Assembly: GCA_031763025.1 (NCBI GenBank)
Contig: JASSKH010000045.1
Location: 992,001-1,056,000 of the forward strand
Direction of reading: 5' to 3'
Length of the DNA: 64,000 nucleotides
From: Macrocystis pyrifera
Taxonomy: Eukaryota > Sar > Phaeophyceae > Laminariales > Laminariaceae
Shown: one piece after another, positions 1-64,000 of the stretch
Position numbering within the stretch: the stretch's first letter is position 1
How the letters are laid out: the number at the start of each line of letters is the position of its first letter
Notes under the pieces: generated by a model
The model's input: only the letters and a program-made list of their open reading frames with translations
What the model was told of the DNA's origin: nothing
Database searches by the model: none
Position numbers and translations under genes: made by a program

Positions 1-99
1 GAATTAGAATAGGAGACTCCCTGCCTACAACAGTTCGAGCCTAGGCCTAAACAAGAAACAAGACATGCCTTGAAGTGGTTATTATCACGCTCCGACAGG

Positions 100-185
100 T
101 GTGAAGGTGCCACCTACTGAGCAATAGGGGTAAAATATCGATCGATTACCCAGCCCAAGGTAATCGTTACAACACTCTACCCCCC
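100..185 (-). repeat. tRNA-derived repeat fragment, copy 1
   Basis: This stretch shares the blocks GTGAAGGTG..ACCTACTGAG, ATCGATCGATTACCCAGCCC and the following GGTAAT..TA.AAC with the copy at about 369-445. Only the downstream part of the unit is present; the tRNA-like B-box half seen in the second copy is missing here. The orientation is inferred from the second copy. Confidence 0.45.
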
Positions 186-317
186 TCTGAACGTCGGGAT
201 ATTTGGAGCGTCTGTACCGTATACGGCCGTACGCTGACCTACCCGCTTCGTTTCAATACCTGGGGAACCAGGGAGATACCTTTTTAGGGACGCATACGGG
301 CAAGTGTTTCTATAAAA

Positions 318-445
318 GAAAAGTTCGAAGTGAGATTCGAACCCGTGTCCTGCCGACGACGCCAAATGTGAAGGTGTTACCTACTGAGGGGTAGAAGATC
401 GATCGATTACCCAGCCCAGGGTAATTATTATAACACAGTGCAGAG
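318..445 (-). repeat. tRNA-derived SINE-like repeat, copy 2
   Basis: Read on the minus strand this contains an A-box-like CTCAGTAGGTAACACC and, about 40 bases further, a B-box ACGGGTTCGAATCTCAC. The core ATTTGGCGTC..CGG.AGGACACGGG recurs at 34190-34290. The stems do not close into a standard cloverleaf, so a tRNA-derived SINE or tRNA pseudogene is more likely than a working tRNA. Confidence 0.4.
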
Positions 446-1109
446 GGGATACCATAACATGGTGTCGTATACTAAACTAAAGCAGAGGTCTATTGATATG
501 GGCAAACAATAACATTCAAGGCCGATCTACAGCGGTAGATAAGGTGTGCTGGGTGTCGTCGGGTACAGAGAGAACGGTAAGAGACAAAACAAAATGGTAC
601 GAGTCACCTATGCATTTGATTTTTAAAAGATACACTACACATATATCGCAGTCGGGAAATAGGAACAGTTAGATATGAAGACAACCCGCACGCCACCCGT
701 CAACGCTCGTACAAATACAATCTGATACATGCACAGTAGTATGTATGCAAGTTGTGGTCCCCACACTCGTGGTATTCAAAGGCCAGCTTACTACGTCAGT
801 ACGCGTGAGTTTCGAAAATATGGTCAATACATTCAGCTTAGCAAGCTGCGTGATTTGTTGGTGGCGAGTATTATCCAGCTGGTGAGTATGTTATGTCCCT
901 CATACAACGGTATACCTCACTAACACACAAGATAACCCACCCCCTAGAGAGAATTCTCAAGTCGATCTCATCCGAAACAGGAAGAACCCAGATGATGAGA
1001 ATTTTGTATTTGGAAAGAGCTAATCTAGATATTTGCATGGACGCGTCGCTCTGCATTTAGTGCACTCCTCCCCGTTGTCAAGAGCATCACTGCCTGGAAC
1101 TTTTTGTCT
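446..1109. other. no feature recognised
   Basis: Unique-looking sequence. The open frames here are all under 70 codons, lack splice-site context and resemble nothing I know. Confidence 0.5.
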
Positions 1110-1130
1110 GGGGGGGGGGGGGGGGGGGGG
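1110..1130 (+). repeat. poly-G tract
   Basis: An uninterrupted run of 21 G. Such a run could form a G-quadruplex on the plus strand. Its exact length is the kind of feature that sequencing often gets wrong. Confidence 0.9.
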
Positions 1131-1350
1131 ATGTACTCAATATCATGCATGGCCGTAGTCGTATGACCATAGACCCTCGCATCCCTACAATGCCCGGACG
1201 GAGCACGTCGGGTTTTCACCGACCAGGCTGACATTGCTTGCACCAAGTGCGAAGCGCCGTGAGGTGTTGGGCGAGTCGCATGAAGGGTGAGCTGCATCCT
1301 ACAAAGAACCGCTGTTGTGGCGGATTTTCTTGCGTATGGATGACAGCGTC
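1131..1350. repeat. dispersed repeat family D, copy 1
   Basis: About 220 bases closely match 39794-40028 in the same orientation. Shared landmarks include CATGCATGGCCGTAGTCGTA, GGACGGAGCACGTCGGGTTT, GCGAAGCGCCGTGAGGTGTT and GGATGACAGCGTCA. One minus frame is similar in both copies (DAVIH.QENPP...RLAQHLTALR.WCKQC.PGR), so it may descend from a coding sequence of a mobile element. I cannot identify that protein. Confidence 0.7.
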
Positions 1351-1790
1351 AATGGATTGATTAATTTTCGTCGTCGGTGACTCCCGAGGACATTTAACAC
1401 CAGGGCTCACAGGACGATTCCATAAAGACGATCAAACGTTGTATGTACAAAAAGCTCAACAATACGGGTGTTTGTTTTAAAAAAAAAAAACGCCCTTGTA
1501 TCATGTTTTGGTGCTCCGTTTCGGCATCCCACATGAAAACGGTGCGTATTTCTCAATAGTGAAAATATATGTCGTATACTGGCACTCAACGTTTTGGTAC
1601 CATACCATACCAGTATATACCTGGTATTTTCGTGTTGGTATAATCTCGATAGTGTACGTTCTCTAAATACATTTTGTTTTTTTGTATGATACGAAAAGTA
1701 GCAAGAAGTGTAGACCTCCCGTCACCCGTCAGTGCGGTGCGTTTAGAGATACTACTGGTTTAGTGATGCTAATGGCAGTCAGTCGTAGTA
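1351..1790. other. no gene; contains one TACCTGGTA site
   Basis: No supported coding or RNA feature. It contains an A-rich run near 1478-1490 and the over-represented 9-mer at 1618-1626. Confidence 0.5.
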
Positions 1791-2173
1791 GTGATGGAAG
1801 TAGTAGTAGTAGTTGCAGTTGTAGTGGTAGTGGCAGTACTGGCAGTAGTACTAGTAGTAGCAGCAGTAGTAGTAGTAGTAGCGGTGATAGTAGTCGTTGA
1901 GTTGGCCGTAGCAGTAGTAGAAGCAATAGTAGGAGTAGGAGTACCGTAGTAGGAATAGTAGTAGTAGTGCTAGTGGAAGCAGCAGTAGTAGTAACCGTAT
2001 CGGTAGTTGTGGTATTGGCAGTTGTGGTCGTAGCAGTTAACCGTTGCAGTAGCAGTTATGCTCATGCTAGTAGAAGTAACAGTGAGCCGTGGCCACAGTC
2101 GTCGCCATAGTAGTAGAAGGTAGTGGTAGCAGTAGTGGTAGTAGCTGTAGCACTTAGCCATAGCAGCAGCAGT

Positions 2174-2221
<48 letters not shown>

Positions 2222-2585
2222 TAGTGGTAGTAGTAGTAGTAGTAGTAGTAGTAGGAGGAGGAGGAGGAGGAGGAGGAGGAGGAGGAGGAGTAGGAGTAGG
2301 AGTAGTAGGAGGAGGAGGAGGAGGAGTATTAGGAGGAGGAGGAGTAGTAGTAGTAGTAGAAGGAGTAGGACGAGTAGGAAGAGTAGGAGGAGTAGGAGGA
2401 GTAGTAGGAGTAGTAGGAGTAGGAGAAGTAGGAGGAGTAGGAGCAGTAGGAGTAGGAGTAGGAGGAGGAGGAGGAGGAGGAGGAGGAGGAGGAGGAGGAA
2501 GAGGAGGAGGAGGAGGAGGAGGAGGAGGAGGAGGACGAGGAGGAGGAGGAGGAGGAGGAGGAGGAGGAGGAGGAGGAGGAGGAGG

Positions 2586-2635
<50 letters not shown>

Positions 2636-2652
2636 TAGTAAGTAGTAAGTAG
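1785..2652. repeat. compound AGT/GGA/GCA microsatellite
   Basis: About 870 bases are built almost only from trinucleotides: (AGT)n first, then mixed GTA/GGA, then a pure-purine (GGA)n stretch at about 2460-2590, then (GCAGGA)n and (AGT)n again. Every frame on both strands is open and would encode homopolymers (poly-Gly, Val, Leu, Pro, Ser). These frames are best treated as artefacts of the repeat. Confidence 0.95.
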
Positions 2653-3260
2653 TAAGTAACTCGGGAACACGACGGAGATGTTCCATCTAACATCCATCTA
2701 ACATTAGGGAGTTCCATACATTGATGTGGGATTGTAGGAGAGGGATATTTAGGCGGATATTCTGCGAGATAAACGGGGGGTTTATTGTGCTGGCAGATTG
2801 CTGGATAATGACCTGCATGCGTCGTCGTGGGCTGTCACTCGACAGCTCGGATATAATATTAAAGGAGTTACGTGTTATTCTCTGGAGTCAATCACGCGTT
2901 CCCGTGCCAGCTGCGTCTATGCCTTTAGAGATCAATCAACAAGTAATAGTAGCACAGTGTGTGATCCCGGATCTGAGTTACGACTACAGTACGATAAGGA
3001 GATAGATACCGCCCGACCACAGGACACCACACTGGGTGATAAAAAGACAAAGCCCGAAATCCTTTGTCACCCCTGGAGTGGGCTCTTACATAGAATGCGA
3101 CGGTACTCTTCACAATTATTGAATATTAATACCCTCTTGAGGTGATACGCCTGCCACAAATGATGGGCTGTGACACCCTCTAAAATATCGCTCACAACAA
3201 ACCGTGGATTGCGCTTACTGTTTCTGGTTCTGTTGTATGATCACCCCATGATCCGTACCA
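2653..3260. other. no gene; short family R3 fragment
   Basis: No supported gene. The stretch 2957-3010 (GATCCCGGATCTGAGTTACG) matches the end of dispersed family R3 described at 39585. Confidence 0.4.
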
Positions 3261-3265
3261 CTTCG

Positions 3266-3335
3266 TCCGAAAATGCAAGGACCGTTAGATAATGTCTATA
3301 AATACTCAAACGGTATGTACATTTCCAGTCGGCGC
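3266..3335. repeat. degenerate hairpin MITE-like repeat
   Basis: The arms GAAAATGCAAGGACCGTT and AAACGGTATGTACATTTCC are imperfect inverted copies. They resemble the well-preserved hairpin at 28479-28537 (arms AAAATGTAGGGACCGTTT / AAACGGTCCCTATGTTTT). This is probably an older member of the same short non-autonomous family. Confidence 0.45.
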
Positions 3336-3469
3336 CGCATCTTGTCACAGCGTTCCTTCTTGTTTCTCTAAACTACGTATTGCACACAGCCTATTCCACT
3401 TTGGATATACGCTTCACGAAAAGAAAGTCGTATTATACAGTCTGTTCCGGAGTACTGCACGTATATCGT

Positions 3470-3870
3470 TGGTCACAAAAGGAAGTACCGCTTGAATTTA
3501 ATTTTGCAATCCCTAACCACCTTTATAGACTCGTACATATTATATCCAAAAAGGAGGCCAGACAGAGACCATTCATACTTCCTTCGTATCTCGAGGCATA
3601 CGCAACGCCTAGGCACGAAAACGGCGACCGCGCTCCTTTCAACCCTCCCTCTACCCGCTAGCGCCCGCTGACACCCGCGACGGCGCCGGGCTCGCTCGCG
3701 GGGCCGTGCTCTGGGTACACGCTCGCACACGAAATGAAAGAAGAAAAAAAAGTAAAAAAGGTTCTCGCCGGCAAGTAACAGAAGGAGGCGGTGTCCAACT
3801 GAGAGCTCTGAGATGCCAGGAATGTACCAACCGAGCACGCTCAGCGAGAAAGATATCTATAAGTAAGTCT
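3470..3870 (+). repeat. dispersed repeat family R2, copy 1
   Basis: About 400 bases shared with 31880-32310 (same orientation) and with 14205-14440 and 53960-54250 (opposite orientation). Landmarks in order are GTACCGCTTGA, GGAGGCCAGACAGAG, GCCTAGGCACGAAA.CGGCGA, GCTGACACCCGCGACGG and GAGCTCTGAGA..CCAGG.ATG followed by CCGAGCACGCTCAG. No terminal inverted repeat is evident, so the class is unknown. Confidence 0.75.
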
Positions 3871-4605
3871 ATAAGTATGTACTGATGATGTTTGTTGTTG
3901 ATGTTCGTACATCGCATACCTTGTACGAATATATCGTAGCACCGGTAGTAGTGTTGTACGCGTTTGCTTCTTTAGGTACTATACATACATACGGACCATG
4001 TATTTACGTGAATGTATACTGCGTGCTGCTTCTGCTGCTGCCGTGTGAGAGTCTACAGCTGTCCGTCATTGAAACACCTGCCGTCCGAAGTGCTCCTTCA
4101 TACGGCAGTATTTACAGCCAATCTTTTTAAGTTAAATTTCGAATGAAAGAGTACTCGACTACTGTGCAACCCTTTGCGGTTGCTTTTGTGCGGTTTCGGT
4201 TCACCTATGATTATACCTCTCTCCGACACAACGGGCCTGCGCGAAGCCACAGGTGGCACCCGCCGCGGCGAAGCCCCCCTTGTACACCATATGTACATGG
4301 TTTGCATTTGCGTTTATGTGTCATGTGTGACATAGTACGTGATGAGGTTCTCCTCCGTTTTGATGCAACTATTAAAGTCAGGTGTCATATCCCTGGTACC
4401 ACACTCTTCATACATGTGAGGACCGTTTGGGTATCACTCCCTCACCCTCCCTCCCTCCCTCCCCCCCTGCTGCATGCCTGTTTTTGATCCCAAGGGTCCG
4501 TAGGTTTCCGGATGTATTGGTAAAGCCGTCCGCTACATGTCACGCTAGTTGCAGTCCAATTTCAGCGAGCGTAGGTACTGCCCGGCCTGGCCCTAATGGA
4601 TGTTA
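3871..4605. other. no gene recognised
   Basis: No supported feature. A short GC-rich stretch at 4228-4280 (CGCGAAGCCACAGG...CCGCCGCGGCGAAGCC) has a loosely similar counterpart at 8232-8288. Confidence 0.4.
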
Positions 4606-4609
4606 GAAC

Positions 4610-5041
4610 GTGTTGGTGTCGGGTTTGACAAACCGCTTCGCTTTTGAGTTCTGCTCCTCTCTCGCACGTCGCGCCTCAACACCAACCAACCGACAGAACA
4701 CACCATGTGCCAAGATAACAGCTGTCGGCGATGTTGAAACAGCCCGCAATATTTGTTTTGGGTATATGCTTCCTGGCAAACTGAGCGCACAGACACGGCG
4801 TGACAGCGCAGTGCATATGCAGGCGAACATCCCCCCCACACACACGCACCCTGGTAAAAACCAACGTCAAACCCCACATGAACCATGTGAGGATGAGCTA
4901 CGGAAATGTGAACCAGCTTGCGCAACGTGTTTTGGAGATCAGCTACTACCTGGAAAGTTGAACGTACGAAGTGGTAGCACCGTGTGCGCACGGGTGGACA
5001 GCCCCCCTCTCCCCCCAAGTACTAAGTTCAAAACCATGTAA
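4610..5041 (+). other. open frame of 143 codons, doubtful
   Basis: Both strands are open here (143 codons plus, 141 codons minus), which weakens the coding case. In the plus reading there is a weak internal repeat: CFGYMLPGKL.....V and CFGDQLLPGKLNVR are about 60 residues apart. The end of the frame (CACGGGTGGACAGCCCCCC) is matched in inverted form at 5198-5225, so a decayed inverted-repeat element is an alternative. Confidence 0.15.
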
Positions 5042-5431
5042 CACTTAGGGATTGTGTTGATAAGCTGGAGAACATCCCCAAGTGTCGTCAAAACGTGTTA
5101 CACGTACAATGCCTGGTGCATTCTAGACCCTTGACGTTGTGATAAGTCGTGGTATGGTTTTCGAACTTCGAAGTTGCCCTTTTGTGCTTAGAGGGTGGGG
5201 GGGGGGGGGTCTGTCCACCCGTGTACTTTCTGCTGGTACCCGTGCTGCCGTGTTCGTACTTTTCACGTCCTGAGACCTTCCCTCTGGAAAAATACTATCT
5301 ATCAGCATATGGATTATATTTCACTGCTTAAGCCTTTACCTCTTCTTCCCGCGGCTCCCCGCGGCGATACTTTGTGTTGGCGATGCCTTCTACTGCTGTG
5401 CTGTGTAAAACTGTATTTTTCTTATGACCAG

Positions 5432-5980
5432 GTGAAATCGGGCAACGCCTTGACGCGCCTCCTTATATAGCGGACAAGTGGCCACACCGACGGCAACCGC
5501 GATGATTGCCAGGGCTACACCCCGGACGGTTACCGCCGGCGCACACCCGACGTAAACAACGACTGCGCAGACTACAACGAGCATGGTTTCCGCCTTCGCA
5601 CGATAAATGACGGCTGGGATCACGACAATTACAAGTACGGCTGCGACGAAAGCATGGGCGTCGATTACAAGCACAAATGCGATTACAGCGCCGATACAAG
5701 GTCCCTCACAAACGACAAGTATGACCGTGGCGGTGGCGGCCACAAGAAGGACAGCAGCGACAGCAGCAGCAGTAGCGACAGCAGCGGCAGCAGCGACAGC
5801 AGCGACAGCAGTGGCAGCAGCAGCAGCAGCAGCAGCGACAGCAACAGCGATGATGGCTACAAAAAGGGGGGGAAGCACACCAGGTCCCTCACTAATAAGT
5901 ATGGCGGTGACGGTGGCGGCAAGAGCACCAGCGACAGCAACGGCAGCAGCGACAGCAGTGGCAGCAGTGACAGCCACGAC

Positions 5981-6028
<48 letters not shown>

Positions 6029-6319
6029 GACAGCAGCAGCGGTGATGGCCACAAAAGTAGCAGCAGTGACATTGGCCACAGCAGCAGCGACAGCAGCTGC
6101 GGTGATGGCCACAAAAAGGGCAGCAGCGCCAGCAACAGTGATGATGGCTACAAAACGGTGGGGAAGCACAACCAGGTCTCTCACGAACAAGTACGGAGGC
6201 GGCAAGAGCAGCAACGACAGCAGCGGCAACAGCGACAGTGGTGGCAGCAACGATAGTCACGACAGCAGCGACAGCAGCGACAGCAGCAGCGATGATGGCC
6301 ACAAAAAGGGCAGCAGCGA

Positions 6320-6351
<32 letters not shown>

Positions 6352-7133
6352 ACAGTGATGATGACTACAAAAAGGGGGGGAAGCATACCAGGTCCCTCAC
6401 TAAAAAGTATGGCGGCGGCGGCAATAGCAGCAGCGACAGCAGCGGCAGCAGCGGCAGCAGCGGCAGCAGTGACAGCAGCGGCAGCAGCAACAGCAGTGAC
6501 AGCAGCGGCAGCAGTGACAGCCACGACAGCAGCGACAGCAGCAGCGACAGCAGTCGCGATGATGGCCACAAGAAGGGCAGCAGCGACAGTAGCGACAGCA
6601 GCGACAGCAATAGCGATGATGGCCACAAAAAGGGCAGCAGCGACAGCAGCAGCAGCAGTGACAGCAGCAGTGATGATGGCTACAAAAGGGGGGGGAAGCA
6701 CACCAGGTCCCTCACTAATAAGTATGGCGGCGGCGGTGGCGGCAAGAGCAGCAGCGACAGCAGCGGCAGCAGCGACAGCAGTGGCGGCAGTGACAGCCAC
6801 GACAGCAGCGACAGCAGCGGCAACAGTGATAGTACCGGAAGCATCGACAGCAGTAGCGATGATGGCCACAAAACGAGCAGCAACAACAGCAGCGACAACA
6901 GCAGCGATGATGGCCACAAGAAGGGCAGCAGCGACAACAGCAGCGATGATGGCCACAAGAAGGGCAGCAGCGACAGCACCAGCGATGATGGCTACAAAAA
7001 GGGCAGCAGCGACAGCAACAGCGACAACAGCGACAGCCATGACAGCAGCGACAGCGACGGCGGCAAGGGCAGTGGCGATGGCCATGACAGCAAGGGTGGC
7101 AGCGACAGTGGTGACGGGCATGGAAGCAAGTAG
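5432..7133 (+). pseudogene. Ser/Asp-repeat protein gene, copy 1 (disrupted)
   Basis: This is a paralogue of the gene at 45183. Homology begins just after a splice acceptor (TATGACCAG|GTGAAATCG) and runs through a Cys-containing head: DCQGYTPDGYRRRTPDV, then DYNEHGFRLRTINDGWD. A body of (S/G)SDSS arrays follows, closely resembling dentin phosphophoryn in composition. Five TRSLTN-(D)KY motifs, four as KH(T)TRSLTNKYGG-type units, start Gly/Lys-rich spacers (about 5695, 5880, 6170, 6390, 6705). Asp-Asp-Gly-(Y/H)-Lys-Lys units separate the Ser blocks. Two lesions are visible: TAG at 5468-5470 where copy 2 has Trp TGG, and one extra A at about 6170 that moves the frame. Beyond the insertion the frame stays open and repeat-like to TAG at 7131-7133. 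The 5' exon or exons were not found. Sequencing error could explain the insertion; the nonsense codon could also be avoided by different splicing. Confidence 0.65.
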
Positions 7134-9190
7134 GGTAAGCGTCATATCAACGAACCTCGATGTGTAAGGTATACTAATGATATTTTGACCCATGAGATCG
7201 GCTCTCAGCCCTTCGAAAGTTGATTTTGCACCAGGCTTTAAGCCGAAACTAGGCTAACTTGTGTTGAAGTCCATCTCTCGGTGCACTGTTTGCTGCACGT
7301 GCCTCACCTTGCTCGCTCCTCTCGACCCTGCTAGGGGCGACCTCGGATGTGCTCGCGTCGCGTCTACATGGCGAACACAAGTTTCGAATTTTGACCAAAA
7401 ATATTGTCCCGATTTCAAGTGTTTACTCATGCATAAAAAAGGCATCAGTTGGTGGAGTGTCACGTTAAATCTGTGTTCTACAGATGGACAAGAACCGGTA
7501 CACAAATAAGAAAGTGTATTGGGCGTAAGCTTTTTTTACCCAGATCTCCAAGGAAGATCAAAAAAAAAAAAAAAAAAGTCTAAGTCAACGTGTACTTCTT
7601 TCTTGGGTGGCTCAACTAACATAATTTATTATATACAAAAACGCGGTATCCGGTTCGAAACCAGCGCAGGTATTACTTTGGGGGGGATGCTACGTATATG
7701 TATATATTTTTTTCTCTATTTTTCGTTCGGCACGATGTATTTGCGCTGCTGTTGCGTGTTGTTGACAACAACCTTTGTCCCTCGTTGTATAGTATCTTAT
7801 CATCGTATCATACAAGCACGTGTGCTGTAGGTATACGGGCGTACAAGTCCTCCAAGTAAGAGTAGTGCTGTTGCTGCTGTTGTACGAGCATGCATCAGTA
7901 TGTAACAACGGAGCATTGAAGTAGGCTCAAGAGGGGAGACGGCAAAAAAAACCTATTGTCCGATGTTCCTTGATGGTAATATTCGAAACGTTTGAGTAGG
8001 CTTTTCGCGTACTTCGTGGACAACGCTGTTTTAATACATGGTTTTCAATTGATTTACACTTTGTGCCAGGTGGCAAAGGGTGTGCCAGATAGCAAGATTT
8101 CTTTGTTGCTGGTCCATTGAATTTGGTCTCAGAGTTTTCTTTCTCTTCGTTCAAACACGAATTGTTTTCACTGTACCCCTTGGAAGTACTGTCGCATTTA
8201 CGACCCCGATTTTTGCCTACATCCTCGGTCAATACGGGCATGCGCGGAGCCAAGGCGGGCGTCAGTCCGCCGAGGCGAACCCCCCTGGTACTTCGCCTTT
8301 TTTATTAGCTGGAGCATTTGTCTCGCTGCCGCAGCTAGACTGACTCTGCCGGTGCCTACTGTAACGTAGTATTCGGTATACAGTAATCGCTCGTATAATC
8401 ACGGCGTAGACATAATGACCAGTGCAGTTGATCGTGGAACGAACAGCGTTATGGTTGCGTTCGTGGTACACATGAAACGTAGTACAGCTGTAAAGGCTGG
8501 AGCAATAATAGCACAGGTTATGAGCCCCGAATCATAATTCGATTGAGGGGTTGAAAGACTTGCGTTGTACCTAGTCGTGTCTAAACCGCCTCCAAAGAGC
8601 ATGGCAATGAGCGGAACGGTATGAGGCTGTTCATGATCGTTCGAATGTTCGTATGAAAAATAGCGTGTTTGGGCCCACGCAGCAGAAGAGTTCACCGCGT
8701 ATTCGACAATTATGGTTGGCGCATACTGTGTACGAGACAAAAGGGAAAGTTCTAACCAATGGTCGATGGGTTGTTGAATCTGATTTGGTTCGGGTTAGGG
8801 TTAGGTTAGTTTTTTTCATATCGTACGCAGTGACTCTCAACCATTGTGTCGAACACGTAGTAAAACCCCCTCCCATGTAAAAAAATCCTGGACCTCGACA
8901 GCCGCGACACAAGACAACAATCATGTTTGTCTGCAATTGATTCCACGTCCAGCTACTGTGTCAGTTCATCCACATCAACCGCCATTCTATTTGTGCCAGT
9001 TCGGTCGGGCCGTTCGGTCCTCAGGAACACGAAAAGCGGTCCAACACTCATTCTTCCTCTTCCTTGACGACTGGTTTTCTCAGGCTGCACTGAATATAAA
9101 TTCGCTTTTCATAACCAATCAGCACCAATTCATCTGGTAAATACTCCATCCGGTTTATTCCAATACTCTCTGGGGTGGGTTAGTACACGC
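7134..9190. other. no gene recognised; poly-A at 7560-7578
   Basis: Two kilobases without a supported gene. An A-tract lies at 7560-7578. A short CGGGTTAGGGTTAGGTTAG at about 8790 looks telomere-like but has only two units. The corresponding spacer in block B (49786-50780) is shorter and mostly unrelated. Confidence 0.5.
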
Positions 9191-9202
9191 CTTACGTTTT
9201 CT

Positions 9203-9613
9203 GTGTCTTTTCTTGGTGCGCTTAACCGTGGAGGGGGTGTGCCCGAAGAACAGTTGGGCGTGGATCGAGGACTAACAGTATGGATGCGTAGACTGCGTGC
9301 ATGCATGGTCAAGGTTGCTGGCAGTCGCGTTTTTTTCTGTTTGCGTACCACGTTTCTGCGAGGCGCTACAGTAGTTCGCGAACATCTACTAACTGTACCA
9401 GCGTGGATGTATCTTTTCGAGCTTGTAGAGGATGATTGTGCCCCCACCTACAGTGGCTTCTCCGACAAGAAGGTCCGAGGCCAAATGTTTGAGGTCCGTC
9501 CGGCTACGATAGAGGTAGTATTTTGCGGAGAAAAGGTTTCTGACCGACGGGACAACTACCCAATTGTATCGTTCAATGCCAGTCATGGTTTACAATCATT
9601 TTCTTTGTATTAA
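9203..9613 (+). pseudogene. degraded coding remnant, block A segment 1
   Basis: An open frame of 136 codons that begins ...EEQLGVDRGL and includes WMYLFELVEDDCAPTY. The nucleotide sequence aligns over about 250 bases with 50780-51010 (AACAGTTGGGCGTGGA.CGAG, TATCTT..C.A.TTTGA/GAGG, GCCCCCACCT). The copy at 50780 has stops in the same frame (DEQLGVDRATVDA then a stop). I do not recognise the protein. Conservation between the two blocks suggests a common ancestral gene or mobile element. Confidence 0.35.
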
Positions 9614-9739
9614 ATTATAATATGCTCTCAGTAGGTAATAGGATTTGTTCATCTTAATTTTGTTTTGTCAGCTTGGGTGAGGGATAGCAGGTAGAGACCT
9701 TCTCAAGTGAAGCAGCTCAGAAAAATGAGGAGCTGCCCC

Positions 9740-10135
9740 TACCGTGGCACACGCGTCTTGTCAGTCATGCTGTTGCCCTGTTTGAAGTCGTCTTGCGCGC
9801 GCGAAGGTCATGCAGACACGGCGAACAGTGCCCTCCCCTGGCACCCTTGGCCGGCCCGAAGTCGCAAAAAAAACAAATTGAAAAAAAGGTATATAGAGCG
9901 TGAACGGATTTATCGGAATCGTTTCCTGTCAATACCTGGTGTTCGCGGATCGAAGTTGCCAATAGTTGCCAGCGCCTAACCACTTTGTGACCCGCGCCCC
10001 CGTTCAGGTGCGAAAACGGCAGAGTCCAGCGACAAGGCTGGCACATGTTCTGGTCCAAAAATCACGGCAATTGGACATCTATCTCACGGACTTATTGGAT
10101 AGTGTGAAATTAGGAAATATATGAGGACATACGGT
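9740..10135 (+). pseudogene. degraded coding remnant, block A segment 2
   Basis: This aligns with 51020-51340. Shared landmarks are GTCATGCAGACACGG, CGGCCCGAAGT.GC.AAAAAA, the stretch around CCCGCGCCC..GCCCAGGT and GCGACAAGGCTGG. In one frame both copies read ...SDKAG.C. Stops interrupt all frames in both copies. No family is recognised. Confidence 0.35.
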
Positions 10136-10500
10136 ACATGTTGAGGAGACACCTGTCAGCTGTTCACGGTAACTACAGTGTAGGTTGCATGGTGGGTCTA
10201 AGGTGTGCAGTAGCATTTGACTCGAGAGCATGGGTATGCGTAGGTATGCCTAAATGTGGTATTGCTGCTGTAGAGGATCAAACGCGAGGGTGGTGATTCT
10301 GCCTGGGACCAACCTTACAGGCTAGCTATTAGTAGGATGATCACACAGATGGGATGGTTAGGAAATTGTTGTTTTTGTGTGTGCCCATCTTTGAAGGACT
10401 GCTGCTATGCGCGATGTCCTACCAACAGCAGCGTTGTTTGTTGCCCCCAAGATGGTGTGCAGGTCCAAATTTCGAAGCCTGGGGATATATCAAGCATGTC
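10136..10500. other. spacer, no gene recognised
   Basis: No supported feature. It leads into the tandem array that starts near 10540. Confidence 0.4.
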
Positions 10501-10539
10501 CCGTGACGATCACAGGCTTCCGGTATAAGTAACGTATCG

Positions 10540-12180
10540 TGTGGGGTGGTGAAAGCGTTCGTTGCATTATGTCCCCCTTGATTCCAACATTTTGTTGCCT
10601 GTATATGTCAGATGGCTTATATGTTAACTCTTGGCCGGTCCATGAGTTTGAGTAAATGCGCGGTGCGAACGTCTTGCAGGAGCCATAGTGAGAATATACG
10701 TTTTGAAAGTGTCGCTTTGAATATGGTGTTCGTACGTTTTTCGTTTGTTTGTGTTTTGTCTATTTCTCGGTAGAACCTACTACGAAGTGCACGTGGAGGC
10801 TCAGTACTTCATGCTTGATTTTACACAATGGTATCCGCCCTCTGTGTAGGATAGCCTGCGGCGTTTTACCCTAGCTGCATGCCTAGCTCAACTCATCCAA
10901 ATATGTCCCTATTACCACCCACTGTAGTGTACGGCAGTGTATGTGGGCATCACTTCGTGTTTGTTTCCCCCCTTCTGTGATAGCACACGTAATGTATCGG
11001 AGCGCGCATGGGTGGGGATAGGTCGAGGGCGTGCCAGGTTAAAAAAAAGATGCCTGTAAGTCGGTTTCACATTTTTTGTACTGTAGACGAGAAGCGGTTC
11101 GTGTGGAGACGCGTTCGTTGTATTATCCCCGACTTGATTTCCAACTTTTCGTGGCCAACATTTCTCAGATGGTTTATTTTTTAACTCTAGGGCGGCTCGT
11201 GAGTTTGAGTATGTGCGCGGTGCAAACGTCTAGCAGGATGTGAAAGGATATATCCTAAAGTGTCCTTTGAACCTTTGAACATGGTGTCCGTCTCGTTTCC
11301 ACTTGTTTGCTTTTCGTCTATTTCCCGGTAAAACCTGCTACGAAGTGCATCTGGAGGCTTAGCGCTCTATGCTGGGTCTTACATAATAGTGTCTACCCTC
11401 TGTGTAGGATAGCGTGCGGCCTTTTACCCCACCTGCACGTTTAGATCAACTCATCGATACATAGCCCTTTACCCCCAACTGTTGTGTACGGCAATGTATG
11501 GGGGTGTTCCTTTGCTGATTTTACACCCCTCTATAATAGCACACGTAATGTATCGGAGCGCGGGAGATGGGTCGAGAGCGTGCCAGGTTCAAAGAAAAAT
11601 GCCGTTGAGTCGGTTTCATAATTTTTGTACTGTAGGCGAGAAGCGGTTTGTGGGGACGCGTTTGTTGCACAGTCCCTTCCTTGGTTTTCAACATTACGCT
11701 GCCCATATTTCCCAGGTGGTTTATATGCTAACTCTGCAACGGTCCATGAGCTTGAGTAGATGCGTGTGCAACGTCTAGCAGGAGCCATAGCTAGAAGTTG
11801 AGTCTTGAAGTGCTCTTTGCTTGTGCGTGTGTTTGTCGTTTGTGTGTTTTTCGTCTATTTCCCAGTAAAACCTGCTGCGAAATATATCTAAAGGCTTAGT
11901 ACGCAATGGCGTGCGGCGTTTTACACTACTGTAGCTGAATGATTAGACCACCGCATCGGTGTATGTCCCTGATACCTTCCACTGTTGTGTATGACAATGC
12001 ATGGGGGTATCCCTTTGAGGTTTTTTCCCTCTATGATAGCACACGTAATATATCGGAGCGCGTGGGTCGAGAGCGTGCCAGGATAAAAAAAATTGTCGTT
12101 TAACCGGTTTCATATTTTTGTACTGTAGGCAAGAAGCGGTCGCATTGCACCGTACCTGGTTGTAGTGCATTTCCTGTGAG
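10540..12180 (+). repeat. ~550-bp tandem repeat, three full and one partial unit
   Basis: Unit starts (GCGTT.GTTG followed by C..GA/TTGATTTCCAAC) lie at about 10555, 11111 and 11658, with a truncated unit end near 12140. Spacing is about 556 and 547, then about 480 bases. Each unit contains GCACACGTAATGTATCGGAG, TTT.TGTACTGTAG.CGAGAAGCGG and TGTGTAGGATAGC.TGCGGC. One diverged unit is present at 51780-52360. Around the unit start the translations are similar in all copies (LDFQ.FVA.ISQMVYMLTL..SMSLS.C), which hints that a coding exon lies inside the repeat. Confidence 0.8.
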
Positions 12181-12184
12181 GGTG

Positions 12185-12800
12185 TTTGGGTGCTCTGGGC
12201 GCTGCTTTTTATTCCGTTTGGGGCGTGGTGTGTGGTAGCCATCCGCCAGTTAAAACATGCGTTGAGTTGGAGATTTGGCCGCTACTTCGGAGGGTTATGT
12301 TTTGGTAGGCCGCCCCTTCGATTGAGCGATTATTTATCGAGATCGAATGTAAGACGAGGGGGTAATGCATCCATCAAGCCATAGTTGGTGGATACAGCTT
12401 CGTGTGACTAACATTGTGTGCGTGGGATACACCGTGGTGCTGGGTTTACGGAAAACGAAACGGTTGAGTGCTTGTGATAGCATCGTGCTGGAGGACGGCG
12501 AGGGGCTGGAAGCGCTCAACAGTTGTGCTGGTGGGCAAAGAGGCGGAATGTGGCAGCTACCAAGATACAGAATCGACTCTCAAGAATTTGGCCGAACTTA
12601 TCGTCTCCGCTTGTTGCGAGCGTTCACATACACTTTTGACCGTTCCTCTCGTTCATCGAGACAAATCGAACACCTTTAATCAGGGCACGTGGAAAATCGT
12701 TCAACTCGTTGGAGACGGTATCTGCAGTAAATTGGACGAATCATGTTTAAGAGTTCATCATCCGACAATGTGCAGCATGATCTTCAACTTTTATCACTCA
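12185..12800 (+). pseudogene. degraded coding remnant, block A segment 3
   Basis: This aligns with 52400-52980. Conserved protein fragments, read across shifting frames, are VV.IRQLK, VLEDGEGLEALN, then STLKNLAE...C, and NTFNQGTWKIVQLVGDGI (block B: NFIQNAWKVAQLVVDGK). Stops and frame changes are needed to join them, so it is called a pseudogene. An intron-containing gene is not excluded. No known domain recognised. Confidence 0.4.
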
Positions 12801-12984
12801 TGATCATTCCCCCCCCAAAACAACAAGGGAAACCAAAACAAAAGAGGGAGGAAGGGAAGCCCATGCGCGATGTCTAACGCCTTTTCTTCTGTACCTACCT
12901 CTTGTTCAACCTCTATCTATTCAAATTGCTTTCCTTGCTACTTCTTTCTCATGGCATGCTCCTCTACCTTCTACTCTTAGATCC

Positions 12985-14019
12985 TTGGCCGCGCCCTGGC
13001 CCCGTACCCACAATGTAGGTTTGTGGGTTTCATCACACACACACCGGCTCCCTCTTGCTTCGTGGCGATCCCTAATCTGGAGCTTGAAGCGCGATACCTT
13101 CCGCGAAATGGCGACCTGTATGGTCACCAAGACCACTTGCAGCAAGCGTTCCTTCACCATCCTATTCCTCGCCATCAACCCTCAACCCTGCGCCCGTACG
13201 ATGCTTGCTGCCAGCTAATCGATGAATGTACTACCCTCTGCCCCGAAAAGCCCAAAGCTTTCCACCAATAAAAGGGTGAGTTTGTGACTCTGTTCGTCGA
13301 AGGAGACGTGTCTCGGACGAGCATGGTGTAGACGCTTGTGCGCCTCGAATGTGGAGGCAGCTGGTCGATGCTTGCCATCATTGGGTTCGATACCCCCGAT
13401 GCGTATCGAATCTCCCGCAAACCTCCTCCGAGCTTAGCAGTTATTTTCGATTCAGGTGGTCCCCTCCCCACTCGATCTACTAACGGGATAGTGGAGTCTA
13501 CCAGAACCTCCGGCAGAATCCCAACCCTGCTCCCAACAGAGGAAGGCATTCACCTCGCTTCCGTCGACGGGAATCTTAACTCTCCTGCTCCCTTAGAAAC
13601 TTCTTGTGCATAGGCTTTGCTGTTGACGTTGCAATATCAGCTGATTGCCCGGGAAACCTTCCTGGAAAACCGACTGTGCCTCCGCCGCGCCCGGTAGCTC
13701 GACGACCCTCGCGTACGCCCACGGCACCCCGTTGTCTGTCCTTCTGCATGCTTCGAGGGACAGCCCCGTGTCCAGAGCTTTCGGGGGACTGTGTCCGCTG
13801 CCCGAGGGATTCCATGGTAGCGAGCGTCGGTGGTTGATTGTCCAGCATGCTAGCGAGGCAGCGCGCAGGGCGGTCCGCGCTTCCATCCTTCACTACTTCT
13901 GTTGCTCGCTTCGCGACGTATTAGTCGTTGCCGATCGGACCACCAGCCACTGTCACCACACCTTTGTCTGCAATGCGGGCATCGGTGCTTTCCAGGAGGA
14001 GCGCCGTTGTTTGATTTGA
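12985..14019 (+). other. GC-rich coding-like tract, unidentified
   Basis: Successive plus-strand frames are open at 13023-13271, 13338-13613 and 13645-14019, with protein-like composition. Examples are ITHTPAPSCFVAIPNLELEA, LECGGSWSMLAIIGFDTPDA and FHGSERRWLIVQHASEAARR. The first two lie in the same frame, separated by TAA at 13269 and further stops. A donor-like GGGTGAGTTTG follows that TAA. The third needs a frame change. It could be a decayed gene, a multi-exon gene or part of a retroelement. I recognise no motif. Confidence 0.25.
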
Positions 14020-14204
14020 GGCGCGGGAAAATACACTCAACCGCGGAAAGCACCTACAATACGGATTAATTTGTTTTCTTACAAGGTCTCAACAAGCAAG
14101 ATGTGCATCTGCAGTTGAATACAGCAGTAGTAGTAGTAGTGTTCATGCCGCACGAAAAGGGCCGTACATAAGAAAAGGTACCACTGATTGTACATATACA
14201 TAGA

Positions 14205-14440
14205 ACTGCTTACAGATATCTCACTCTCTGAGCGTGCTCGGTTGGTGCATCCCTCGCCTCTCAGAGCTCCCACTTGGAGATCGCCTCCTTTTATTACTTG
14301 CCGGACCTTTTCAGCCGGTCTTTGTTTTCTCCATTTCTCTTTGGGGCTAGTACTTTCAGTCCTTCTTTCCTTTTTCTTCTTCCGTTTCGTGCGCGTGCGT
14401 GTACTTCGAGCACGGCTCCGCGGGCGATATCTATATTCTC
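14205..14440 (-). repeat. dispersed repeat family R2, copy 2
   Basis: An inverted partial copy relative to 3470-3870. It contains CTGAGCGTGCTCGGTTGGTG, CTCTCAGAGCTCCCACTTGG, TTACTTGCCGGACC and TTTCGTGCGCGTGCGTGTAC, then diverges after CCGCGGGCGA. Confidence 0.7.
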
Positions 14441-17400
14441 GTGAGGAAGACCCACGTTTTGAGTCCTACCGTCGACGTCAAATGTGGGGAGGACCGCCGG
14501 TTCGACTCTCGACATCTATTCTATGACACTTTCTCCTTCTTTGAGGGTAGCGTGTAGTGTTGTAGGACATGCCGGATTTTGGTATAGGGTCGGTACGGGC
14601 GATCCCGCGAAACGACCATCAACGACGATGACGAGTGTGAGTACGAGGCATGGGCCTCGCATTCCTATCTGCAGTGATTACTTGTCACGGGACAATGTTA
14701 TAACTGTAAGACTACCTCAGTAATAGTCAAGGTATATGGGTGGGTGACCACAGTTACAACAAGATACGGTTATCCACGACCTCGGCGAATGGCGGAACCT
14801 TCGTGGGACAATATCCATGCGACGGTTTGGTCGAGAACCTGCACAGGTGGCCACTTGGGTATGTTGCGGGACGTTGTGGCAAAACCACAACCTTAGCACG
14901 TTGCGGCTACGGGAAAAACGTATACCGCAACGCTTGCGTAACGTAACAAATGCACCTCGATTGTGAGACGTCCCGTCGTGAACTTTTTGTTACATGTGAC
15001 GATGTCGTTAGGTTTGTGGATGTTCTTGAAACGATTGTTTGAGCTTTTTTTTTCTCCAACACCTATGACACATTTTTCGATTAATTGTATACTGCTTATT
15101 GTTCGTATATATGTTGTTGTTATATGTATGATATATTGACGAAATATAACGTGTAATATTGAACGAATAAGGAAATTTGGGGCTTGCGCAGGGGTACTGA
15201 ATCGTTGGCATGATTGAGAAGAAGGAAGGGATGGGGAAGAGGGGCATGGAGTTGATTGACAATGGGTGCAGTTAAACTGCGAATTGCCGTCTACCAGGTA
15301 TGTATCTGCGATAGATAATGATGTTTGCATTGTACAAGAGGTGAGTTTTGCGTCGATCGCAATTTTTTATCAAAATATTTGTAGTGTTATTTTTGGCTCG
15401 ACTTCTCGTTTATTGCAGAATAGACGCGGAGTTCTTTTTAAAAGTAAGAAAAATAGTACAAAACATTCTTCTTCCTTCCCCGAACGTGGTATGTGCCGAA
15501 GTTTCACATGTTTTGTCTAATTTTAAGGTACGTTTTGGGTGACTTTTGCGTGAAGAGCATGTGTCGCATATCGCATATGGAGTCGGTTTTGCGCAGTGCA
15601 AAACAGCGAGGGAGACAAGAAAATGTATATATACAGGAAAAGACACCACATTGTTGACCGTACAAAAAGACTTGTCGTGAGTTGGTGTAACATGTTGTGG
15701 GCGCATGCACTGCACTACTGTAGTCTATGTTGTCTTCTCCAATTTCGCTATACTTTTTTTCGTGTACATATCATTTTTCTCCATCAATTTTGGTATTTTT
15801 TCGTGTTTCGTGTTTTTGCCCGGATTTCATTATCTTGCTTTGTTTTAGTCGTTCTTCATGTTGTGGTTTGTTTCTCGATTCGATTTCGATTTTTTTTGTG
15901 ATGTCAGCCGTGTAACAAAAAACACAGCACCTTGACCTGGTACGTTTCCGAACCTGAGTACATTGTGACGCTTGCATTCGACATTCCGGGGACGGTGTGA
16001 ATGTTCACGTTGGGCAATGATCGACCTTGAGATTTGTGGCTCAAGGTGTTTTTGCTTAAGGTCCACCAGAGTATGCTCTCAAGGTACTCCAGTGGCCACC
16101 TGTGTGGAGCACACACGTAGCTACCTATGATAGCGTTTAAACAATAACCATCGGTCGGGTAGTTGGTTGGTGACAATGGTGGCGTCGGTTTGGATATGTT
16201 CCCTGTGAAGCACCTGGCATCCCCCGAGCGGCACTCGACCTCCCGCGGCCGCTCGACGACCGTGTCAACAGCCCTCCCCCACACAGCAGCAGCCCTAGCT
16301 ATTTCCGGCGAAAGAGGAGTCTCACCGCCGCCAAACTCACCAGCGAGCTGTGGGCGTTGGTATACTGGAATGCTACCAAAAAACAATCTGGCAAGAAACT
16401 TGAAATGTTGACATGATGAGCTACGTGTATATGTATGGGGCTATACATTCCGAAATTCTTGCAAACCAGCGACCGTTGAGAAGCGGGAAAATGGTTCAAT
16501 TGACAAAAAGCAAGGCTAGAGAAAAAAGTAGTTCCATTTATAGTGATATTGTTAATAATCTGACCTCTGGGGGTGTGGTGTGTCGTTTCCTTTTTTTCAC
16601 GGGCGCCCCTGAAGAGATTGTATAGCTATTAGTTTCTCAAAGCTTGTATTATTTTCGCAAGCATGGCGTGATACTAATCTTCGTAATAACAGTGATCGTC
16701 AGATCGCGCCATCTATGGGGTGTGTAAGTTTTGAAGTGGTCTACAAAATCTTGATGGTTTCTGTACGCGACGAATGCCCTCAATGATAGCCTCTGGTCTT
16801 GGCAACTTCGACCCTTTTTGAGTAACGGAACGCTACTAATTGAGGCACCTCGGCGAGGTTCGTCAGATGCATTCCAGAGAGCCGGCCTGAGCTCCTCGTC
16901 CCCCGCTACGAAAAAAAAAACTTTTTCCGAAATGAAAAACTCTACTTGATCGAGTAGGACGTAGAACACAACACACATATTATTTGACAAAACCGTTTGA
17001 TGATTGGCCAACTACTGATTTTTCGCGATGTTTTATTGATCAACACACGCACACACCCAGAGTTGGACCCTGCTCCCACTGATCCCACCCCCGGACCTGA
17101 TCCCACCCGCGGACCTGAGCCGACCAATCTCAACCTGGGTGTATAATTAGTCGCCGGCATTGCCCACCAAAGAGCACCTTGATCCCAAACGCCGACAAAT
17201 ACAGGGTTGCAATAATTCCAGGGCCGGCGACAGCCAGCAAAAAAAAACTACGAACTCCCCTCACAAAACAAACAAAAAGTCTAAAAGTAAAACATACCGA
17301 GTGGTTTACTCTTCTATTCTGCGAGAAAATTACACCAGGTGTATTTTTGCGAAATAATTGTTAATACCAGGTACGCAACAGCAGTGCTGAGGATATGAGA

Positions 17401-18120
17401 GAAGCGTCCGTCTGAGTGATACTACTGCTGCTTGCTGTAGTGGCGGGGGTTCCACTTTATACATCCGCACTAAAGTGGGATCCCGAACTATATGCCGTGA
17501 TAGTGCAGTACCACACTAAAAAGGGTGCCACGATGGTGGGGTACGCATTACTACTGTACCTCCGTAGATACGTCGTATTATATGGAGAATTGCGTGGATT
17601 GCAACTACCATCGGTAACTCTAAATAGTGCCGGAACTCTATTATTTTTGTGGTTGAGAGGCTCAGCCAGGTAATCAGGGAACAGTGCCACCACAGGGCCC
17701 CTGAATGGCGTGCTGCGCAGGAGTAAAATACAGTTAGTTGGGAGAAACAAATGAAGGTGTTTTTTTTTTTTGTATTCCATCAACGTGTTCATTCATGCTG
17801 AGTGCAGGAGAGGATGTGACAGCGATTTGATTGTATGTCATGCAGATGAGAGAGCTTTCTGGAAGAACCTCAAAACGGCAAGGAGGTACATGACGCTAGC
17901 CCACGTACTTTCACCAGGAACGACGGGACACACTAAAATGTCAAAGGGATCGCGGATGAGCAGCGCAGGGAGATCAACGAATTTCCGCTGAAGGAACAAA
18001 GCAAATCGTGAGCGGCGTTCGGTAACGCGCCTATATGATGGAATCTTATTTATTGTAGTCGACTATTAATGCCACCGTGGAGGAAAGTGGATCATGGGAT
18101 AAAACTGCCTGTGCCCACAC
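14441..18120. other. long stretch without a supported gene
   Basis: About 3.7 kb, AT-rich around 15000-15920. Open frames on both strands (for example 120 codons at 16649-17011 minus and 160 codons at 15904-16386 minus) show no recognisable motif. Copies of TACCAGGTA lie at 15292-15300 and 17365-17373. Confidence 0.4.
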
Positions 18121-18129
18121 AAATAGATA

Positions 18130-18318
18130 AACATATCACACGAATGTATACATAGTACGAAAGGACCATTGAAAGTTAAAGGAGGGGATGATAGCACCGA
18201 CAGCGGGAGGATTTTCCACCCTTTCATCCCGTGTACTATCTGAAACGAAGAACTGTCGGCAAGATAGTTCCGGAATAATTCCCGATCCAAGCCTCGAGAA
18301 TCGCCTCATCGTAGACGA
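18130..18318 (-). other. exon-like segment, unidentified
   Basis: On the minus strand an acceptor-like AGAGCTACAG precedes an open stretch reading FVYDEAILEAWDRELFRNYL followed by ADSSSFQIVHGMKGW. The mix of acidic, aromatic and Leu residues looks like a real protein rather than noise. The extent of the exon and its partners were not found. An overlapping minus frame starting at 18420 has a signal-peptide-like start (MCSWGGISVLLAFFLAL). Only one of the two can be right. Confidence 0.25.
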
Positions 18319-18507
18319 ACCTGTAGCTCTGACAAGATCATTCAGCAAGCCTTGAATATTGCTTATTCTTAGAGCCAAGAAAAAAGCAAGAAGAACTGAG
18401 ATCCCACCCCACGAGCACAAATCATCCTCACATTGGATTACGATATCAAATTTGTTCAGGCATATACAGTAGTAAGTATAGGTGAGGAAATCAGGACAGT
18501 CGATAGC

Positions 18508-18657
18508 TATATAGTTATTTATCGTCGGAGAAAACTAAAACGCAGAGTAGATGATATGCGCGAGTTGGTCAATACTCTGGGACGGCTATCTCCGACGGTG
18601 CGAAAGCATCTCCGTGGAGGTGTTTCCACCCTTTCATTGCAACAGTTATACCAGGTA
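18508..18657 (+). other. exon-like segment ending at TTATACCAG|GTATTA
   Basis: The open frame reads RRRKLKRRVDDMRELVNTLG, then RLSPTVRKHLRGGVSTLSLQ and QLYQ. A possible acceptor (AGCTATATAG) stands before it and a donor-like CAG|GTATTA closes it. The basic, Leu-rich composition suggests a helical segment. The donor falls inside one of the over-represented TACCAGGTA sites, so the splice call is uncertain. Family unknown. Confidence 0.25.
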
Positions 18658-18699
18658 TTATATTATTATGTCCTTCGTTTGCTGGTTGATTTGTTTTGT

Positions 18700-20165
18700 T
18701 GAATTAATGTTCATAGTAAATATTGTATAATTAATAACCACGTCTAAACTGCTGTCCTGCTGAATGGATGGCACACCAGCCAGCGCCAAACAGCTGAAAA
18801 AACGCATGAATCCGTCATCACGCAACGCTGACCCAAATCTAAAGTACAATAAGCTGTAGCAATACGAGTAGTGAGTACAAGTTGTGGGATGACACCTGTA
18901 TTATTACCATCCAGTCATCATTAATTTAGTTGTTTTTTTTTTTAATGGAGCGCTCCCGGAATCCCGGATGTTTGTGCCTGCCGCGTTGATTGGCAAGCTT
19001 GCATGCGCTGTGATAAAAAACGGCATCCTGGCCTTCTTCTGCAGATATATACGGTATAGCCTAGGTACAGTCTATCTACTGTTCTGCTTCGGATTGATGA
19101 TAGTTTGTGCGGTCTCGCCATTGTTGCACGACTCCGACAAATTCTCAAGGGGGGGGTCGAAGTTCGCCGAAATTTGCACGCCATACGACGTCGGTGGCGC
19201 AGCGATACCCGTGACCCCCGTGCTCTCAGCTGCGGAATGGAGCGCAGGTACTACTGCTGTATACTACTGATATCCTGTATTGAACGTGCTTGTAGTGCAT
19301 ATGGAGACATTGGGGCGCGCGGGTCCGGCTTATAGTAAGGACCGGTCCCGCAAGTATTATAGAGTCAGCCGCACTAAACTACCCTGGGACGCAGCTCGTG
19401 ACAAAAGATTTTCGCTGCATTAAATTAAAGTGGGGCCCCCGCACTATATAAAGGCTACATACCGCACAGGACCAGGACTGATGGTGTACGTATAACACCT
19501 ACCGGTTAAATCTCGGTGCTTTAAGATCGTATCTTCCAAATTGAAGAGAGGACAGCAGAATATTTCTCGAATATGATTATTTCCTGCTTCAACCATGTAA
19601 TAAATTAAGTTCAGTCTGTGTCCCGGGCTACTTGTACACACCAGCATTTGACTTTCATACCGGTATTGTATACTGCTGTACCGGCATCGGACTATTGGCT
19701 TTTATCCCGAATACCGATTATTGAACTTCTTCCCTCCGCAACAACAGCAGCGAAACCACAAAGTTCACCGACCGCCTCTCACCCTCCCCCTCTCATTCAC
19801 AACCAAGCCCGCATCGTCTGCATACAGACAGGTGAGAATATCGATCGAGTTTATTTTGCGTCGTGTTCAATTCCCATTCAAGCTATCGGCTATCGCTGCT
19901 GCTGTAGAAGAGTCTTATGTGCGCGCAGCTCTGTTTCATCGTGCTGCGTACCCTGCACCGTGCACCTACCTGTACTCGTGCTCTCCTTATGATCGCTCCC
20001 ATCAGTCAGTCTGTGGTTCGTGTTTTGATTATCATGCAAACCTCTTCTTGCACATGATGATAGGCAAAAATCCTACATACACCTACCTGCAGAAAGCAAG
20101 CGCATTTCGACAGCAACCTACCGCGATGCGGTGTTGTACAGTATCATACCTCCCGAAATAGTACA
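18700..20165. other. no gene recognised
   Basis: No supported feature. Open frames of up to 146 codons (19721-20161 plus) have random-looking composition. Confidence 0.4.
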
Positions 20166-20168
20166 ATT

Positions 20169-20313
20169 CTCACAGCGACCCTGACTTGCCACAACGAATG
20201 GCAACGGCTGAGCTTGCAGCACCGCGCTACCTTGGGTTCGGCCGATCTGTTGTATCTTTCGAAAAAGTGGACTCTCTGCTGTTTGGGTGGGGAGGTCGGC
20301 TCTAAATCCCAGT
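20169..20313 (+). repeat. dispersed repeat family C, copy 1
   Basis: A unit of about 145 bases that starts CTCACAGCGACC..., passes AACGAATGGCAACGGCTGAG and ends near GGCTCTAAATCCC. Further copies lie at 20835-20972 and 21046-21180, and a diverged part at 21677-21775. Confidence 0.65.
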
Positions 20314-20834
20314 CAAATGTGGAGTCTTGTAGTGGACTACTCGGTTGTTGAGTCTTTATCCGATATGATACATAGCAGCGTACCGGCTGAATCCTCTCAC
20401 GCGGCGACAGCAATGATCGAGTCAAAAAAAATGAATCCCTCGCTCACGACCAAGCAAGCAAGCAAGTCACTAACGCACAGCATCGACAATATCATACCCC
20501 TCACTTACTCACGATCAACCCGGCCTCTCCTCAAAAACAGCTGAATGGTAACCTGGCTTACATTGAAGCTCGTATCGGCTATCATACCGGTTCCGTCTGC
20601 GTCTTTTACGAGTCGAATGCATACACAGCGAAAGATATTTACGTGCTGCTTTAAACAAATACCCCGCATCCCATATCTCACTTACACAGTTCGTGTCGAA
20701 TTTAAATCTGGTACGTACAGCAGTATGTGTATGAAAAACGAATCCTACACCTCCAGGCATCGCACTTCGGCACCGGCCGACGTGCTCGTGTCCCTGCCAC
20801 TCCGACAGCATCGTTTCGCTACTGCTGTATGATC

Positions 20835-20972
20835 CGCAGCGCCCTTGCCCCAACGAACGGCAGCGGCTGAGCTTTGCAGCACCACCCTTCCTTTTTTTGG
20901 TCAGGTGGATCTACTTTCGCCCTAAAAATATGGCCGTACAGCCTTTTGGGGGGGGGGGCGGCTCTAAATCCC
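20835..20972 (+). repeat. dispersed repeat family C, copy 2
   Basis: Matches copy 1 from CAGCGCCCTTGCC through AACGGCAGCGGCTGAGCTT to GGCGGCTCTAAATCCC, with a run of G near the end. Confidence 0.65.
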
Positions 20973-21045
20973 TGTTGTTTAGTATCACACTGCACTGCCG
21001 CCGTGTACAGGAAGCTTGTTGCGGAGCCACCTCCCGGGATGCAAT

Positions 21046-21180
21046 TCTCACAGCGACCTTGCCACACCGAACGGCAGCGGCTGAGCTTGTGCGGCGCCGT
21101 TCTCGCATGCGTTCGGCCGTTCTGTTGCGTTTCCAAAATTGGCCGCTCCGCTATTTGAGCGGAGGGGCCAGCTCTAAAAT
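21046..21180 (+). repeat. dispersed repeat family C, copy 3
   Basis: Starts CTCACAGCGACCTTGCCACA, contains GAACGGCAGCGGCTGAGCTT and ends CAGCTCTAAAAT. The three copies within 1 kb suggest local duplication. Confidence 0.65.
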
Positions 21181-21189
21181 ATAGCCATT

Positions 21190-24100
21190 ACTTGTGCCAG
21201 GTACGAGCAGAACGTACAAGGTACCAGAATTCTTTGCGCAGAATCTTTGGGTCAAGACTTTCTAAATTAATGTAATGATTTTTTTCTCCGATTCGAGACT
21301 CCCGAGCTCTGTAGCCCTACCCTTGGGTGCCCTGCGACAGCGCCCGGGCGCTGACAAAGAGCCTGACCCATGACCCATTACCTATATAATATTAGACGTT
21401 GTACGCGTGCCTACAGTAGGTCGCGTGCCCTGTGCCCGACACAAACTGGTATTTATTACTGCTGTGCTGCTGTGAAACCGGACAAAAAAAAAAAATTAAA
21501 AAGATTGCATGAAAAAAAAGCTGCTGGCTGTGTGATGAACGAATCCTTTTTAAATTACACTGTGACCGACCGTCGTACTGATTTGCTGGCTCGCAGATTT
21601 GATTTTTTTTCAGCTCTTCCTGTACTGCTTCCTTATCCTAAAATACTTGCTGTAGAGCAGCCGTATGACAAAATGCAATTGCAACAGCGACCTTGCTCAT
21701 CCACTGCCGCTCGCTCTACAAGCAGTGCCTTGCGCTCGGCCGATCTGTTGCTTCTTCAAGATGTGGCCACGGTTCTACTCGTACTGCTGTAGGCTGGCCC
21801 TGCTGTTGCGCATGCGCTTGTTTGAGGACCTACATACAGCACAAGTACAGCAGCAGTATGTAGTACATGTTTTTTTTTGCGGACAAATCGAAATCTCGTG
21901 TTTTTATTGTAGCAAGCTGCGACAAAACGCGACTACTACATGAACAGCAGCAACCACGAAACAAGGACGATTCAACAACACTACAACCCACGAACGCAGC
22001 AACAACAACGACGACAGTGACATGGCGATGATAATAATGTTTGTTGACTCAGTCAGCGCGGCACAGCAGTAGTTCGTACGAGTAGTATGTTGCGTGATCG
22101 ACTGATCGCACACCTCACACCAGGCAAACAAAAAGAATCGATTGACCCGTGGATCTTCTTCCAAAACAAATGAAAAACCACAGGGAAAAAAAGCTAATAA
22201 TAAATAAAAATCCCGACCGCTACTACTACTGTATGAAGTAGATTACAGGAGCAACAACAGCAGCCGCCGCAGAAAGCAACACATAAATAAATATCCCGAC
22301 TACATAGTATGTAGATTACAGCAGCAGCTACTGTACAGCAGCCACTACAGAAAGCAAACAGCCGGGGGGCTGCTGGTGGTGTAGGTCATCATGTATGTGC
22401 AGTATGTTCGAGTATGTCCGAAGCGTGGATGTATCTGTATGATGATGGCGTACGACGCGCGCTCAGCACGCTCGCTGATACTCGGACTGGTCAGGCCTCT
22501 TCCTTTTTTTTTCCTGTACCGAAAGGGTAAAAGATGTAACTGGTATACACACGAATACAAGAGCGCTTGATAAAGACATCATCTTTTCGCTGGTCGACAT
22601 GCATGCGACTACTACAGCTGGAGCCGCACGCGGGGACCTCCAATGCCTGAAGAATCGGACGGAAAATTTAATATTAGATGCAGAAAGCAAAAATAGCTGC
22701 AGTGTGTGTGTGGTTGTTGATGCCTGGTACCCTGCTGCTTGTGGTCCGTTACTTTTTCGTTTTACCTCCTCTATGTACCAGTACGATATTTGCACCCGAA
22801 AATAATAGGTTAAGTGTTGCCCTGGCGGAGATATTTCGTCAGAATTGGCGCATATCTGTGTAGTAAGCGCACCATGAGCCATCTCTATATCTGGTTTTGA
22901 GCGCGCCACCCCGCTTTTCGGGGTACGAAGGCGAAAAACGATGTATGTGCTGCTACTGTATGGACCATATATATGGCGCTTAACAGGATTTTTGTCGCCG
23001 TGTGAAGTACCAGGTATGTATGTACGTAGGGGCGAAAATGACTGCTTTGAGTCTGTTTCGCCGCAGGTGGTTTTTCGGGGTGGGATGAGATAATAGATGG
23101 TGACGATCTCGAAGTTGAACGAAATCTTCAGAGAAGCGGCTAAATATTTTGTCGGGATTTTCCGAGCGTGTTTGTGCGGGTTTGGGTATTTATCCCTTGG
23201 CCATGCAGTACATGTGAACCCTTCCTCCCCCGCATTAGCGCAGCGCACATATACTTACATCCCGCTCCCGCGCCAGACGAAAAATGTATATATCGTATGT
23301 ACCTGGACTACACAAACAAGTCCCGTGCAAATACTCGTATATCTCGTTCCCGCACAAACAACCCTGCAAAAAATGATACCGATACAGCAGTCGCCCCCCG
23401 TAGGAGGCGTGTAGGAGGAGAGGCCGATACAGAGTACGTTTACCGTACTGTACCATGCAAGATAACACGCCGCTCCTCACGATTTTCGAAGCCGCTTCTC
23501 TGCGACACGAGGAGAGTGTAAGCACCAAGCGACGTGTCTGTGGAATACATGGAGACGTTTCCAAAAAAGCCACAATTTGCGTTGTGTACATCCCTCTTGG
23601 TTTTCAGGAAGCAGGCTCGGCAATTAGTTCAGGTGGGGGCGGGCGTACTCATTTGTTGACTGCCTAAGTCCTTTGACCATTGGTCACGCATCCCTATCGA
23701 GGTGGAACACCGTTGTTTCTTCCGATATAAGACATCTCCAACATGTGTGCGCTCATTACGTTGTGTGTTGTCTTGCTTGTTACCTCGTTACCTGGTGAAT
23801 GGTATGTGCTAGGTGCCAGGCCCGATTGTCAAGATGAAAGAGTCTCGTAGTTTTTTTCGAACAAAAACAAAAGCAGTATAAAATATACGGAAACATGCTT
23901 CCGATGTTTCCGGGTATACTACCCGTATCAAATAAACGTATATACCCCCCACCCCCCTGTAGAACAGCACCAAGCACCGGAGAGGGCGATTTTTTCCTTT
24001 GTTTTTTTTAAGGGGAGACGAAGAGAGGCGCGAGCGTGGACCGTGAGAACACACACACATGCTGACTGAATAGAGTAATTTAAAAGTGGTAGTTTTTTCC

Positions 24101-24195
24101 CTTCTACCCGACATGCCCTACACACAAGCCCTGTCGAGTAGAAACGAGAAGAGTCCTATATACAAATGACATGTAGTACCGCGGTAGCTGAATTC
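21190..24195. other. no gene recognised
   Basis: About 3 kb. A diverged family C fragment lies at 21677-21775. A 261-codon minus-strand frame (22463-23248) is discussed under rejected items. TACCAGGTA occurs at 23008-23016. Confidence 0.4.
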
Positions 24196-24199
24196 CGTA

Positions 24200-24410
24200 C
24201 AACATATCCCGTTGAGTCCTGTGATGGCTGGATCCCGTCCCGGAGAGTATGGCGGTGGCCGAATCCTGTACAAGCAATCTCGTTGAGTTATACAGTGGTT
24301 AAATCCCACACATACAATCTCTTGAGTCCCGCGATGGATGAATCCCGTCCCGGGGAGTACCACGATGGACAAATATCATGCATACAATACCGTGAAGTAT
24401 CAGGACAACT
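24200..24410. repeat. degenerate short tandem repeat
   Basis: Phrases such as GTTGAGTCC.G.GATGG.TG.ATCCCGTCCCGGAG recur at intervals of roughly 35-45 bases with strong decay. Each contains TGAGT and ATCCCG or AATCC. No coding meaning is evident. Confidence 0.4.
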
Positions 24411-25735
24411 GATCACCGCTAATGGTCTCGGTGTCTAAAATGCGTCCCGAGCTTTGCCCTACAAAAAATACTAATAAATATGTATAGCGCGAATGACTAA
24501 CACTGCCATTGAAACGAGCAAGATATTTATAGTTGTTTTAGGTTCAAGGCGAGGCTTGGCTCGAGCCCTCGATCAGACTTCACCCACGACCCTAAATTGG
24601 ATGAATCTTCCACACAACGGGCAGATCATGACCTAGTATATATGTATGTACCAGTAGATCATCTACAGCAGCAGTAGATGATCTAGTTCGTCGCCTACCG
24701 TCGTTGTGAGAGGTTGTGCAGGATCTGCAAATTACTGATCCAATCCAGGAAACATGTGCTAGATCGTGCAGATTATATGCGCCTCCCACACCCAGCAACA
24801 TGAGCTACTACTCTGTACGTAGGTCATACAAAATTGGGTACGTATCTGCGTTGGAAGATCTAGATCATGAACTGTCTGTCTGCGGGAAGCGAAGATCTGT
24901 ACTTGCTGTCAACAGATATATTCGTCCGTACTCCTTGTGGTACGTACATCGTATCTACGCAACACACAACGAGTCCGAGTGGGGGTGTTATCTTATCACC
25001 CTTGTGATACGTTATTAGTAATGTTATCTATTGTTGTTGGTGTGCTGTCGATATTACTGCTGTTCTGCAGTATAGCACCTGGCAACGCTGCAGTTATTGG
25101 TGGTCGTGGCATCGTTATCGTGGCATTCTCTTCAGCGGCGGCCCCAGGGTTTGTAGCTGTCAGTCAAGACGTGTCACCACCTACTACGTCTGTCGCGCCT
25201 CTCGATTGTCTGTCCGCTCTCTTCCTCGGAATAGCCCCAGGGCCTACCACTGCATGTATATAGCACTTTTTTTGCACAAAAATCGGCCCTCTCGTCCCAC
25301 CCTCCTCTGACCTTCACCGCTGGCCCCTCCCATGCCTTTCTTGCCCTGTATGATAACAGTGCTACTGCACACAATCTTCCGGTTCTACCTGACTGCCTGG
25401 CAAGGAGAAGGTGAGCGTTATCATTTTAGCACCTACAAAAAATGTGCATGTACCAGGTAGCACCGTAGATACGATATATGGTAGCATGTTTCTTCGTAGG
25501 GTCTCCCTGTCTGGTTACTTGAGTCACGATGGCTGGCTACTCATGTGACGACGACTGAAGTAGCCCAACAGGTAGACCCTCCTGATTAATAAAATTCCAG
25601 AGCGTCCTTTGGGGCGTCGGTCACTCAATGTCGGAAGCATTGATCTCCGGGTACAGTATATTACTAGTAGCCGGTACTGACCCTAGCAGGCCCTTTCCAG
25701 CCCAATTACTTCTCCGTTTTTCACGTGAAAACGTG
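24411..25735. other. no gene recognised
   Basis: No supported feature. TACCAGGTA occurs at 25451-25459. The GC-rich, Ala/Val-rich plus frame at 24937-25263 has no start or splice context that I trust. Confidence 0.4.
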
Positions 25736-25737
25736 TT

Positions 25738-25815
25738 GCCGGCGAGATTCGAACTCACAAGGTACACAATTGTTGTGGCCATGGTTACAGTATGAAGGTC
25801 TACTGTATCTGTGGG
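25738..25815 (-). repeat. possible tRNA-derived fragment
   Basis: The minus strand contains GTGAGTTCGAATCTCGCCGGC, a B-box-like block, about 50 bases after GTAGACCTTCAT. The A box is poor and no cloverleaf closes. This may be a decayed SINE related to the one at 34190. Confidence 0.2.
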
Positions 25816-26285
25816 GGCTACTTCACTCACGTTGGGCTGACTGCTGACTGGAGCTGGCTGAAGTATATTCACCACGTAGACCCTTCTATTAATGACTACT
25901 TGTGCGAGTAACAAAATATCAGTATATGCTCTGGGGCTTGGGTCACCCAGTCTCGCCAGCATTGACCTCTGCCGACCTTGAACGTAACAACTACGGGGGC
26001 ACATCCCCTTGCCACGAGGTAGGTAGACCTTTCTATCAAAATAGCGACCACAACAATTGAAAATCTGAATAACGATAAAAGTGATCGAAGCAGCCCAAAC
26101 AGGTACGACCCTTCCTTCTTGCTACCGTAGCGACGACAGCAATCATCTTAAGAACTGTCCATAGCAAGAAGTCCAGCTATGTCAAATCAGCACGATAGAC
26201 CCTTCCATCCAACATACCGAATGTACGATATCACACGGGTGATTAGATAACGCACCCTCCGGGACGAATTTTCAGAGCCGAATTT
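25816..26285. other. no gene recognised
   Basis: Contains several TAGACCCTTC.AT-like phrases (about 25880, 26025, 26113 and 26204) that look like remnants of a degenerate repeat. Confidence 0.35.
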
Positions 26286-26324
26286 ATCCAGAGGAAAGGA
26301 TACACACACCGAAAATAAACCGTA

Positions 26325-26440
26325 CAAGGCTGGCGAGGAGGGGGGAGAAGCGCCACCTATGTGACCCCGAATCTGAGTTACTCGTACTACTGGAGAGCGG
26401 GAGAGTAGGGCGAGGATGATTACATGGGATGAACAAAGAA
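26325..26440 (+). repeat. dispersed repeat family R3, copy
   Basis: Shares ACAAGGC.....GGAGG.GGGAGAAGCGCC and TGACCCCGAATCTGAGTTAC followed by a G/A-rich tail with 39585-39700, 62200-62290 and 63440-63550, and in inverted form with 29395-29510. Confidence 0.6.
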
Positions 26441-26535
26441 AGGAAAAAAAAACACATGCGCCTATAAGCATTGACGTGAAAATACGGATCGTTTCGATAT
26501 TTTAACATCAAATCGTTTCTGATACAACTGCTATA

Positions 26536-26798
26536 ATTATTTATTTTCCGGATTCGGGGAGAACAAATTGCGCTGGAAAGTAAAAGCAAATAAATACTGC
26601 TATAATTATTTATTTTCCGGATTCGGGGAGAACAAATGAAAAACAAAACAACATCGATACGTAGAGGTACGGGATGGATACGCGAATATATCGGCGACTC
26701 ACACTTACTAGAACAACAATTATTTATTTTCCGGATTCGGGGGAGAACAAATTATTAGAACAACAATTATTTATTTTCCGGATTCGGGGAGAACAAAT
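26536..26798 (+). repeat. four copies of a 33-bp motif (family R4)
   Basis: A block of ATTA followed by TTTATTTTCCGGATTCGGGG and AGAACAAAT occurs at 26536-26568, 26605-26637, 26719-26752 and 26766-26798, nearly identical each time (one copy has an extra G). Spacing is irregular (69, 114 and 47 bases), so this is not a simple tandem array. Related sequence occurs at 35517-35540 and 38627-38690. A flanking phrase GGAAAGGATACACACACCGA is also duplicated at about 26293 and 26813. Confidence 0.85.
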
Positions 26799-26849
26799 GG
26801 TGGCGTTGGAGGAAAGGATACACACACCGAGAATAAATGGTGGCGTTGG

Positions 26850-28470
26850 AAATATCTCGTCGAGATCTGTCCATAGACGCGTCGCTCGCCGGTTACACTC
26901 TCCCTGTTTTCAGACCAACCTGTTTTGAAAATTGTCCGAGGAGGTGTGTTATCTTATCACTCGTATGATACGGTAGCGACGACAACAATAGCACCAAGAA
27001 GGATGGTAATAATGCGGAGTCCAGTCGTATCAAGCGGCCGTGCTAGTCGATTGTATTATACGTACTGTAGATGTACTCACTGTAGCTACACAGTTTGAGT
27101 CCCGTCATATCGATCAGCCGCGCTACAGTAGTATAGATGCCGCTAGGAGCTCGCGCAGCACGAGAATACTAGATGTCCTCAACTTGTGTGCGTTGCTAGA
27201 TGGTGGACCGGTGGCGGTGGTATTAATGGTTGGTTCCGACCGGTGTTTTCTCCCTCTAAAATGAAGTAGTAATTACGGTCGACAGGCCCTCTTTGTTCGA
27301 GTTGGCCGAAGCAGATTAAAGTCAACTACAGTAACTTGTAAGTAGAATATCTGCATCGGCCATCCCGAACCAATGAAGTCCGAAATTCGGTTGAAAACCC
27401 TTCTAAAATCAACGGCAGTACTACAGCAGTAAAATATTTGCATCTCGGCCAGTTCGAAGGGGTGTTTTACCCATTTATTGGTACCCTCAAAACTGAAGTT
27501 GCCATAACAATCGTCGCCTCAAAAGATGATATAGATCCTGCAGCGCTGTGTCTACATGGTAGCACGTAGCCTGCAGACTCTCGCGAAATACAAAGATGGA
27601 TTTACAGAATCCACAGAATTCGTGTTGGGGCAACTATGACGATCGTTGATTCGCACCATGTTTAGATGTGGAGCCACAATGTAGCGTTGACAGATCCACT
27701 ACCCTATCTTGCCGAGATCTGATTAACGGAGCTCATCCTTTCATTCTCTCGTTTCTTCCTCCTCTTACTAACCGGCCTGTGCGCGCATATTGTCGACGCC
27801 AACTGCTACATTCACGTCTGTTCTGAGCTGAAACTCGGACCTGTCTAACAGCAGTCTAAGCGCTAACATCTCGATCATATATTTCGAATGCAATACACTG
27901 TTACAGTAGGGGCCCGCCAGCATGAAACGCCTAGTCTAAGCAAGGCTTAGAACCTTATCGTCACACCATCCTTGAGCAACCTTGAGCACAGGCGTTTATC
28001 CTTCATATATAAACTAGTGCAGCGCTGGCCGCTGAGCACGGTTTCTCAATCCAATTTTCTTAGCATTCTCCAAACTGCGAGTCAGATGTTCTTATTAATA
28101 GTAGGTTACTTCGTGTTCCTCGGCTTATACCTACTGTCGTCCACGCACTACCTGGTACATCGACAACAGAACTGCTGCCGATCGATATCTGTGCAGCACC
28201 GGGAGGATGTAACATGCGGATCGCCCCCAAGCACACCACGTATGATACCTGCTGAGTGCGTGTGTAGTCTTATTAATACCAGTTGGCCCCATCTCCACTT
28301 TTTTTTTTAAATACCAGGTATCAGGCATATAGCTTGTATACTCTTTACGCCTTAAGGTCTGCACTCCCGTTACGTAGCCCAAAACACTTGGAATTAAAGT
28401 CAGATTTAGGTTTTTTGCGCAGCAGTGCAATACGAAAAGGATCAAGAAGCTCACCTCGATTCCACACGCC
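26850..28470. other. no gene recognised
   Basis: 1.6 kb without a supported feature. TACCTGGTA lies at 28149-28157 and TACCAGGTA at 28312-28320. Confidence 0.45.
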
Positions 28471-28478
28471 ACGCTGGA

Positions 28479-28537
28479 CGAAAATGTAGGGACCGTTTGA
28501 GTCTTAATATGAATACTTAAACGGTCCCTATGTTTTC
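28479..28537. repeat. short hairpin MITE-like element
   Basis: Arms of 24 bases (left core AAAATGTAGGGACCGTTT, right core AAACGGTCCCTATGTTTT) pair with few mismatches around an 11-base loop. A decayed relative lies at 3266-3335. No clear target duplication was seen. Confidence 0.7.
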
Positions 28538-28539
28538 GT

Positions 28540-29390
28540 CGAGGTCGAGAGAGACCTTCTCTCGGGGGGATGGGGGGCGGCGGTAAGGGCCGGTACACTT
28601 CCGCAGCTCTGCTACTGTAGTATATGCCTACGGTAGTACCTGGTACGAAGATTTTTATTTCGCCAGTGGTGTATGTGCATGCTTCGTACCGCGGCACCTT
28701 GCGGGCAATCCACATAAATGCGCTCTGAACAGCTCCTGAAATGACCGGGAGTACTGCAGTTAGAGTTGAGTCGCGCGTGTGGAATGATGTACTTGATAAG
28801 TTTTCGACCGCTCGTCGTGGTGAAAATAGGATTGACCATCCTAGGTATACGTAGGTGAGGTAGAAATCTTACATACGCACCCACTCGCCGCACACGCTCC
28901 TTGCACTTCTCCGTGGCCAGTGAGTGCTATACGTATACGGCGACAGGCGTAACCCGTCTGCTTCTTTTTGCGGGGCTCCTCACTGTAGGAAGTAAGTAAT
29001 AGTACTGTAGTATACCTGGTACCAACTATATTATCATGTTCGTGCTATTAGTATGTCACCCGAAAACGGACATAGATCTATTAGATAAAAAACATGGAAG
29101 TGCAACCCGATAGGTCAGGTATATCGTACAAAGAACCACATATAAAATACATATAAATGTCTTACCGACGATAAAAAGGCATGCCTTAGTGGACACTTCC
29201 AGTCGAACGCTACAGAAACTCTAACGACATTGATTGGGTACTGTAGGTTTTCTTGCTAGCAGTCGAAGACCCCCGTTCACCATGAACGCGTTGGCCGAAG
29301 TAGGCTACTGCCGTAACCCCATATCGTTGCGCGCTTCTGCCGCTTAAGTTTGCTTCATAGTTTATTTCCACTCTGTTTCCTCCCGTTTAT
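28540..29390. other. no gene recognised
   Basis: No supported feature; TACCTGGTA at 28637-28645 and 29013-29021. Confidence 0.4.
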
Positions 29391-29394
29391 TACA

Positions 29395-29570
29395 TGCGCC
29401 CTTCTTTCTCGCTACCTCCTATTAGTCGAAGCTTAGACCCGGGGTCACTCTCTCCCCCCCTCCACCACAGCATTACGGTTCGTGCCTTGCACTTTTATCG
29501 CGAAAATACTTCAGCCCTCTTCCTTCCCTCGTCGACTCGCGTCGAATTGCGCCTACCCACGCTACGCATA
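29395..29570 (-). repeat. dispersed repeat family R3, inverted copy
   Basis: The minus strand reads GTGCAAGGCACGAACCGTAA..., then a G-rich run and GTGACCCCGGGTCTAAGCTT. Upstream of it is the CGCGATAAAAGTGC junction also seen at 62195-62220. Homology continues into TCGACGCGAGTCGACGA-like sequence shared with 62150-62170 and 62595-62620. Confidence 0.6.
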
Positions 29571-29749
29571 GCAACGAGCTGAAGCACCTGGTACAGTCAT
29601 CCGTGTTGATACCCGCCCCTTCCCTGCTACATCTTCGGGTGCCCCCTTCGTGTTTGTGCTGTTTCACGCCCTCGCTTGCTTCGTCTCAATGCGTGCATGT
29701 GTCCGTCACAAATCGCGTCACGACCCCCAGAACGAGAAGCTGTTTCAGC

Positions 29750-30162
29750 ATGGTGTTACTCGCCTTGTTGGCATGTGCACCCTTGGTGTTCGCTAGAGGG
29801 GACGCCGCCGCTACCTCCTCCCTGCGCGGAGCCTCAACGCAACAGGTACGTTATTGATATATACTGTAGTGTTCTCGGTTCGTACGTACCCGTGTAAATG
29901 ACGGGCTGCAGCCAGCTGCTCGCCGTTCACACTATTACTGTCGAAGCAGAGTCATACCGGTGGATCAGGCAGCTGCTCTCCATTATTCATAGTACTATAC
30001 GATAAATAATAAAAACTTTTAGGGACAACACGGGGAGGGAAACCGGGACCGTCGTTCCGGCTTAGCTGTAAGTACGCGTAAACAAACAGGGATGACTGCA
30101 ACTGTTTTTTTTTTTCGGAATCACGTCTATCCCCGTGCCCCTAGACAGAAACGCAACTTTAG
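29750..30162 (+). CDS. putative secreted micro-peptide, three exons
   Basis: An ATG at 29750 opens a textbook signal peptide, MVLLALLACAPLVFA, followed by RGDAAATSSLRGASTQQ. The exon ends at a consensus donor (CAACAG|GTACGT, exon 29750-29845, 96 bases). A second exon fits at 30023-30067 (AACTTTTAG|GGACAA ... TTAGCT|GTAAGT, 45 bases, same phase) and encodes GQHGEGNRDRRSGLA. A third begins at 30145 after a pyrimidine tract and CCCCTAG, and ends at TAG 30160-30162. The product would have about 52 residues. All exon junctions are phase 0 and the signal peptide is convincing; the total length is very short and the later exons are inference. The real gene could continue elsewhere. No family recognised. 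Confidence 0.35.
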
Positions 30163-31655
30163 GGTATGCCAGGTATCATGTTTTGTGTATTGTCCTATAC
30201 CCTGGAGGTATATGATACACACCAGCAGTACAGAGGATTGACTATATGGTATGTCTAGAGTGCTCAACAGGTGGTACAGCGTTCCAGCACTAACACGATG
30301 TGCTTACCCCGGGGAGAACCCTTTTCATCCCCGGGGGGACGATCACGAACATGCCCTGATAACGGGGATCATTTTATCAATTATGAAATACGTCAGCTGT
30401 GAGTTCGACAGATTAAATAGTTGATACTCAACTTTGCAAGCTGCGTATAACGTCTCGTCTATATTCCATTTTTACCGAATTTTAGAGGTATTGTATTAAA
30501 CCGAACGCGCGGTTTCTATATGTAATTCCTTGTCAAAGATATCGGAGATCATTTCTAGAAAAACAGTGAGTCGGCATTATTTCACGACCAATACAACTAC
30601 CAGGTAGTCGGTTGCGGTTGGCGAAGCCAGCTGATGGGCAGCCGACTTGGTGACGTACAGTATGTCGGGCGAGCCAAGCGAGCCAAAGCAATTTTTCTTC
30701 CTCGGCCGAGGTTTTGGCCGACATCGACGCAACGGCCACCACCGTGAAAAAAGCTGAGCGTTTGCTTTTTCGGTTTCAACTCGTCTCAAAAGTATTGAGT
30801 GTAGTTTTCGAAGTCGCTGTAACCTACATTTTCATCAGATTTCCATCCGACTTCCGACTGCGACAGTAGGCAATACCATGTTTTTTTGCTCCGCAAATTC
30901 AACTTTGGCAATCATGCTTTTCCTGCTTATATTTTAGCGATGCACGTAGCCTTTCCCTGGTTTCTATAGTGTATTGTAGTTCTGTCTTTGTATCCTCACG
31001 GTTATCCAAGGGCGGCACATCTTCTCGGTTTCCTCCCATTTCCTTCCATACGTGGTCGACTACGTTATCTCAACTTAAACTTTTGCCCTTCCGTTTATTT
31101 CTCCCATACAGCTCTAGTCGTCACTTCGTTAGATTTTGATTGGTAAGACATACAAGGCGCTTCGCTCCGCGGGCGGCCTACGCCGCCCGCTACGCTCGCT
31201 CAGGAAGGAAAGATCAAATTATGCAAAGCGGACAGAGGTCCATGATTGAATATTGTTTTTTTTTATGGCCCCTGTAGTTAGCTGCAAACTGGCGACTTGA
31301 TAATGCCAAGAGTCCCGCCGCCATGCTTGAGGAGAAACAGCTCGGACGCCATATATGCTTCGCGTCGCGGGCGGTTTTCCGCTACGCTCGCTCACACGTC
31401 GTACATACGTACATACCCCAGGTAGGGCACTTATTTTCTTCTTTCGATATGCTCTGTCTGTGTACTCGTCGTATGTACGAAAGATAAAGCACAGAACGAC
31501 ACAGCAACACAGCAAAAACAATGAAAATGAAACCGAAAATTTCTAAAAGAAAAAAATCCCCGTCCCCTTTCGTGTAATAATTTAATACCTGAGTGGAACA
31601 CCTTACACCAGTCAAAAAAAAAAAAAAAATGAAAAAATGAAAAAAAAAAAAAAAA
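30163..31655. other. no gene assigned; GC-rich palindrome at 31166-31187
   Basis: A minus-strand frame at 30640-30745 (VAVASMSAKTSAEEEKLLWL) is protein-like but isolated. GCGGGCGGCCTACGCCGCCC at 31166-31187 is a near-perfect palindrome followed by GCTACGCTCGCTC, which recurs at 31380-31393. TACCAGGTA lies at 30598-30606. Confidence 0.35.
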
Positions 31656-31657
31656 AA
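31614..31657. repeat. poly-A tracts
   Basis: Three A-runs separated by TGAAAAAATG. On the minus strand they form the T-rich start of the putative intron after the exon at 31663-31841. Confidence 0.9.
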
Positions 31658-31662
31658 CTTAC

Positions 31663-31841
31663 AGCAGAGCTTCTCTCTCAGCCTCGTACGCCGCCCGCCC
31701 CTCTCGCGACCATCTCGCCACCGATTCAGTCCGGGTAAAGCTTCGCTCCCTCTCTTCCGCAGTGAGCTCCGACGCCCGCCTCGCGTGAAACCCGGTGCTC
31801 ACCGTGGACCTCGACGCAAGCTCGACAATGTTGGTGCTCAT
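31663..31841 (-). CDS. putative 5' exon, charged helical protein
   Basis: The minus-strand ATG at 31841 opens MSTNIVELASRSTVSTGF..., continuing with ASELTAEERERSFTRTESVA and RWSREGRAAYEAEREAL. The frame runs to a consensus donor GCTCTGCT|GTAAGTTTTT at 31663/31662. Without splicing it would stop at once (TAA). Glu/Arg/Ala-rich composition predicts a charged helix. Downstream exons would lie below 31600 on the minus strand; the best acceptor (TTTCTTTTAG near 31545) is not followed by an obviously coding frame. Family R2 begins about 45 bases upstream of the ATG, so a promoter inside the repeat is possible. Product unknown. Confidence 0.35.
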
Positions 31842-31879
31842 TCGGGGTACCTCCCTCTTGTGACTCTCAGCCCGGTCGC

Positions 31880-32315
31880 CAAAATAAGCACCGCTTGAGT
31901 ATTATCTTACATTCCCGAACGACCCTTAAATACTCGTACGTACTCTATCCAAAATCACAAATGGAGGCCAGACAGAGCCTATTGATGCATCCCTCGTGTC
32001 TCGAGGCACACGCGACGCCTAGGCACGAAAGCGGCGACCGCGCTCCTTGCAACTCCCCCTCTACTAGCCAGCGTCCGCTGACACCCGCGACGGTGCCGGG
32101 TTCGCCCGCGCAACCGTGCTCGGAGTACACGCACGCACACGAAACGAAAGAAGAAAAAAGGAAAGAAGGACTGAAAGTACGACGAGAAATAAATGGAGAA
32201 AACAAAGACTCGCTGGAACGGTCCGGCAAGTAATAAACGGAGGCGATTCCCAAGTGGGAGCTCTGAGAGGCCAGGGATGTACCAACCGAGCACGCTCAGA
32301 GATTGAGATCTAAGT
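31880..32315 (+). repeat. dispersed repeat family R2, copy 3
   Basis: The best-preserved copy. It begins GGTCGCCAAAATAAGCACCG and ends near ACGCTCAGAGATTGAGATCT. The start block is confirmed by the inverted copy at 53960-54250, which ends CGGTGCTTATTTTTGCGACC. The internal blocks match 3470-3870. Confidence 0.8.
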
Positions 32316-32476
32316 GAGTATATCTATATTTAGATGTAAGTAGCGTCTCCTCAAAAATACGTATAGCTGTAAAATTATTCGCACTTCGTGTGTAGCGCAA
32401 ATGCGCACCCCGATCTTTCTGAGGGTGGCAATATATCTTGAGTAGGTTATAGTGTACATCCCGGTGCAACTCCTGC

Positions 32477-32682
32477 CATAGTAAATAAGACCAAATATTA
32501 ATATTACGGGGGACCATACGTAGTAAATAGGACCAAATATTGCCAGTAAAAATAGTGAAGTGTAAAAGCTTTTGTGTGTACCGTAGATCCTATTTACTAT
32601 GGTCCTCCGTAATAGTAAACGAGGGAAATATATAGTTTTTTGTGTGGACCGTAGGTCCTATTTACTATGATCCTCCGTAATA
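32477..32682. mobile_element. TA-flanked MITE, compound arrangement
   Basis: A left end TATTACGGGGGACCATACG at 32502 pairs with two successive right ends (TTTACTATGGTCCTCCGTAA at about 32593-32612 and TTTACTATGATCCTCCGTAA at about 32661-32680), each followed by TA. An extra truncated left end (CCATAGTAAATAAGACC) precedes it. A simple copy lies at 42682-42792. The TA target and the TTACGG-type inverted ends suggest a Tc1/mariner-type non-autonomous element; the superfamily is inference. Confidence 0.7.
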
Positions 32683-32974
32683 GTAAAATATCAACATTGT
32701 TTGATATTTCCCCTTCCAGCATCGCAGCACGTCTATTAAATATGTACCAGGTACTAAATGGCGCTTTCCGTCGTATTTTCCTCATTCTCCACATCGTTCC
32801 ACTGTCTAATCTCCCACAACTTTTTCCACCGCTCATTCTTCCACAGTGTCCCATGGGCTTCTGCACCTCTAGAAACCAACACGTACGTTGTTATCCCCTC
32901 GATTTTCCTACCGTACATTGCATGATCTTACCGTTAATTGTATACATGGTCCACGCAGCTTGCTACAGTTTGGC

Positions 32975-33065
32975 TTAACCCCTTTAGTACCGCAGTCCCG
33001 ATTTGGGGACAAACCAGTCTAATTCCAAGTCATTTGTCCCCAAATCGGGACTGCGGTACTAAAAG
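32975..33065. mobile_element. piggyBac-like MITE, one end eroded
   Basis: It starts TTAACCCCTTTAGTACCGCA and continues GTCCCGATTTGGGGACAAA. The right arm TTTGTCCCCAAATCGGGACT, then GCGGTACTAAAAG, is its near-exact complement over more than 30 bases. The expected closing GGGTTAA is replaced by CTTTCG. The TTAA + CCC start is typical of piggyBac ends. A second, complete member lies at 62043-62136. Confidence 0.7.
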
Positions 33066-33069
33066 CTTT

Positions 33070-33450
33070 CGCGGCACACATTTTTCTTTCTCCATATATC
33101 AGACTAGCATTCAAACGTTTTACAGAATGTGTTTCCCACGGCGGTTGTTGATATCAACACTGGCTTCATCTCTCTATATTCCTTTCATAAAGTATATACC
33201 AGGTATGAAGTATATAATGTCTTCTCTCCGCAATTCCTTCTTTCCCGTCCCTTTTTCGTAAATTATTCTTTATTTGTCTGCCCCTGCTGCCTTTCTATTA
33301 TTAGTCAGTATCATACGTACGTATGATGCGTACACATGTATTTTCTTCTTCTCTTGTGAGTTCTCTCTGTAACCCTGCTAAACCACTTGCTTCCCGTTCT
33401 GATGCATTTACGTTATTCTCTGCCCACATTTATGCGTTAATTTCCCGGGT
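33070..33450. other. no gene recognised
   Basis: No supported feature; TACCAGGTA at 33197-33205. Confidence 0.4.
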
Positions 33451-33454
33451 TTTT

Positions 33455-33760
33455 TACGGTGCAGTTTTTCCTATCGGTTCGGTGCGGTTCGGTGCGGTTA
33501 TTAGCCGCACCCCACCGCACCGTAGGTAGTACGATATCGGGAAACCGCCCCGACCCGTGCCGTAGAACACAAAACATAACCGAAGCGCACCGTAGGGTTT
33601 ACAACTTTCGAAATCCGCACCGAACCGTACCCGTAGGATGTATCACAGCACCAAACCGCACCATAAGATTTAGGCCTTCTTGAAACCGCACCGAACCGCA
33701 CCGTAGGATTTCCAATGTCTGAAAACCGCACCGATTCGTACCGAACCGCACCGAACCGTG
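33455..33760. repeat. ACCGCACCG-type minisatellite
   Basis: GAACCGCACCGTAGG.TTT units of roughly 55-60 bases repeat four to five times. On the left flank the complementary form (CGGTTCGGTGCGGTTCGGTG) occurs once, making the two ends inverted. Arrays of this kind are known as subterminal repeats of non-autonomous hAT elements in other eukaryotes, but no terminal repeat was found here. Confidence 0.65.
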
Positions 33761-34185
33761 TAAGACGGATGATAGCACACACACCCCTTGAAGCAAGACA
33801 CCCCCCTGCAACAGCACCTCCGGGGGTGAAAAAAATAAATGTTTTTTGACCCGTCACCTTTGTCACAATGGGCACGTTAGTTACCACACGCCCTTCGGAC
33901 GTACGCCTGGAAACGTATCGAGCTCTAATACAATTATCACACTGTTAAAGGTATTTGTCCGTCGGGTTACCGGTGAAAAGTTAACCAATGGTCTATCCGA
34001 CCCTAAGCCTTAAGACTCTCCCCCCCCCTTCCAACAGCGGAACAGCGAGGGTACTCGGTCTTCGTATAGGGCCGCACGTGCCTAGTCCGCAGTTCTTCAC
34101 AATCTCTGGGGACCCAGAAAAGAGTGTTTTATCAGATTCTTGATGTGAGGAGATTCACTTTTCTTCAAAAAGCGTTTTCATGGTG
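33761..34185. other. no gene recognised
   Basis: No supported feature. Confidence 0.4.
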
Positions 34186-34189
34186 AACG

Positions 34190-34290
34190 TGAGATTCGAA
34201 TTCACGCCCAACGGCCCGTGTCCTTCCGATAGACGCCATTTGCTGAATTCTTATAATAGTCGGCTGAGCTACGAGCACTGGAAATGAAAT
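34190..34290 (-). repeat. tRNA-derived SINE-like repeat
   Basis: The minus strand reads CTCGTAGCTCAGCCGAC (a strong A-box match) and, about 60 bases on, GAATTCGAATCTCAC (B-box-like). Between them AATGGCGTCTATCGGAAGGA then CACGGGC resembles the copy at 318-445. The A-B spacing exceeds that of a tRNA without an intron, and arms do not pair well. Confidence 0.45.
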
Positions 34291-35500
34291 TGAATATATA
34301 AGAATCAAATAAAAAGTAAATGTGTGAAAAGAAAAGAAGTGTTAATGTTGCGGCACCTCCCGGATACATATGAAATGTACCGGGGAGAAACATGCCAGCT
34401 GTCTCCACGTACACTCTAAATAAACTGTTACGCATTACGATAACCATCGCGTACTTGTACCATAATAATTGTACTTATCGTACTCCCAACAGCCTCCTTA
34501 CGAGATGAACGAGAAAATTCAACATTGCTCATAACATCACGGTGATAAGTCAGTATATCGCTAAAAATCCAAAACCGAGCTCTCATACTCAAGAAACACA
34601 AAGAAATGCATCTCAACTATCAGCTTCACATTCAAACAGAAAGAATTGCCAAAGGGAAACATCAATCCCAGTGAAAATCTCTCAAACTCAATCTCTGTGT
34701 ATACCACTCAAAAATATAGTGGGGTCCCGAATTCAACATTCACAAATCAAGTTAATATTATAATCAGCTCCAGATCTCAAAAATATAAATATGAGAACCT
34801 CAGGTCACGAAATAAAAAAACAAACCTCAGATCCCAGACAATAAGAAGTCAGAGCTTCAAACGCTTACAAAATAAATATTTTTAATTCATATTTTTAATT
34901 CAAAGTAAATGATGCAAACTTCCCGCTTCTCTCTCCCCTCCTTAGTACAGCAGTAAAGTAGTAATAATAAGTTGAAAGCCGGGCGTTCGTTGTATTGTTA
35001 GATAGTTTACGAAATGTAACGTGTTGGGTTGTACGAAGACACGTAGAAGTATGTACTCTCGGGCGAATACAACTATCGACGGGGGCCACAGCTTGCAAAG
35101 TCGTTGAAGCTGCCGGCTTCTTCGTTGTTTTCAACCAATGTGCGTGCTCGAATCACGGACTGAAAGCGGCTATGTCGTCTCCCCGATTCAGAAAATGTAC
35201 AAATGTCTTTGTGTCGTTTCTAAGAAATGACCAGCTATAATATCGAATATACGTACTCGTACGCACACAGAGAACAATTACGAAACAAAAATAGATGCCT
35301 GAAAAACGTCCGGTAAAAATACTGTTCTCTTTGTGCATGCTGTTCGTGTTTTTGACGGATTGACCCGCATGAGACCCTCGTTTCACTTACAAAAATCTTC
35401 GATGAAACTTGTTTTAATTCTTTATTTTTCGATTTGGAGTTGCAATCTGACCAAAACAATAAAACAAATGGACCTGAATTTCAATTCAATTGATTCGTGT
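34291..35500. other. no gene recognised
   Basis: AT-rich, no supported feature apart from the start of a family R4 copy near 35440 (GCAATCTGACCAAAACA), which matches 38550-38570. Confidence 0.4.
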
Positions 35501-35545
35501 ACTGGAAATAGAGGTAATTATTTATTTTCCGTCTTCGGGCCTTTA
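35440..35545 (+). repeat. dispersed repeat family R4, copy
   Basis: TGCAATCTGACCAAAACA ... GTACTGGAAATAGAGG ... AATTATTTATTTTCCG parallels 38550-38690. The last block is the core of the 33-bp motif repeated at 26536-26798. Confidence 0.55.
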
Positions 35546-35729
35546 GGCCGGGGATACCAACTAAGATATACCCCTTGAGCTCGTGCCAACTACTGGCAGA
35601 AGAAGTACACAAGCAATACCATCCCCACTTCTCCCGTCTGCAAACAGCAGACAATCCCGTGTGCAAAATACGCAGGGCTTTTCGCGGGCCAGGTCAAACT
35701 TCACGGGTGGAGTCGAGTCGGGTTGGGTC

Positions 35730-36000
35730 ACAGCTGACCCAACCCGACCCGCAAGATTTTGAAAATGACCCGACCCGACCCGACCCGACCCGACCCGCGA
35801 GATTTAAAAAAAAAACACCCGACCCGACCCGACCCGACCCGACCCGCGAGATTTCACAACCTCCTGACCCGACCTGACCCGACCCGCCACCTTCCGATTG
35901 ACCCGTGAGACACGGGTTTCATGTGGGTCGGATCACCTTGACCCGCGAGACCATTTATCCTGACCCGCAGGTTCGACCTGCGGATCCGGCCTGTGGGTCA
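35730..36000 (+). repeat. GACCC minisatellite, left subterminal array
   Basis: (GACCC)n runs separated by CGCGAGATTT-like spacers. The array mirrors the one at 38100-38405, including TGACCCGCGAG and CCCGACCCGCGAGATTT. Confidence 0.85.
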
Positions 36001-36166
36001 ACACTTTGCAAACAATTTAATCGTCATTTTTGTGCCCCGAGTTGTTATATGACTTGGCTGTAGTGGGTGTAGATGGATGTGGGCGTACGTATGTGGATTT
36101 GGCGGTGTTTGAATGTTTGAATATGATACCCAAAAAGTATTACAGTACTGGGCGGGGGGGTGTCCT

Positions 36167-36275
36167 GAGAGTTTACCGGCACTATACCGGCACCGGCACT
36201 ATTCATAATATTGCCTCAATAGTACCGGTCCACTATTGAGGTTTCGAATATTCCTCAATAGTGCCGGCACTATGG
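36167..36275. repeat. ACCGGCACTAT repeats, left side of inner element
   Basis: GAGAGTTTACCGGCACTATA at 36167 recurs in direct orientation at 38010. ACCGGCACTAT and its complement ATAGTGCCGG are repeated several times, giving local hairpins (CCTCAATAGT / ACTATTGAGG). Confidence 0.7.
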
Positions 36276-36391
36276 GTTTTTGATTTCATAGTGTGGCGCT
36301 CACGCTTTGCGGGGCCAACAGAGTACGAAATGGATCGAAATTATGTATTAATAGTGGACGAAGCTAAATCTCAGTCCTCGTTGCCCTCCTT

Positions 36392-36670
36392 CGATGTTGC
36401 AAGATAAAAAAAGACAAAACAGAAAAAGAAACATGACAGGAAGCGCACTGCAAACAAACAAACAACCATGTACCCCCCGCCCTCACTACGTCGCGACAAA
36501 CTCTCTCATGTCTGCCTGGCGCACCCGTTTCGATGTTGCAAGAAAAAAACAAAAACAAACAAACCAAGAAAAGCACGACAGGAAGCGCACCGCAAGAAAA
36601 ACAAACAACCATGTACCCCCCGCCCTCACTACGTCGCGACAAACTCTCTAATGTCTGCCTGGCGCACCCG
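36392..36670. repeat. 139-bp tandem duplication
   Basis: CGATGTTGCAAGA... starts at 36392 and again at 36531. The shared stretch includes CCATGTACCCCCCGCCCTCA and CTACGTCGCGACAAACTCTC. The second unit contains the end of the transposase frame, so the duplication copied the 3' end of that gene. Confidence 0.85.
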
Positions 36671-37867
36671 CTTAGCGGAATGCGCTGCGATCATGGCCAT
36701 CTTCGCTTTCGTTAGGTAGAACGCCGCGTCTCCGTTGCCACTGTCCTCTGCTGCCGCTTCCAGGACGCCGGAGTGAGACGACAGCTCATCATAAGCCGGT
36801 GGAGCACGGCGCTCATGCCCCGTGTTCTCATCGCCACCGCCCTCCTCCTCTTCGTCCTCCTCCTCTTCGTCCTTCTCCTCGCCGCCGGTAGAGACGTGCG
36901 CTCCTGCCAGCAGTGCCGCCATTTCGTCCACTGCGTCCAGTCGAAGAGCCCTCTACCACCTCATCGTCGTCCTCGATGGTAGCCCACCCCTGAATCGCGT
37001 TCACCGCTTCCTCCGCGACCGGCTTTCCGGGTTCGATGTCGAGTTCTGTCAACAGTTCTCTGATCTCGTCGTCTACGATGCGGGATCCCTGCTGCTGCGC
37101 GTCGCGCACGCTCGTGCTCAACGTGTTGACAGTCTCCGTGAGAGCCTTCAAGTCAGGCTCGGCGACGTGGAACCGGATCTTTCCGTGTTGCTTGGTGAGC
37201 TCAGCCTCCATCTCCTCCGGAAGCGTCTCGGCTTTGACAAAGCACCTGGTCCCAGGTAGCGCAGAAAATGCAATGCATCCGTTTTGGGTGGACAAGCGAT
37301 GTTAGACGAACCCAGTGACAATGACTCACAGGGATGCGAGAGAGGACCCTTTTGTAGCAAAGAAACAATGGGGATGTCCCGATGCTGGAATACTCAGTCG
37401 AAAAAAAAGAAAACCTCTCCGTACAACCTTACCCACGTAACGCACCACCGAAGCCATGTGCACTTGCGCGAGCCGAACATTTTAAACAGCGATAGCACAT
37501 GCTCAAACCTCACCTGGTGATGTCCTGGGCGGTGACGCTGGCCCATGCTTTCTGGAGAAGTTCAGCGGCGTCCCGCACGTGAGGTTGGTGCCCTTGCGCC
37601 AGCCCCATTGTCCCGGCCTTCATCTTGCGGGCTTTGGGCTGGGCGCGAAGTGTGTCAGCCACCAACATGGTTGATGTCTTCACATCGAGCAGCTCCTTCC
37701 TGTAGTTGACCTTCGTCTTGGCGATGATCCCCATATCCATGGGCCGGCGTACGGAGGTGCACAGCGGAGGGTAGAACTTGATAGTAACTTGCTCCCGATC
37801 ATCCACTAGATCACCGTGAGATGAACAGCCGTCCATCAGCAGCAGCACGTGTACCCTCTTTTCTGTG
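36629..37867 (-). pseudogene. Tigger/pogo-type transposase, C-terminal half, broken
   Basis: Exon 1 (minus, from an acceptor CCACACAG near 37867 to 37514) encodes RVHVLLLMDGCSSHGD, then FYPPLCTSVRRPMDMGII. These match the second and third catalytic Asp regions of pogo/Tigger DDE transposases (xxLLxDxxxSH and LPPxxTxxxQPMDxGxI), about 31 residues apart. It ends ACATCACCAG|GTGAGG. After a 268-base intron (37246-37513), exon 2 starts ACCAG|GTGCTTTGTC, restoring DITRCFVKAETLPEEM, the usual 'tI..CF.ka' block. Beyond EDDDEVVEG a one-base shift is needed to enter ALRLDAVDEMAALLAG, an acidic run, and the stop at 36629-36631. The N-terminal DNA-binding part and the first catalytic Asp are absent. The element is inactive as it stands. 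Confidence 0.75.
37246..37513 (-). other. intron of the transposase remnant
   Basis: GTGAGG donor and ACCAG acceptor join codons AG|G to give Arg-Cys-Phe in a conserved block. This is the best-supported intron in the window and shows that spliced mRNAs of this genome use ordinary GT-AG junctions. Confidence 0.65.
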
Positions 37868-37899
37868 TGGCGTCTGTCCTCTGGCTTGCTTGTTTGTGT

Positions 37900-38065
37900 G
37901 TGTAGTGAACCGGCCCTATTGCGGGGCGCCGTGGTGCCCAACCGGCACTATAGCGGGGCAGCCCTCAATAGTGCCGGACCGGCACTATTGAGGGCGCTGT
38001 CTGTGTCCAGAGAGTTTACCGGCACTATACCGGGCACCGGCTCTATTCAACCGGCACTATAGAGG
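37900..38065. repeat. ACCGGCACTAT repeats, right side of inner element
   Basis: This includes a perfect inverted repeat at 37962-37994 (CCCTCAATAGTGCCGG, one central A, then its complement) and the direct copy of the 36167 block at 38010. Similar GTGCCGG/AATGCCGG motifs occur at 60870-61000 and 61740-61830. Confidence 0.75.
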
Positions 38066-38099
38066 TATTGAGCAGCGGTACGCGCGTTTGGGTAAGAGA

Positions 38100-38405
38100 G
38101 CGGGAAGTGTTTCAAGTGTCGGATCCGCGAGCCAGATGCGCGGGTCCGACCCGTGGATCAGCAGAAAACAACTCGTGGGTCGTCATGCTGGCACGCCCCG
38201 CGAGTGACCCGTTTCTCGCGGGTCATGATCCGACCCGCCTCGTGAACGTTTCATCACCTCTTGACCCGACCCGACCCGGCCCATGAGATTTTAAAAACTC
38301 TTGACCCGACCTGACCCGACCCGCGAGATTTGAAAACCTCTTGACCCGACCCGACCCGACCCGTGACATTTTGAACACCCCGCGTGACCCGACCCGCGGG
38401 TCGAG
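38100..38405 (+). repeat. GACCC minisatellite, right subterminal array
   Basis: CTCTTGACCCGACCCGACCC units alternate with GAGATTT(G)AAAA spacers, as in the left array. The two arrays are in the same orientation, while the outer ends of the element are inverted. Confidence 0.85.
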
Positions 38406-38549
38406 TCATGACCGGCGAAAAGCTGTGAAAATATGTATGTATGTACCCTGGTACGGGCTACGTGTATCCAAAAGCCATATCACTACAAAATAGTGTTCTA
38501 TGATATCTGGTACATACCGAATCATAACTGACGAAAGATTCTGGGATGC

Positions 38550-38700
38550 AATCTGATCAAAACACACAAAAAAAAAACAATTTAAATTTTCAACTTCTGT
38601 TCTGTATTTCGTACTGGAAATAGAGTTATAATAGTTATCCTTTTTCCCGAGTTCGGGTCCTCGATAATGGTTTGTTTTCTGAATTCGGGAAGACGAAATC
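38550..38700 (+). repeat. dispersed repeat family R4, copy
   Basis: TGCAATCTGATCAAAACAC, CGTACTGGAAATAGAG, then two diverged copies of the TTTTCC.GA.TTCGGG motif. It lies just outside the hAT-like element, as the 35440 copy does on the other side. Confidence 0.5.
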
Positions 38701-39580
38701 GAAAGCATTGGCTCAAATGTCAGAAGGACATGTACGTACGATCATCGCGTACAGTTGTCAGCTTCCTTGCTACAAGAATTTTCCACCGCGAAGTGAACGG
38801 GATAAAGAGCATCACTCATGAATCACGATGAAAGAAGCCCAGTACGAGTATAGTATAACGCATACTCCCATATCCGTACTTGGCATACTCATATTATAGG
38901 TACCTGTATTTGCTTGTAAACAAGAGGAGAAAGAGAGCTGACCGGAGCTCGCTCCAGCTACTACCAGGTACTATACTGCTGTGCTACTGCGCTGTGTAGC
39001 CAGTGATTATTCACGACGACCGAACACGCACACACGCTCAGGCCTCGTAGCCGCTGCTGCTGCGTACCTCGCCGCTTATTCGGCCCGCCCGAACACATAG
39101 TAGCCGCTGCTGCTGTGTGCCTCGCCCTTTTTTCGGGGCGACCGAACACACGCTTGTTCGTGCCTCGTAGCTGCAAGCTCGGGTCAGCTCCCTTTATTCT
39201 TCGCACCTTGGAAAAGAGACGTGAATTCCTATCATCCCGACCAAATAATGCTCTCGAGCATCACCCTGCTACTGCTGTTTACCTTGCCAGTTATTTGCGA
39301 CGACCGGACTGACCGGACAAACGTTTGGGCCTCTTAGCCGCTGCTGCTGTCCTTCTAGAGAGGTTAATATTAATAGATTTACAGCTACGTAATATATAGG
39401 AAGTCATGAGCGCACCGTCGAAAATTACTCATAGACGCACAAAATGTAACAAGTGACGGCACGAAGTGCTAGGTCGACGACCAGACCGATGCCCGCGAAA
39501 AGTAGACAGGAGAGCCCAAAATCCAATCACCCAGGAACAAAGTTCGATGCGAGCCGACGATCAAAGAAAGCGCCGAAGAT
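38701..39580. other. no gene recognised
   Basis: CTGCTGCTG-rich fragments near 39050-39110 and 39340. A phrase GCCGCTGCTGCTG..TGCCTCG is repeated at 39050 and 39104. TACCAGGTA lies at 38962-38970. Confidence 0.4.
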
Positions 39581-39584
39581 GAAA

Positions 39585-39700
39585 ATACAAGGCACGAACC
39601 GTAGTGGGCCGGAGGGAGAAGAGCCTACCTTGTGACCCCGGATCTGAGTTAGGACTACTGTAGGAGAGAGAAGAGAAGGGTGTGTAGATATAATAATTGT
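39585..39700 (+). repeat. dispersed repeat family R3, reference copy
   Basis: AAAATACAAGGCACGAACCG, then GGAGGGAGAAGAGCC and TGTGACCCCGGATCTGAGTT. Other copies: 2957-3010 (partial), 26325-26440, 29395-29570 (inverted), 62200-62290 and 63440-63550. Confidence 0.65.
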
Positions 39701-39793
39701 AAATGGGATGGGGGAAAAAAACGATGCGTCACAAAAATCCGGAAAATCTGGAAATAAACTCTGCGATAGCAACGGCCCTGTGAGCCGGGGGGG

Positions 39794-40028
39794 TGGTGTA
39801 CTCATTATCATGCATGGCCGTAGTCGTATAACCATAGACCCTCGTATCCCTACAATATCGGGACGGAGCACGTCGGGTTTTCACCGACCAGGCAGACATT
39901 GCTTACACCAAGCGCGAAGCGCCGTGAGGTGTTGGGCGAGTCGGACGAAGGGTGATCTGCATCCTACTACGAATCGCTTTTTTTTAGGTGGATTTTCTTG
40001 CATGTGGATGACAGCGTCACTGAATTGA
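39794..40028. repeat. dispersed repeat family D, copy 2
   Basis: Matches 1131-1350 in the same orientation along its whole length, with scattered substitutions. See copy 1 for landmarks. Confidence 0.7.
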
Positions 40029-40480
40029 GGTTAGGCTTAGGTTCACTTTCTCGGTTTAATCGCGTGTGTCCCTCCACGATCCTATGGTTGCACGCGGCCT
40101 GAACATTACCCAATGAAGTTCGTTCATTTTTTATTTATTTATGTTCGATATTTTTTTAGTGGTTACTTAGCGGGTTCTGTATGGGTCAAGTTCTGGTGTG
40201 GCCACTTCCAGAGACAGCAACGGGTTTACAATGTAGTAACTGCGTCGTGGGTGCCTTTTACCTTACACACACTACGTGATACGACCATCCCCCCTGTGCG
40301 GAGCGAAGGTTCTTCCCGCACAAAAATGATCGATTAAGAACTCGACCGCCAGCCGTGGTGACCGCCAGAAAAAAAAAAAAAAAAAAAAACGGTACCCTGG
40401 CTGTCTAGCTCACGTACTGGAAGGCGTGTTTTATAGCGTCGTCGCCCACCAACGCCAACCCAACCTATGTGTAAAATCAC
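40029..40480. other. no gene; poly-A at 40371-40390
   Basis: No supported gene. An A-tract is at 40371-40390. Confidence 0.5.
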
Positions 40481-40489
40481 ACCCTGGAC

Positions 40490-41115
40490 AATAGACAATA
40501 GTCGAATAGTCTATTAATAGCTTCCTATTGCAATTGACTGTCTATTGTGGTCCCTAATTCCAGTTAATTGATACGCGTCGAGCTCTATTACCCAGACAAT
40601 TTATATTAAGTTACCCCTACCTGGCCCTATTGTCCAGACAATTTCACTTTATAGGCAGTCTCCGTAACCAATGGTCCGGACAATTCCTATTAATGGACTT
40701 TCTCCTAAATAAATTGTCAGGCAAATTCCAATTGACAGACTATCTCCTGAATCAATTGTTCCGACAATTCCAACTGACAGTCGGCCACCCGAAATAGTTG
40801 TCCGGACTACTTCAATTAGTAGACGGACGCCAAAATTATTTGTCCCGACAACTCCAATTAATAGACAGTCTCCCAGATCAATTGGCCCGACAATTCCAAT
40901 TTATGCACAGTCTCCAAAATCAATTGTCCGCACAATTTCAATTTGCAGACTGCTTTCTAAATCAATTGTCCGGGCAACTCCAAATAATAGACGGTATACG
41001 AAATCAGTTATCCCGACAATTTCGACTAACACAAAATCTCCAAAACTACTTCAGACAATGCCATTGGGGGGCAGTCTCCTAAATCAACTGCCCGCACATT
41101 TCAAAATAACAGTGC
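40490..41115 (+). repeat. 42-bp minisatellite, forward block 1
   Basis: TCAATTGTCC-type unit starts at 40752, 40794, 40836, 40878, 40920 and 40962 give an exact 42-base period; earlier units are more decayed. Each unit holds AATTGTCCGGACAATT (a palindrome, with variation), then CCAATTAATAGACAGTCTCC. As 42 is a multiple of three, a 94-codon frame (40798-41082) reads as a 14-residue repeat (NQLS.QFQ..DSL.). A different frame is open in the third block, so a coding role is unlikely. Confidence 0.9.
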
Positions 41116-41264
41116 ATACGGATTAGTTTGTTTCGTGAAACCTTTTTTTAATGATTTACATCTATCTGAGCACATGGGCTAAGCGGTATCAAAACTTCCT
41201 ACCTGCGGACATATAATACCACGCTGTAGTTGAGGTGTCCCGCCTTTTTCTACTTATGCCTTGG

Positions 41265-41830
41265 ACAATAGACCTATTTATAGACTATTGCCCCTACAGC
41301 AGAGTCACGAAGTTGTCTATTAATTGGAATTGTCCGGGCAAGTAGTGTCATAGACTGTCTAGTAATTGAAATTGTTTAAACAATTGATCTTGGATACTGT
41401 CTATTAATTGGATTTATTCGGAGAATTGATATCGGGTACTGTCTAACAACTGGAATAGTCCGGACAAATAATTTTAGAGACTATCTATCAATTGAAGTTG
41501 CCTGATTTTTTATTTCAGAGACTGTCCACGAATTGGAATTATCTGAACAATTGATGTTTGGTGCTTGTCAATAATTGGAATTGTCCAGACAAATGAGCTC
41601 GGAGACTGATGAAATTGTGCTGGCAAATGACTTCGCAGGCTGTCAATATTATTAATTGGACTGATGAAATTGCTTGAACATTTTGATTTCGGGCGATTTA
41701 CATGAATTGGACTAGTCGGGGCAACTGCTTTGAGATACGGTCCATTAATTGGAATTGTCCGGACAATGGGTTCCGGAAGCAATCTACTAATTGGAATTGT
41801 CGTGACTATCGAGTTTAAGAGGGCTCTCAT
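41265..41830 (-). repeat. 42-bp minisatellite, inverted block
   Basis: The same unit in reverse orientation (ACTGTCTATTAATTGGAATT then GTCCGGACAATTGAT..), with more variation in unit length. It opens with GGACAATAGACCTATTTATA at about 41273, similar to the start of the first block near 40492. Confidence 0.85.
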
Positions 41831-42080
41831 TTGAAAGCTGTCTGCTACTTGTAGAATTACATTTGATTTGGTCAGTACACAACAGTACCACCATGCTAGT
41901 ATTGCCTCTACAACAGGATCGGGAACTGCCCTATGTACGCAATAATTTACAAGGTCCTTTATTGTGCCATATTACGAGTAGAATCAATTCAATGGGGAGT
42001 GTCTCATACAATAACTACTGTAGGTACACGGCCGTGACGTTTATCGAGCAACGGATTTCTTGCGTGGCATCTGAAATGAA
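41831..42080. other. spacer within the minisatellite region
   Basis: No recognisable units; no gene. Confidence 0.4.
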
Positions 42081-42655
42081 TTGTGCGGACAGTTCCAACC
42101 ACTTTCCAATCGCCGAAGTTCGTTTGGACAATTCCATTTAATTGACAGCACCCGAAATCAATTTTGTGCGGACAATTTCAGTTTCTAAGCAGCAGCCGAA
42201 ATCGAATGTTCAGACAAATCCAATTAATAGACAGCCCCCGAAATCCATTGTCAGAACAATTTCAGTTTCTGGACAACTGTTGACACCTGAAATCAATTGT
42301 CTGGACAATTCCAATTGTTGGATCACATCACAGCACCCGAAATCAATTTGCGGAATAAATCCAATTAATTACCAGTCTCCGCAACCAATTGTTTGGACAA
42401 TTCCAATTCATAGACAACACTCGAAACCTGTTGCTCACACCATTGCAACAACTATTAATAGCAGATGGTATTCGAAATCAATTTGCCTGGACAAAATTAT
42501 AATTCATAGACAATCGCCGAAAACAATTGTCTGGCCAATTCAATTATTGGAAAATCGCCGAAATCAATTGTATGGACAATTTCAGTTAATAGACAGAGTC
42601 TCCAAAAACAATTGTCAGGACAAATCCAACTAACACACATCCTCCTGAACGAATT
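42080..42655 (+). repeat. 42-bp minisatellite, forward block 2
   Basis: Forward units again (CCGAAATCAATTGT..GGACAATTCCAATT..). Indels have disturbed the period. The 163-codon frame at 42142-42633 translates the array in another frame than block 1 (PKSIVRTI..NRQ). Confidence 0.85.
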
Positions 42656-42681
42656 GTAGACACAAGACTATTGAAATATAA

Positions 42682-42792
42682 TATTACGGGGGTCCATAGT
42701 AAATAGGACCAAATATTCTCAGTAAAAACAGGTAAATATATAGGTTTTTATGTATACCATATAGGTCCTATTAACTATGGACCCCCGTAATA
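42682..42792. mobile_element. TA-flanked MITE, simple copy
   Basis: TTACGGGGGTCCATAGTAAA then TAGGACC on the left and GGTCCTATTAACTATGGACC then CCCGTAA on the right match in 26 of 27 inverted positions. TA stands on both sides. The interior (about 55 bases) encodes nothing. Related to 32477-32682. Confidence 0.8.
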
Positions 42793-45090
42793 GTAATGGT
42801 CTATGGTGTGATTTTTTTGTTTTATGTAAACGTATGTTTTGTCAATTTTTCGTACTTTTGCCAACTTTTCTCTTCGTACAAAGCACTTTTCGGCACAACG
42901 TCGAGTAGTCGGACACGGGAAGCCCGGCCGGACACATTGGTCGAGGTCTCGGCGCGATCCGTGCACTCTGAAGCGCGTGGCGGGCGCTCAAAGTTTTTTT
43001 CCGGCGGGAGTGGATAAGATGATCCCCCTGGTTTCAGTACGAGAGGCCTTTTATTTTGTGCGTACATACGAAAAATTAAAATATTTTTTTTTCCTTCATG
43101 AGTGTCGTACCGGTATCATATATCGATATTTTTGCGTCTGAACACAGCACAGCATAAACAGCCGATACAGCAGCAGCAGAGCAAAGAGTGTGCTTACCCC
43201 CAGCTGCCCACAACGCTACATCCCTGCCGTCCAACAGCAGCAGCAGCAGCAGCAGCGGGCAGCCTCGTGCGCGTGTGGCAAGTCCACATGTGCGTTGGTC
43301 TCTGCTGTACTGCTGTGGCTAGTTGGTTATTTGAGCCTCAAGATCGATCACCCTGCAACAACACACATATCTCTGTCTCTCTTACGTTGTGCCGGATATT
43401 ATGATCGTACGTAATCTTGATGCTGTTGTACACAGCAGTGCGACTGCGGCAATAGACATCTAAGCCAGCAGTGCAGAAAGCGTGCTAACATCCAACTAAC
43501 TACCGCATCAACAACAGGCAGCCCCACGCATGGTAGTAGACCCGCGTTGTACGGTAGATGCTTGCTCTATATCGGAGCCTATCCGAGCAATCAAATGACG
43601 CCATTGCTCGCTTGCTGTGTGACAAAGCAAGATGTCAGAGGACAGAATTTTCACCTCTTGACAGACAGCAACTTTGCCTTGACATGCCCTGACACCACTG
43701 CTAGGTTTCAGTCTGTCACCTACATCTTTAAATACGCATGTTTTGCCTTGCTTGACATACATGTCTCCTGACATGTTTGTTTGGTGTACGTATGACGTCA
43801 CAAAGTGATTTCTATTGAGCTCTTCTTCTTCTGCTCCCTATGCATAGACCGCAGCAGAGCAGCAGCAACAGTGAAACAGTAGTTCGATGCTCGCGGCAGC
43901 CGAGAGGCCAGCAGTCAGCAAGTATGTACCTACGAGTACCTGTTGCTCGTTGCTGTTGCCATGTTGGCCGCTATGCACCAGGCACCCTGCTACCTGCCCG
44001 GCTTGATGCAGTCAGTCTGCAGGCCTTTTTTTTCATTTTTTTGCCCTTCGCGCCCAAGACTTCGCGCCCAAGAAATGGAACCGATCCCTCCCTCCCGCAT
44101 AAAGCGACACAATCATCGTACGAAGCACTGTCTGTTGCTTGTCCTAATGCTGCTGCTGCTGTACGCTACTGGACTTCTCCTACAGAGAGCAATACACATT
44201 CATCGTACGACGCACCGCCTGTTGCGTCCTACTACTGCTGCTGCTGCTGTACGCTACTGGACTTCTCCTACAGGGAGCAATAGTAGCAGTGTGACTATTA
44301 AAGTCAACCGAAAAGGTAGCAAAACACGTCCTCCCTGTTGTTGTTGCGTGTACCAGGTATTAAATACTGGTAGTCCTAGTCTTGCAATGACGTCATATTA
44401 TGATGTTTTTTTTACGTATGATATACAAGCAAAAAAAATAAGTTGTACCTGGTATATTTCTACGCAAGGCCACGGAGTTTGGGCGCGCTTAAGTGTGGCG
44501 TGCGTTCATACCTCAACCTTTTACAGCAGTTGCTCCCAATACTTGGGGAGAAAAACAACGTACGTTCGAGAAAATACTGCTGTAGGCACTTCGTGCAATG
44601 GCAGTATTTCGGGTTTGTACTGCAGATACAGCGAGTGCACTCGCTGTATGTCGAGGTATTATTCTGTACCACTCGATACGTACTGCGGATACTTTCGGGC
44701 TCGTACTAATTCGGGATTCGCTACTTTCTGCTGTGGATACTCCCGGTTGTGTGCTTGAAGTATCTCGGGGTTCTGTACTGCGGGTACTGCAATTACTATA
44801 ATAATAGCAGTATTCCGTCCGTTGGTAGAGTTCTTACGAGTACTCGCAGTACCCAAATACTCTCGATTCTCGCTTTCATCCCCCGAAAAAAGGAAAAAAG
44901 GGGAACATCTCATGTTCAAGAACTGAAAAACTCACTCACTTAGAAAACACCTATTAATAGAGGAGGAAGGAACGATGAGAGCAATGCGATCACTGCATAC
45001 TGAGTCCAATACGTTTACCCCTACACTGGAAAAAGGCGAACAATATGTCATAATGGGCCCAATAATGAACGCTTTCGCCCAATCTAACGT
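42793..45090. other. no gene recognised; CAG tract and family E copy
   Basis: (CAG)n lies at 43233-43257. GCTGCTGCTGTACGCTACTGGACTTCTCC-like text is repeated at 44150-44190 and 44238-44270. TACCAGGTA lies at 44351-44359 and TACCTGGTA at 44446-44454. No coding frame has support. Confidence 0.4.
44455..44590 (+). repeat. dispersed repeat family E, copy 1
   Basis: GGCGCGCTTAAGTGTGGCGT, CTCAAC.TTTTACAGC and TTCGAGAAAATACTGCT match 55485-55605. The shared plus frame reads SLGALKCGVRS.LN.LQ in both, which may be chance or a remnant exon. Confidence 0.65.
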
Positions 45091-45182
45091 ATGTTCCCCT
45101 CGGCTCCCCGTGACATGCCATGTGTTGGCGATGCATTCCACCACTACTGTGTCGCACAAAATGATAATTTTCCTATCACCAG

Positions 45183-45576
45183 GTGAATTCTGGCAACGCC
45201 TTCAAGCGCCTCTTTACCTGGCGGGCGAGCAGCCCCACCGACGGAAACAACGATGACTGCCAGGGCTACACCCCGGACGGTTACCGCCGGCGCACACCCG
45301 ATGTGTACGACAGCTGCACCGGCTACGACGAGCATGGTTTCCGCCTTCGCACGATAAGTGACGGCTGGGACACCTTGACGAGCGACCATGACGAATACAA
45401 GTACGGCTGCGACGAAACCATCGACGTCGACTACAAGGACGAGTGTGATTTCAGCGGCGATGGCCACAAAATGGTCGGCAAGACCAGGTCTCTCACATAC
45501 GGCAAAGACAGCTACGACAGCAAGGAGCGAAAGCACAAGAAGGACAGCAAGGACGGCAGCAGCAGACAGCAGACAG

Positions 45577-45607
<31 letters not shown>

Positions 45608-45658
45608 GAGCAGCAGCAGCAGCAGCGACAGCGACAGCAGCAGCGACAGCAGCAGCGA

Positions 45659-45689
<31 letters not shown>

Positions 45690-45780
45690 GACAGTAGCGA
45701 CAGTAGCGACAGCAGCCACAGCAGCAGCAGCGACAGCAGCAGCAGCGACAGCAGCAGCAGCGACAGCAGCAGCAGCAGCA

Positions 45781-45812
<32 letters not shown>

Positions 45813-48800
45813 GCAGCAGCGACAGCAAGGACCGCAAGGACCGCAAGGACCGCAAGCACAAGAAGGACAGCAGTGACAGCAGCATCAGCGACAGCAAAGA
45901 CCACAAGCACAAGAAGGACAGCAGCGACAGCAAGGACCACAAGCACAAGAAGGACAGCAGCAGCAGCGACAGCAAGGACCACAAGCACAAGAAGGACAGC
46001 AGCAGTGACAGCATGGACCGCAAGCACAAGAAGGACAGCAGCAGCAGTGACAGCAGCAGCAGCGACAGCAGCAGCAGCGACAGCAAGGATCGCAAGCACA
46101 AGAAGGACAGCAGCAGCAGCGACAGCAAGGACCACAAGCACAAGAAGGACAGCAGCAGCGACAGCAGCAGCAGCAGCAGCGACAGCAAGGACCGCAAGCA
46201 CAAGAAGGACAGCAGCAGCAGCGACAGCAAGGATCGCAAGCACAAGAAGGACAGCAGCAGCAGTGACAGCAGCGACAGCAAGGACATGGATCGCAAGCAC
46301 AAGGACAGCAGCAGCAGCGACAGCAAGGACCACAAGCATAAGAAGGACAGCAGCAGCGACAGCAGCAGCAGCAGCGACAGCAAGGACCACAAGCACAAGA
46401 AGGACAGCAGCAGCAGCGACAGCAAGGATCGCAAGCACAAGAAGGACAGCAGCAGCAGCGACAGCAAGGACCACAAGCACAAGAAGGACAGCAGCAGCGA
46501 CAGCAGTGACAGCAGCAGCAGCGACAGCAAGGACCGCAAGCACAAGAAGGACAGCAGCAGCAGTGACAGTAGCGGCAGCGACAGCAAGGATCGCAAGGAC
46601 CGCAAGCACAAGAAGAAAGACAGCAGCAGCAGTGACAGCAGTGACAGCAAGGACATGGACCGCAAGCACAAGAAGGACAGCAGCAGCAGCGACAGCAAGG
46701 ACCACAAGCACAAGAAGGACAGCAGCAGCGACAGCAGCAGCAGCAGCAGCGACAGCATGGACCGCAAGCACAAGAAGGACAGCAGCAGCAGCGACAGCAA
46801 GGACCACAAGCACAAGAAGGACAGCAGCAGCAGCGACAGCAAGGACCACAAGCACAAGAAGGACAGCAGCAGCGACAGCAGTGACAGCAGCAGCAGCGAC
46901 AGCAAGGACCACAAGCACAAGAAGGACAGCAGCAGCGACAGCAGCAGCAGCAGCGACAGCAAGGACCACAAGCACAAGAAGGACAGCAGCAGCAGCGACA
47001 GCAAGGATCGCAAGCACAAGAAGGACAGCAGCAGCAGCGACAGCAAGGACCACAAGCACAAGAAGGACAGCAGCAGCGACAGCAGTGACAGCAGCAGCAG
47101 CGACAGCAAGGACCGCAAGCACAAGAAGGACAGCAGCAGCAGTGACAGTAGCGGCAGCGACAGTAAGGATCGCAAGGACCGCAAGCACAAGAAGGACAGC
47201 AGCAGCAGTGACAGCAGTGACAGCAAGGACATGGACCGCAAGCACAAGAAGGACAGCAGCAGCAGCGACAGCAAGGACCACAAGCACAAGAAGGACAGCA
47301 GCAGCGACAGCAAGGACCGCAAGCACAAGAAGGACAGCAGCAGCAGCGACAGCAAGGACCACAAGCACAAGAAGGACAGCAGCAGCAGCGACAGCAAGGA
47401 CCACAAGCACAAGAAGGACAGCAGCAGCGACAGCAGTGACAGCAGCAGCAGTGACAGTAGCAGCAGTGACAGCAACGACCGCAAGCACAAGAAAGACAGC
47501 AGCAGCAGCGACAGCAAGGACCACAAGCACAAGAAGGACAGCAGCAGCAGCGACAGCAAGGACCACAAGCACAAGAAGGACAGCAGCAGCGACAGCAGTG
47601 ACAGCAGCAGCAGCGACAGCAAGGATCGCAAGGACCGCAAGCATAAGAAGGACACAGCAGCAGCAGCGACAGCAGCGACAGCAAGGACATGGACCGCAAG
47701 CACAAGAAGGACAGCAGCAGCAGCGACAGCAACGACCGCAAGCACAAGAAGGACAGCAGCAGCAGTGACAGCAGCGACAGCAAGGACATGGACCGCAAGC
47801 ACAAGAAGGACAGCAGCAGCAGCGACAGCAAGGACCACAAGCACAAGAAGGACAGCAGCAGCAGTGACAGCAGCGACAGCAAGGACATGGACCGCAAGCA
47901 CAAGAAGGACAGCAGCAGCAGCGACAGCAAGGACCACAAGCACAAGAAGGACAGCAGCAGCAGTGACAGCAGCGACAGCAAGGACATGGACCGCAAGCAC
48001 AAGAAGGACAGCAGCAGCAGCGACAGCAAGGACCACAAGCACAAGAAGGACAGCAGCAGTGACAGCAGTGACAGCAGCAGCAGCGACAGCAAGGACCGCA
48101 AGCACAAGAAGGACAGCAGCAGCAGTGACAGCAGTGACAGCAAGGACATGGACCGCAAGCACAAGAAGGACAGCAGCAGCAGCGACAGCAAGGACCACAA
48201 GCACAAGAAGGACAGCAGCAGCGACAGCAGTGACAGCAGCAGCAGCGACAGCAAGGACCGCAAGCACAAGAAGGACAGCAGCAGCAGCGACAGCAAGGAC
48301 CACAAGCACAAGAAGGACAGCAGCAGCAGCGACAGCAAGGACCACAAGCACAAGAAGGACAGCAGCAGCGACAGCAGTGACAGCAGCAGCAGCGACAGCA
48401 AGGATCGCAAGGACCGCAAGCATAAGAAGGACAGCAGCAGCGACAGCAGTGACAGCAGCAGCAGCGACAGCAACGACCGCAAGCACAAGAAGGACAGCAG
48501 CAGCAGCGACAGCAACGACCGCAAGCACAAGAAGGACAGCAGCAGCAGCGACAGCAAGGACCACAGGCACAAGAAGGACAGCAGCAGCGACAGCAGTGAC
48601 AGCAGCAGCAGCGACAGCAAAGACCGCAAGCACAAGAAGGACAGCAGCAGCAGTGACAGTAGCAGCAGCGACAGCAAGGATCGCAAGGACCGCAAGCACA
48701 AGAAGGACAGCAGCAGCAGTGACAGCAGCGACAGCAAGGACATGGACCGCAAGCACAAGAAGGACAGCAGCAGCAGCGACAGCAAGGACCACAAGCACAA

Positions 48801-49785
48801 GAAGGACAGCAGCAGCGACAGCAGTGACAGCAGCAGCAGCGACAGCAAGGACCGCAAGCACAAGAAGGACAGCAGCAGCAGCGACAGCAAAGACCGCAAG
48901 CACAAGAAGAAAGACAGCAGCAGCAGTGACAGCAATAGCCGCGACAGCATGGACCGCAAGGACAAGCACAAGAAGGACAGCAGTAGCCGCGACAGCATGG
49001 ACCGCAAGGACAAGCACAAGAAGGACAGCAGCAGCAGCGACAGCATGGACCGCAAGCACAAGAAGGACAGCAGCAGCAGTGACAGCAGTAGCAGCGACAG
49101 CATGGACCGCAAGCACAGGAAGGACAGCAGCGACAGCAAGGACATGGACCGCAAGCATAAGGACAGCAGCAGCAGCGACAGCAAGGACCACAAGCACAAG
49201 AAGGACAGCAGCAGCAGCGACAGCAAGGACCGCAAGCACAAGAAAGACGGCAGCAGCAGCGACAGCAGTGACAGCAGCAGCAGTGACAGCAAGGACCGCA
49301 AGCACAAGAAGGACAGCAGTAGCAGCGACAGCATGGACCGCAAGCACAAGAAGGACAGCAGCAGCGACAGCAGTGACAGCAGCAGCAGCGACAGCAAGGA
49401 CCGCAAGCACAAGAAGGACAGCAGCAGTGACAGCAGCAGCGACAGCAAGGATCGCAAGCACAAAAAGGACAGCAGCAGCGACAGCATGGACCGCAAGCAT
49501 AAGAAGGACAGCAGCAGTGACAGCAGCAGCAGCAGCGACAGCAAGGACCGCAAGCACAAGAAGGACAGCAGCAGCGACAGCAAGGACCGCAAGCACAAGA
49601 AGGACAGCAGCAGCAGCGACAGCAGCAATGACGGCGAGGACCGCAAGCACAAGAAGGACAGCAGCAGTGACGGCAATGACAGCAAAGACCGCATGCGCAA
49701 AAAGGACAGCAGCAGCAGCGACAGCAGCGACGATCGCAAGGACGAGGACAGGACGGGCAAGGACGACCGCCGCTATAACTATTAA
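45183..49785 (+). CDS. Ser/Asp-Lys/His repeat protein, copy 2 (frame changes)
   Basis: The exon begins after an acceptor (TTTTCCTATCACCAG|GTGAATTC; stops precede it in frame). The head holds two related units, DCQGYTPDGYRRRTPDVYD and SCTGYDEHGFRLRTISDGWD, that is C-x-G-Y-x3-G-[YF]-R-x-R-T, then a Cys/Asp/Tyr segment (KYGCDETIDVDYKDECDF) and one KTRSLTYGKDSY. The remaining roughly 1,400 codons are Ser/Asp blocks (DSSSSDS) alternating several dozen times with basic blocks (KD-[RH]-KHKK). Ser is almost always AGC. The frame shifts twice, at 45780/45781 and 47654/47655, each time by loss of one G from AGC. Three frames joined give about 1,530 residues ending DDRKDEDRTGKDDRRYNY. The upstream exons, probably with the signal peptide, were not found. 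Alternating phosphorylatable acidic and Lys-rich blocks resemble mineral- or polyanion-binding matrix proteins in style; function is inference. Confidence 0.65.
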
Positions 49786-50075
49786 GGTCAGCGTTTTTGC
49801 CAAAAGTGTAGATATGTGAGGTATACCATGGTATGCACTTAATACGAGCTGTTCTTGCGCCCTGGGTTTTGAGAGGTGAGACGCAAGATTTGGCACGGTT
49901 GTTTTTTGGGGCAATGTGAAAATCTGAGAAGTTGTATTTTTGTCTTTTTTCCGTTCTTAAGGCTCAACGTTAGGTTTTCCTGGATATTTCGGCAAATTTG
50001 ACCTTAACTGACGCACTGGAAAAAAAAAGGAAACGAAAAAGGCCAGTCATCACTTTCTTTTTTCATATTCTGAAT
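49786..50075. other. 3' flank of the repeat-protein gene
   Basis: GTGAGGTATACCATGG (49815) parallels GTGTAAGGTATACTAATG (7161) behind copy 1, so the duplication extends slightly past the stop codon. No further gene. Confidence 0.4.
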
Positions 50076-50079
50076 TGCC

Positions 50080-50554
50080 ATGAACCTGCTAAATTTCGTT
50101 CCCCAACTCTCAAAAACAATGGCTCAAAAATATATTCTCGGAAGGGTAATTTTTAATTTTTCCTTGTTCCAAATTCGCTCAATACATTGTTCTACAGCAG
50201 TACTTCGGCAGGTGTTTCTTACCGTAGCCTTGTAGGCTCGCAGAAAAATAAAAGGTGACATGGACTCTTCCTAATGTTGACGCCATCATATGAAGACGTT
50301 TAGTGTCAAATTACTCGTCGTGCAAAATTCTGTTCCTCAACTCTCAAAAACAATGGCCCCAATATATATATATATATTCTCGGAAGGGTAATTTCTCCTG
50401 GTTCCAAATTCGCTCAATACATTGTCTACAGTAGTATTTCGGCAGGTGTTTATTACCACAGCCTTGTAGGCTCGCAGAAAAATAAAAGGTGGCATGGACT
50501 CTTCCTAATGTTGATGCCATCGTATCAAGACGTTTAGTGTCAAATTACTCGTCG
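50080..50554 (+). repeat. 234-bp tandem duplication
   Basis: CAACTCTCAAAAACAATGGC occurs at 50105 and again 234 bases later. The two units share TATTCTCGGAAGGGTAATTT, CAAATTCGCTCAATACATTG, AGCCTTGTAGGCTCGCAGAA and AAGACGTTTAGTGTCAAATT. They are highly similar, so the duplication is recent. It has no counterpart in block A. Confidence 0.9.
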
Positions 50555-50775
50555 GATTGACCGATACACGGCCTGAACACATATAAAGGATATTGATGTG
50601 TTCCCGAAAAAGGTAACAGAAGCGGCGCTTCCGCAAGAAATACGAAGAATGTCTCTATCTCTCGAACTAGAGATCTCACGCCAAAACTCTCTTCGCCTAT
50701 GTGTTCCCCGTGTGTCGCCCTATAGCTAGCCTGAGTCGAATTCCGAATCGTTTGATATGTTTACAATAACGACGG
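50555..50775. other. spacer, nothing recognised
   Basis: No supported feature. Confidence 0.4.
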
Positions 50776-50779
50776 CGGC

Positions 50780-51345
50780 ATGTTAGATGAACAGTTGGGC
50801 GTGGACCGAGCGACGGTGGATGCGTAGTTTGTACGCTCGTAAGCTACCAAATGTTTTGTATCACGTTTCGAACCTTATTTCTCCTCGCCGCTCTTAATAC
50901 GTAGTAAGCGCGTATTTGATGATACGAGTGTGTTGTATCTTGCCCAATTTGATGGGGGATGGTTACGCCCCCACCTGTATTTCTTGGCAAGCAGACCCAA
51001 GACCCGATGTTAGTTCATTTTGCTGCTCTTGTTGCAGTCAGCTTTGCGTGCACGAAGCTCATGCAGACACGGTAAAACCTACCGCCGCTGGCGTCCTCGG
51101 CCAGCCCGAGTTGCGAAAAACAACGTAAAAAAACTTTCATTGCACGGAATATCGGAACTGCTTCAGCGCGTAACAACCTCGCGGCCCGCGCCTTTGCCCA
51201 GGTACGGAAGAGGTGGCAGGCACCAGTGACAAGGCTGGTGTATGCGGGCTACTAGCACCACAAACACGACAACTGATCGTCTATCTGATGGACTACATTG
51301 GACAGTACAACTCTTCCGAGATCGACGAGGACATCTAGTACACGC
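50780..51345 (+). pseudogene. degraded coding remnants, block B segments 1 and 2
   Basis: Counterpart of 9203-9613 and 9740-10135. Segment 1 reads DEQLGVDRATVDA then stops. In another frame VLYLAQFDGGWLRPHLYFLA corresponds to MYLFELVEDDCAPTY of block A. Segment 2 retains SDKAGVCGLLAPQTRQLIVY then LMDYIGQYNSSEIDEDI. Stops occur in all frames overall. The two segments are much closer together than in block A. Confidence 0.35.
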
Positions 51346-51620
51346 TTGGGGGACATAACAAGTTGTAGGTCCTGGTAAATATGTGTCGGCGGTATTGGTT
51401 GCGCTGTGGGTCATAGGTGCGCAAGTATAGCGAAAGCCTCAAGAGCATTTATGTGGGTAGGTGTGCCAAAGGCGAGCACTCTGGGGTACTACTGTAAGTG
51501 GTAAAACCCAAGGACGACCACTCTGCCTAGCATCAGTCGTGCTGGAACACCCAACCAGTCAGGAAATTTCGCAGGTAGCACGGTTTTTTTTTGTGTACGA
51601 CTATACTAATTGAGGTGTGC
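51346..51620. other. spacer, nothing recognised
   Basis: No supported feature. Confidence 0.35.
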
Positions 51621-51779
51621 TGCTGCAGCAGTGGTGTTCTTGCGCGCCATTCAGGAAATACACAGATGGGCAACCCGGGGACAGACCAAGGATGTTCCGG
51701 GACAACCACAGGTGTCTGGTAGACTCACGGGTGTTGTGTGCGGCGGTTTCCAATCGTACGGGTTCGTGTGTGCACGTTC

Positions 51780-52360
51780 CACGGGTTCGTCTGGGCATCT
51801 TCGTGGCACTGCAGTATCCCCCCCTTGATTTCCGACAGTTCGTCGCCAAGATTTCCCATGTAGTATATACGTTGACTCTGCAGTGGCTATCAGTTCGAGT
51901 AGGTGCGGGATGCAACGTCTTGCAGGGGCAATAGTCAGAGGACGTGTCTGAAGGTGCCGTTTGAAACTGTTTTTCGTTTGCCTAGTGATTAGTCCCACCA
52001 CCGTAAAATACATATAAGGAGGCTTAGCAGGAGTGCCCCATATTCGGTTGATGAAGAAATGGTATCCCCCCTTTTCTGTAGGACAGCGTGCGGCGTTTTA
52101 AGCTGGCGGCACAGCTTGACCAACTAGTCATAGTCGATTATCCTCCCTGTTACCACCCATTTTGCTTCCCACTCCTGGGTATGGCAATGTATGGGGCCAC
52201 TTATTCCTTTTGTAAGTATTTATTGTTTTTTTTCTTACGATATCACACGTTAAATACACCTAAGCACGCGGGGGGAGGAGGCGGAATCGAGAGCATGTCG
52301 CGTTGAAAAAAGACGCCGTCGAACCGGTGTCATATTTCGGTGTAGACTAGAGGCGGTCGC
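51780..52360 (+). repeat. single diverged unit of the block A ~550-bp repeat
   Basis: It contains CCCCCCTTGATTTCCGACAG, a frame reading LDFRQFVAKISHVVYTLTLQ, TGTAGGACAGCGTGCGGCG and TCACACGTTAAATACACCTA, in the same order as the units at 10540-12180. Only one unit is present here. Confidence 0.65.
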
Positions 52361-52399
52361 ACTACTGCATACCGTATTTTGTACGAGTGGTGTGTTTCA

Positions 52400-52980
52400 T
52401 GCGAGGGTAGAGGAACCGGTGGTAGGGCGCTGTTGACGCCGACTATACCGGCTGGAGTGTGGGGGTATGGTAGTCATCCGCCAGTTGAAAAACGTGTTTG
52501 GCTGGGCCTATCATAGGCCGCTATCGGGGACGACTGTTGTGGTAGCCCGCCCCCAGCTCGATTGTTCATAGATATCGAATGCGGGGGGGGGGGGTTATGC
52601 ATCCAGATGGTCATACCAGGTAGCTTGGTGGACACAACTTTCTATTGTCGCCATTTGTGTGAAGTAATGATACACCGTGCTGGAAGGGGGCGAGGCGCTG
52701 GAAGTATTCAAAATTTGCTGGCGGGCACACGACGGAAATGTGGCAGATAATAATACAAAATCGACGCTCAAGAACTTGACCAAACAAACTGGTTGTACCT
52801 GCTTAAAAAAATATGCTACGAGGGCTTGTTTGACGTGCATATTGTCATCGTTCCCCGGATTTTTCCGGGACGAATCCGGCAACTTTATTCAGAACGCGTG
52901 GAAAGTCGCTCAGCTCGTTGTGGATGGTAAAATTACAGTAATAATAGTTGTTTGTGTTTCAATGGTACTACAGTAACAAT
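52400..52980 (+). pseudogene. degraded coding remnant, block B segment 3
   Basis: Counterpart of 12185-12800. The frames retain MVVIRQLKNVFGW, VLEGGEALEVFKICWRA, STLKNLTKQTGCTCLKKYAT and NFIQNAWKVAQLVVDGK. The last two lie in one open frame (52677-52976, 99 codons), making this the better preserved copy of this segment. No domain recognised. Confidence 0.4.
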
Positions 52981-53064
52981 TGATGTTGTGCTTGAAGCAG
53001 TGCCCTGCAGGGGTGACTCATCGGCAATAAAAAATCCGAGAAAAAAAAAGCAAAATCCGAGGTG

Positions 53065-53409
53065 TTAATACTGTCTATATGGAGCCCCTACTTTCGTAGA
53101 GCCACAAAGGTCCCAAGTGATGTGGTAGCTTTGACCCGCTATCGAGGGCTGCACTTTTACTTTCTTGTATTTAGAGCAAGGAGAGAGCCCTCCACGTTGG
53201 GTTAGCAGCGTGGAGAAGAGAGAGATCGAGAGAGTAAAGTTCGGACGGGCAAACAAGGCCTGTCTCGACTTCAAGGAGGCTCGGGTTATTAAGCCGAGTT
53301 CTCCCGGTTCTCGGAAAGATTCCCAGATGTGATAACACTTCTGATGTATCTTCCATGGGTACATGTTCGACGACCAATCTACGAACCTTTCCCAAAACCT
53401 GTCCTCCAC
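53065..53409 (-). other. open frames of 114 and 74 codons, doubtful
   Basis: Two overlapping minus frames both look somewhat protein-like (MEDRFWERFVDWSSNMYPW... and VRRLVVEHVPMEDTSEVLSH). I cannot choose between them and see no splice evidence or known motif. Confidence 0.15.
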
Positions 53410-53556
53410 ATCTATACCCGCATGATTATTCCGCCGAGAATGGCCAAGTACAGGGAACGATGATCAAGTATTATTATTCCCTAAGGTTCCCTAGGGTTTA
53501 CCCTAGGGTAATCTAAAAGCAAAACTAATTTCCTGTCCTAACGGACAAAATGACAA

Positions 53557-53826
53557 AAAACGGTACACCAGAGCTTTTTCGCCAGTTTTCGGTACGAAAA
53601 ACTCAAACCAGGCCATCACCAAACCCAAGTTAGATGGCATCTTCTGTCAAGGTATACCGTTTTTTTGCGAAACATCCATGTCCGTCCGTCTCACTTGCAA
53701 AAAAAGCCAAAAAACGGTACACCGTCGTATTTTTGCCAGTTTACGGTACGAAAAGTAACACGAGGTGATCAAGGCACACCAAAACCAAGTCATACGACAT
53801 TTTCTGTCAAGGTATACCGTTTTATG
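53557..53826. repeat. two tandem hairpin units with AAAACGGTACACC ends
   Basis: Each unit (about 53557-53665 and 53710-53824) starts AAAAACGGTACACC and ends AAGGTATACCGTTTTTT or AAGGTATACCGTTTTAT, an inverted pair of about 14 bases. The interiors match (TTGCCAGTTT.CGGTACGAAAA, CATTTTCTGTCAAGG). They look like two short MITEs side by side or one element duplicated. Confidence 0.7.
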
Positions 53827-53959
53827 GCAAACAAACAATGTCTGGGTACAGCTTATATTTTCGAACAAACACTGCATTCGTCTGATAGAAGCGCCTTCTC
53901 GTACTCGTATTCATACGAACATACCAGGTACCAGTCAAGAGTTGCTTATATAATCTGAA

Positions 53960-54250
53960 ACCATTTTATTTCGTTTCGTGCGCGTGCGTGTAGTCAGAAC
54001 ACGGTACCGCGGGCGAGCCCGGCGCCGCCGCGGGTGTCAGCGGGTGCTAGCAGGCAGAGGGGGTGTTGCAAGGAGCGCCTTCGCCGTTTGCATGGCTAGG
54101 CGTCGCGTGTGTCTCGAGACACGGAGGAAGCACGAATGGTATCTGTCTGGCCTCCTTGTGAGGCTCCCCTTGCACCATATACGAGATATAAGGGTCGTTT
54201 TGATATGCGAAATAGTATTCAAGCGGTGCTTATTTTTGCGACCAAACTAA
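53960..54250 (-). repeat. dispersed repeat family R2, copy 4
   Basis: Inverted relative to 31880-32315. It contains TTTCGTGCGCGTGCGTGTAG, GCGGGTGTCAGCGGGTGCTA, ATGGCTAGGCGTCGCGTGTG, TCTGTCTGGCCTCC and AGTATTCAAGCGGTGCTTAT then TTTTGCGACC. Confidence 0.75.
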
Positions 54251-55480
54251 ACGCCAAAGAGACTTCAATGCAGTTTGAGCACCAACTTTGTCGAAGTGGC
54301 GCAGTGTTGCTGTGGTTGGTTGCGTTTGTCGGAGCCTGCAGTCCGCATTCCACCGTCTGCCATATTCTTTTCGATCCGTATATACCCAGGATGACATATA
54401 TCCCTGTACTTTTTTTTGTGTTGCACGGAGCACGGACCACCGCCTAGAGAGCAATAACCACAGCAGTGCACAGATCATGCTTACCTCCAGCTTCCTACAG
54501 CACCACAACCCTGCTGCCCTGCTGCCCAGCAGCAGCAGCAGTGGGCACACCTTGCGTGTATGGATGATCGTACTGCGGCTATCACAGTTGGTTTATTCGG
54601 TCGATCACTTGACCACGCCACGAACACACCAACCAGCATCACACACCTCTCTCCCTGCTTCAGAATCCTCTTCTTCTGCTTATTGCTGTGTGTGATCCAA
54701 CATTGCCACTGCTCCAGCTGTGCTCAGCACAGTGTGCCAACAACAGCAGCAGGCATGGTACTATGCGCATGTGGAAGATCCGCGCTGTAAGCTCAGTACT
54801 ACTGTAGTTCGTTGTTGTTGTCATCGGCAGTGGCCGACGCACGTACGTTCCGCAGTGTGTGACCCATTATCCCCGGATCGATATATTCGTCGTCTCGAGT
54901 ACAACAAAAACAAATCGTTCGTAATGTACAACAAATTATTCGTACGGCAGCGTTCGTACAAAACAGACTTACGGCAGTAGTTCTCATTGCTGTGTGTCCT
55001 ACATTGCTGACCGATAGATCCTAGAGCCAGCTGAAAGGGGGTCAGTACACGTACGTTCCTCGCGTGGCTTTCTACAGCAGTACTGCTGTATATGCAGCCG
55101 TACCTGTACAAGCTACTCTACTGCTGTAGGAGATCGTGCAGAGTGTTTTAGATTTCGTAAAAAACACGACGTGCCAGTTGTACGAGCACTATTGTTCTAG
55201 CGTAGACGTTTCTACTGCGCGCGATAAAAATTTCGTTTCCGAGGTTCGACTCGCACCATTCACGCTTTTTTTTAAGTTCACTTCCGGCTTTTTTTGTGCC
55301 AGGACTACAACAGTACTATTAATAATAATACATTCGTCCACGCCTTGCTTTTCTGATCGTATAGTATGATATACTGTAATACAAGTTGTGTGTGTGTTTA
55401 TTTTCCCACTTCTGACTTTTTTTGTACCAACCAGTACATTAATCCACCTTGCTTTTCTGAACGTGTAATATGATTTACAT
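54251..55480. other. no gene recognised
   Basis: CAG/CTG-rich fragments and short palindromes (ACAGCAGTACTGCTGTAT at about 55077). No coding frame with support. Confidence 0.4.
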
Positions 55481-55484
55481 GTGT

Positions 55485-55605
55485 GTTTTTACCCAAGGTG
55501 AAGAGTTTAGGCGCGCTTAAGTGTGGCGTGCGTTCACACCTCAACATTTTACAGCTACTCCCAATAGTTGAGAGTAAAGCAAAGTATGTTCGAGAAAATA
55601 CTGCT
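55485..55605 (+). repeat. dispersed repeat family E, copy 2
   Basis: Matches 44455-44590 over GGCGCGCTTAAGTGTGGCGT, the CTCAAC.TTTTACAGC block and TTCGAGAAAATACTGCT. Confidence 0.65.
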
Positions 55606-57200
55606 AATATAGGGTTTCCCCGTGAAAAAAAAAACGTCGCGAAGATCGTCGTCTGGGGAAAAAAAAGACGTCTCGAGGTTACGCCGCTTTATTATCCGTA
55701 AAAATACGAAAATCTGGGAATTTTGCCACGACGAAAAAATCTCACGAGAGGTACTTTTACGGCCTGTTTTTTTCGTCGTGAGGATGAACAGCTGCGAACA
55801 GACCGCACCCAGCCCATCCCCCCCTACTCCATATATATCCCAACCTTGGCATCCCTCATCTGGGTCGCTGAAAGCAATCCACAGCAGCAGTGTATACCAC
55901 GACGACAATACCGCTTCAACGTGGGGCCGGCCGGCACCGCAGGATATACTGCTTTCCGTTTGGGTGCGACCCATGTACAGCTCTGCGCTGATCGCCTGTT
56001 GAGTTTCTTGTCGACGGAAACATGTCCTCGGGTGCACGCAGCAAGGGGCATGCAACCACACCAACAGCGAGCGCAAGACATTCCCTTCGCACTCGCATCC
56101 CGCAGAGCCTAGGCCGTCGCGAAGGGTATGGAGAGCCGCAGCATGCCGGACTGGGGATGGAGGGGGGTGGCGTTGGGCCAGTGAGGGCGACCGGGAGCAA
56201 CAGCTCTTCTGTGTGTCTGGGTGATAGTTTTCAAATTGGCTCGCTGGGACTCTCACCGGAGTTGTAATTTGTGAGCACGAGGGGTGGGGGAGCTGCTGCT
56301 GTCACAGTGGTTGGAGGTTCGAGCGGGGTGGAGGAGGCAGATCACAAGGACGAGTATGAGCAGGGGGGGAATAACGCAGGCGGCGGTACCGCAGCAGGAT
56401 ATTATGCTTGGGGTTGTGGTATGTAGCGGGTCATTCGGAGCATATGGCGTTCGTATGATGTACGAAGCTACATGCACGGAGGATCGCTGCCTACGTGATT
56501 TTTGCGTTTTTGAAGATACTACTGCTGTAATGACCAGATACGAGGTATGACACCTGGTAGGAAGTACGTACTGCTGTTTGCTTTATGTACTCGTGTGTGG
56601 GGCAACTGCCTCTGTACGACCTTCAGGCATCCAGTAAACAACACACGCGTGATTGGACCCACGAATGGAAGGGGTGTAGCAGTAGCGCCAGTTTAGTAGC
56701 TGTTAACCGTGTCATGAGATAGATGCGGGTTCATGAGTTACAGGTGATGAGAGCATCAGGGATGCGCGAATCGGCATACTGTAAATAAATGTAGGAAATT
56801 GGATTTCACGACCACAAACTCTCACAGACGTGTGAACCTCCCTCCTCCCTTGCGCACAACGTCTGCTGTACAAACTTGGGGCCGCCGTATGTGAATTTAC
56901 ACGCAGACATGCACGGTCGCAACGCACTACTATTTTACCCCAACCTACCCGCCGTCCGTAGGGACTCGTACCACTTTTGTTAAACGAAAAGCTTTTATCT
57001 TCACACACCCGCGGGGATAACTACCGTTTCCATGTCATCAGTGTCCCACGGAAAAAGAGAACCTGGGTTGTAAAATCTTTTGCTGCAATTCGACGACAGT
57101 TTATCGGCGACCAGCACCCCCACTCCCCGACACAACACATTACCTCCTCCGACAATCAAAACTACTCGTCGACATCCACCCTCTAACCAAGACACCGCCA
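55606..57200. other. no gene assigned
   Basis: The GC-rich part 55780-56260 is open on both strands (233 codons minus, 126 and 129 codons plus). The composition is low in hydrophobic core residues and no motif is visible. I leave it unassigned. Confidence 0.35.
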
Positions 57201-57207
57201 AGAGAGT

Positions 57208-57502
57208 ATGCCGGACAATGATTCCTCTTCGAATCCTCAGTTTGGCGAGACGATTACGTACGAATCGGACGACTCCTATCTTGAATGGTACGTGCGTGCG
57301 TGGGATTTTACTTTTTTGCGGAGCATGCGTTCAAGTTTAAGCGCGGGCCTTCGTTGTTCACGAAAAGGCACGAGCGGCGAGATCTCCATAACTTTCGCAG
57401 ACTACTCGCCAAACTGTCCTTCAAACGTCACGGCGAACTTCACGACGATATTTTAAGAACTAAGACGACGTTCTCCGCGACGTTCGTTCACGGCGTTTTG
57501 TA
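57208..57502 (+). other. exon-like frames upstream of the USP-like gene
   Basis: An ATG at 57208 opens MPDNDSSSNPQFGETITYES..., reaching DDSYLEW with a donor-like TG|GTACGTGCG. In another frame FFAEHAFKFKRGPSLFTKRH followed by ERRDLHNFRRLLAKLSFKRH runs to TAA at 57500. A small intron or a one-base change would join them. This may be the 5' part of the gene at 57978 or a separate fragment. Confidence 0.25.
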
Positions 57503-57977
57503 AAAAAATACGGGGAAACCCTCTAATATTATCGTAGGTACCTCGTACACTCGCAGTTTTTGTACTCGAGATACTGCGAGTACTGTGAGATGGGTGTATC
57601 CCAGGTTCGCCCTGGGTCTGCAGCAAGATTCTCTTTCGGTAAGGTGTAGCGTGGAGGACACGCCAGGTATAGGTGAGGCTCGGCACGGTCAGCCGAGCAG
57701 AAGTGATCATGAAGCATGACGCAAGTCATCTCACATGACAGTCATCAGTAATTACTCCCCGCCTCAACTATCATCAGATCTACGGAGATCTGCGGCCACT
57801 TTTAGTACAAGAGTCAATATCCACGATAACGGATGAACCACTGACTGTAGAGTAACGACCTGAGACTCACATCGCCCCCCAATGTTTGAACGCCTCTTGC
57901 TGGAGAACCCAGCAAAGGTTTCGAACATTCTAGAACGAACGGTTTCTAGGTTCTCTACTAATCACAAATTTGTACAG

Positions 57978-58999
57978 TGGTAGTTGATGTATATTATTCA
58001 ACTGGTTCATTTTCAAACCACGTCACTCCCTGCGTAGTGAAAACCGCGGGCTTGTGTGACTATGATAGAATTTTACTACAGAATCAGTCGGGCGCAGGAT
58101 CCGCAATGGGAACGCCAGGCTCCATATACGAAGCGATCATCCTTCGACCTGATGATCAACTCCACCCCAACAGCGGGTGGCCAGGTGACGTCGTGGAACG
58201 GCATGCTCGTATCATGGACACTCGGACGGCTCTCGGATTCAACTGGCACTACACTACTACCGATTGCCATATCGAAGACCATGGCCATATCGAGATAACC
58301 GCATCCCAATGTGCACGATGGCGAGATCCCGCACCAGTCTTGATTCCGCACGGACCGCCCCAGTCACTCCATGATGCAGTCAATGCCTTGTTCCTAACCG
58401 GAGCCGCCTCCGACTTCCCATTTCCTGGACCTACCTGCTCCGTGCCCCCCTGCGACGAGAGCTGCGCCCGGCACATCAGAACATCCACATGGTCGATTTT
58501 TCCTTGGAGTGCGGACAACGCCCCAGATCGCGTTTTCTTCGCGTCTGCACGTGTAGACATCTACGAGGACGCCGGAGAGCCGCCAGCACCGTCACCCATT
58601 TTGATGATAGGCGTTGAGTACTGCCTCGTAGCTGTCATCTACTCCCTTCCGAACCATTTCGTGACCCAGTTGCGTTCGAGAGGGCGGTGGTTGAAGTACG
58701 ATTGCATACTCGGGGGGAGTACCACGTCTTGCGACGATTCCGACTATGACTGGTATCATGGTTTCCAGCATATGTATGTCTACCTTCGAAAGTCCATGAC
58801 CTTGCCTGTTCCCCAGGCACAAACGACACCATACCGTAGTGCTAGCTACCATGAGCGCGCAAGCCAAGAACGCGCGGAGATAATCGAGGCGACTAGACAA
58901 GGACCCATCATGCCTCCGCCTTACCGAAGTCCTGGCCACTACGACGTGGGGAGCGCAGCTGTGCCTTGCCGACTCGACTCCGACGTACCGCCGCCTTGA
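57978..58999 (+). CDS. USP-like (peptidase C19-type) C-terminal half
   Basis: An open frame of 340 codons with an acceptor-like TTTGTACAG|TG at its start. Residues about 130-273 follow the layout of the second half of ubiquitin-specific proteases: SLHDAVNALF; a Cys cluster C154-x4-C159-x3-C163; PDRVFFASARVDIYE; then YCLVAVIYSLPNHFVTQLRS, GRWLKYD and MYVYLRKS, which parallel 'Y.L.AVI.H....GHY.A..R', 'W..YDD' and 'AY.L.Y.R'. The catalytic His would be H227, although the usual Gly before it is Asn here. No catalytic Cys box (GNTC[YW]-like) is visible in this exon or just upstream, so the enzyme is incomplete or inactive, or has unseen exons. Domains of this type are found both in cellular genes and in some DNA transposons. 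Family placement rests on pattern recognition only. Confidence 0.45.
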
Positions 59000-59019
59000 G
59001 CGTCTCCCGTGCACACGTG

Positions 59020-59615
59020 GCCATTTGGGTACCCCCAAAATCCTCCAGAGGTCCTCTAGAGGATTCCAAAAACAAAACGATCCCCCAGAATGGTAATGAG
59101 AAAATCCTGTGTAGGATTTCGTACCCGCAAAATCCTGCAGAGGAAACAGAAACCGACTTGGTCCCTCTAGAGGGTGTCTGCTGACACTCCTGTGGAGGGC
59201 GTTGTCCTCATCAACGGCCCTCTGGGGGGTGCCGTGATGGAAATAATCCCCCAGCATGGTAATGAAAAAATGCTGTGCAGGATTTCGTCCCCATGAAACT
59301 CTGTACAGGAAACAAAAGTGAAATCGCCCCCCTGGACGTTTTTTTATGACATTCCTGTGGAGCGTATTAAAAAAATCGGCGGCCTCTGGGGGGTGTCGCG
59401 ATGAAAATAATCCCCCAGCATGGTAATGTAAAAATCCTGTGCAGGATTTTGTATCTATGAAACCCTGTACAGGACATAAATCTTCACTCTACCCCCTGGA
59501 CGGTTTTTGAGAGCAATCCTGTGGAGGGTATTCCAATAATCGACGGCCCTCTGGGGGGTGTCGCGATGGCAATAATCCCTCAGCATGGTAATGAGAATAT
59601 CATGTGCAGGATAGC
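59020..59615 (+). repeat. 165-bp tandem repeat, about 3.5 units
   Basis: TCCC(C/T)CAGCATGGTAATG-type landmarks lie at 59081, 59247, 59411 and 59576 (spacing 166, 164, 165). Each unit also has CCTGTGCAGGATTT.GTA, a short palindrome-rich stretch, CCCTGTACAGGA and GGCCCTCTGGGGGGTGTCGC. The array starts about 25 bases after the stop codon of the USP-like gene. Confidence 0.9.
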
Positions 59616-60250
59616 ACAAACACCTCAATATGGCATGGCCTTAATATCCGTTTTCAGGATTTCTTATCTTCGAAACCATGCAGAGTAAACCAAATTGTTA
59701 AAATTATTATCCCTCTGCAGAATTTGGTCACTCTGCTCCTTTGATGGCCTCACTAGACTATTATACTCGTAAATATTCTTAATGTTGACAATTTACCTCC
59801 ATACCTCGCCGACGCTTACAGGCTGTCATCTTTGTTCAAAGCTCTAAGGCGGGCGGGAAGCAAAACTTAAAAAAACACTTTGCCACAGATCACAGCAGCA
59901 GTTTATGACTGTTGCCGGCCGTTCGGTTCCCAACCAGATTTCTGTACGCTCAGGTGTACACCCGTCTGGCCTTGCTGTCTCTCTTAAATGAAAAGCTTCA
60001 ATATCAGTCCTCTTTCGCTCTCTGTACTTGTGTGCATCCCCGTATCAGACATGCCTCCCCAGGTTTCTAGATGTAATACTCTACGTAAAAATATTCACGT
60101 ATATCTGCTATTAAACCACTACTCGTACTATACTACGTGTACAACGACTGAAAGATACCTTCAACACATGGGTAAGATATACAGACGCAGCAACGCGACC
60201 TACGTGGAGACGCCTATCTACCATCGACGTTCAGGACAAAAAAAAAACGT
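59616..60250. other. no gene recognised
   Basis: No supported feature. Confidence 0.4.
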
Positions 60251-60252
60251 GC

Positions 60253-60555
60253 TCAGTCGGCAATACGCGTACTCCATTCCAGAGTCGGGCCCGGTCTAGC
60301 GCTGTCCGTGTCGGGAATGCCCGCCCCCTCGCATGCTGCCGGGGACGTTGCCCTTGTTGGCGTGGCCTGCTCCTTCGCTGCTGCCGCTGCCGTTCTAAGC
60401 GCTGGATCCATCTGTATTGGTTCGACGTCGTCTTCGTCGCCGTTGTTGTCGCCGTGGCCTTTGTTGTCGTCGTCGTCGCCCTTCTCGTCATGGTCGCTCT
60501 TATCTTGGCCGCCCTCGCCTTCCTGGTCAGCAGTTAAACCGCCTGTTACGTAAGC
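60253..60555 (-). CDS. putative terminal exon, acidic Gly/Asp/Lys-rich protein
   Basis: On the minus strand an acceptor (TGCTTACGTAACAG) is followed by GGLTADQEGEGGQDKSDHDE, KGDDDDNKGHGDNNGDEDDV and EPIQMDPALRTAAAAAKEQA, ending at a stop at 60253. The upstream sequence in the same frame (CVLRASLWLCCAYVTG) would act as a hydrophobic leader if the acceptor is not used. The Asp/Lys/Gly/His composition recalls the spacers of the repeat proteins at 5432 and 45183, but there is no sequence match. The antisense frame (Ser/Pro/Leu-rich) is considered a shadow. Confidence 0.3.
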   Translation of the reverse strand, partial: AYVTGGLTADQEGEGGQDKSDHDEKGDDDDNKGHGDNNGDEDDVEPIQMDPALRTAAAAAKEQATPTRATSPAACEGAGIPDTDSARPGPTLEWSTRIAD

Positions 60556-60860
60556 ACAGCAGAGCCAGAGGGAAGCGCGAAGGACACACGTGGCCACTGA
60601 GAACACATAACAAATATACCTGACGTAGGCATTAATCCCCTGGAGGGTCGCAGCAAGGGGAGCGTACGTGGACACAAGGAACGTGGTAATCAACAGAAAT
60701 CACAAAAAAAAAATCGAACGGCCATCTGAAAAGCGCACCAATAAAACCAAACCTACATCTCACAGATCATGCGGAGCCTAGCGAGTTGGGTCGGGTCAGG
60801 AGGCGTTCACAACCTCACTGGTCAGGTGCTCGGCTGGACAAGTGACGGCAAATATCATGG
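60556..60860. other. no gene recognised
   Basis: No supported feature. A TGGGTCGGGTCAGGAGG phrase at 60787 recalls the GACCC arrays. Confidence 0.35.
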
Positions 60861-60864
60861 TACA

Positions 60865-61000
60865 GTACTAGTGGTCCCTCTATAACGTCGGCTCAATAAT
60901 GCGAGTGCCCTATCTAATGCCGAATCTGCATTGTAAGGGACGCACCCTGTATAGTGCCAGTTCCGCCGCTTGGGTGTCCGTCAATAATGCCGGGTCAGTG
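60865..61000. repeat. pogo/Tigger-like element end
   Basis: TAGTGGTCCCTCTATAACG resembles ends of Tigger elements (CAGT.GTCCCTC...). It is followed by a series of AATGC(C)G and GTGCC(G/A)G motifs (AATGCCGAATC, AGTGCCAGTT, AATGCCGGGTC) like those around the transposase remnant at 36167-38065. The opposite end was not identified; 61740-61830 contains similar motifs (AATGCCGGT, GTGCCGGC). Confidence 0.4.
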
Positions 61001-62040
61001 TGTATCCTACTTATGCTGTGCACATCTATGCATACACCCACAAACACCAGAGAAACAGCAGGTGGTGCAACCGTTTTGGTGTCTGCTCGATTCCGGGTTG
61101 GGCTGGTTCGTCGAAGTAGATGACAGCATGTTGTGTTTTTGTGGGAATCTCTTCTGTGTGAGCAAGACGCACAGTAGTATGGATGTATGGGGCCACATTG
61201 GGCAGACGTGGCAAACAGACAAAAATACACATGGACACGGCACGGCACCAAAAACGTGGGCTCTGAAACTCGGCTTTAGTACCATTCGTATGATACGAGT
61301 ACACAACACATGTTCAGCAGCACAGGAACAAGACAGGTCAATTCTGCTATCTGTGGTGCAGAATAGTACCGGGTATTCCATATTATACTTTACGACTATT
61401 GTCAGAGTACGTTCCAGGTATAATATTAATATCAGAACACAGCAGTACAACAGTAGTGCACAGCAGTGGTATGTTTAGAACAAACATAACTTTCTGGAGT
61501 ATACTGCTGGTGGTGCACAGTGCACCATCCCACTACTGTGTGTTCCATACACCCCTCTGCTGCTCACTCACTGCGAATACATGTCATACGTAGCAGGTGT
61601 CCCTCCCTGTGTCCCTCATTCTAACCCCGCATTACAGCAGCGTATTCTCGGTCGCTTGTTGCATACGGTGGTGTATGGTACATTGATTCTTCAACTGTGC
61701 TTGGCATTATAATAGAAGAGTCTCAAATCGCGAATAACGGCATCGTACCCGAACAATGCCGGTGCCCGCTACAATGCCGGTATTCTAAAATGTAATGATT
61801 CTTCAAAAGTGCCGGCAAACACCGGCGCTATCCAAGAATCCCAGACAGTGAATTATGACGAGGGAAGTGTGATATATCGTATGCAAGTGAGGTTTTCGGT
61901 CGGATAGTAAAACAGGTCGCTTCTGCGGAGTAGGAGATAGCCTAGATTACTACTTCATATACGTCGGATACTCGCGAGTCCGGACGTGCCGGTGCGAGCA
62001 CACGGTTTTTCGTTGAGGGACACCAACAACTGCCGAGAGC
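61001..62040. other. no gene recognised
   Basis: No supported gene. The stretch 61740-61830 repeats AATGCCGG(T) and GTGCCGGC. Confidence 0.4.
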
Positions 62041-62042
62041 GC

Positions 62043-62136
62043 TTAACCCCTTTACAACTGGAAACCCGGGGTTGGGGACATAGTTACTCGTAATCAGTAC
62101 AATGAATGATGGGTTTTGGGCCTCTAAAAGGGTTAA
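62043..62136. mobile_element. piggyBac-like MITE, TTAA at both ends
   Basis: TTAACCCCTTTACAAC at the left and CTCTAAAAGGGTTAA at the right are inverted at their ends (TTAACCC..TTTA), with TTAA as the shared target. Inner GGAAACCC / GGGTTTTGGG also pair. The interior is too short to code. Related to 32975-33065. Confidence 0.65.
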
Positions 62137-62149
62137 TAGCGTGGGCAAG

Positions 62150-62295
62150 CAAAATTCGACGCAAGTCGACGAAGGAAGAAACTGCTGAAATCTGCTCGCG
62201 ATAAAAATGCAAGGCGCGTACCACAGTGGGGAGGAGGGAGAGGAGCCTGCGTTGTAACCCCGGACCTAAGTTACAAAAGGAAGGGAGACAGAACT
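62150..62295 (+). repeat. dispersed repeat family R3, copy
   Basis: TTCGACGCAAGTCGACGAAG, CTCGCGATAAAAATGCAAGG then CGCGTACC, GGAGGGAGAGGAGCC and TAACCCCGGACCTAAGTTAC. This copy joins the two halves seen at 29395-29570. Confidence 0.65.
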
Positions 62296-62468
62296 TTAGG
62301 GCAAGACATATGATAGATGGGAAGAAAAGAAAGAAAAAACACTGCTGGACATCTATTTTTTTTTTTCGTGTCCAGAATAGTAGTGGATGTACGAGCTGCA
62401 CCCACCGCATCTTGGACCCGCAGAATATGTGCAGAGACTCGGACAGGACGAACTTCACCCGCGCCCCC
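62296..62468. other. no gene recognised
   Basis: No supported feature. Confidence 0.4.
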
Positions 62469-62470
62469 GC

Positions 62471-62545
62471 TTGACTAGTGGTTAGACCGCGAGGTTACTA
62501 ATGCCAAGGTCATGGGTTCGAAACCCCGGCCAAGGCGGAGTTTTT
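62471..62545 (+). tRNA. tRNA-like sequence, probably pseudogene or SINE head
   Basis: GACTAGTGGTTAGACCGCGA gives a D-arm/A-box-like block, TTACTAATGCC an anticodon-loop-like block and ATGGGTTCGAAACCC a B-box and T-loop. The possible acceptor strands CCCGCTTG and CAAGGCGG pair only in part, and the T stem has two mismatches. It is followed by a T-run and A-run. Most likely a decayed tRNA or the head of a SINE. Confidence 0.35.
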
Positions 62546-63050
62546 TCTTGCAAAAAAAAATGCAGACAGCGTCTACTGCTGCTGTGGCGTGAGCTTTCAA
62601 AGCTCGACGCGAGTCGAAGACGGAATAAGGCTGTTTCCTATGGAGTTCGATTTCGAGCCTCAGAATTATATTTTTCGATCTCCAAAATGAATGACCCTGC
62701 TTATGCAGTTCAAATATGCCAAATCCGACGGGATATTTTTCGATATGAGAATCCGATGACCCAAGTCGCCAAAATCCGACGACTTTCACCAGATTTTCAA
62801 ATCGAAAAAGGGCATGCTCTCTAAATTCAAGATGTCATCCACGACAGCAAACAGCAGCAGAACGATCGATCACTTGGATGGTGATTCAGCTTTATAGCGA
62901 CGTTGCTTCGCGCCATACGCGCGGTCGGCGGGCGGCGCGTCCCACCGTGGCCAGACTACAGTCAGTGGGCGCGGGCTCGGGCCTAGACACCAAGACAAGC
63001 GCACTCGGCGCGCACCTCTCCGTGGATACGTACTCGAAGACTACACTGCT
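62546..63050. other. no gene recognised
   Basis: A TTTCAAAGCTCGACGCGAGT block at 62595 matches the R3 flank. No supported gene. Confidence 0.4.
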
Positions 63051-63054
63051 GTAC

Positions 63055-63060
63055 AGCAGC

Positions 63061-63094
<34 letters not shown>
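63055..63094 (+). repeat. (CAG)n microsatellite
   Basis: A CAG run of about 40 bases inside a longer open frame on both strands. It creates poly-Ala or poly-Cys readings that should not be taken as protein. Confidence 0.9.
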
Positions 63095-63095
<1 letters not shown>

Positions 63096-63439
63096 CAGAC
63101 ACATGATAAAGCACAAAACACCAAGACAGCTTGACTCTAGCGCACGCGCCACGTCTCTTCTCCGCCTGACCAGAGGCAGTCAGCCTTGGCTCGGACGCTT
63201 GGGTCCTACGCGAAGGGCAGCGAACCCAGCGCGTCTCTTCGCGGCGCCAGACCACAACAACAACAGTTGGTCTTGGCGTTTGCTCGAATATCAGCACGCG
63301 TAATAAAAATCTGATTTTCCGCGTTGGACGACTGTTTCGATTTGCCAAGTTCACATCTGAAAATGCGATCGGATCAAAATCTGAATACCAAAAATCGAAC
63401 CGCATAGGAAACGGCCTAAAACGCTGCATTAATTCTCGC

Positions 63440-63555
63440 GATAAAAAATCAAGGTACGTACCATTGGGAGAGAAGGGAGAAGCGCCCGCTATGTGAACTC
63501 GGATCTGAGCTACTACTAGGAGGGAGCGGGAGAGTAGGGCAAGGGTATTAAATGG
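63440..63555 (+). repeat. dispersed repeat family R3, copy
   Basis: CTCGCGATAAAAAATCAAGG, GGGAGAAGCGCCCGC and TGTGAACTCGGATCTGAGCT then an AGGGAGCGGGAGAGTAGGGC tail that matches 26400-26420 closely. Confidence 0.65.
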
Positions 63556-64000
63556 GGTCCAAAAAAACAATGCAACGCCTTCAGGAAAGGTACACCGTAA
63601 AACTACGCTCAGCAGCAGCTACAGAGTACTTGTAGTATATTCAGTGCTTGCCACAACTAGTTTGCTGCGTTAAAAAACAAACGTCAGATTGAGCACGTAC
63701 AGTCAGTACATACTTTGTACCCGGTGTACCGCTAAATGTAAAACCTAACACACCCCGCGCGCAATCAAATTATCACAGCAAGCTTGCACAAGACAATTTT
63801 GAGAAATGTGCGATCTCTCGCAGCTGAGAGGTACATGAAATACTGAACACGTACTATATACCAGGTCCAAGGGGATACATCACCCCCAGCTTCGTCACCG
63901 GTACCATGCAGGCCCTACCAAAGATGTCAGGAGACATGCCAAGCAAGTCAAAACTGTGCTGTCAAAGGTGTACCACCAGGTGGGCCGGTGTGTTCCCTAC
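63556..64000. other. no gene recognised
   Basis: No supported feature up to the window end. TATATACCAGGTCC at 63858 is a near-match to the over-represented 9-mer. Confidence 0.4.

Follow-up and report, generated by a model that had tools for sequence, protein, structure and literature searches.

Introduction

Nopp140 (NOLC1) and Treacle possess an N-terminal LisH motif, the vertebrate SIBLING proteins carry the RGD integrin motif, and the silaffins of diatoms are secreted with a signal peptide and bear modified Lys clusters that take part in silica precipitation. Two kinds of phosphorylation sites matter for serine-rich proteins of this sort: SxE, which is the usual motif of the secretory Ser kinase, and SxxD/E, which is the CK2-type site. 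Silicon deposition is known in the sori of another kelp. In Treacle, 11 linkers lie beside S/E-rich low-complexity blocks and the alternating charge blocks stabilise condensates (PMC11996177), and the glue of the sandcastle worm is described as a coacervate with Ser-phosphorylated and polyampholyte Pc3 proteins (PMC11277488).

Here we describe a trio of charged-repeat genes of Macrocystis pyrifera, which is a real feature of a kelp contig, unfamiliar and partly broken. The window, by which we mean the whole analysed stretch of 64,000 nucleotides, corresponds to positions 992001-1056000 of contig C135. The genome searched (G000) comprises 537,376,219 bases in 223 contigs; the published genome of this kelp has 537 Mb in 223 contigs (PMC10498591).

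Three gene copies in tandem

The genes are named copies A, B and C along C135, where A lies outside the window and B and C lie inside it. The head of copy C, used as a genome query, gave three + strand matches on C135 (955569, 997435 and 1037183), and the head of copy A (E up to 10) returned the identical three places and no fourth. The copies are thus in tandem, about 40 kb apart, with 41,866 bases between the starts of A and B and 39,751 bases between those of B and C. The sequence-only reading had proposed two paralogues: the paralogue at 5432-7133 of the window does exist, but the genome search raises the number of copies to three, and the only unbroken one is copy A, so that the window itself contains no uninterrupted copy. 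The idea that C135 is a contaminant was judged unlikely. A repeat of about 240 bp is common to this contig and many others at about 90% identity, therefore C135 most likely comes from the same genome as they do.

Copy A occupies an exon on the + strand at L005 66-4100 (contig 955566-959600), whose uninterrupted open frame spans 1352 aa between stops, or 1344 aa counted from the acceptor. Its tail consists of DSS/KGSS runs split by SDDGHKKVGKHTRSLTNGKYGG-type spacers, and 109 DSS triplets are found in the exon product. The KHTRSLTN-type spacers number 14 (13 with TRSLT and one with TRFLT), and 13 SLTN motifs follow each other in 12 interior steps of 74-93 residues. When the whole genome was searched with a degenerate spacer pattern, 14 matches fell in copy A, three in copy B and none elsewhere, and the reversed control gave 0.

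The head of copy B (5432-5695, + strand) keeps all four Cys and has an in-frame TAG at 5468-5470, where A reads TTG and C reads TGG; its single in-frame ATG comes late, at ESMGVD. The tail (5696-7133, + strand) opens with a TRSLT spacer and continues with DSS/GSS runs and KHTRSLTN-type spacers to a TAG stop at 7131-7133, with a frame break near 6165 on the way. The frame of this paralogue is therefore interrupted twice, and copy B has the appearance of a pseudogene.

Copy C extends over 45183-49785 on the + strand. The intron end before it (45097-45182) can be aligned to A and B in pairwise and three-way alignments and finishes with a CAG acceptor at 45180-45182, directly before the head at 45183-45455, as had been predicted and as the letters confirm. 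The head contains four Cys (residues 26, 45, 76 and 88 from V1) and two C-x-G-Y-x3-G-[YF]-R-x-R-T units. These tandem units had been taken as the common head, which is right for copy C, but in copy B the second unit reads C-A-D-Y-x3-G-F-R-x-R-T, with the G of the motif replaced. TRSLT had been assigned to the head as well; it belongs to the tail spacer, and copy C has a single remnant of it at the joint between head and tail (45456-45518, + strand), where comparison by eye with the units of copy A revealed GDGHKMVGKTRSLTYGKDSYD, a spacer of KHTRSLTNGKYGG type.

The tail of copy C (45519-49785, + strand) is an array of Ser/Asp and K-D-[RH]-K-H-K-K blocks that ends with RRYNY and TAA at 49783-49785. 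Its two long pieces contain KDRKHKK 24 times, KDHKHKK 26 times and 72 KK pairs, which bears out an alternation repeated several dozen times, and Tandem Repeats Finder detected the array with a period of 204 bp (score 2252) and with one of 42 bp (score 1024). The two repeat styles noticed from the letters, DSS/GSS with spacers and DSSSSDS with KD[RH]KHKK, are thus real. A continuous frame in copy C is not: in this assembly the frame shifts near 45780 (approximately 45776-45792, + strand) and near 47650 (approximately 47646-47662, + strand). Other frames of this tail are open as well, so the listed 866-aa frame from 45168 is wrong after the first break and does not represent the protein. Either the breaks of copy C are recent or they are indels of the assembly.

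The search for a first exon

The heads of copies A and C have no in-frame ATG, therefore the head exon requires an upstream exon. Neither the three-way comparison of the upstream regions nor the inspection of hydrophobic ATG starts gave anything convincing that is common to the copies as exon 1, and no signal peptide was found upstream of the three head exons. The three-way comparison left three shared stretches: a repeat block, L004 163-250 with very weak similarity, and L004 4348-4535, where the similarity is weak and gapped. The conserved block (window 1122-1360 and 39787-40028; L004 9003-9227) was rejected as exon 1, since it proved to be a kelp repeat, about 240 bp long and present in high copy, which stands upstream of all three gene copies. 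A first look for this repeat gave 4639 candidates; scoring 40 of them recovered the query place and further copies at about 90-92%. Upstream of C and A there are also 42-bp tandem arrays (window 40629-42677 and L004 6010-7795), which are 82.6% identical over about 1.8 kb.

On the other side of the genes, the stretch after the stop of copy B (7135-7173, + strand, GTAAGC...) is similar to L005 4105-4143 of A and 49783-49834 of C, with low local scores (15 for A-B and 15 for B-C), and the best A-C match lies elsewhere. GTAAGC in A (L005 4105) and B (window 7135) and GTCAGC in C (window 49787) stand 4, 1 and 1 bases past the stop and resemble the splice donor of a 3' UTR intron.

Relatives of the head

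No convincing match to the head was obtained in Pfam, PHROGs, NCBIfam, PDB, IMG/VR or a protein collection searched in three length ranges, and within these collections the earlier impression of an unfamiliar head is supported. Among brown algae, the head searches covered the window's own genome alone, and no kelp-only claim is made. By title, none of the publications among the matches listed deals with this family.

The best Pfam candidate was Ermin (PF20491), which matched the head of copy A at E 0.0045 with 16.9 bits, against a Pfam cut-off of 26.9 bits, and the head of copy C at E 0.12 with 12.2 bits; head B was not among the Ermin matches. One would argue from the overlapping stretches of heads A and C that the kelp genes belong to a described family, which scores too weakly or is poorly covered by collections possibly short of brown-algal proteins, and the single brown-algal genome searched is in keeping with this. 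However, the two Ermin scores are not independent, because the heads are relatives, both scores stay below the cut-off, the matched stretch is acidic, and Pfam gave nothing at E 1 for the complete exon product of copy A; we therefore took the Ermin match for an effect of composition. Nor did any PDB match fall under E 0.18, the value of the best-scoring one, chromatin assembly factor 1 subunit A (three-head profile), which was not believed. Membership in a described family thus seems very improbable to us. Other weak matches that were not believed are SusG_CBM58 for head B (E 0.062), a disintegrin in PDB (E 0.64), phrog_6169 and phrog_19762 in PHROGs, and NF045974 in NCBIfam. An AlphaFold2 model of the heads of B and C was uninformative (mean pLDDT 36.8).

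As for the rest of the window, a Pfam scan of its 129 ORF translations found a DDE_1 transposase match in one of them (E 6.1e-11) and, once each and weakly, DUF3880 (E 0.00037) and Na_H_Exchanger (E 0.0071). For an open frame of 345 aa at 57962-58996, Pfam returned nothing at E 10. The long AGT/AGGAGG arrays at 1970-2834, read on the minus strand, yield frames of poly-Leu or poly-Pro.

Composition and charge of the tails

The tail of copy A has 38% Ser, 19% Asp and 18% Gly and a net charge of -82; the tail of copy C, with its two pieces joined for counting, has 39% Ser, 23% Asp, 22% Lys and 8% His, a net charge of +54 without His and a charged fraction of 0.51. A measure of charge segregation compared with 200 shuffles gave z +1.0 for A and z -3.5 for C as coded, and z +12.9 and z +17.8 when Ser was counted as acidic. 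Sign changes, as coded versus with Ser at -2, were 155 versus 81 in 9-residue windows and 155 versus 155 in 5-residue windows for tail C, and 38 versus 46 and 156 versus 56 for tail A. Segregation therefore rises with acidic Ser and the sign changes generally do not, which means that the blocks become stronger but mostly not more numerous. The calculation agrees with the proposal of a polyampholyte made of acidic-Ser and basic blocks.

The kelp tails share with Treacle and Nopp140 a long repeat domain that alternates acidic-Ser and Lys-rich blocks, with a charge alternation that is predicted to depend on phosphorylation. The genes may therefore encode an intracellular condensate protein of the nucleolus or nucleus, in which CK2-phosphorylated acidic-Ser blocks and Lys-rich blocks would drive phase separation. 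The linkers and alternating charge blocks of Treacle are a parallel to the kelp tails as far as they are described (PMC11996177), and so are the 14 TR[SF]LT spacers of copy A and the interior steps between its SLTN motifs. The putative phosphorylation sites speak in the same direction for copy C: SxxD/E sites number 104 in tail C, and SxE sites are nearly absent (a single one in tail A and 0 in tail C), so that a nuclear or cytoplasmic kinase fits C at least equally well. Against this stand the 15 SxxD/E sites of tail A, the Gly-rich stretches of copy A and the four conserved head Cys, which would be unusual in a nucleolar protein. Moreover, the kelp protein has a Cys/Gly/Tyr head without a named domain above cut-off, the copy A product is without a Pfam match, and SRP40_C (PF05022), the C-terminal mark of Nopp140, has its sole genome match at C212:3070768-3070914 and not on C135. 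This absence at the locus argues against membership in the Nopp140 family, but leaves room for a protein that works in the manner of Nopp140 or Treacle. LisH was not among the Pfam matches of the three heads, the query being the head exon without the first exon. On balance, we consider the nucleolar-type condensate protein to be the main rival of the reading favoured below, possible but somewhat unlikely.

Constraint on the head and turnover of the tails

Over aligned parts, the head of copy C is 75% identical to that of B and 68% identical to that of A, and all three heads have their four Cys in register. The dN/dS of the heads is 0.41 for A-B (90 codons), 0.38 for A-C (96 codons) and 0.49 for B-C (90 codons); in a slightly different alignment of B and C, dN is 0.14 and dS 0.36. 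Bootstrap resamples (up to 500 for each pair) with dN/dS of at least 1 made up a share of 0.000 for A-B, 0.004 for A-C and 0.032 for B-C, and the 95% interval is 0.20-0.71 for A-C and reaches 1.05 for B-C. The head is thus under constraint across the three copies. In tail C, T among C+T amounts to 67/998 at third positions and 1/164 at first positions (Fisher p 0.0005), which has only supporting weight, because the repeat units were recently amplified and the counts are not independent.

The tails have turned over. The GDGHKMVGKTRSLTYGKDSYD remnant indicates that the tail of C was most likely once of the A type, and most likely that tail was replaced by growth of the DSSSSDSKD[RH]KHKK unit. 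A and C nevertheless both alternate acidic-Ser blocks with basic ones, despite their different repeat units: the repeat sequence turns over between copies and the block design is kept.

It could also be that the genes form a decaying lineage-specific family, in which B and C would be pseudogenes and the tails would be coding minisatellites born from slippage and unequal exchange, with little function beyond copy A. The TAG and frame break of B, the two frame breaks of C, the tandem array structure and the upper end of the B-C interval are what such a decay would leave. However, the A-C interval stays well below this value and copy A is intact over its 1352 aa. Furthermore, the assembly was made from PacBio reads with Canu and then Racon, which is the sole polishing step named in the pertinent passages (PMC10498591), and therefore indels within a repeat array can be errors. 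We regard general decay of the family as unlikely.

Discussion

Our best guess, to which we give less than even confidence, is that the genes encode a secreted matrix polyampholyte whose behaviour would depend on phosphorylation. As we picture it, each of the three tandem copies would comprise, after a first exon, one large exon for a four-Cys head of about 90 residues and a very long low-complexity tail. The protein would be secreted, the head would be closed through two disulfides, and many of the tail Ser would be phosphorylated, by which the tail would become a series of alternating strongly acidic and basic blocks. Such chains could then stick to one another and to Ca2+ (alternatively to silica or further polyanions of the wall), and would condense within the wall or the mucilage as a matrix that resembles a coacervate. 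The sequence-only reading had likewise expected a mineral-binding, silica-binding or adhesive matrix protein, a role that stays putative, and nuclear proteins such as Treacle follow a comparable tail plan. The assumption of secretion is suggested by the four conserved Cys, the Gly-rich stretches and analogy; the searches upstream of the heads gave neither a first exon nor a signal peptide in its favour. It is also counted against a matrix protein that two of the three copies are disrupted as assembled.

The analogy draws on three kinds of described proteins. With phosphophoryn (DSPP), a vertebrate SIBLING protein, the kelp protein shares the DSS repeats; it differs in the basic Gly/Tyr spacers of its tails, in a head without a Pfam match above cut-off and in the number of RGD motifs, which is 0 in the read pieces of A, B and C (first exons not included). 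Silaffins are similar as Ser- and Lys-rich proteins, and the KK pairs of copy C might by analogy allow silica binding, but a signal peptide and processing sites were not seen in the kelp copies, whose exon 1 was not found. The Pc3A and Pc3B proteins of the sandcastle worm resemble the kelp protein in a Ser-rich, phosphorylatable polyampholyte tail (38-39% Ser in A and C, with predicted phosphoserine blocks) and in the coacervation that we propose, with no claim of sequence kinship; the difference is that in the kelp protein the basic blocks share one chain with the acidic blocks. Given the silicon in kelp sori and the coacervates of the sandcastle worm, a matrix role is plausible, nothing more.

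If the secreted matrix polyampholyte is taken further, the genes might represent a new family of brown-algal structural proteins, which would unite the two coacervate partners, phosphorylatable Ser/Asp blocks and Lys/His blocks, in a single chain and be switched by phosphorylation to a self-binding block polymer, a proposal that we ourselves consider doubtful. Such a polymer would set in the kelp wall, in mucilage or in silicified sorus caps. The relevant passages of a 2021 review of the macroalgal matrix name arabinogalactan proteins as brown-algal wall proteins (PMC8307928), and the wall proteins of brown algae seem to be little described. Provided that it is expressed and secreted, copy A would become a candidate for a part in kelp adhesion, wall hardening or silicon deposition.
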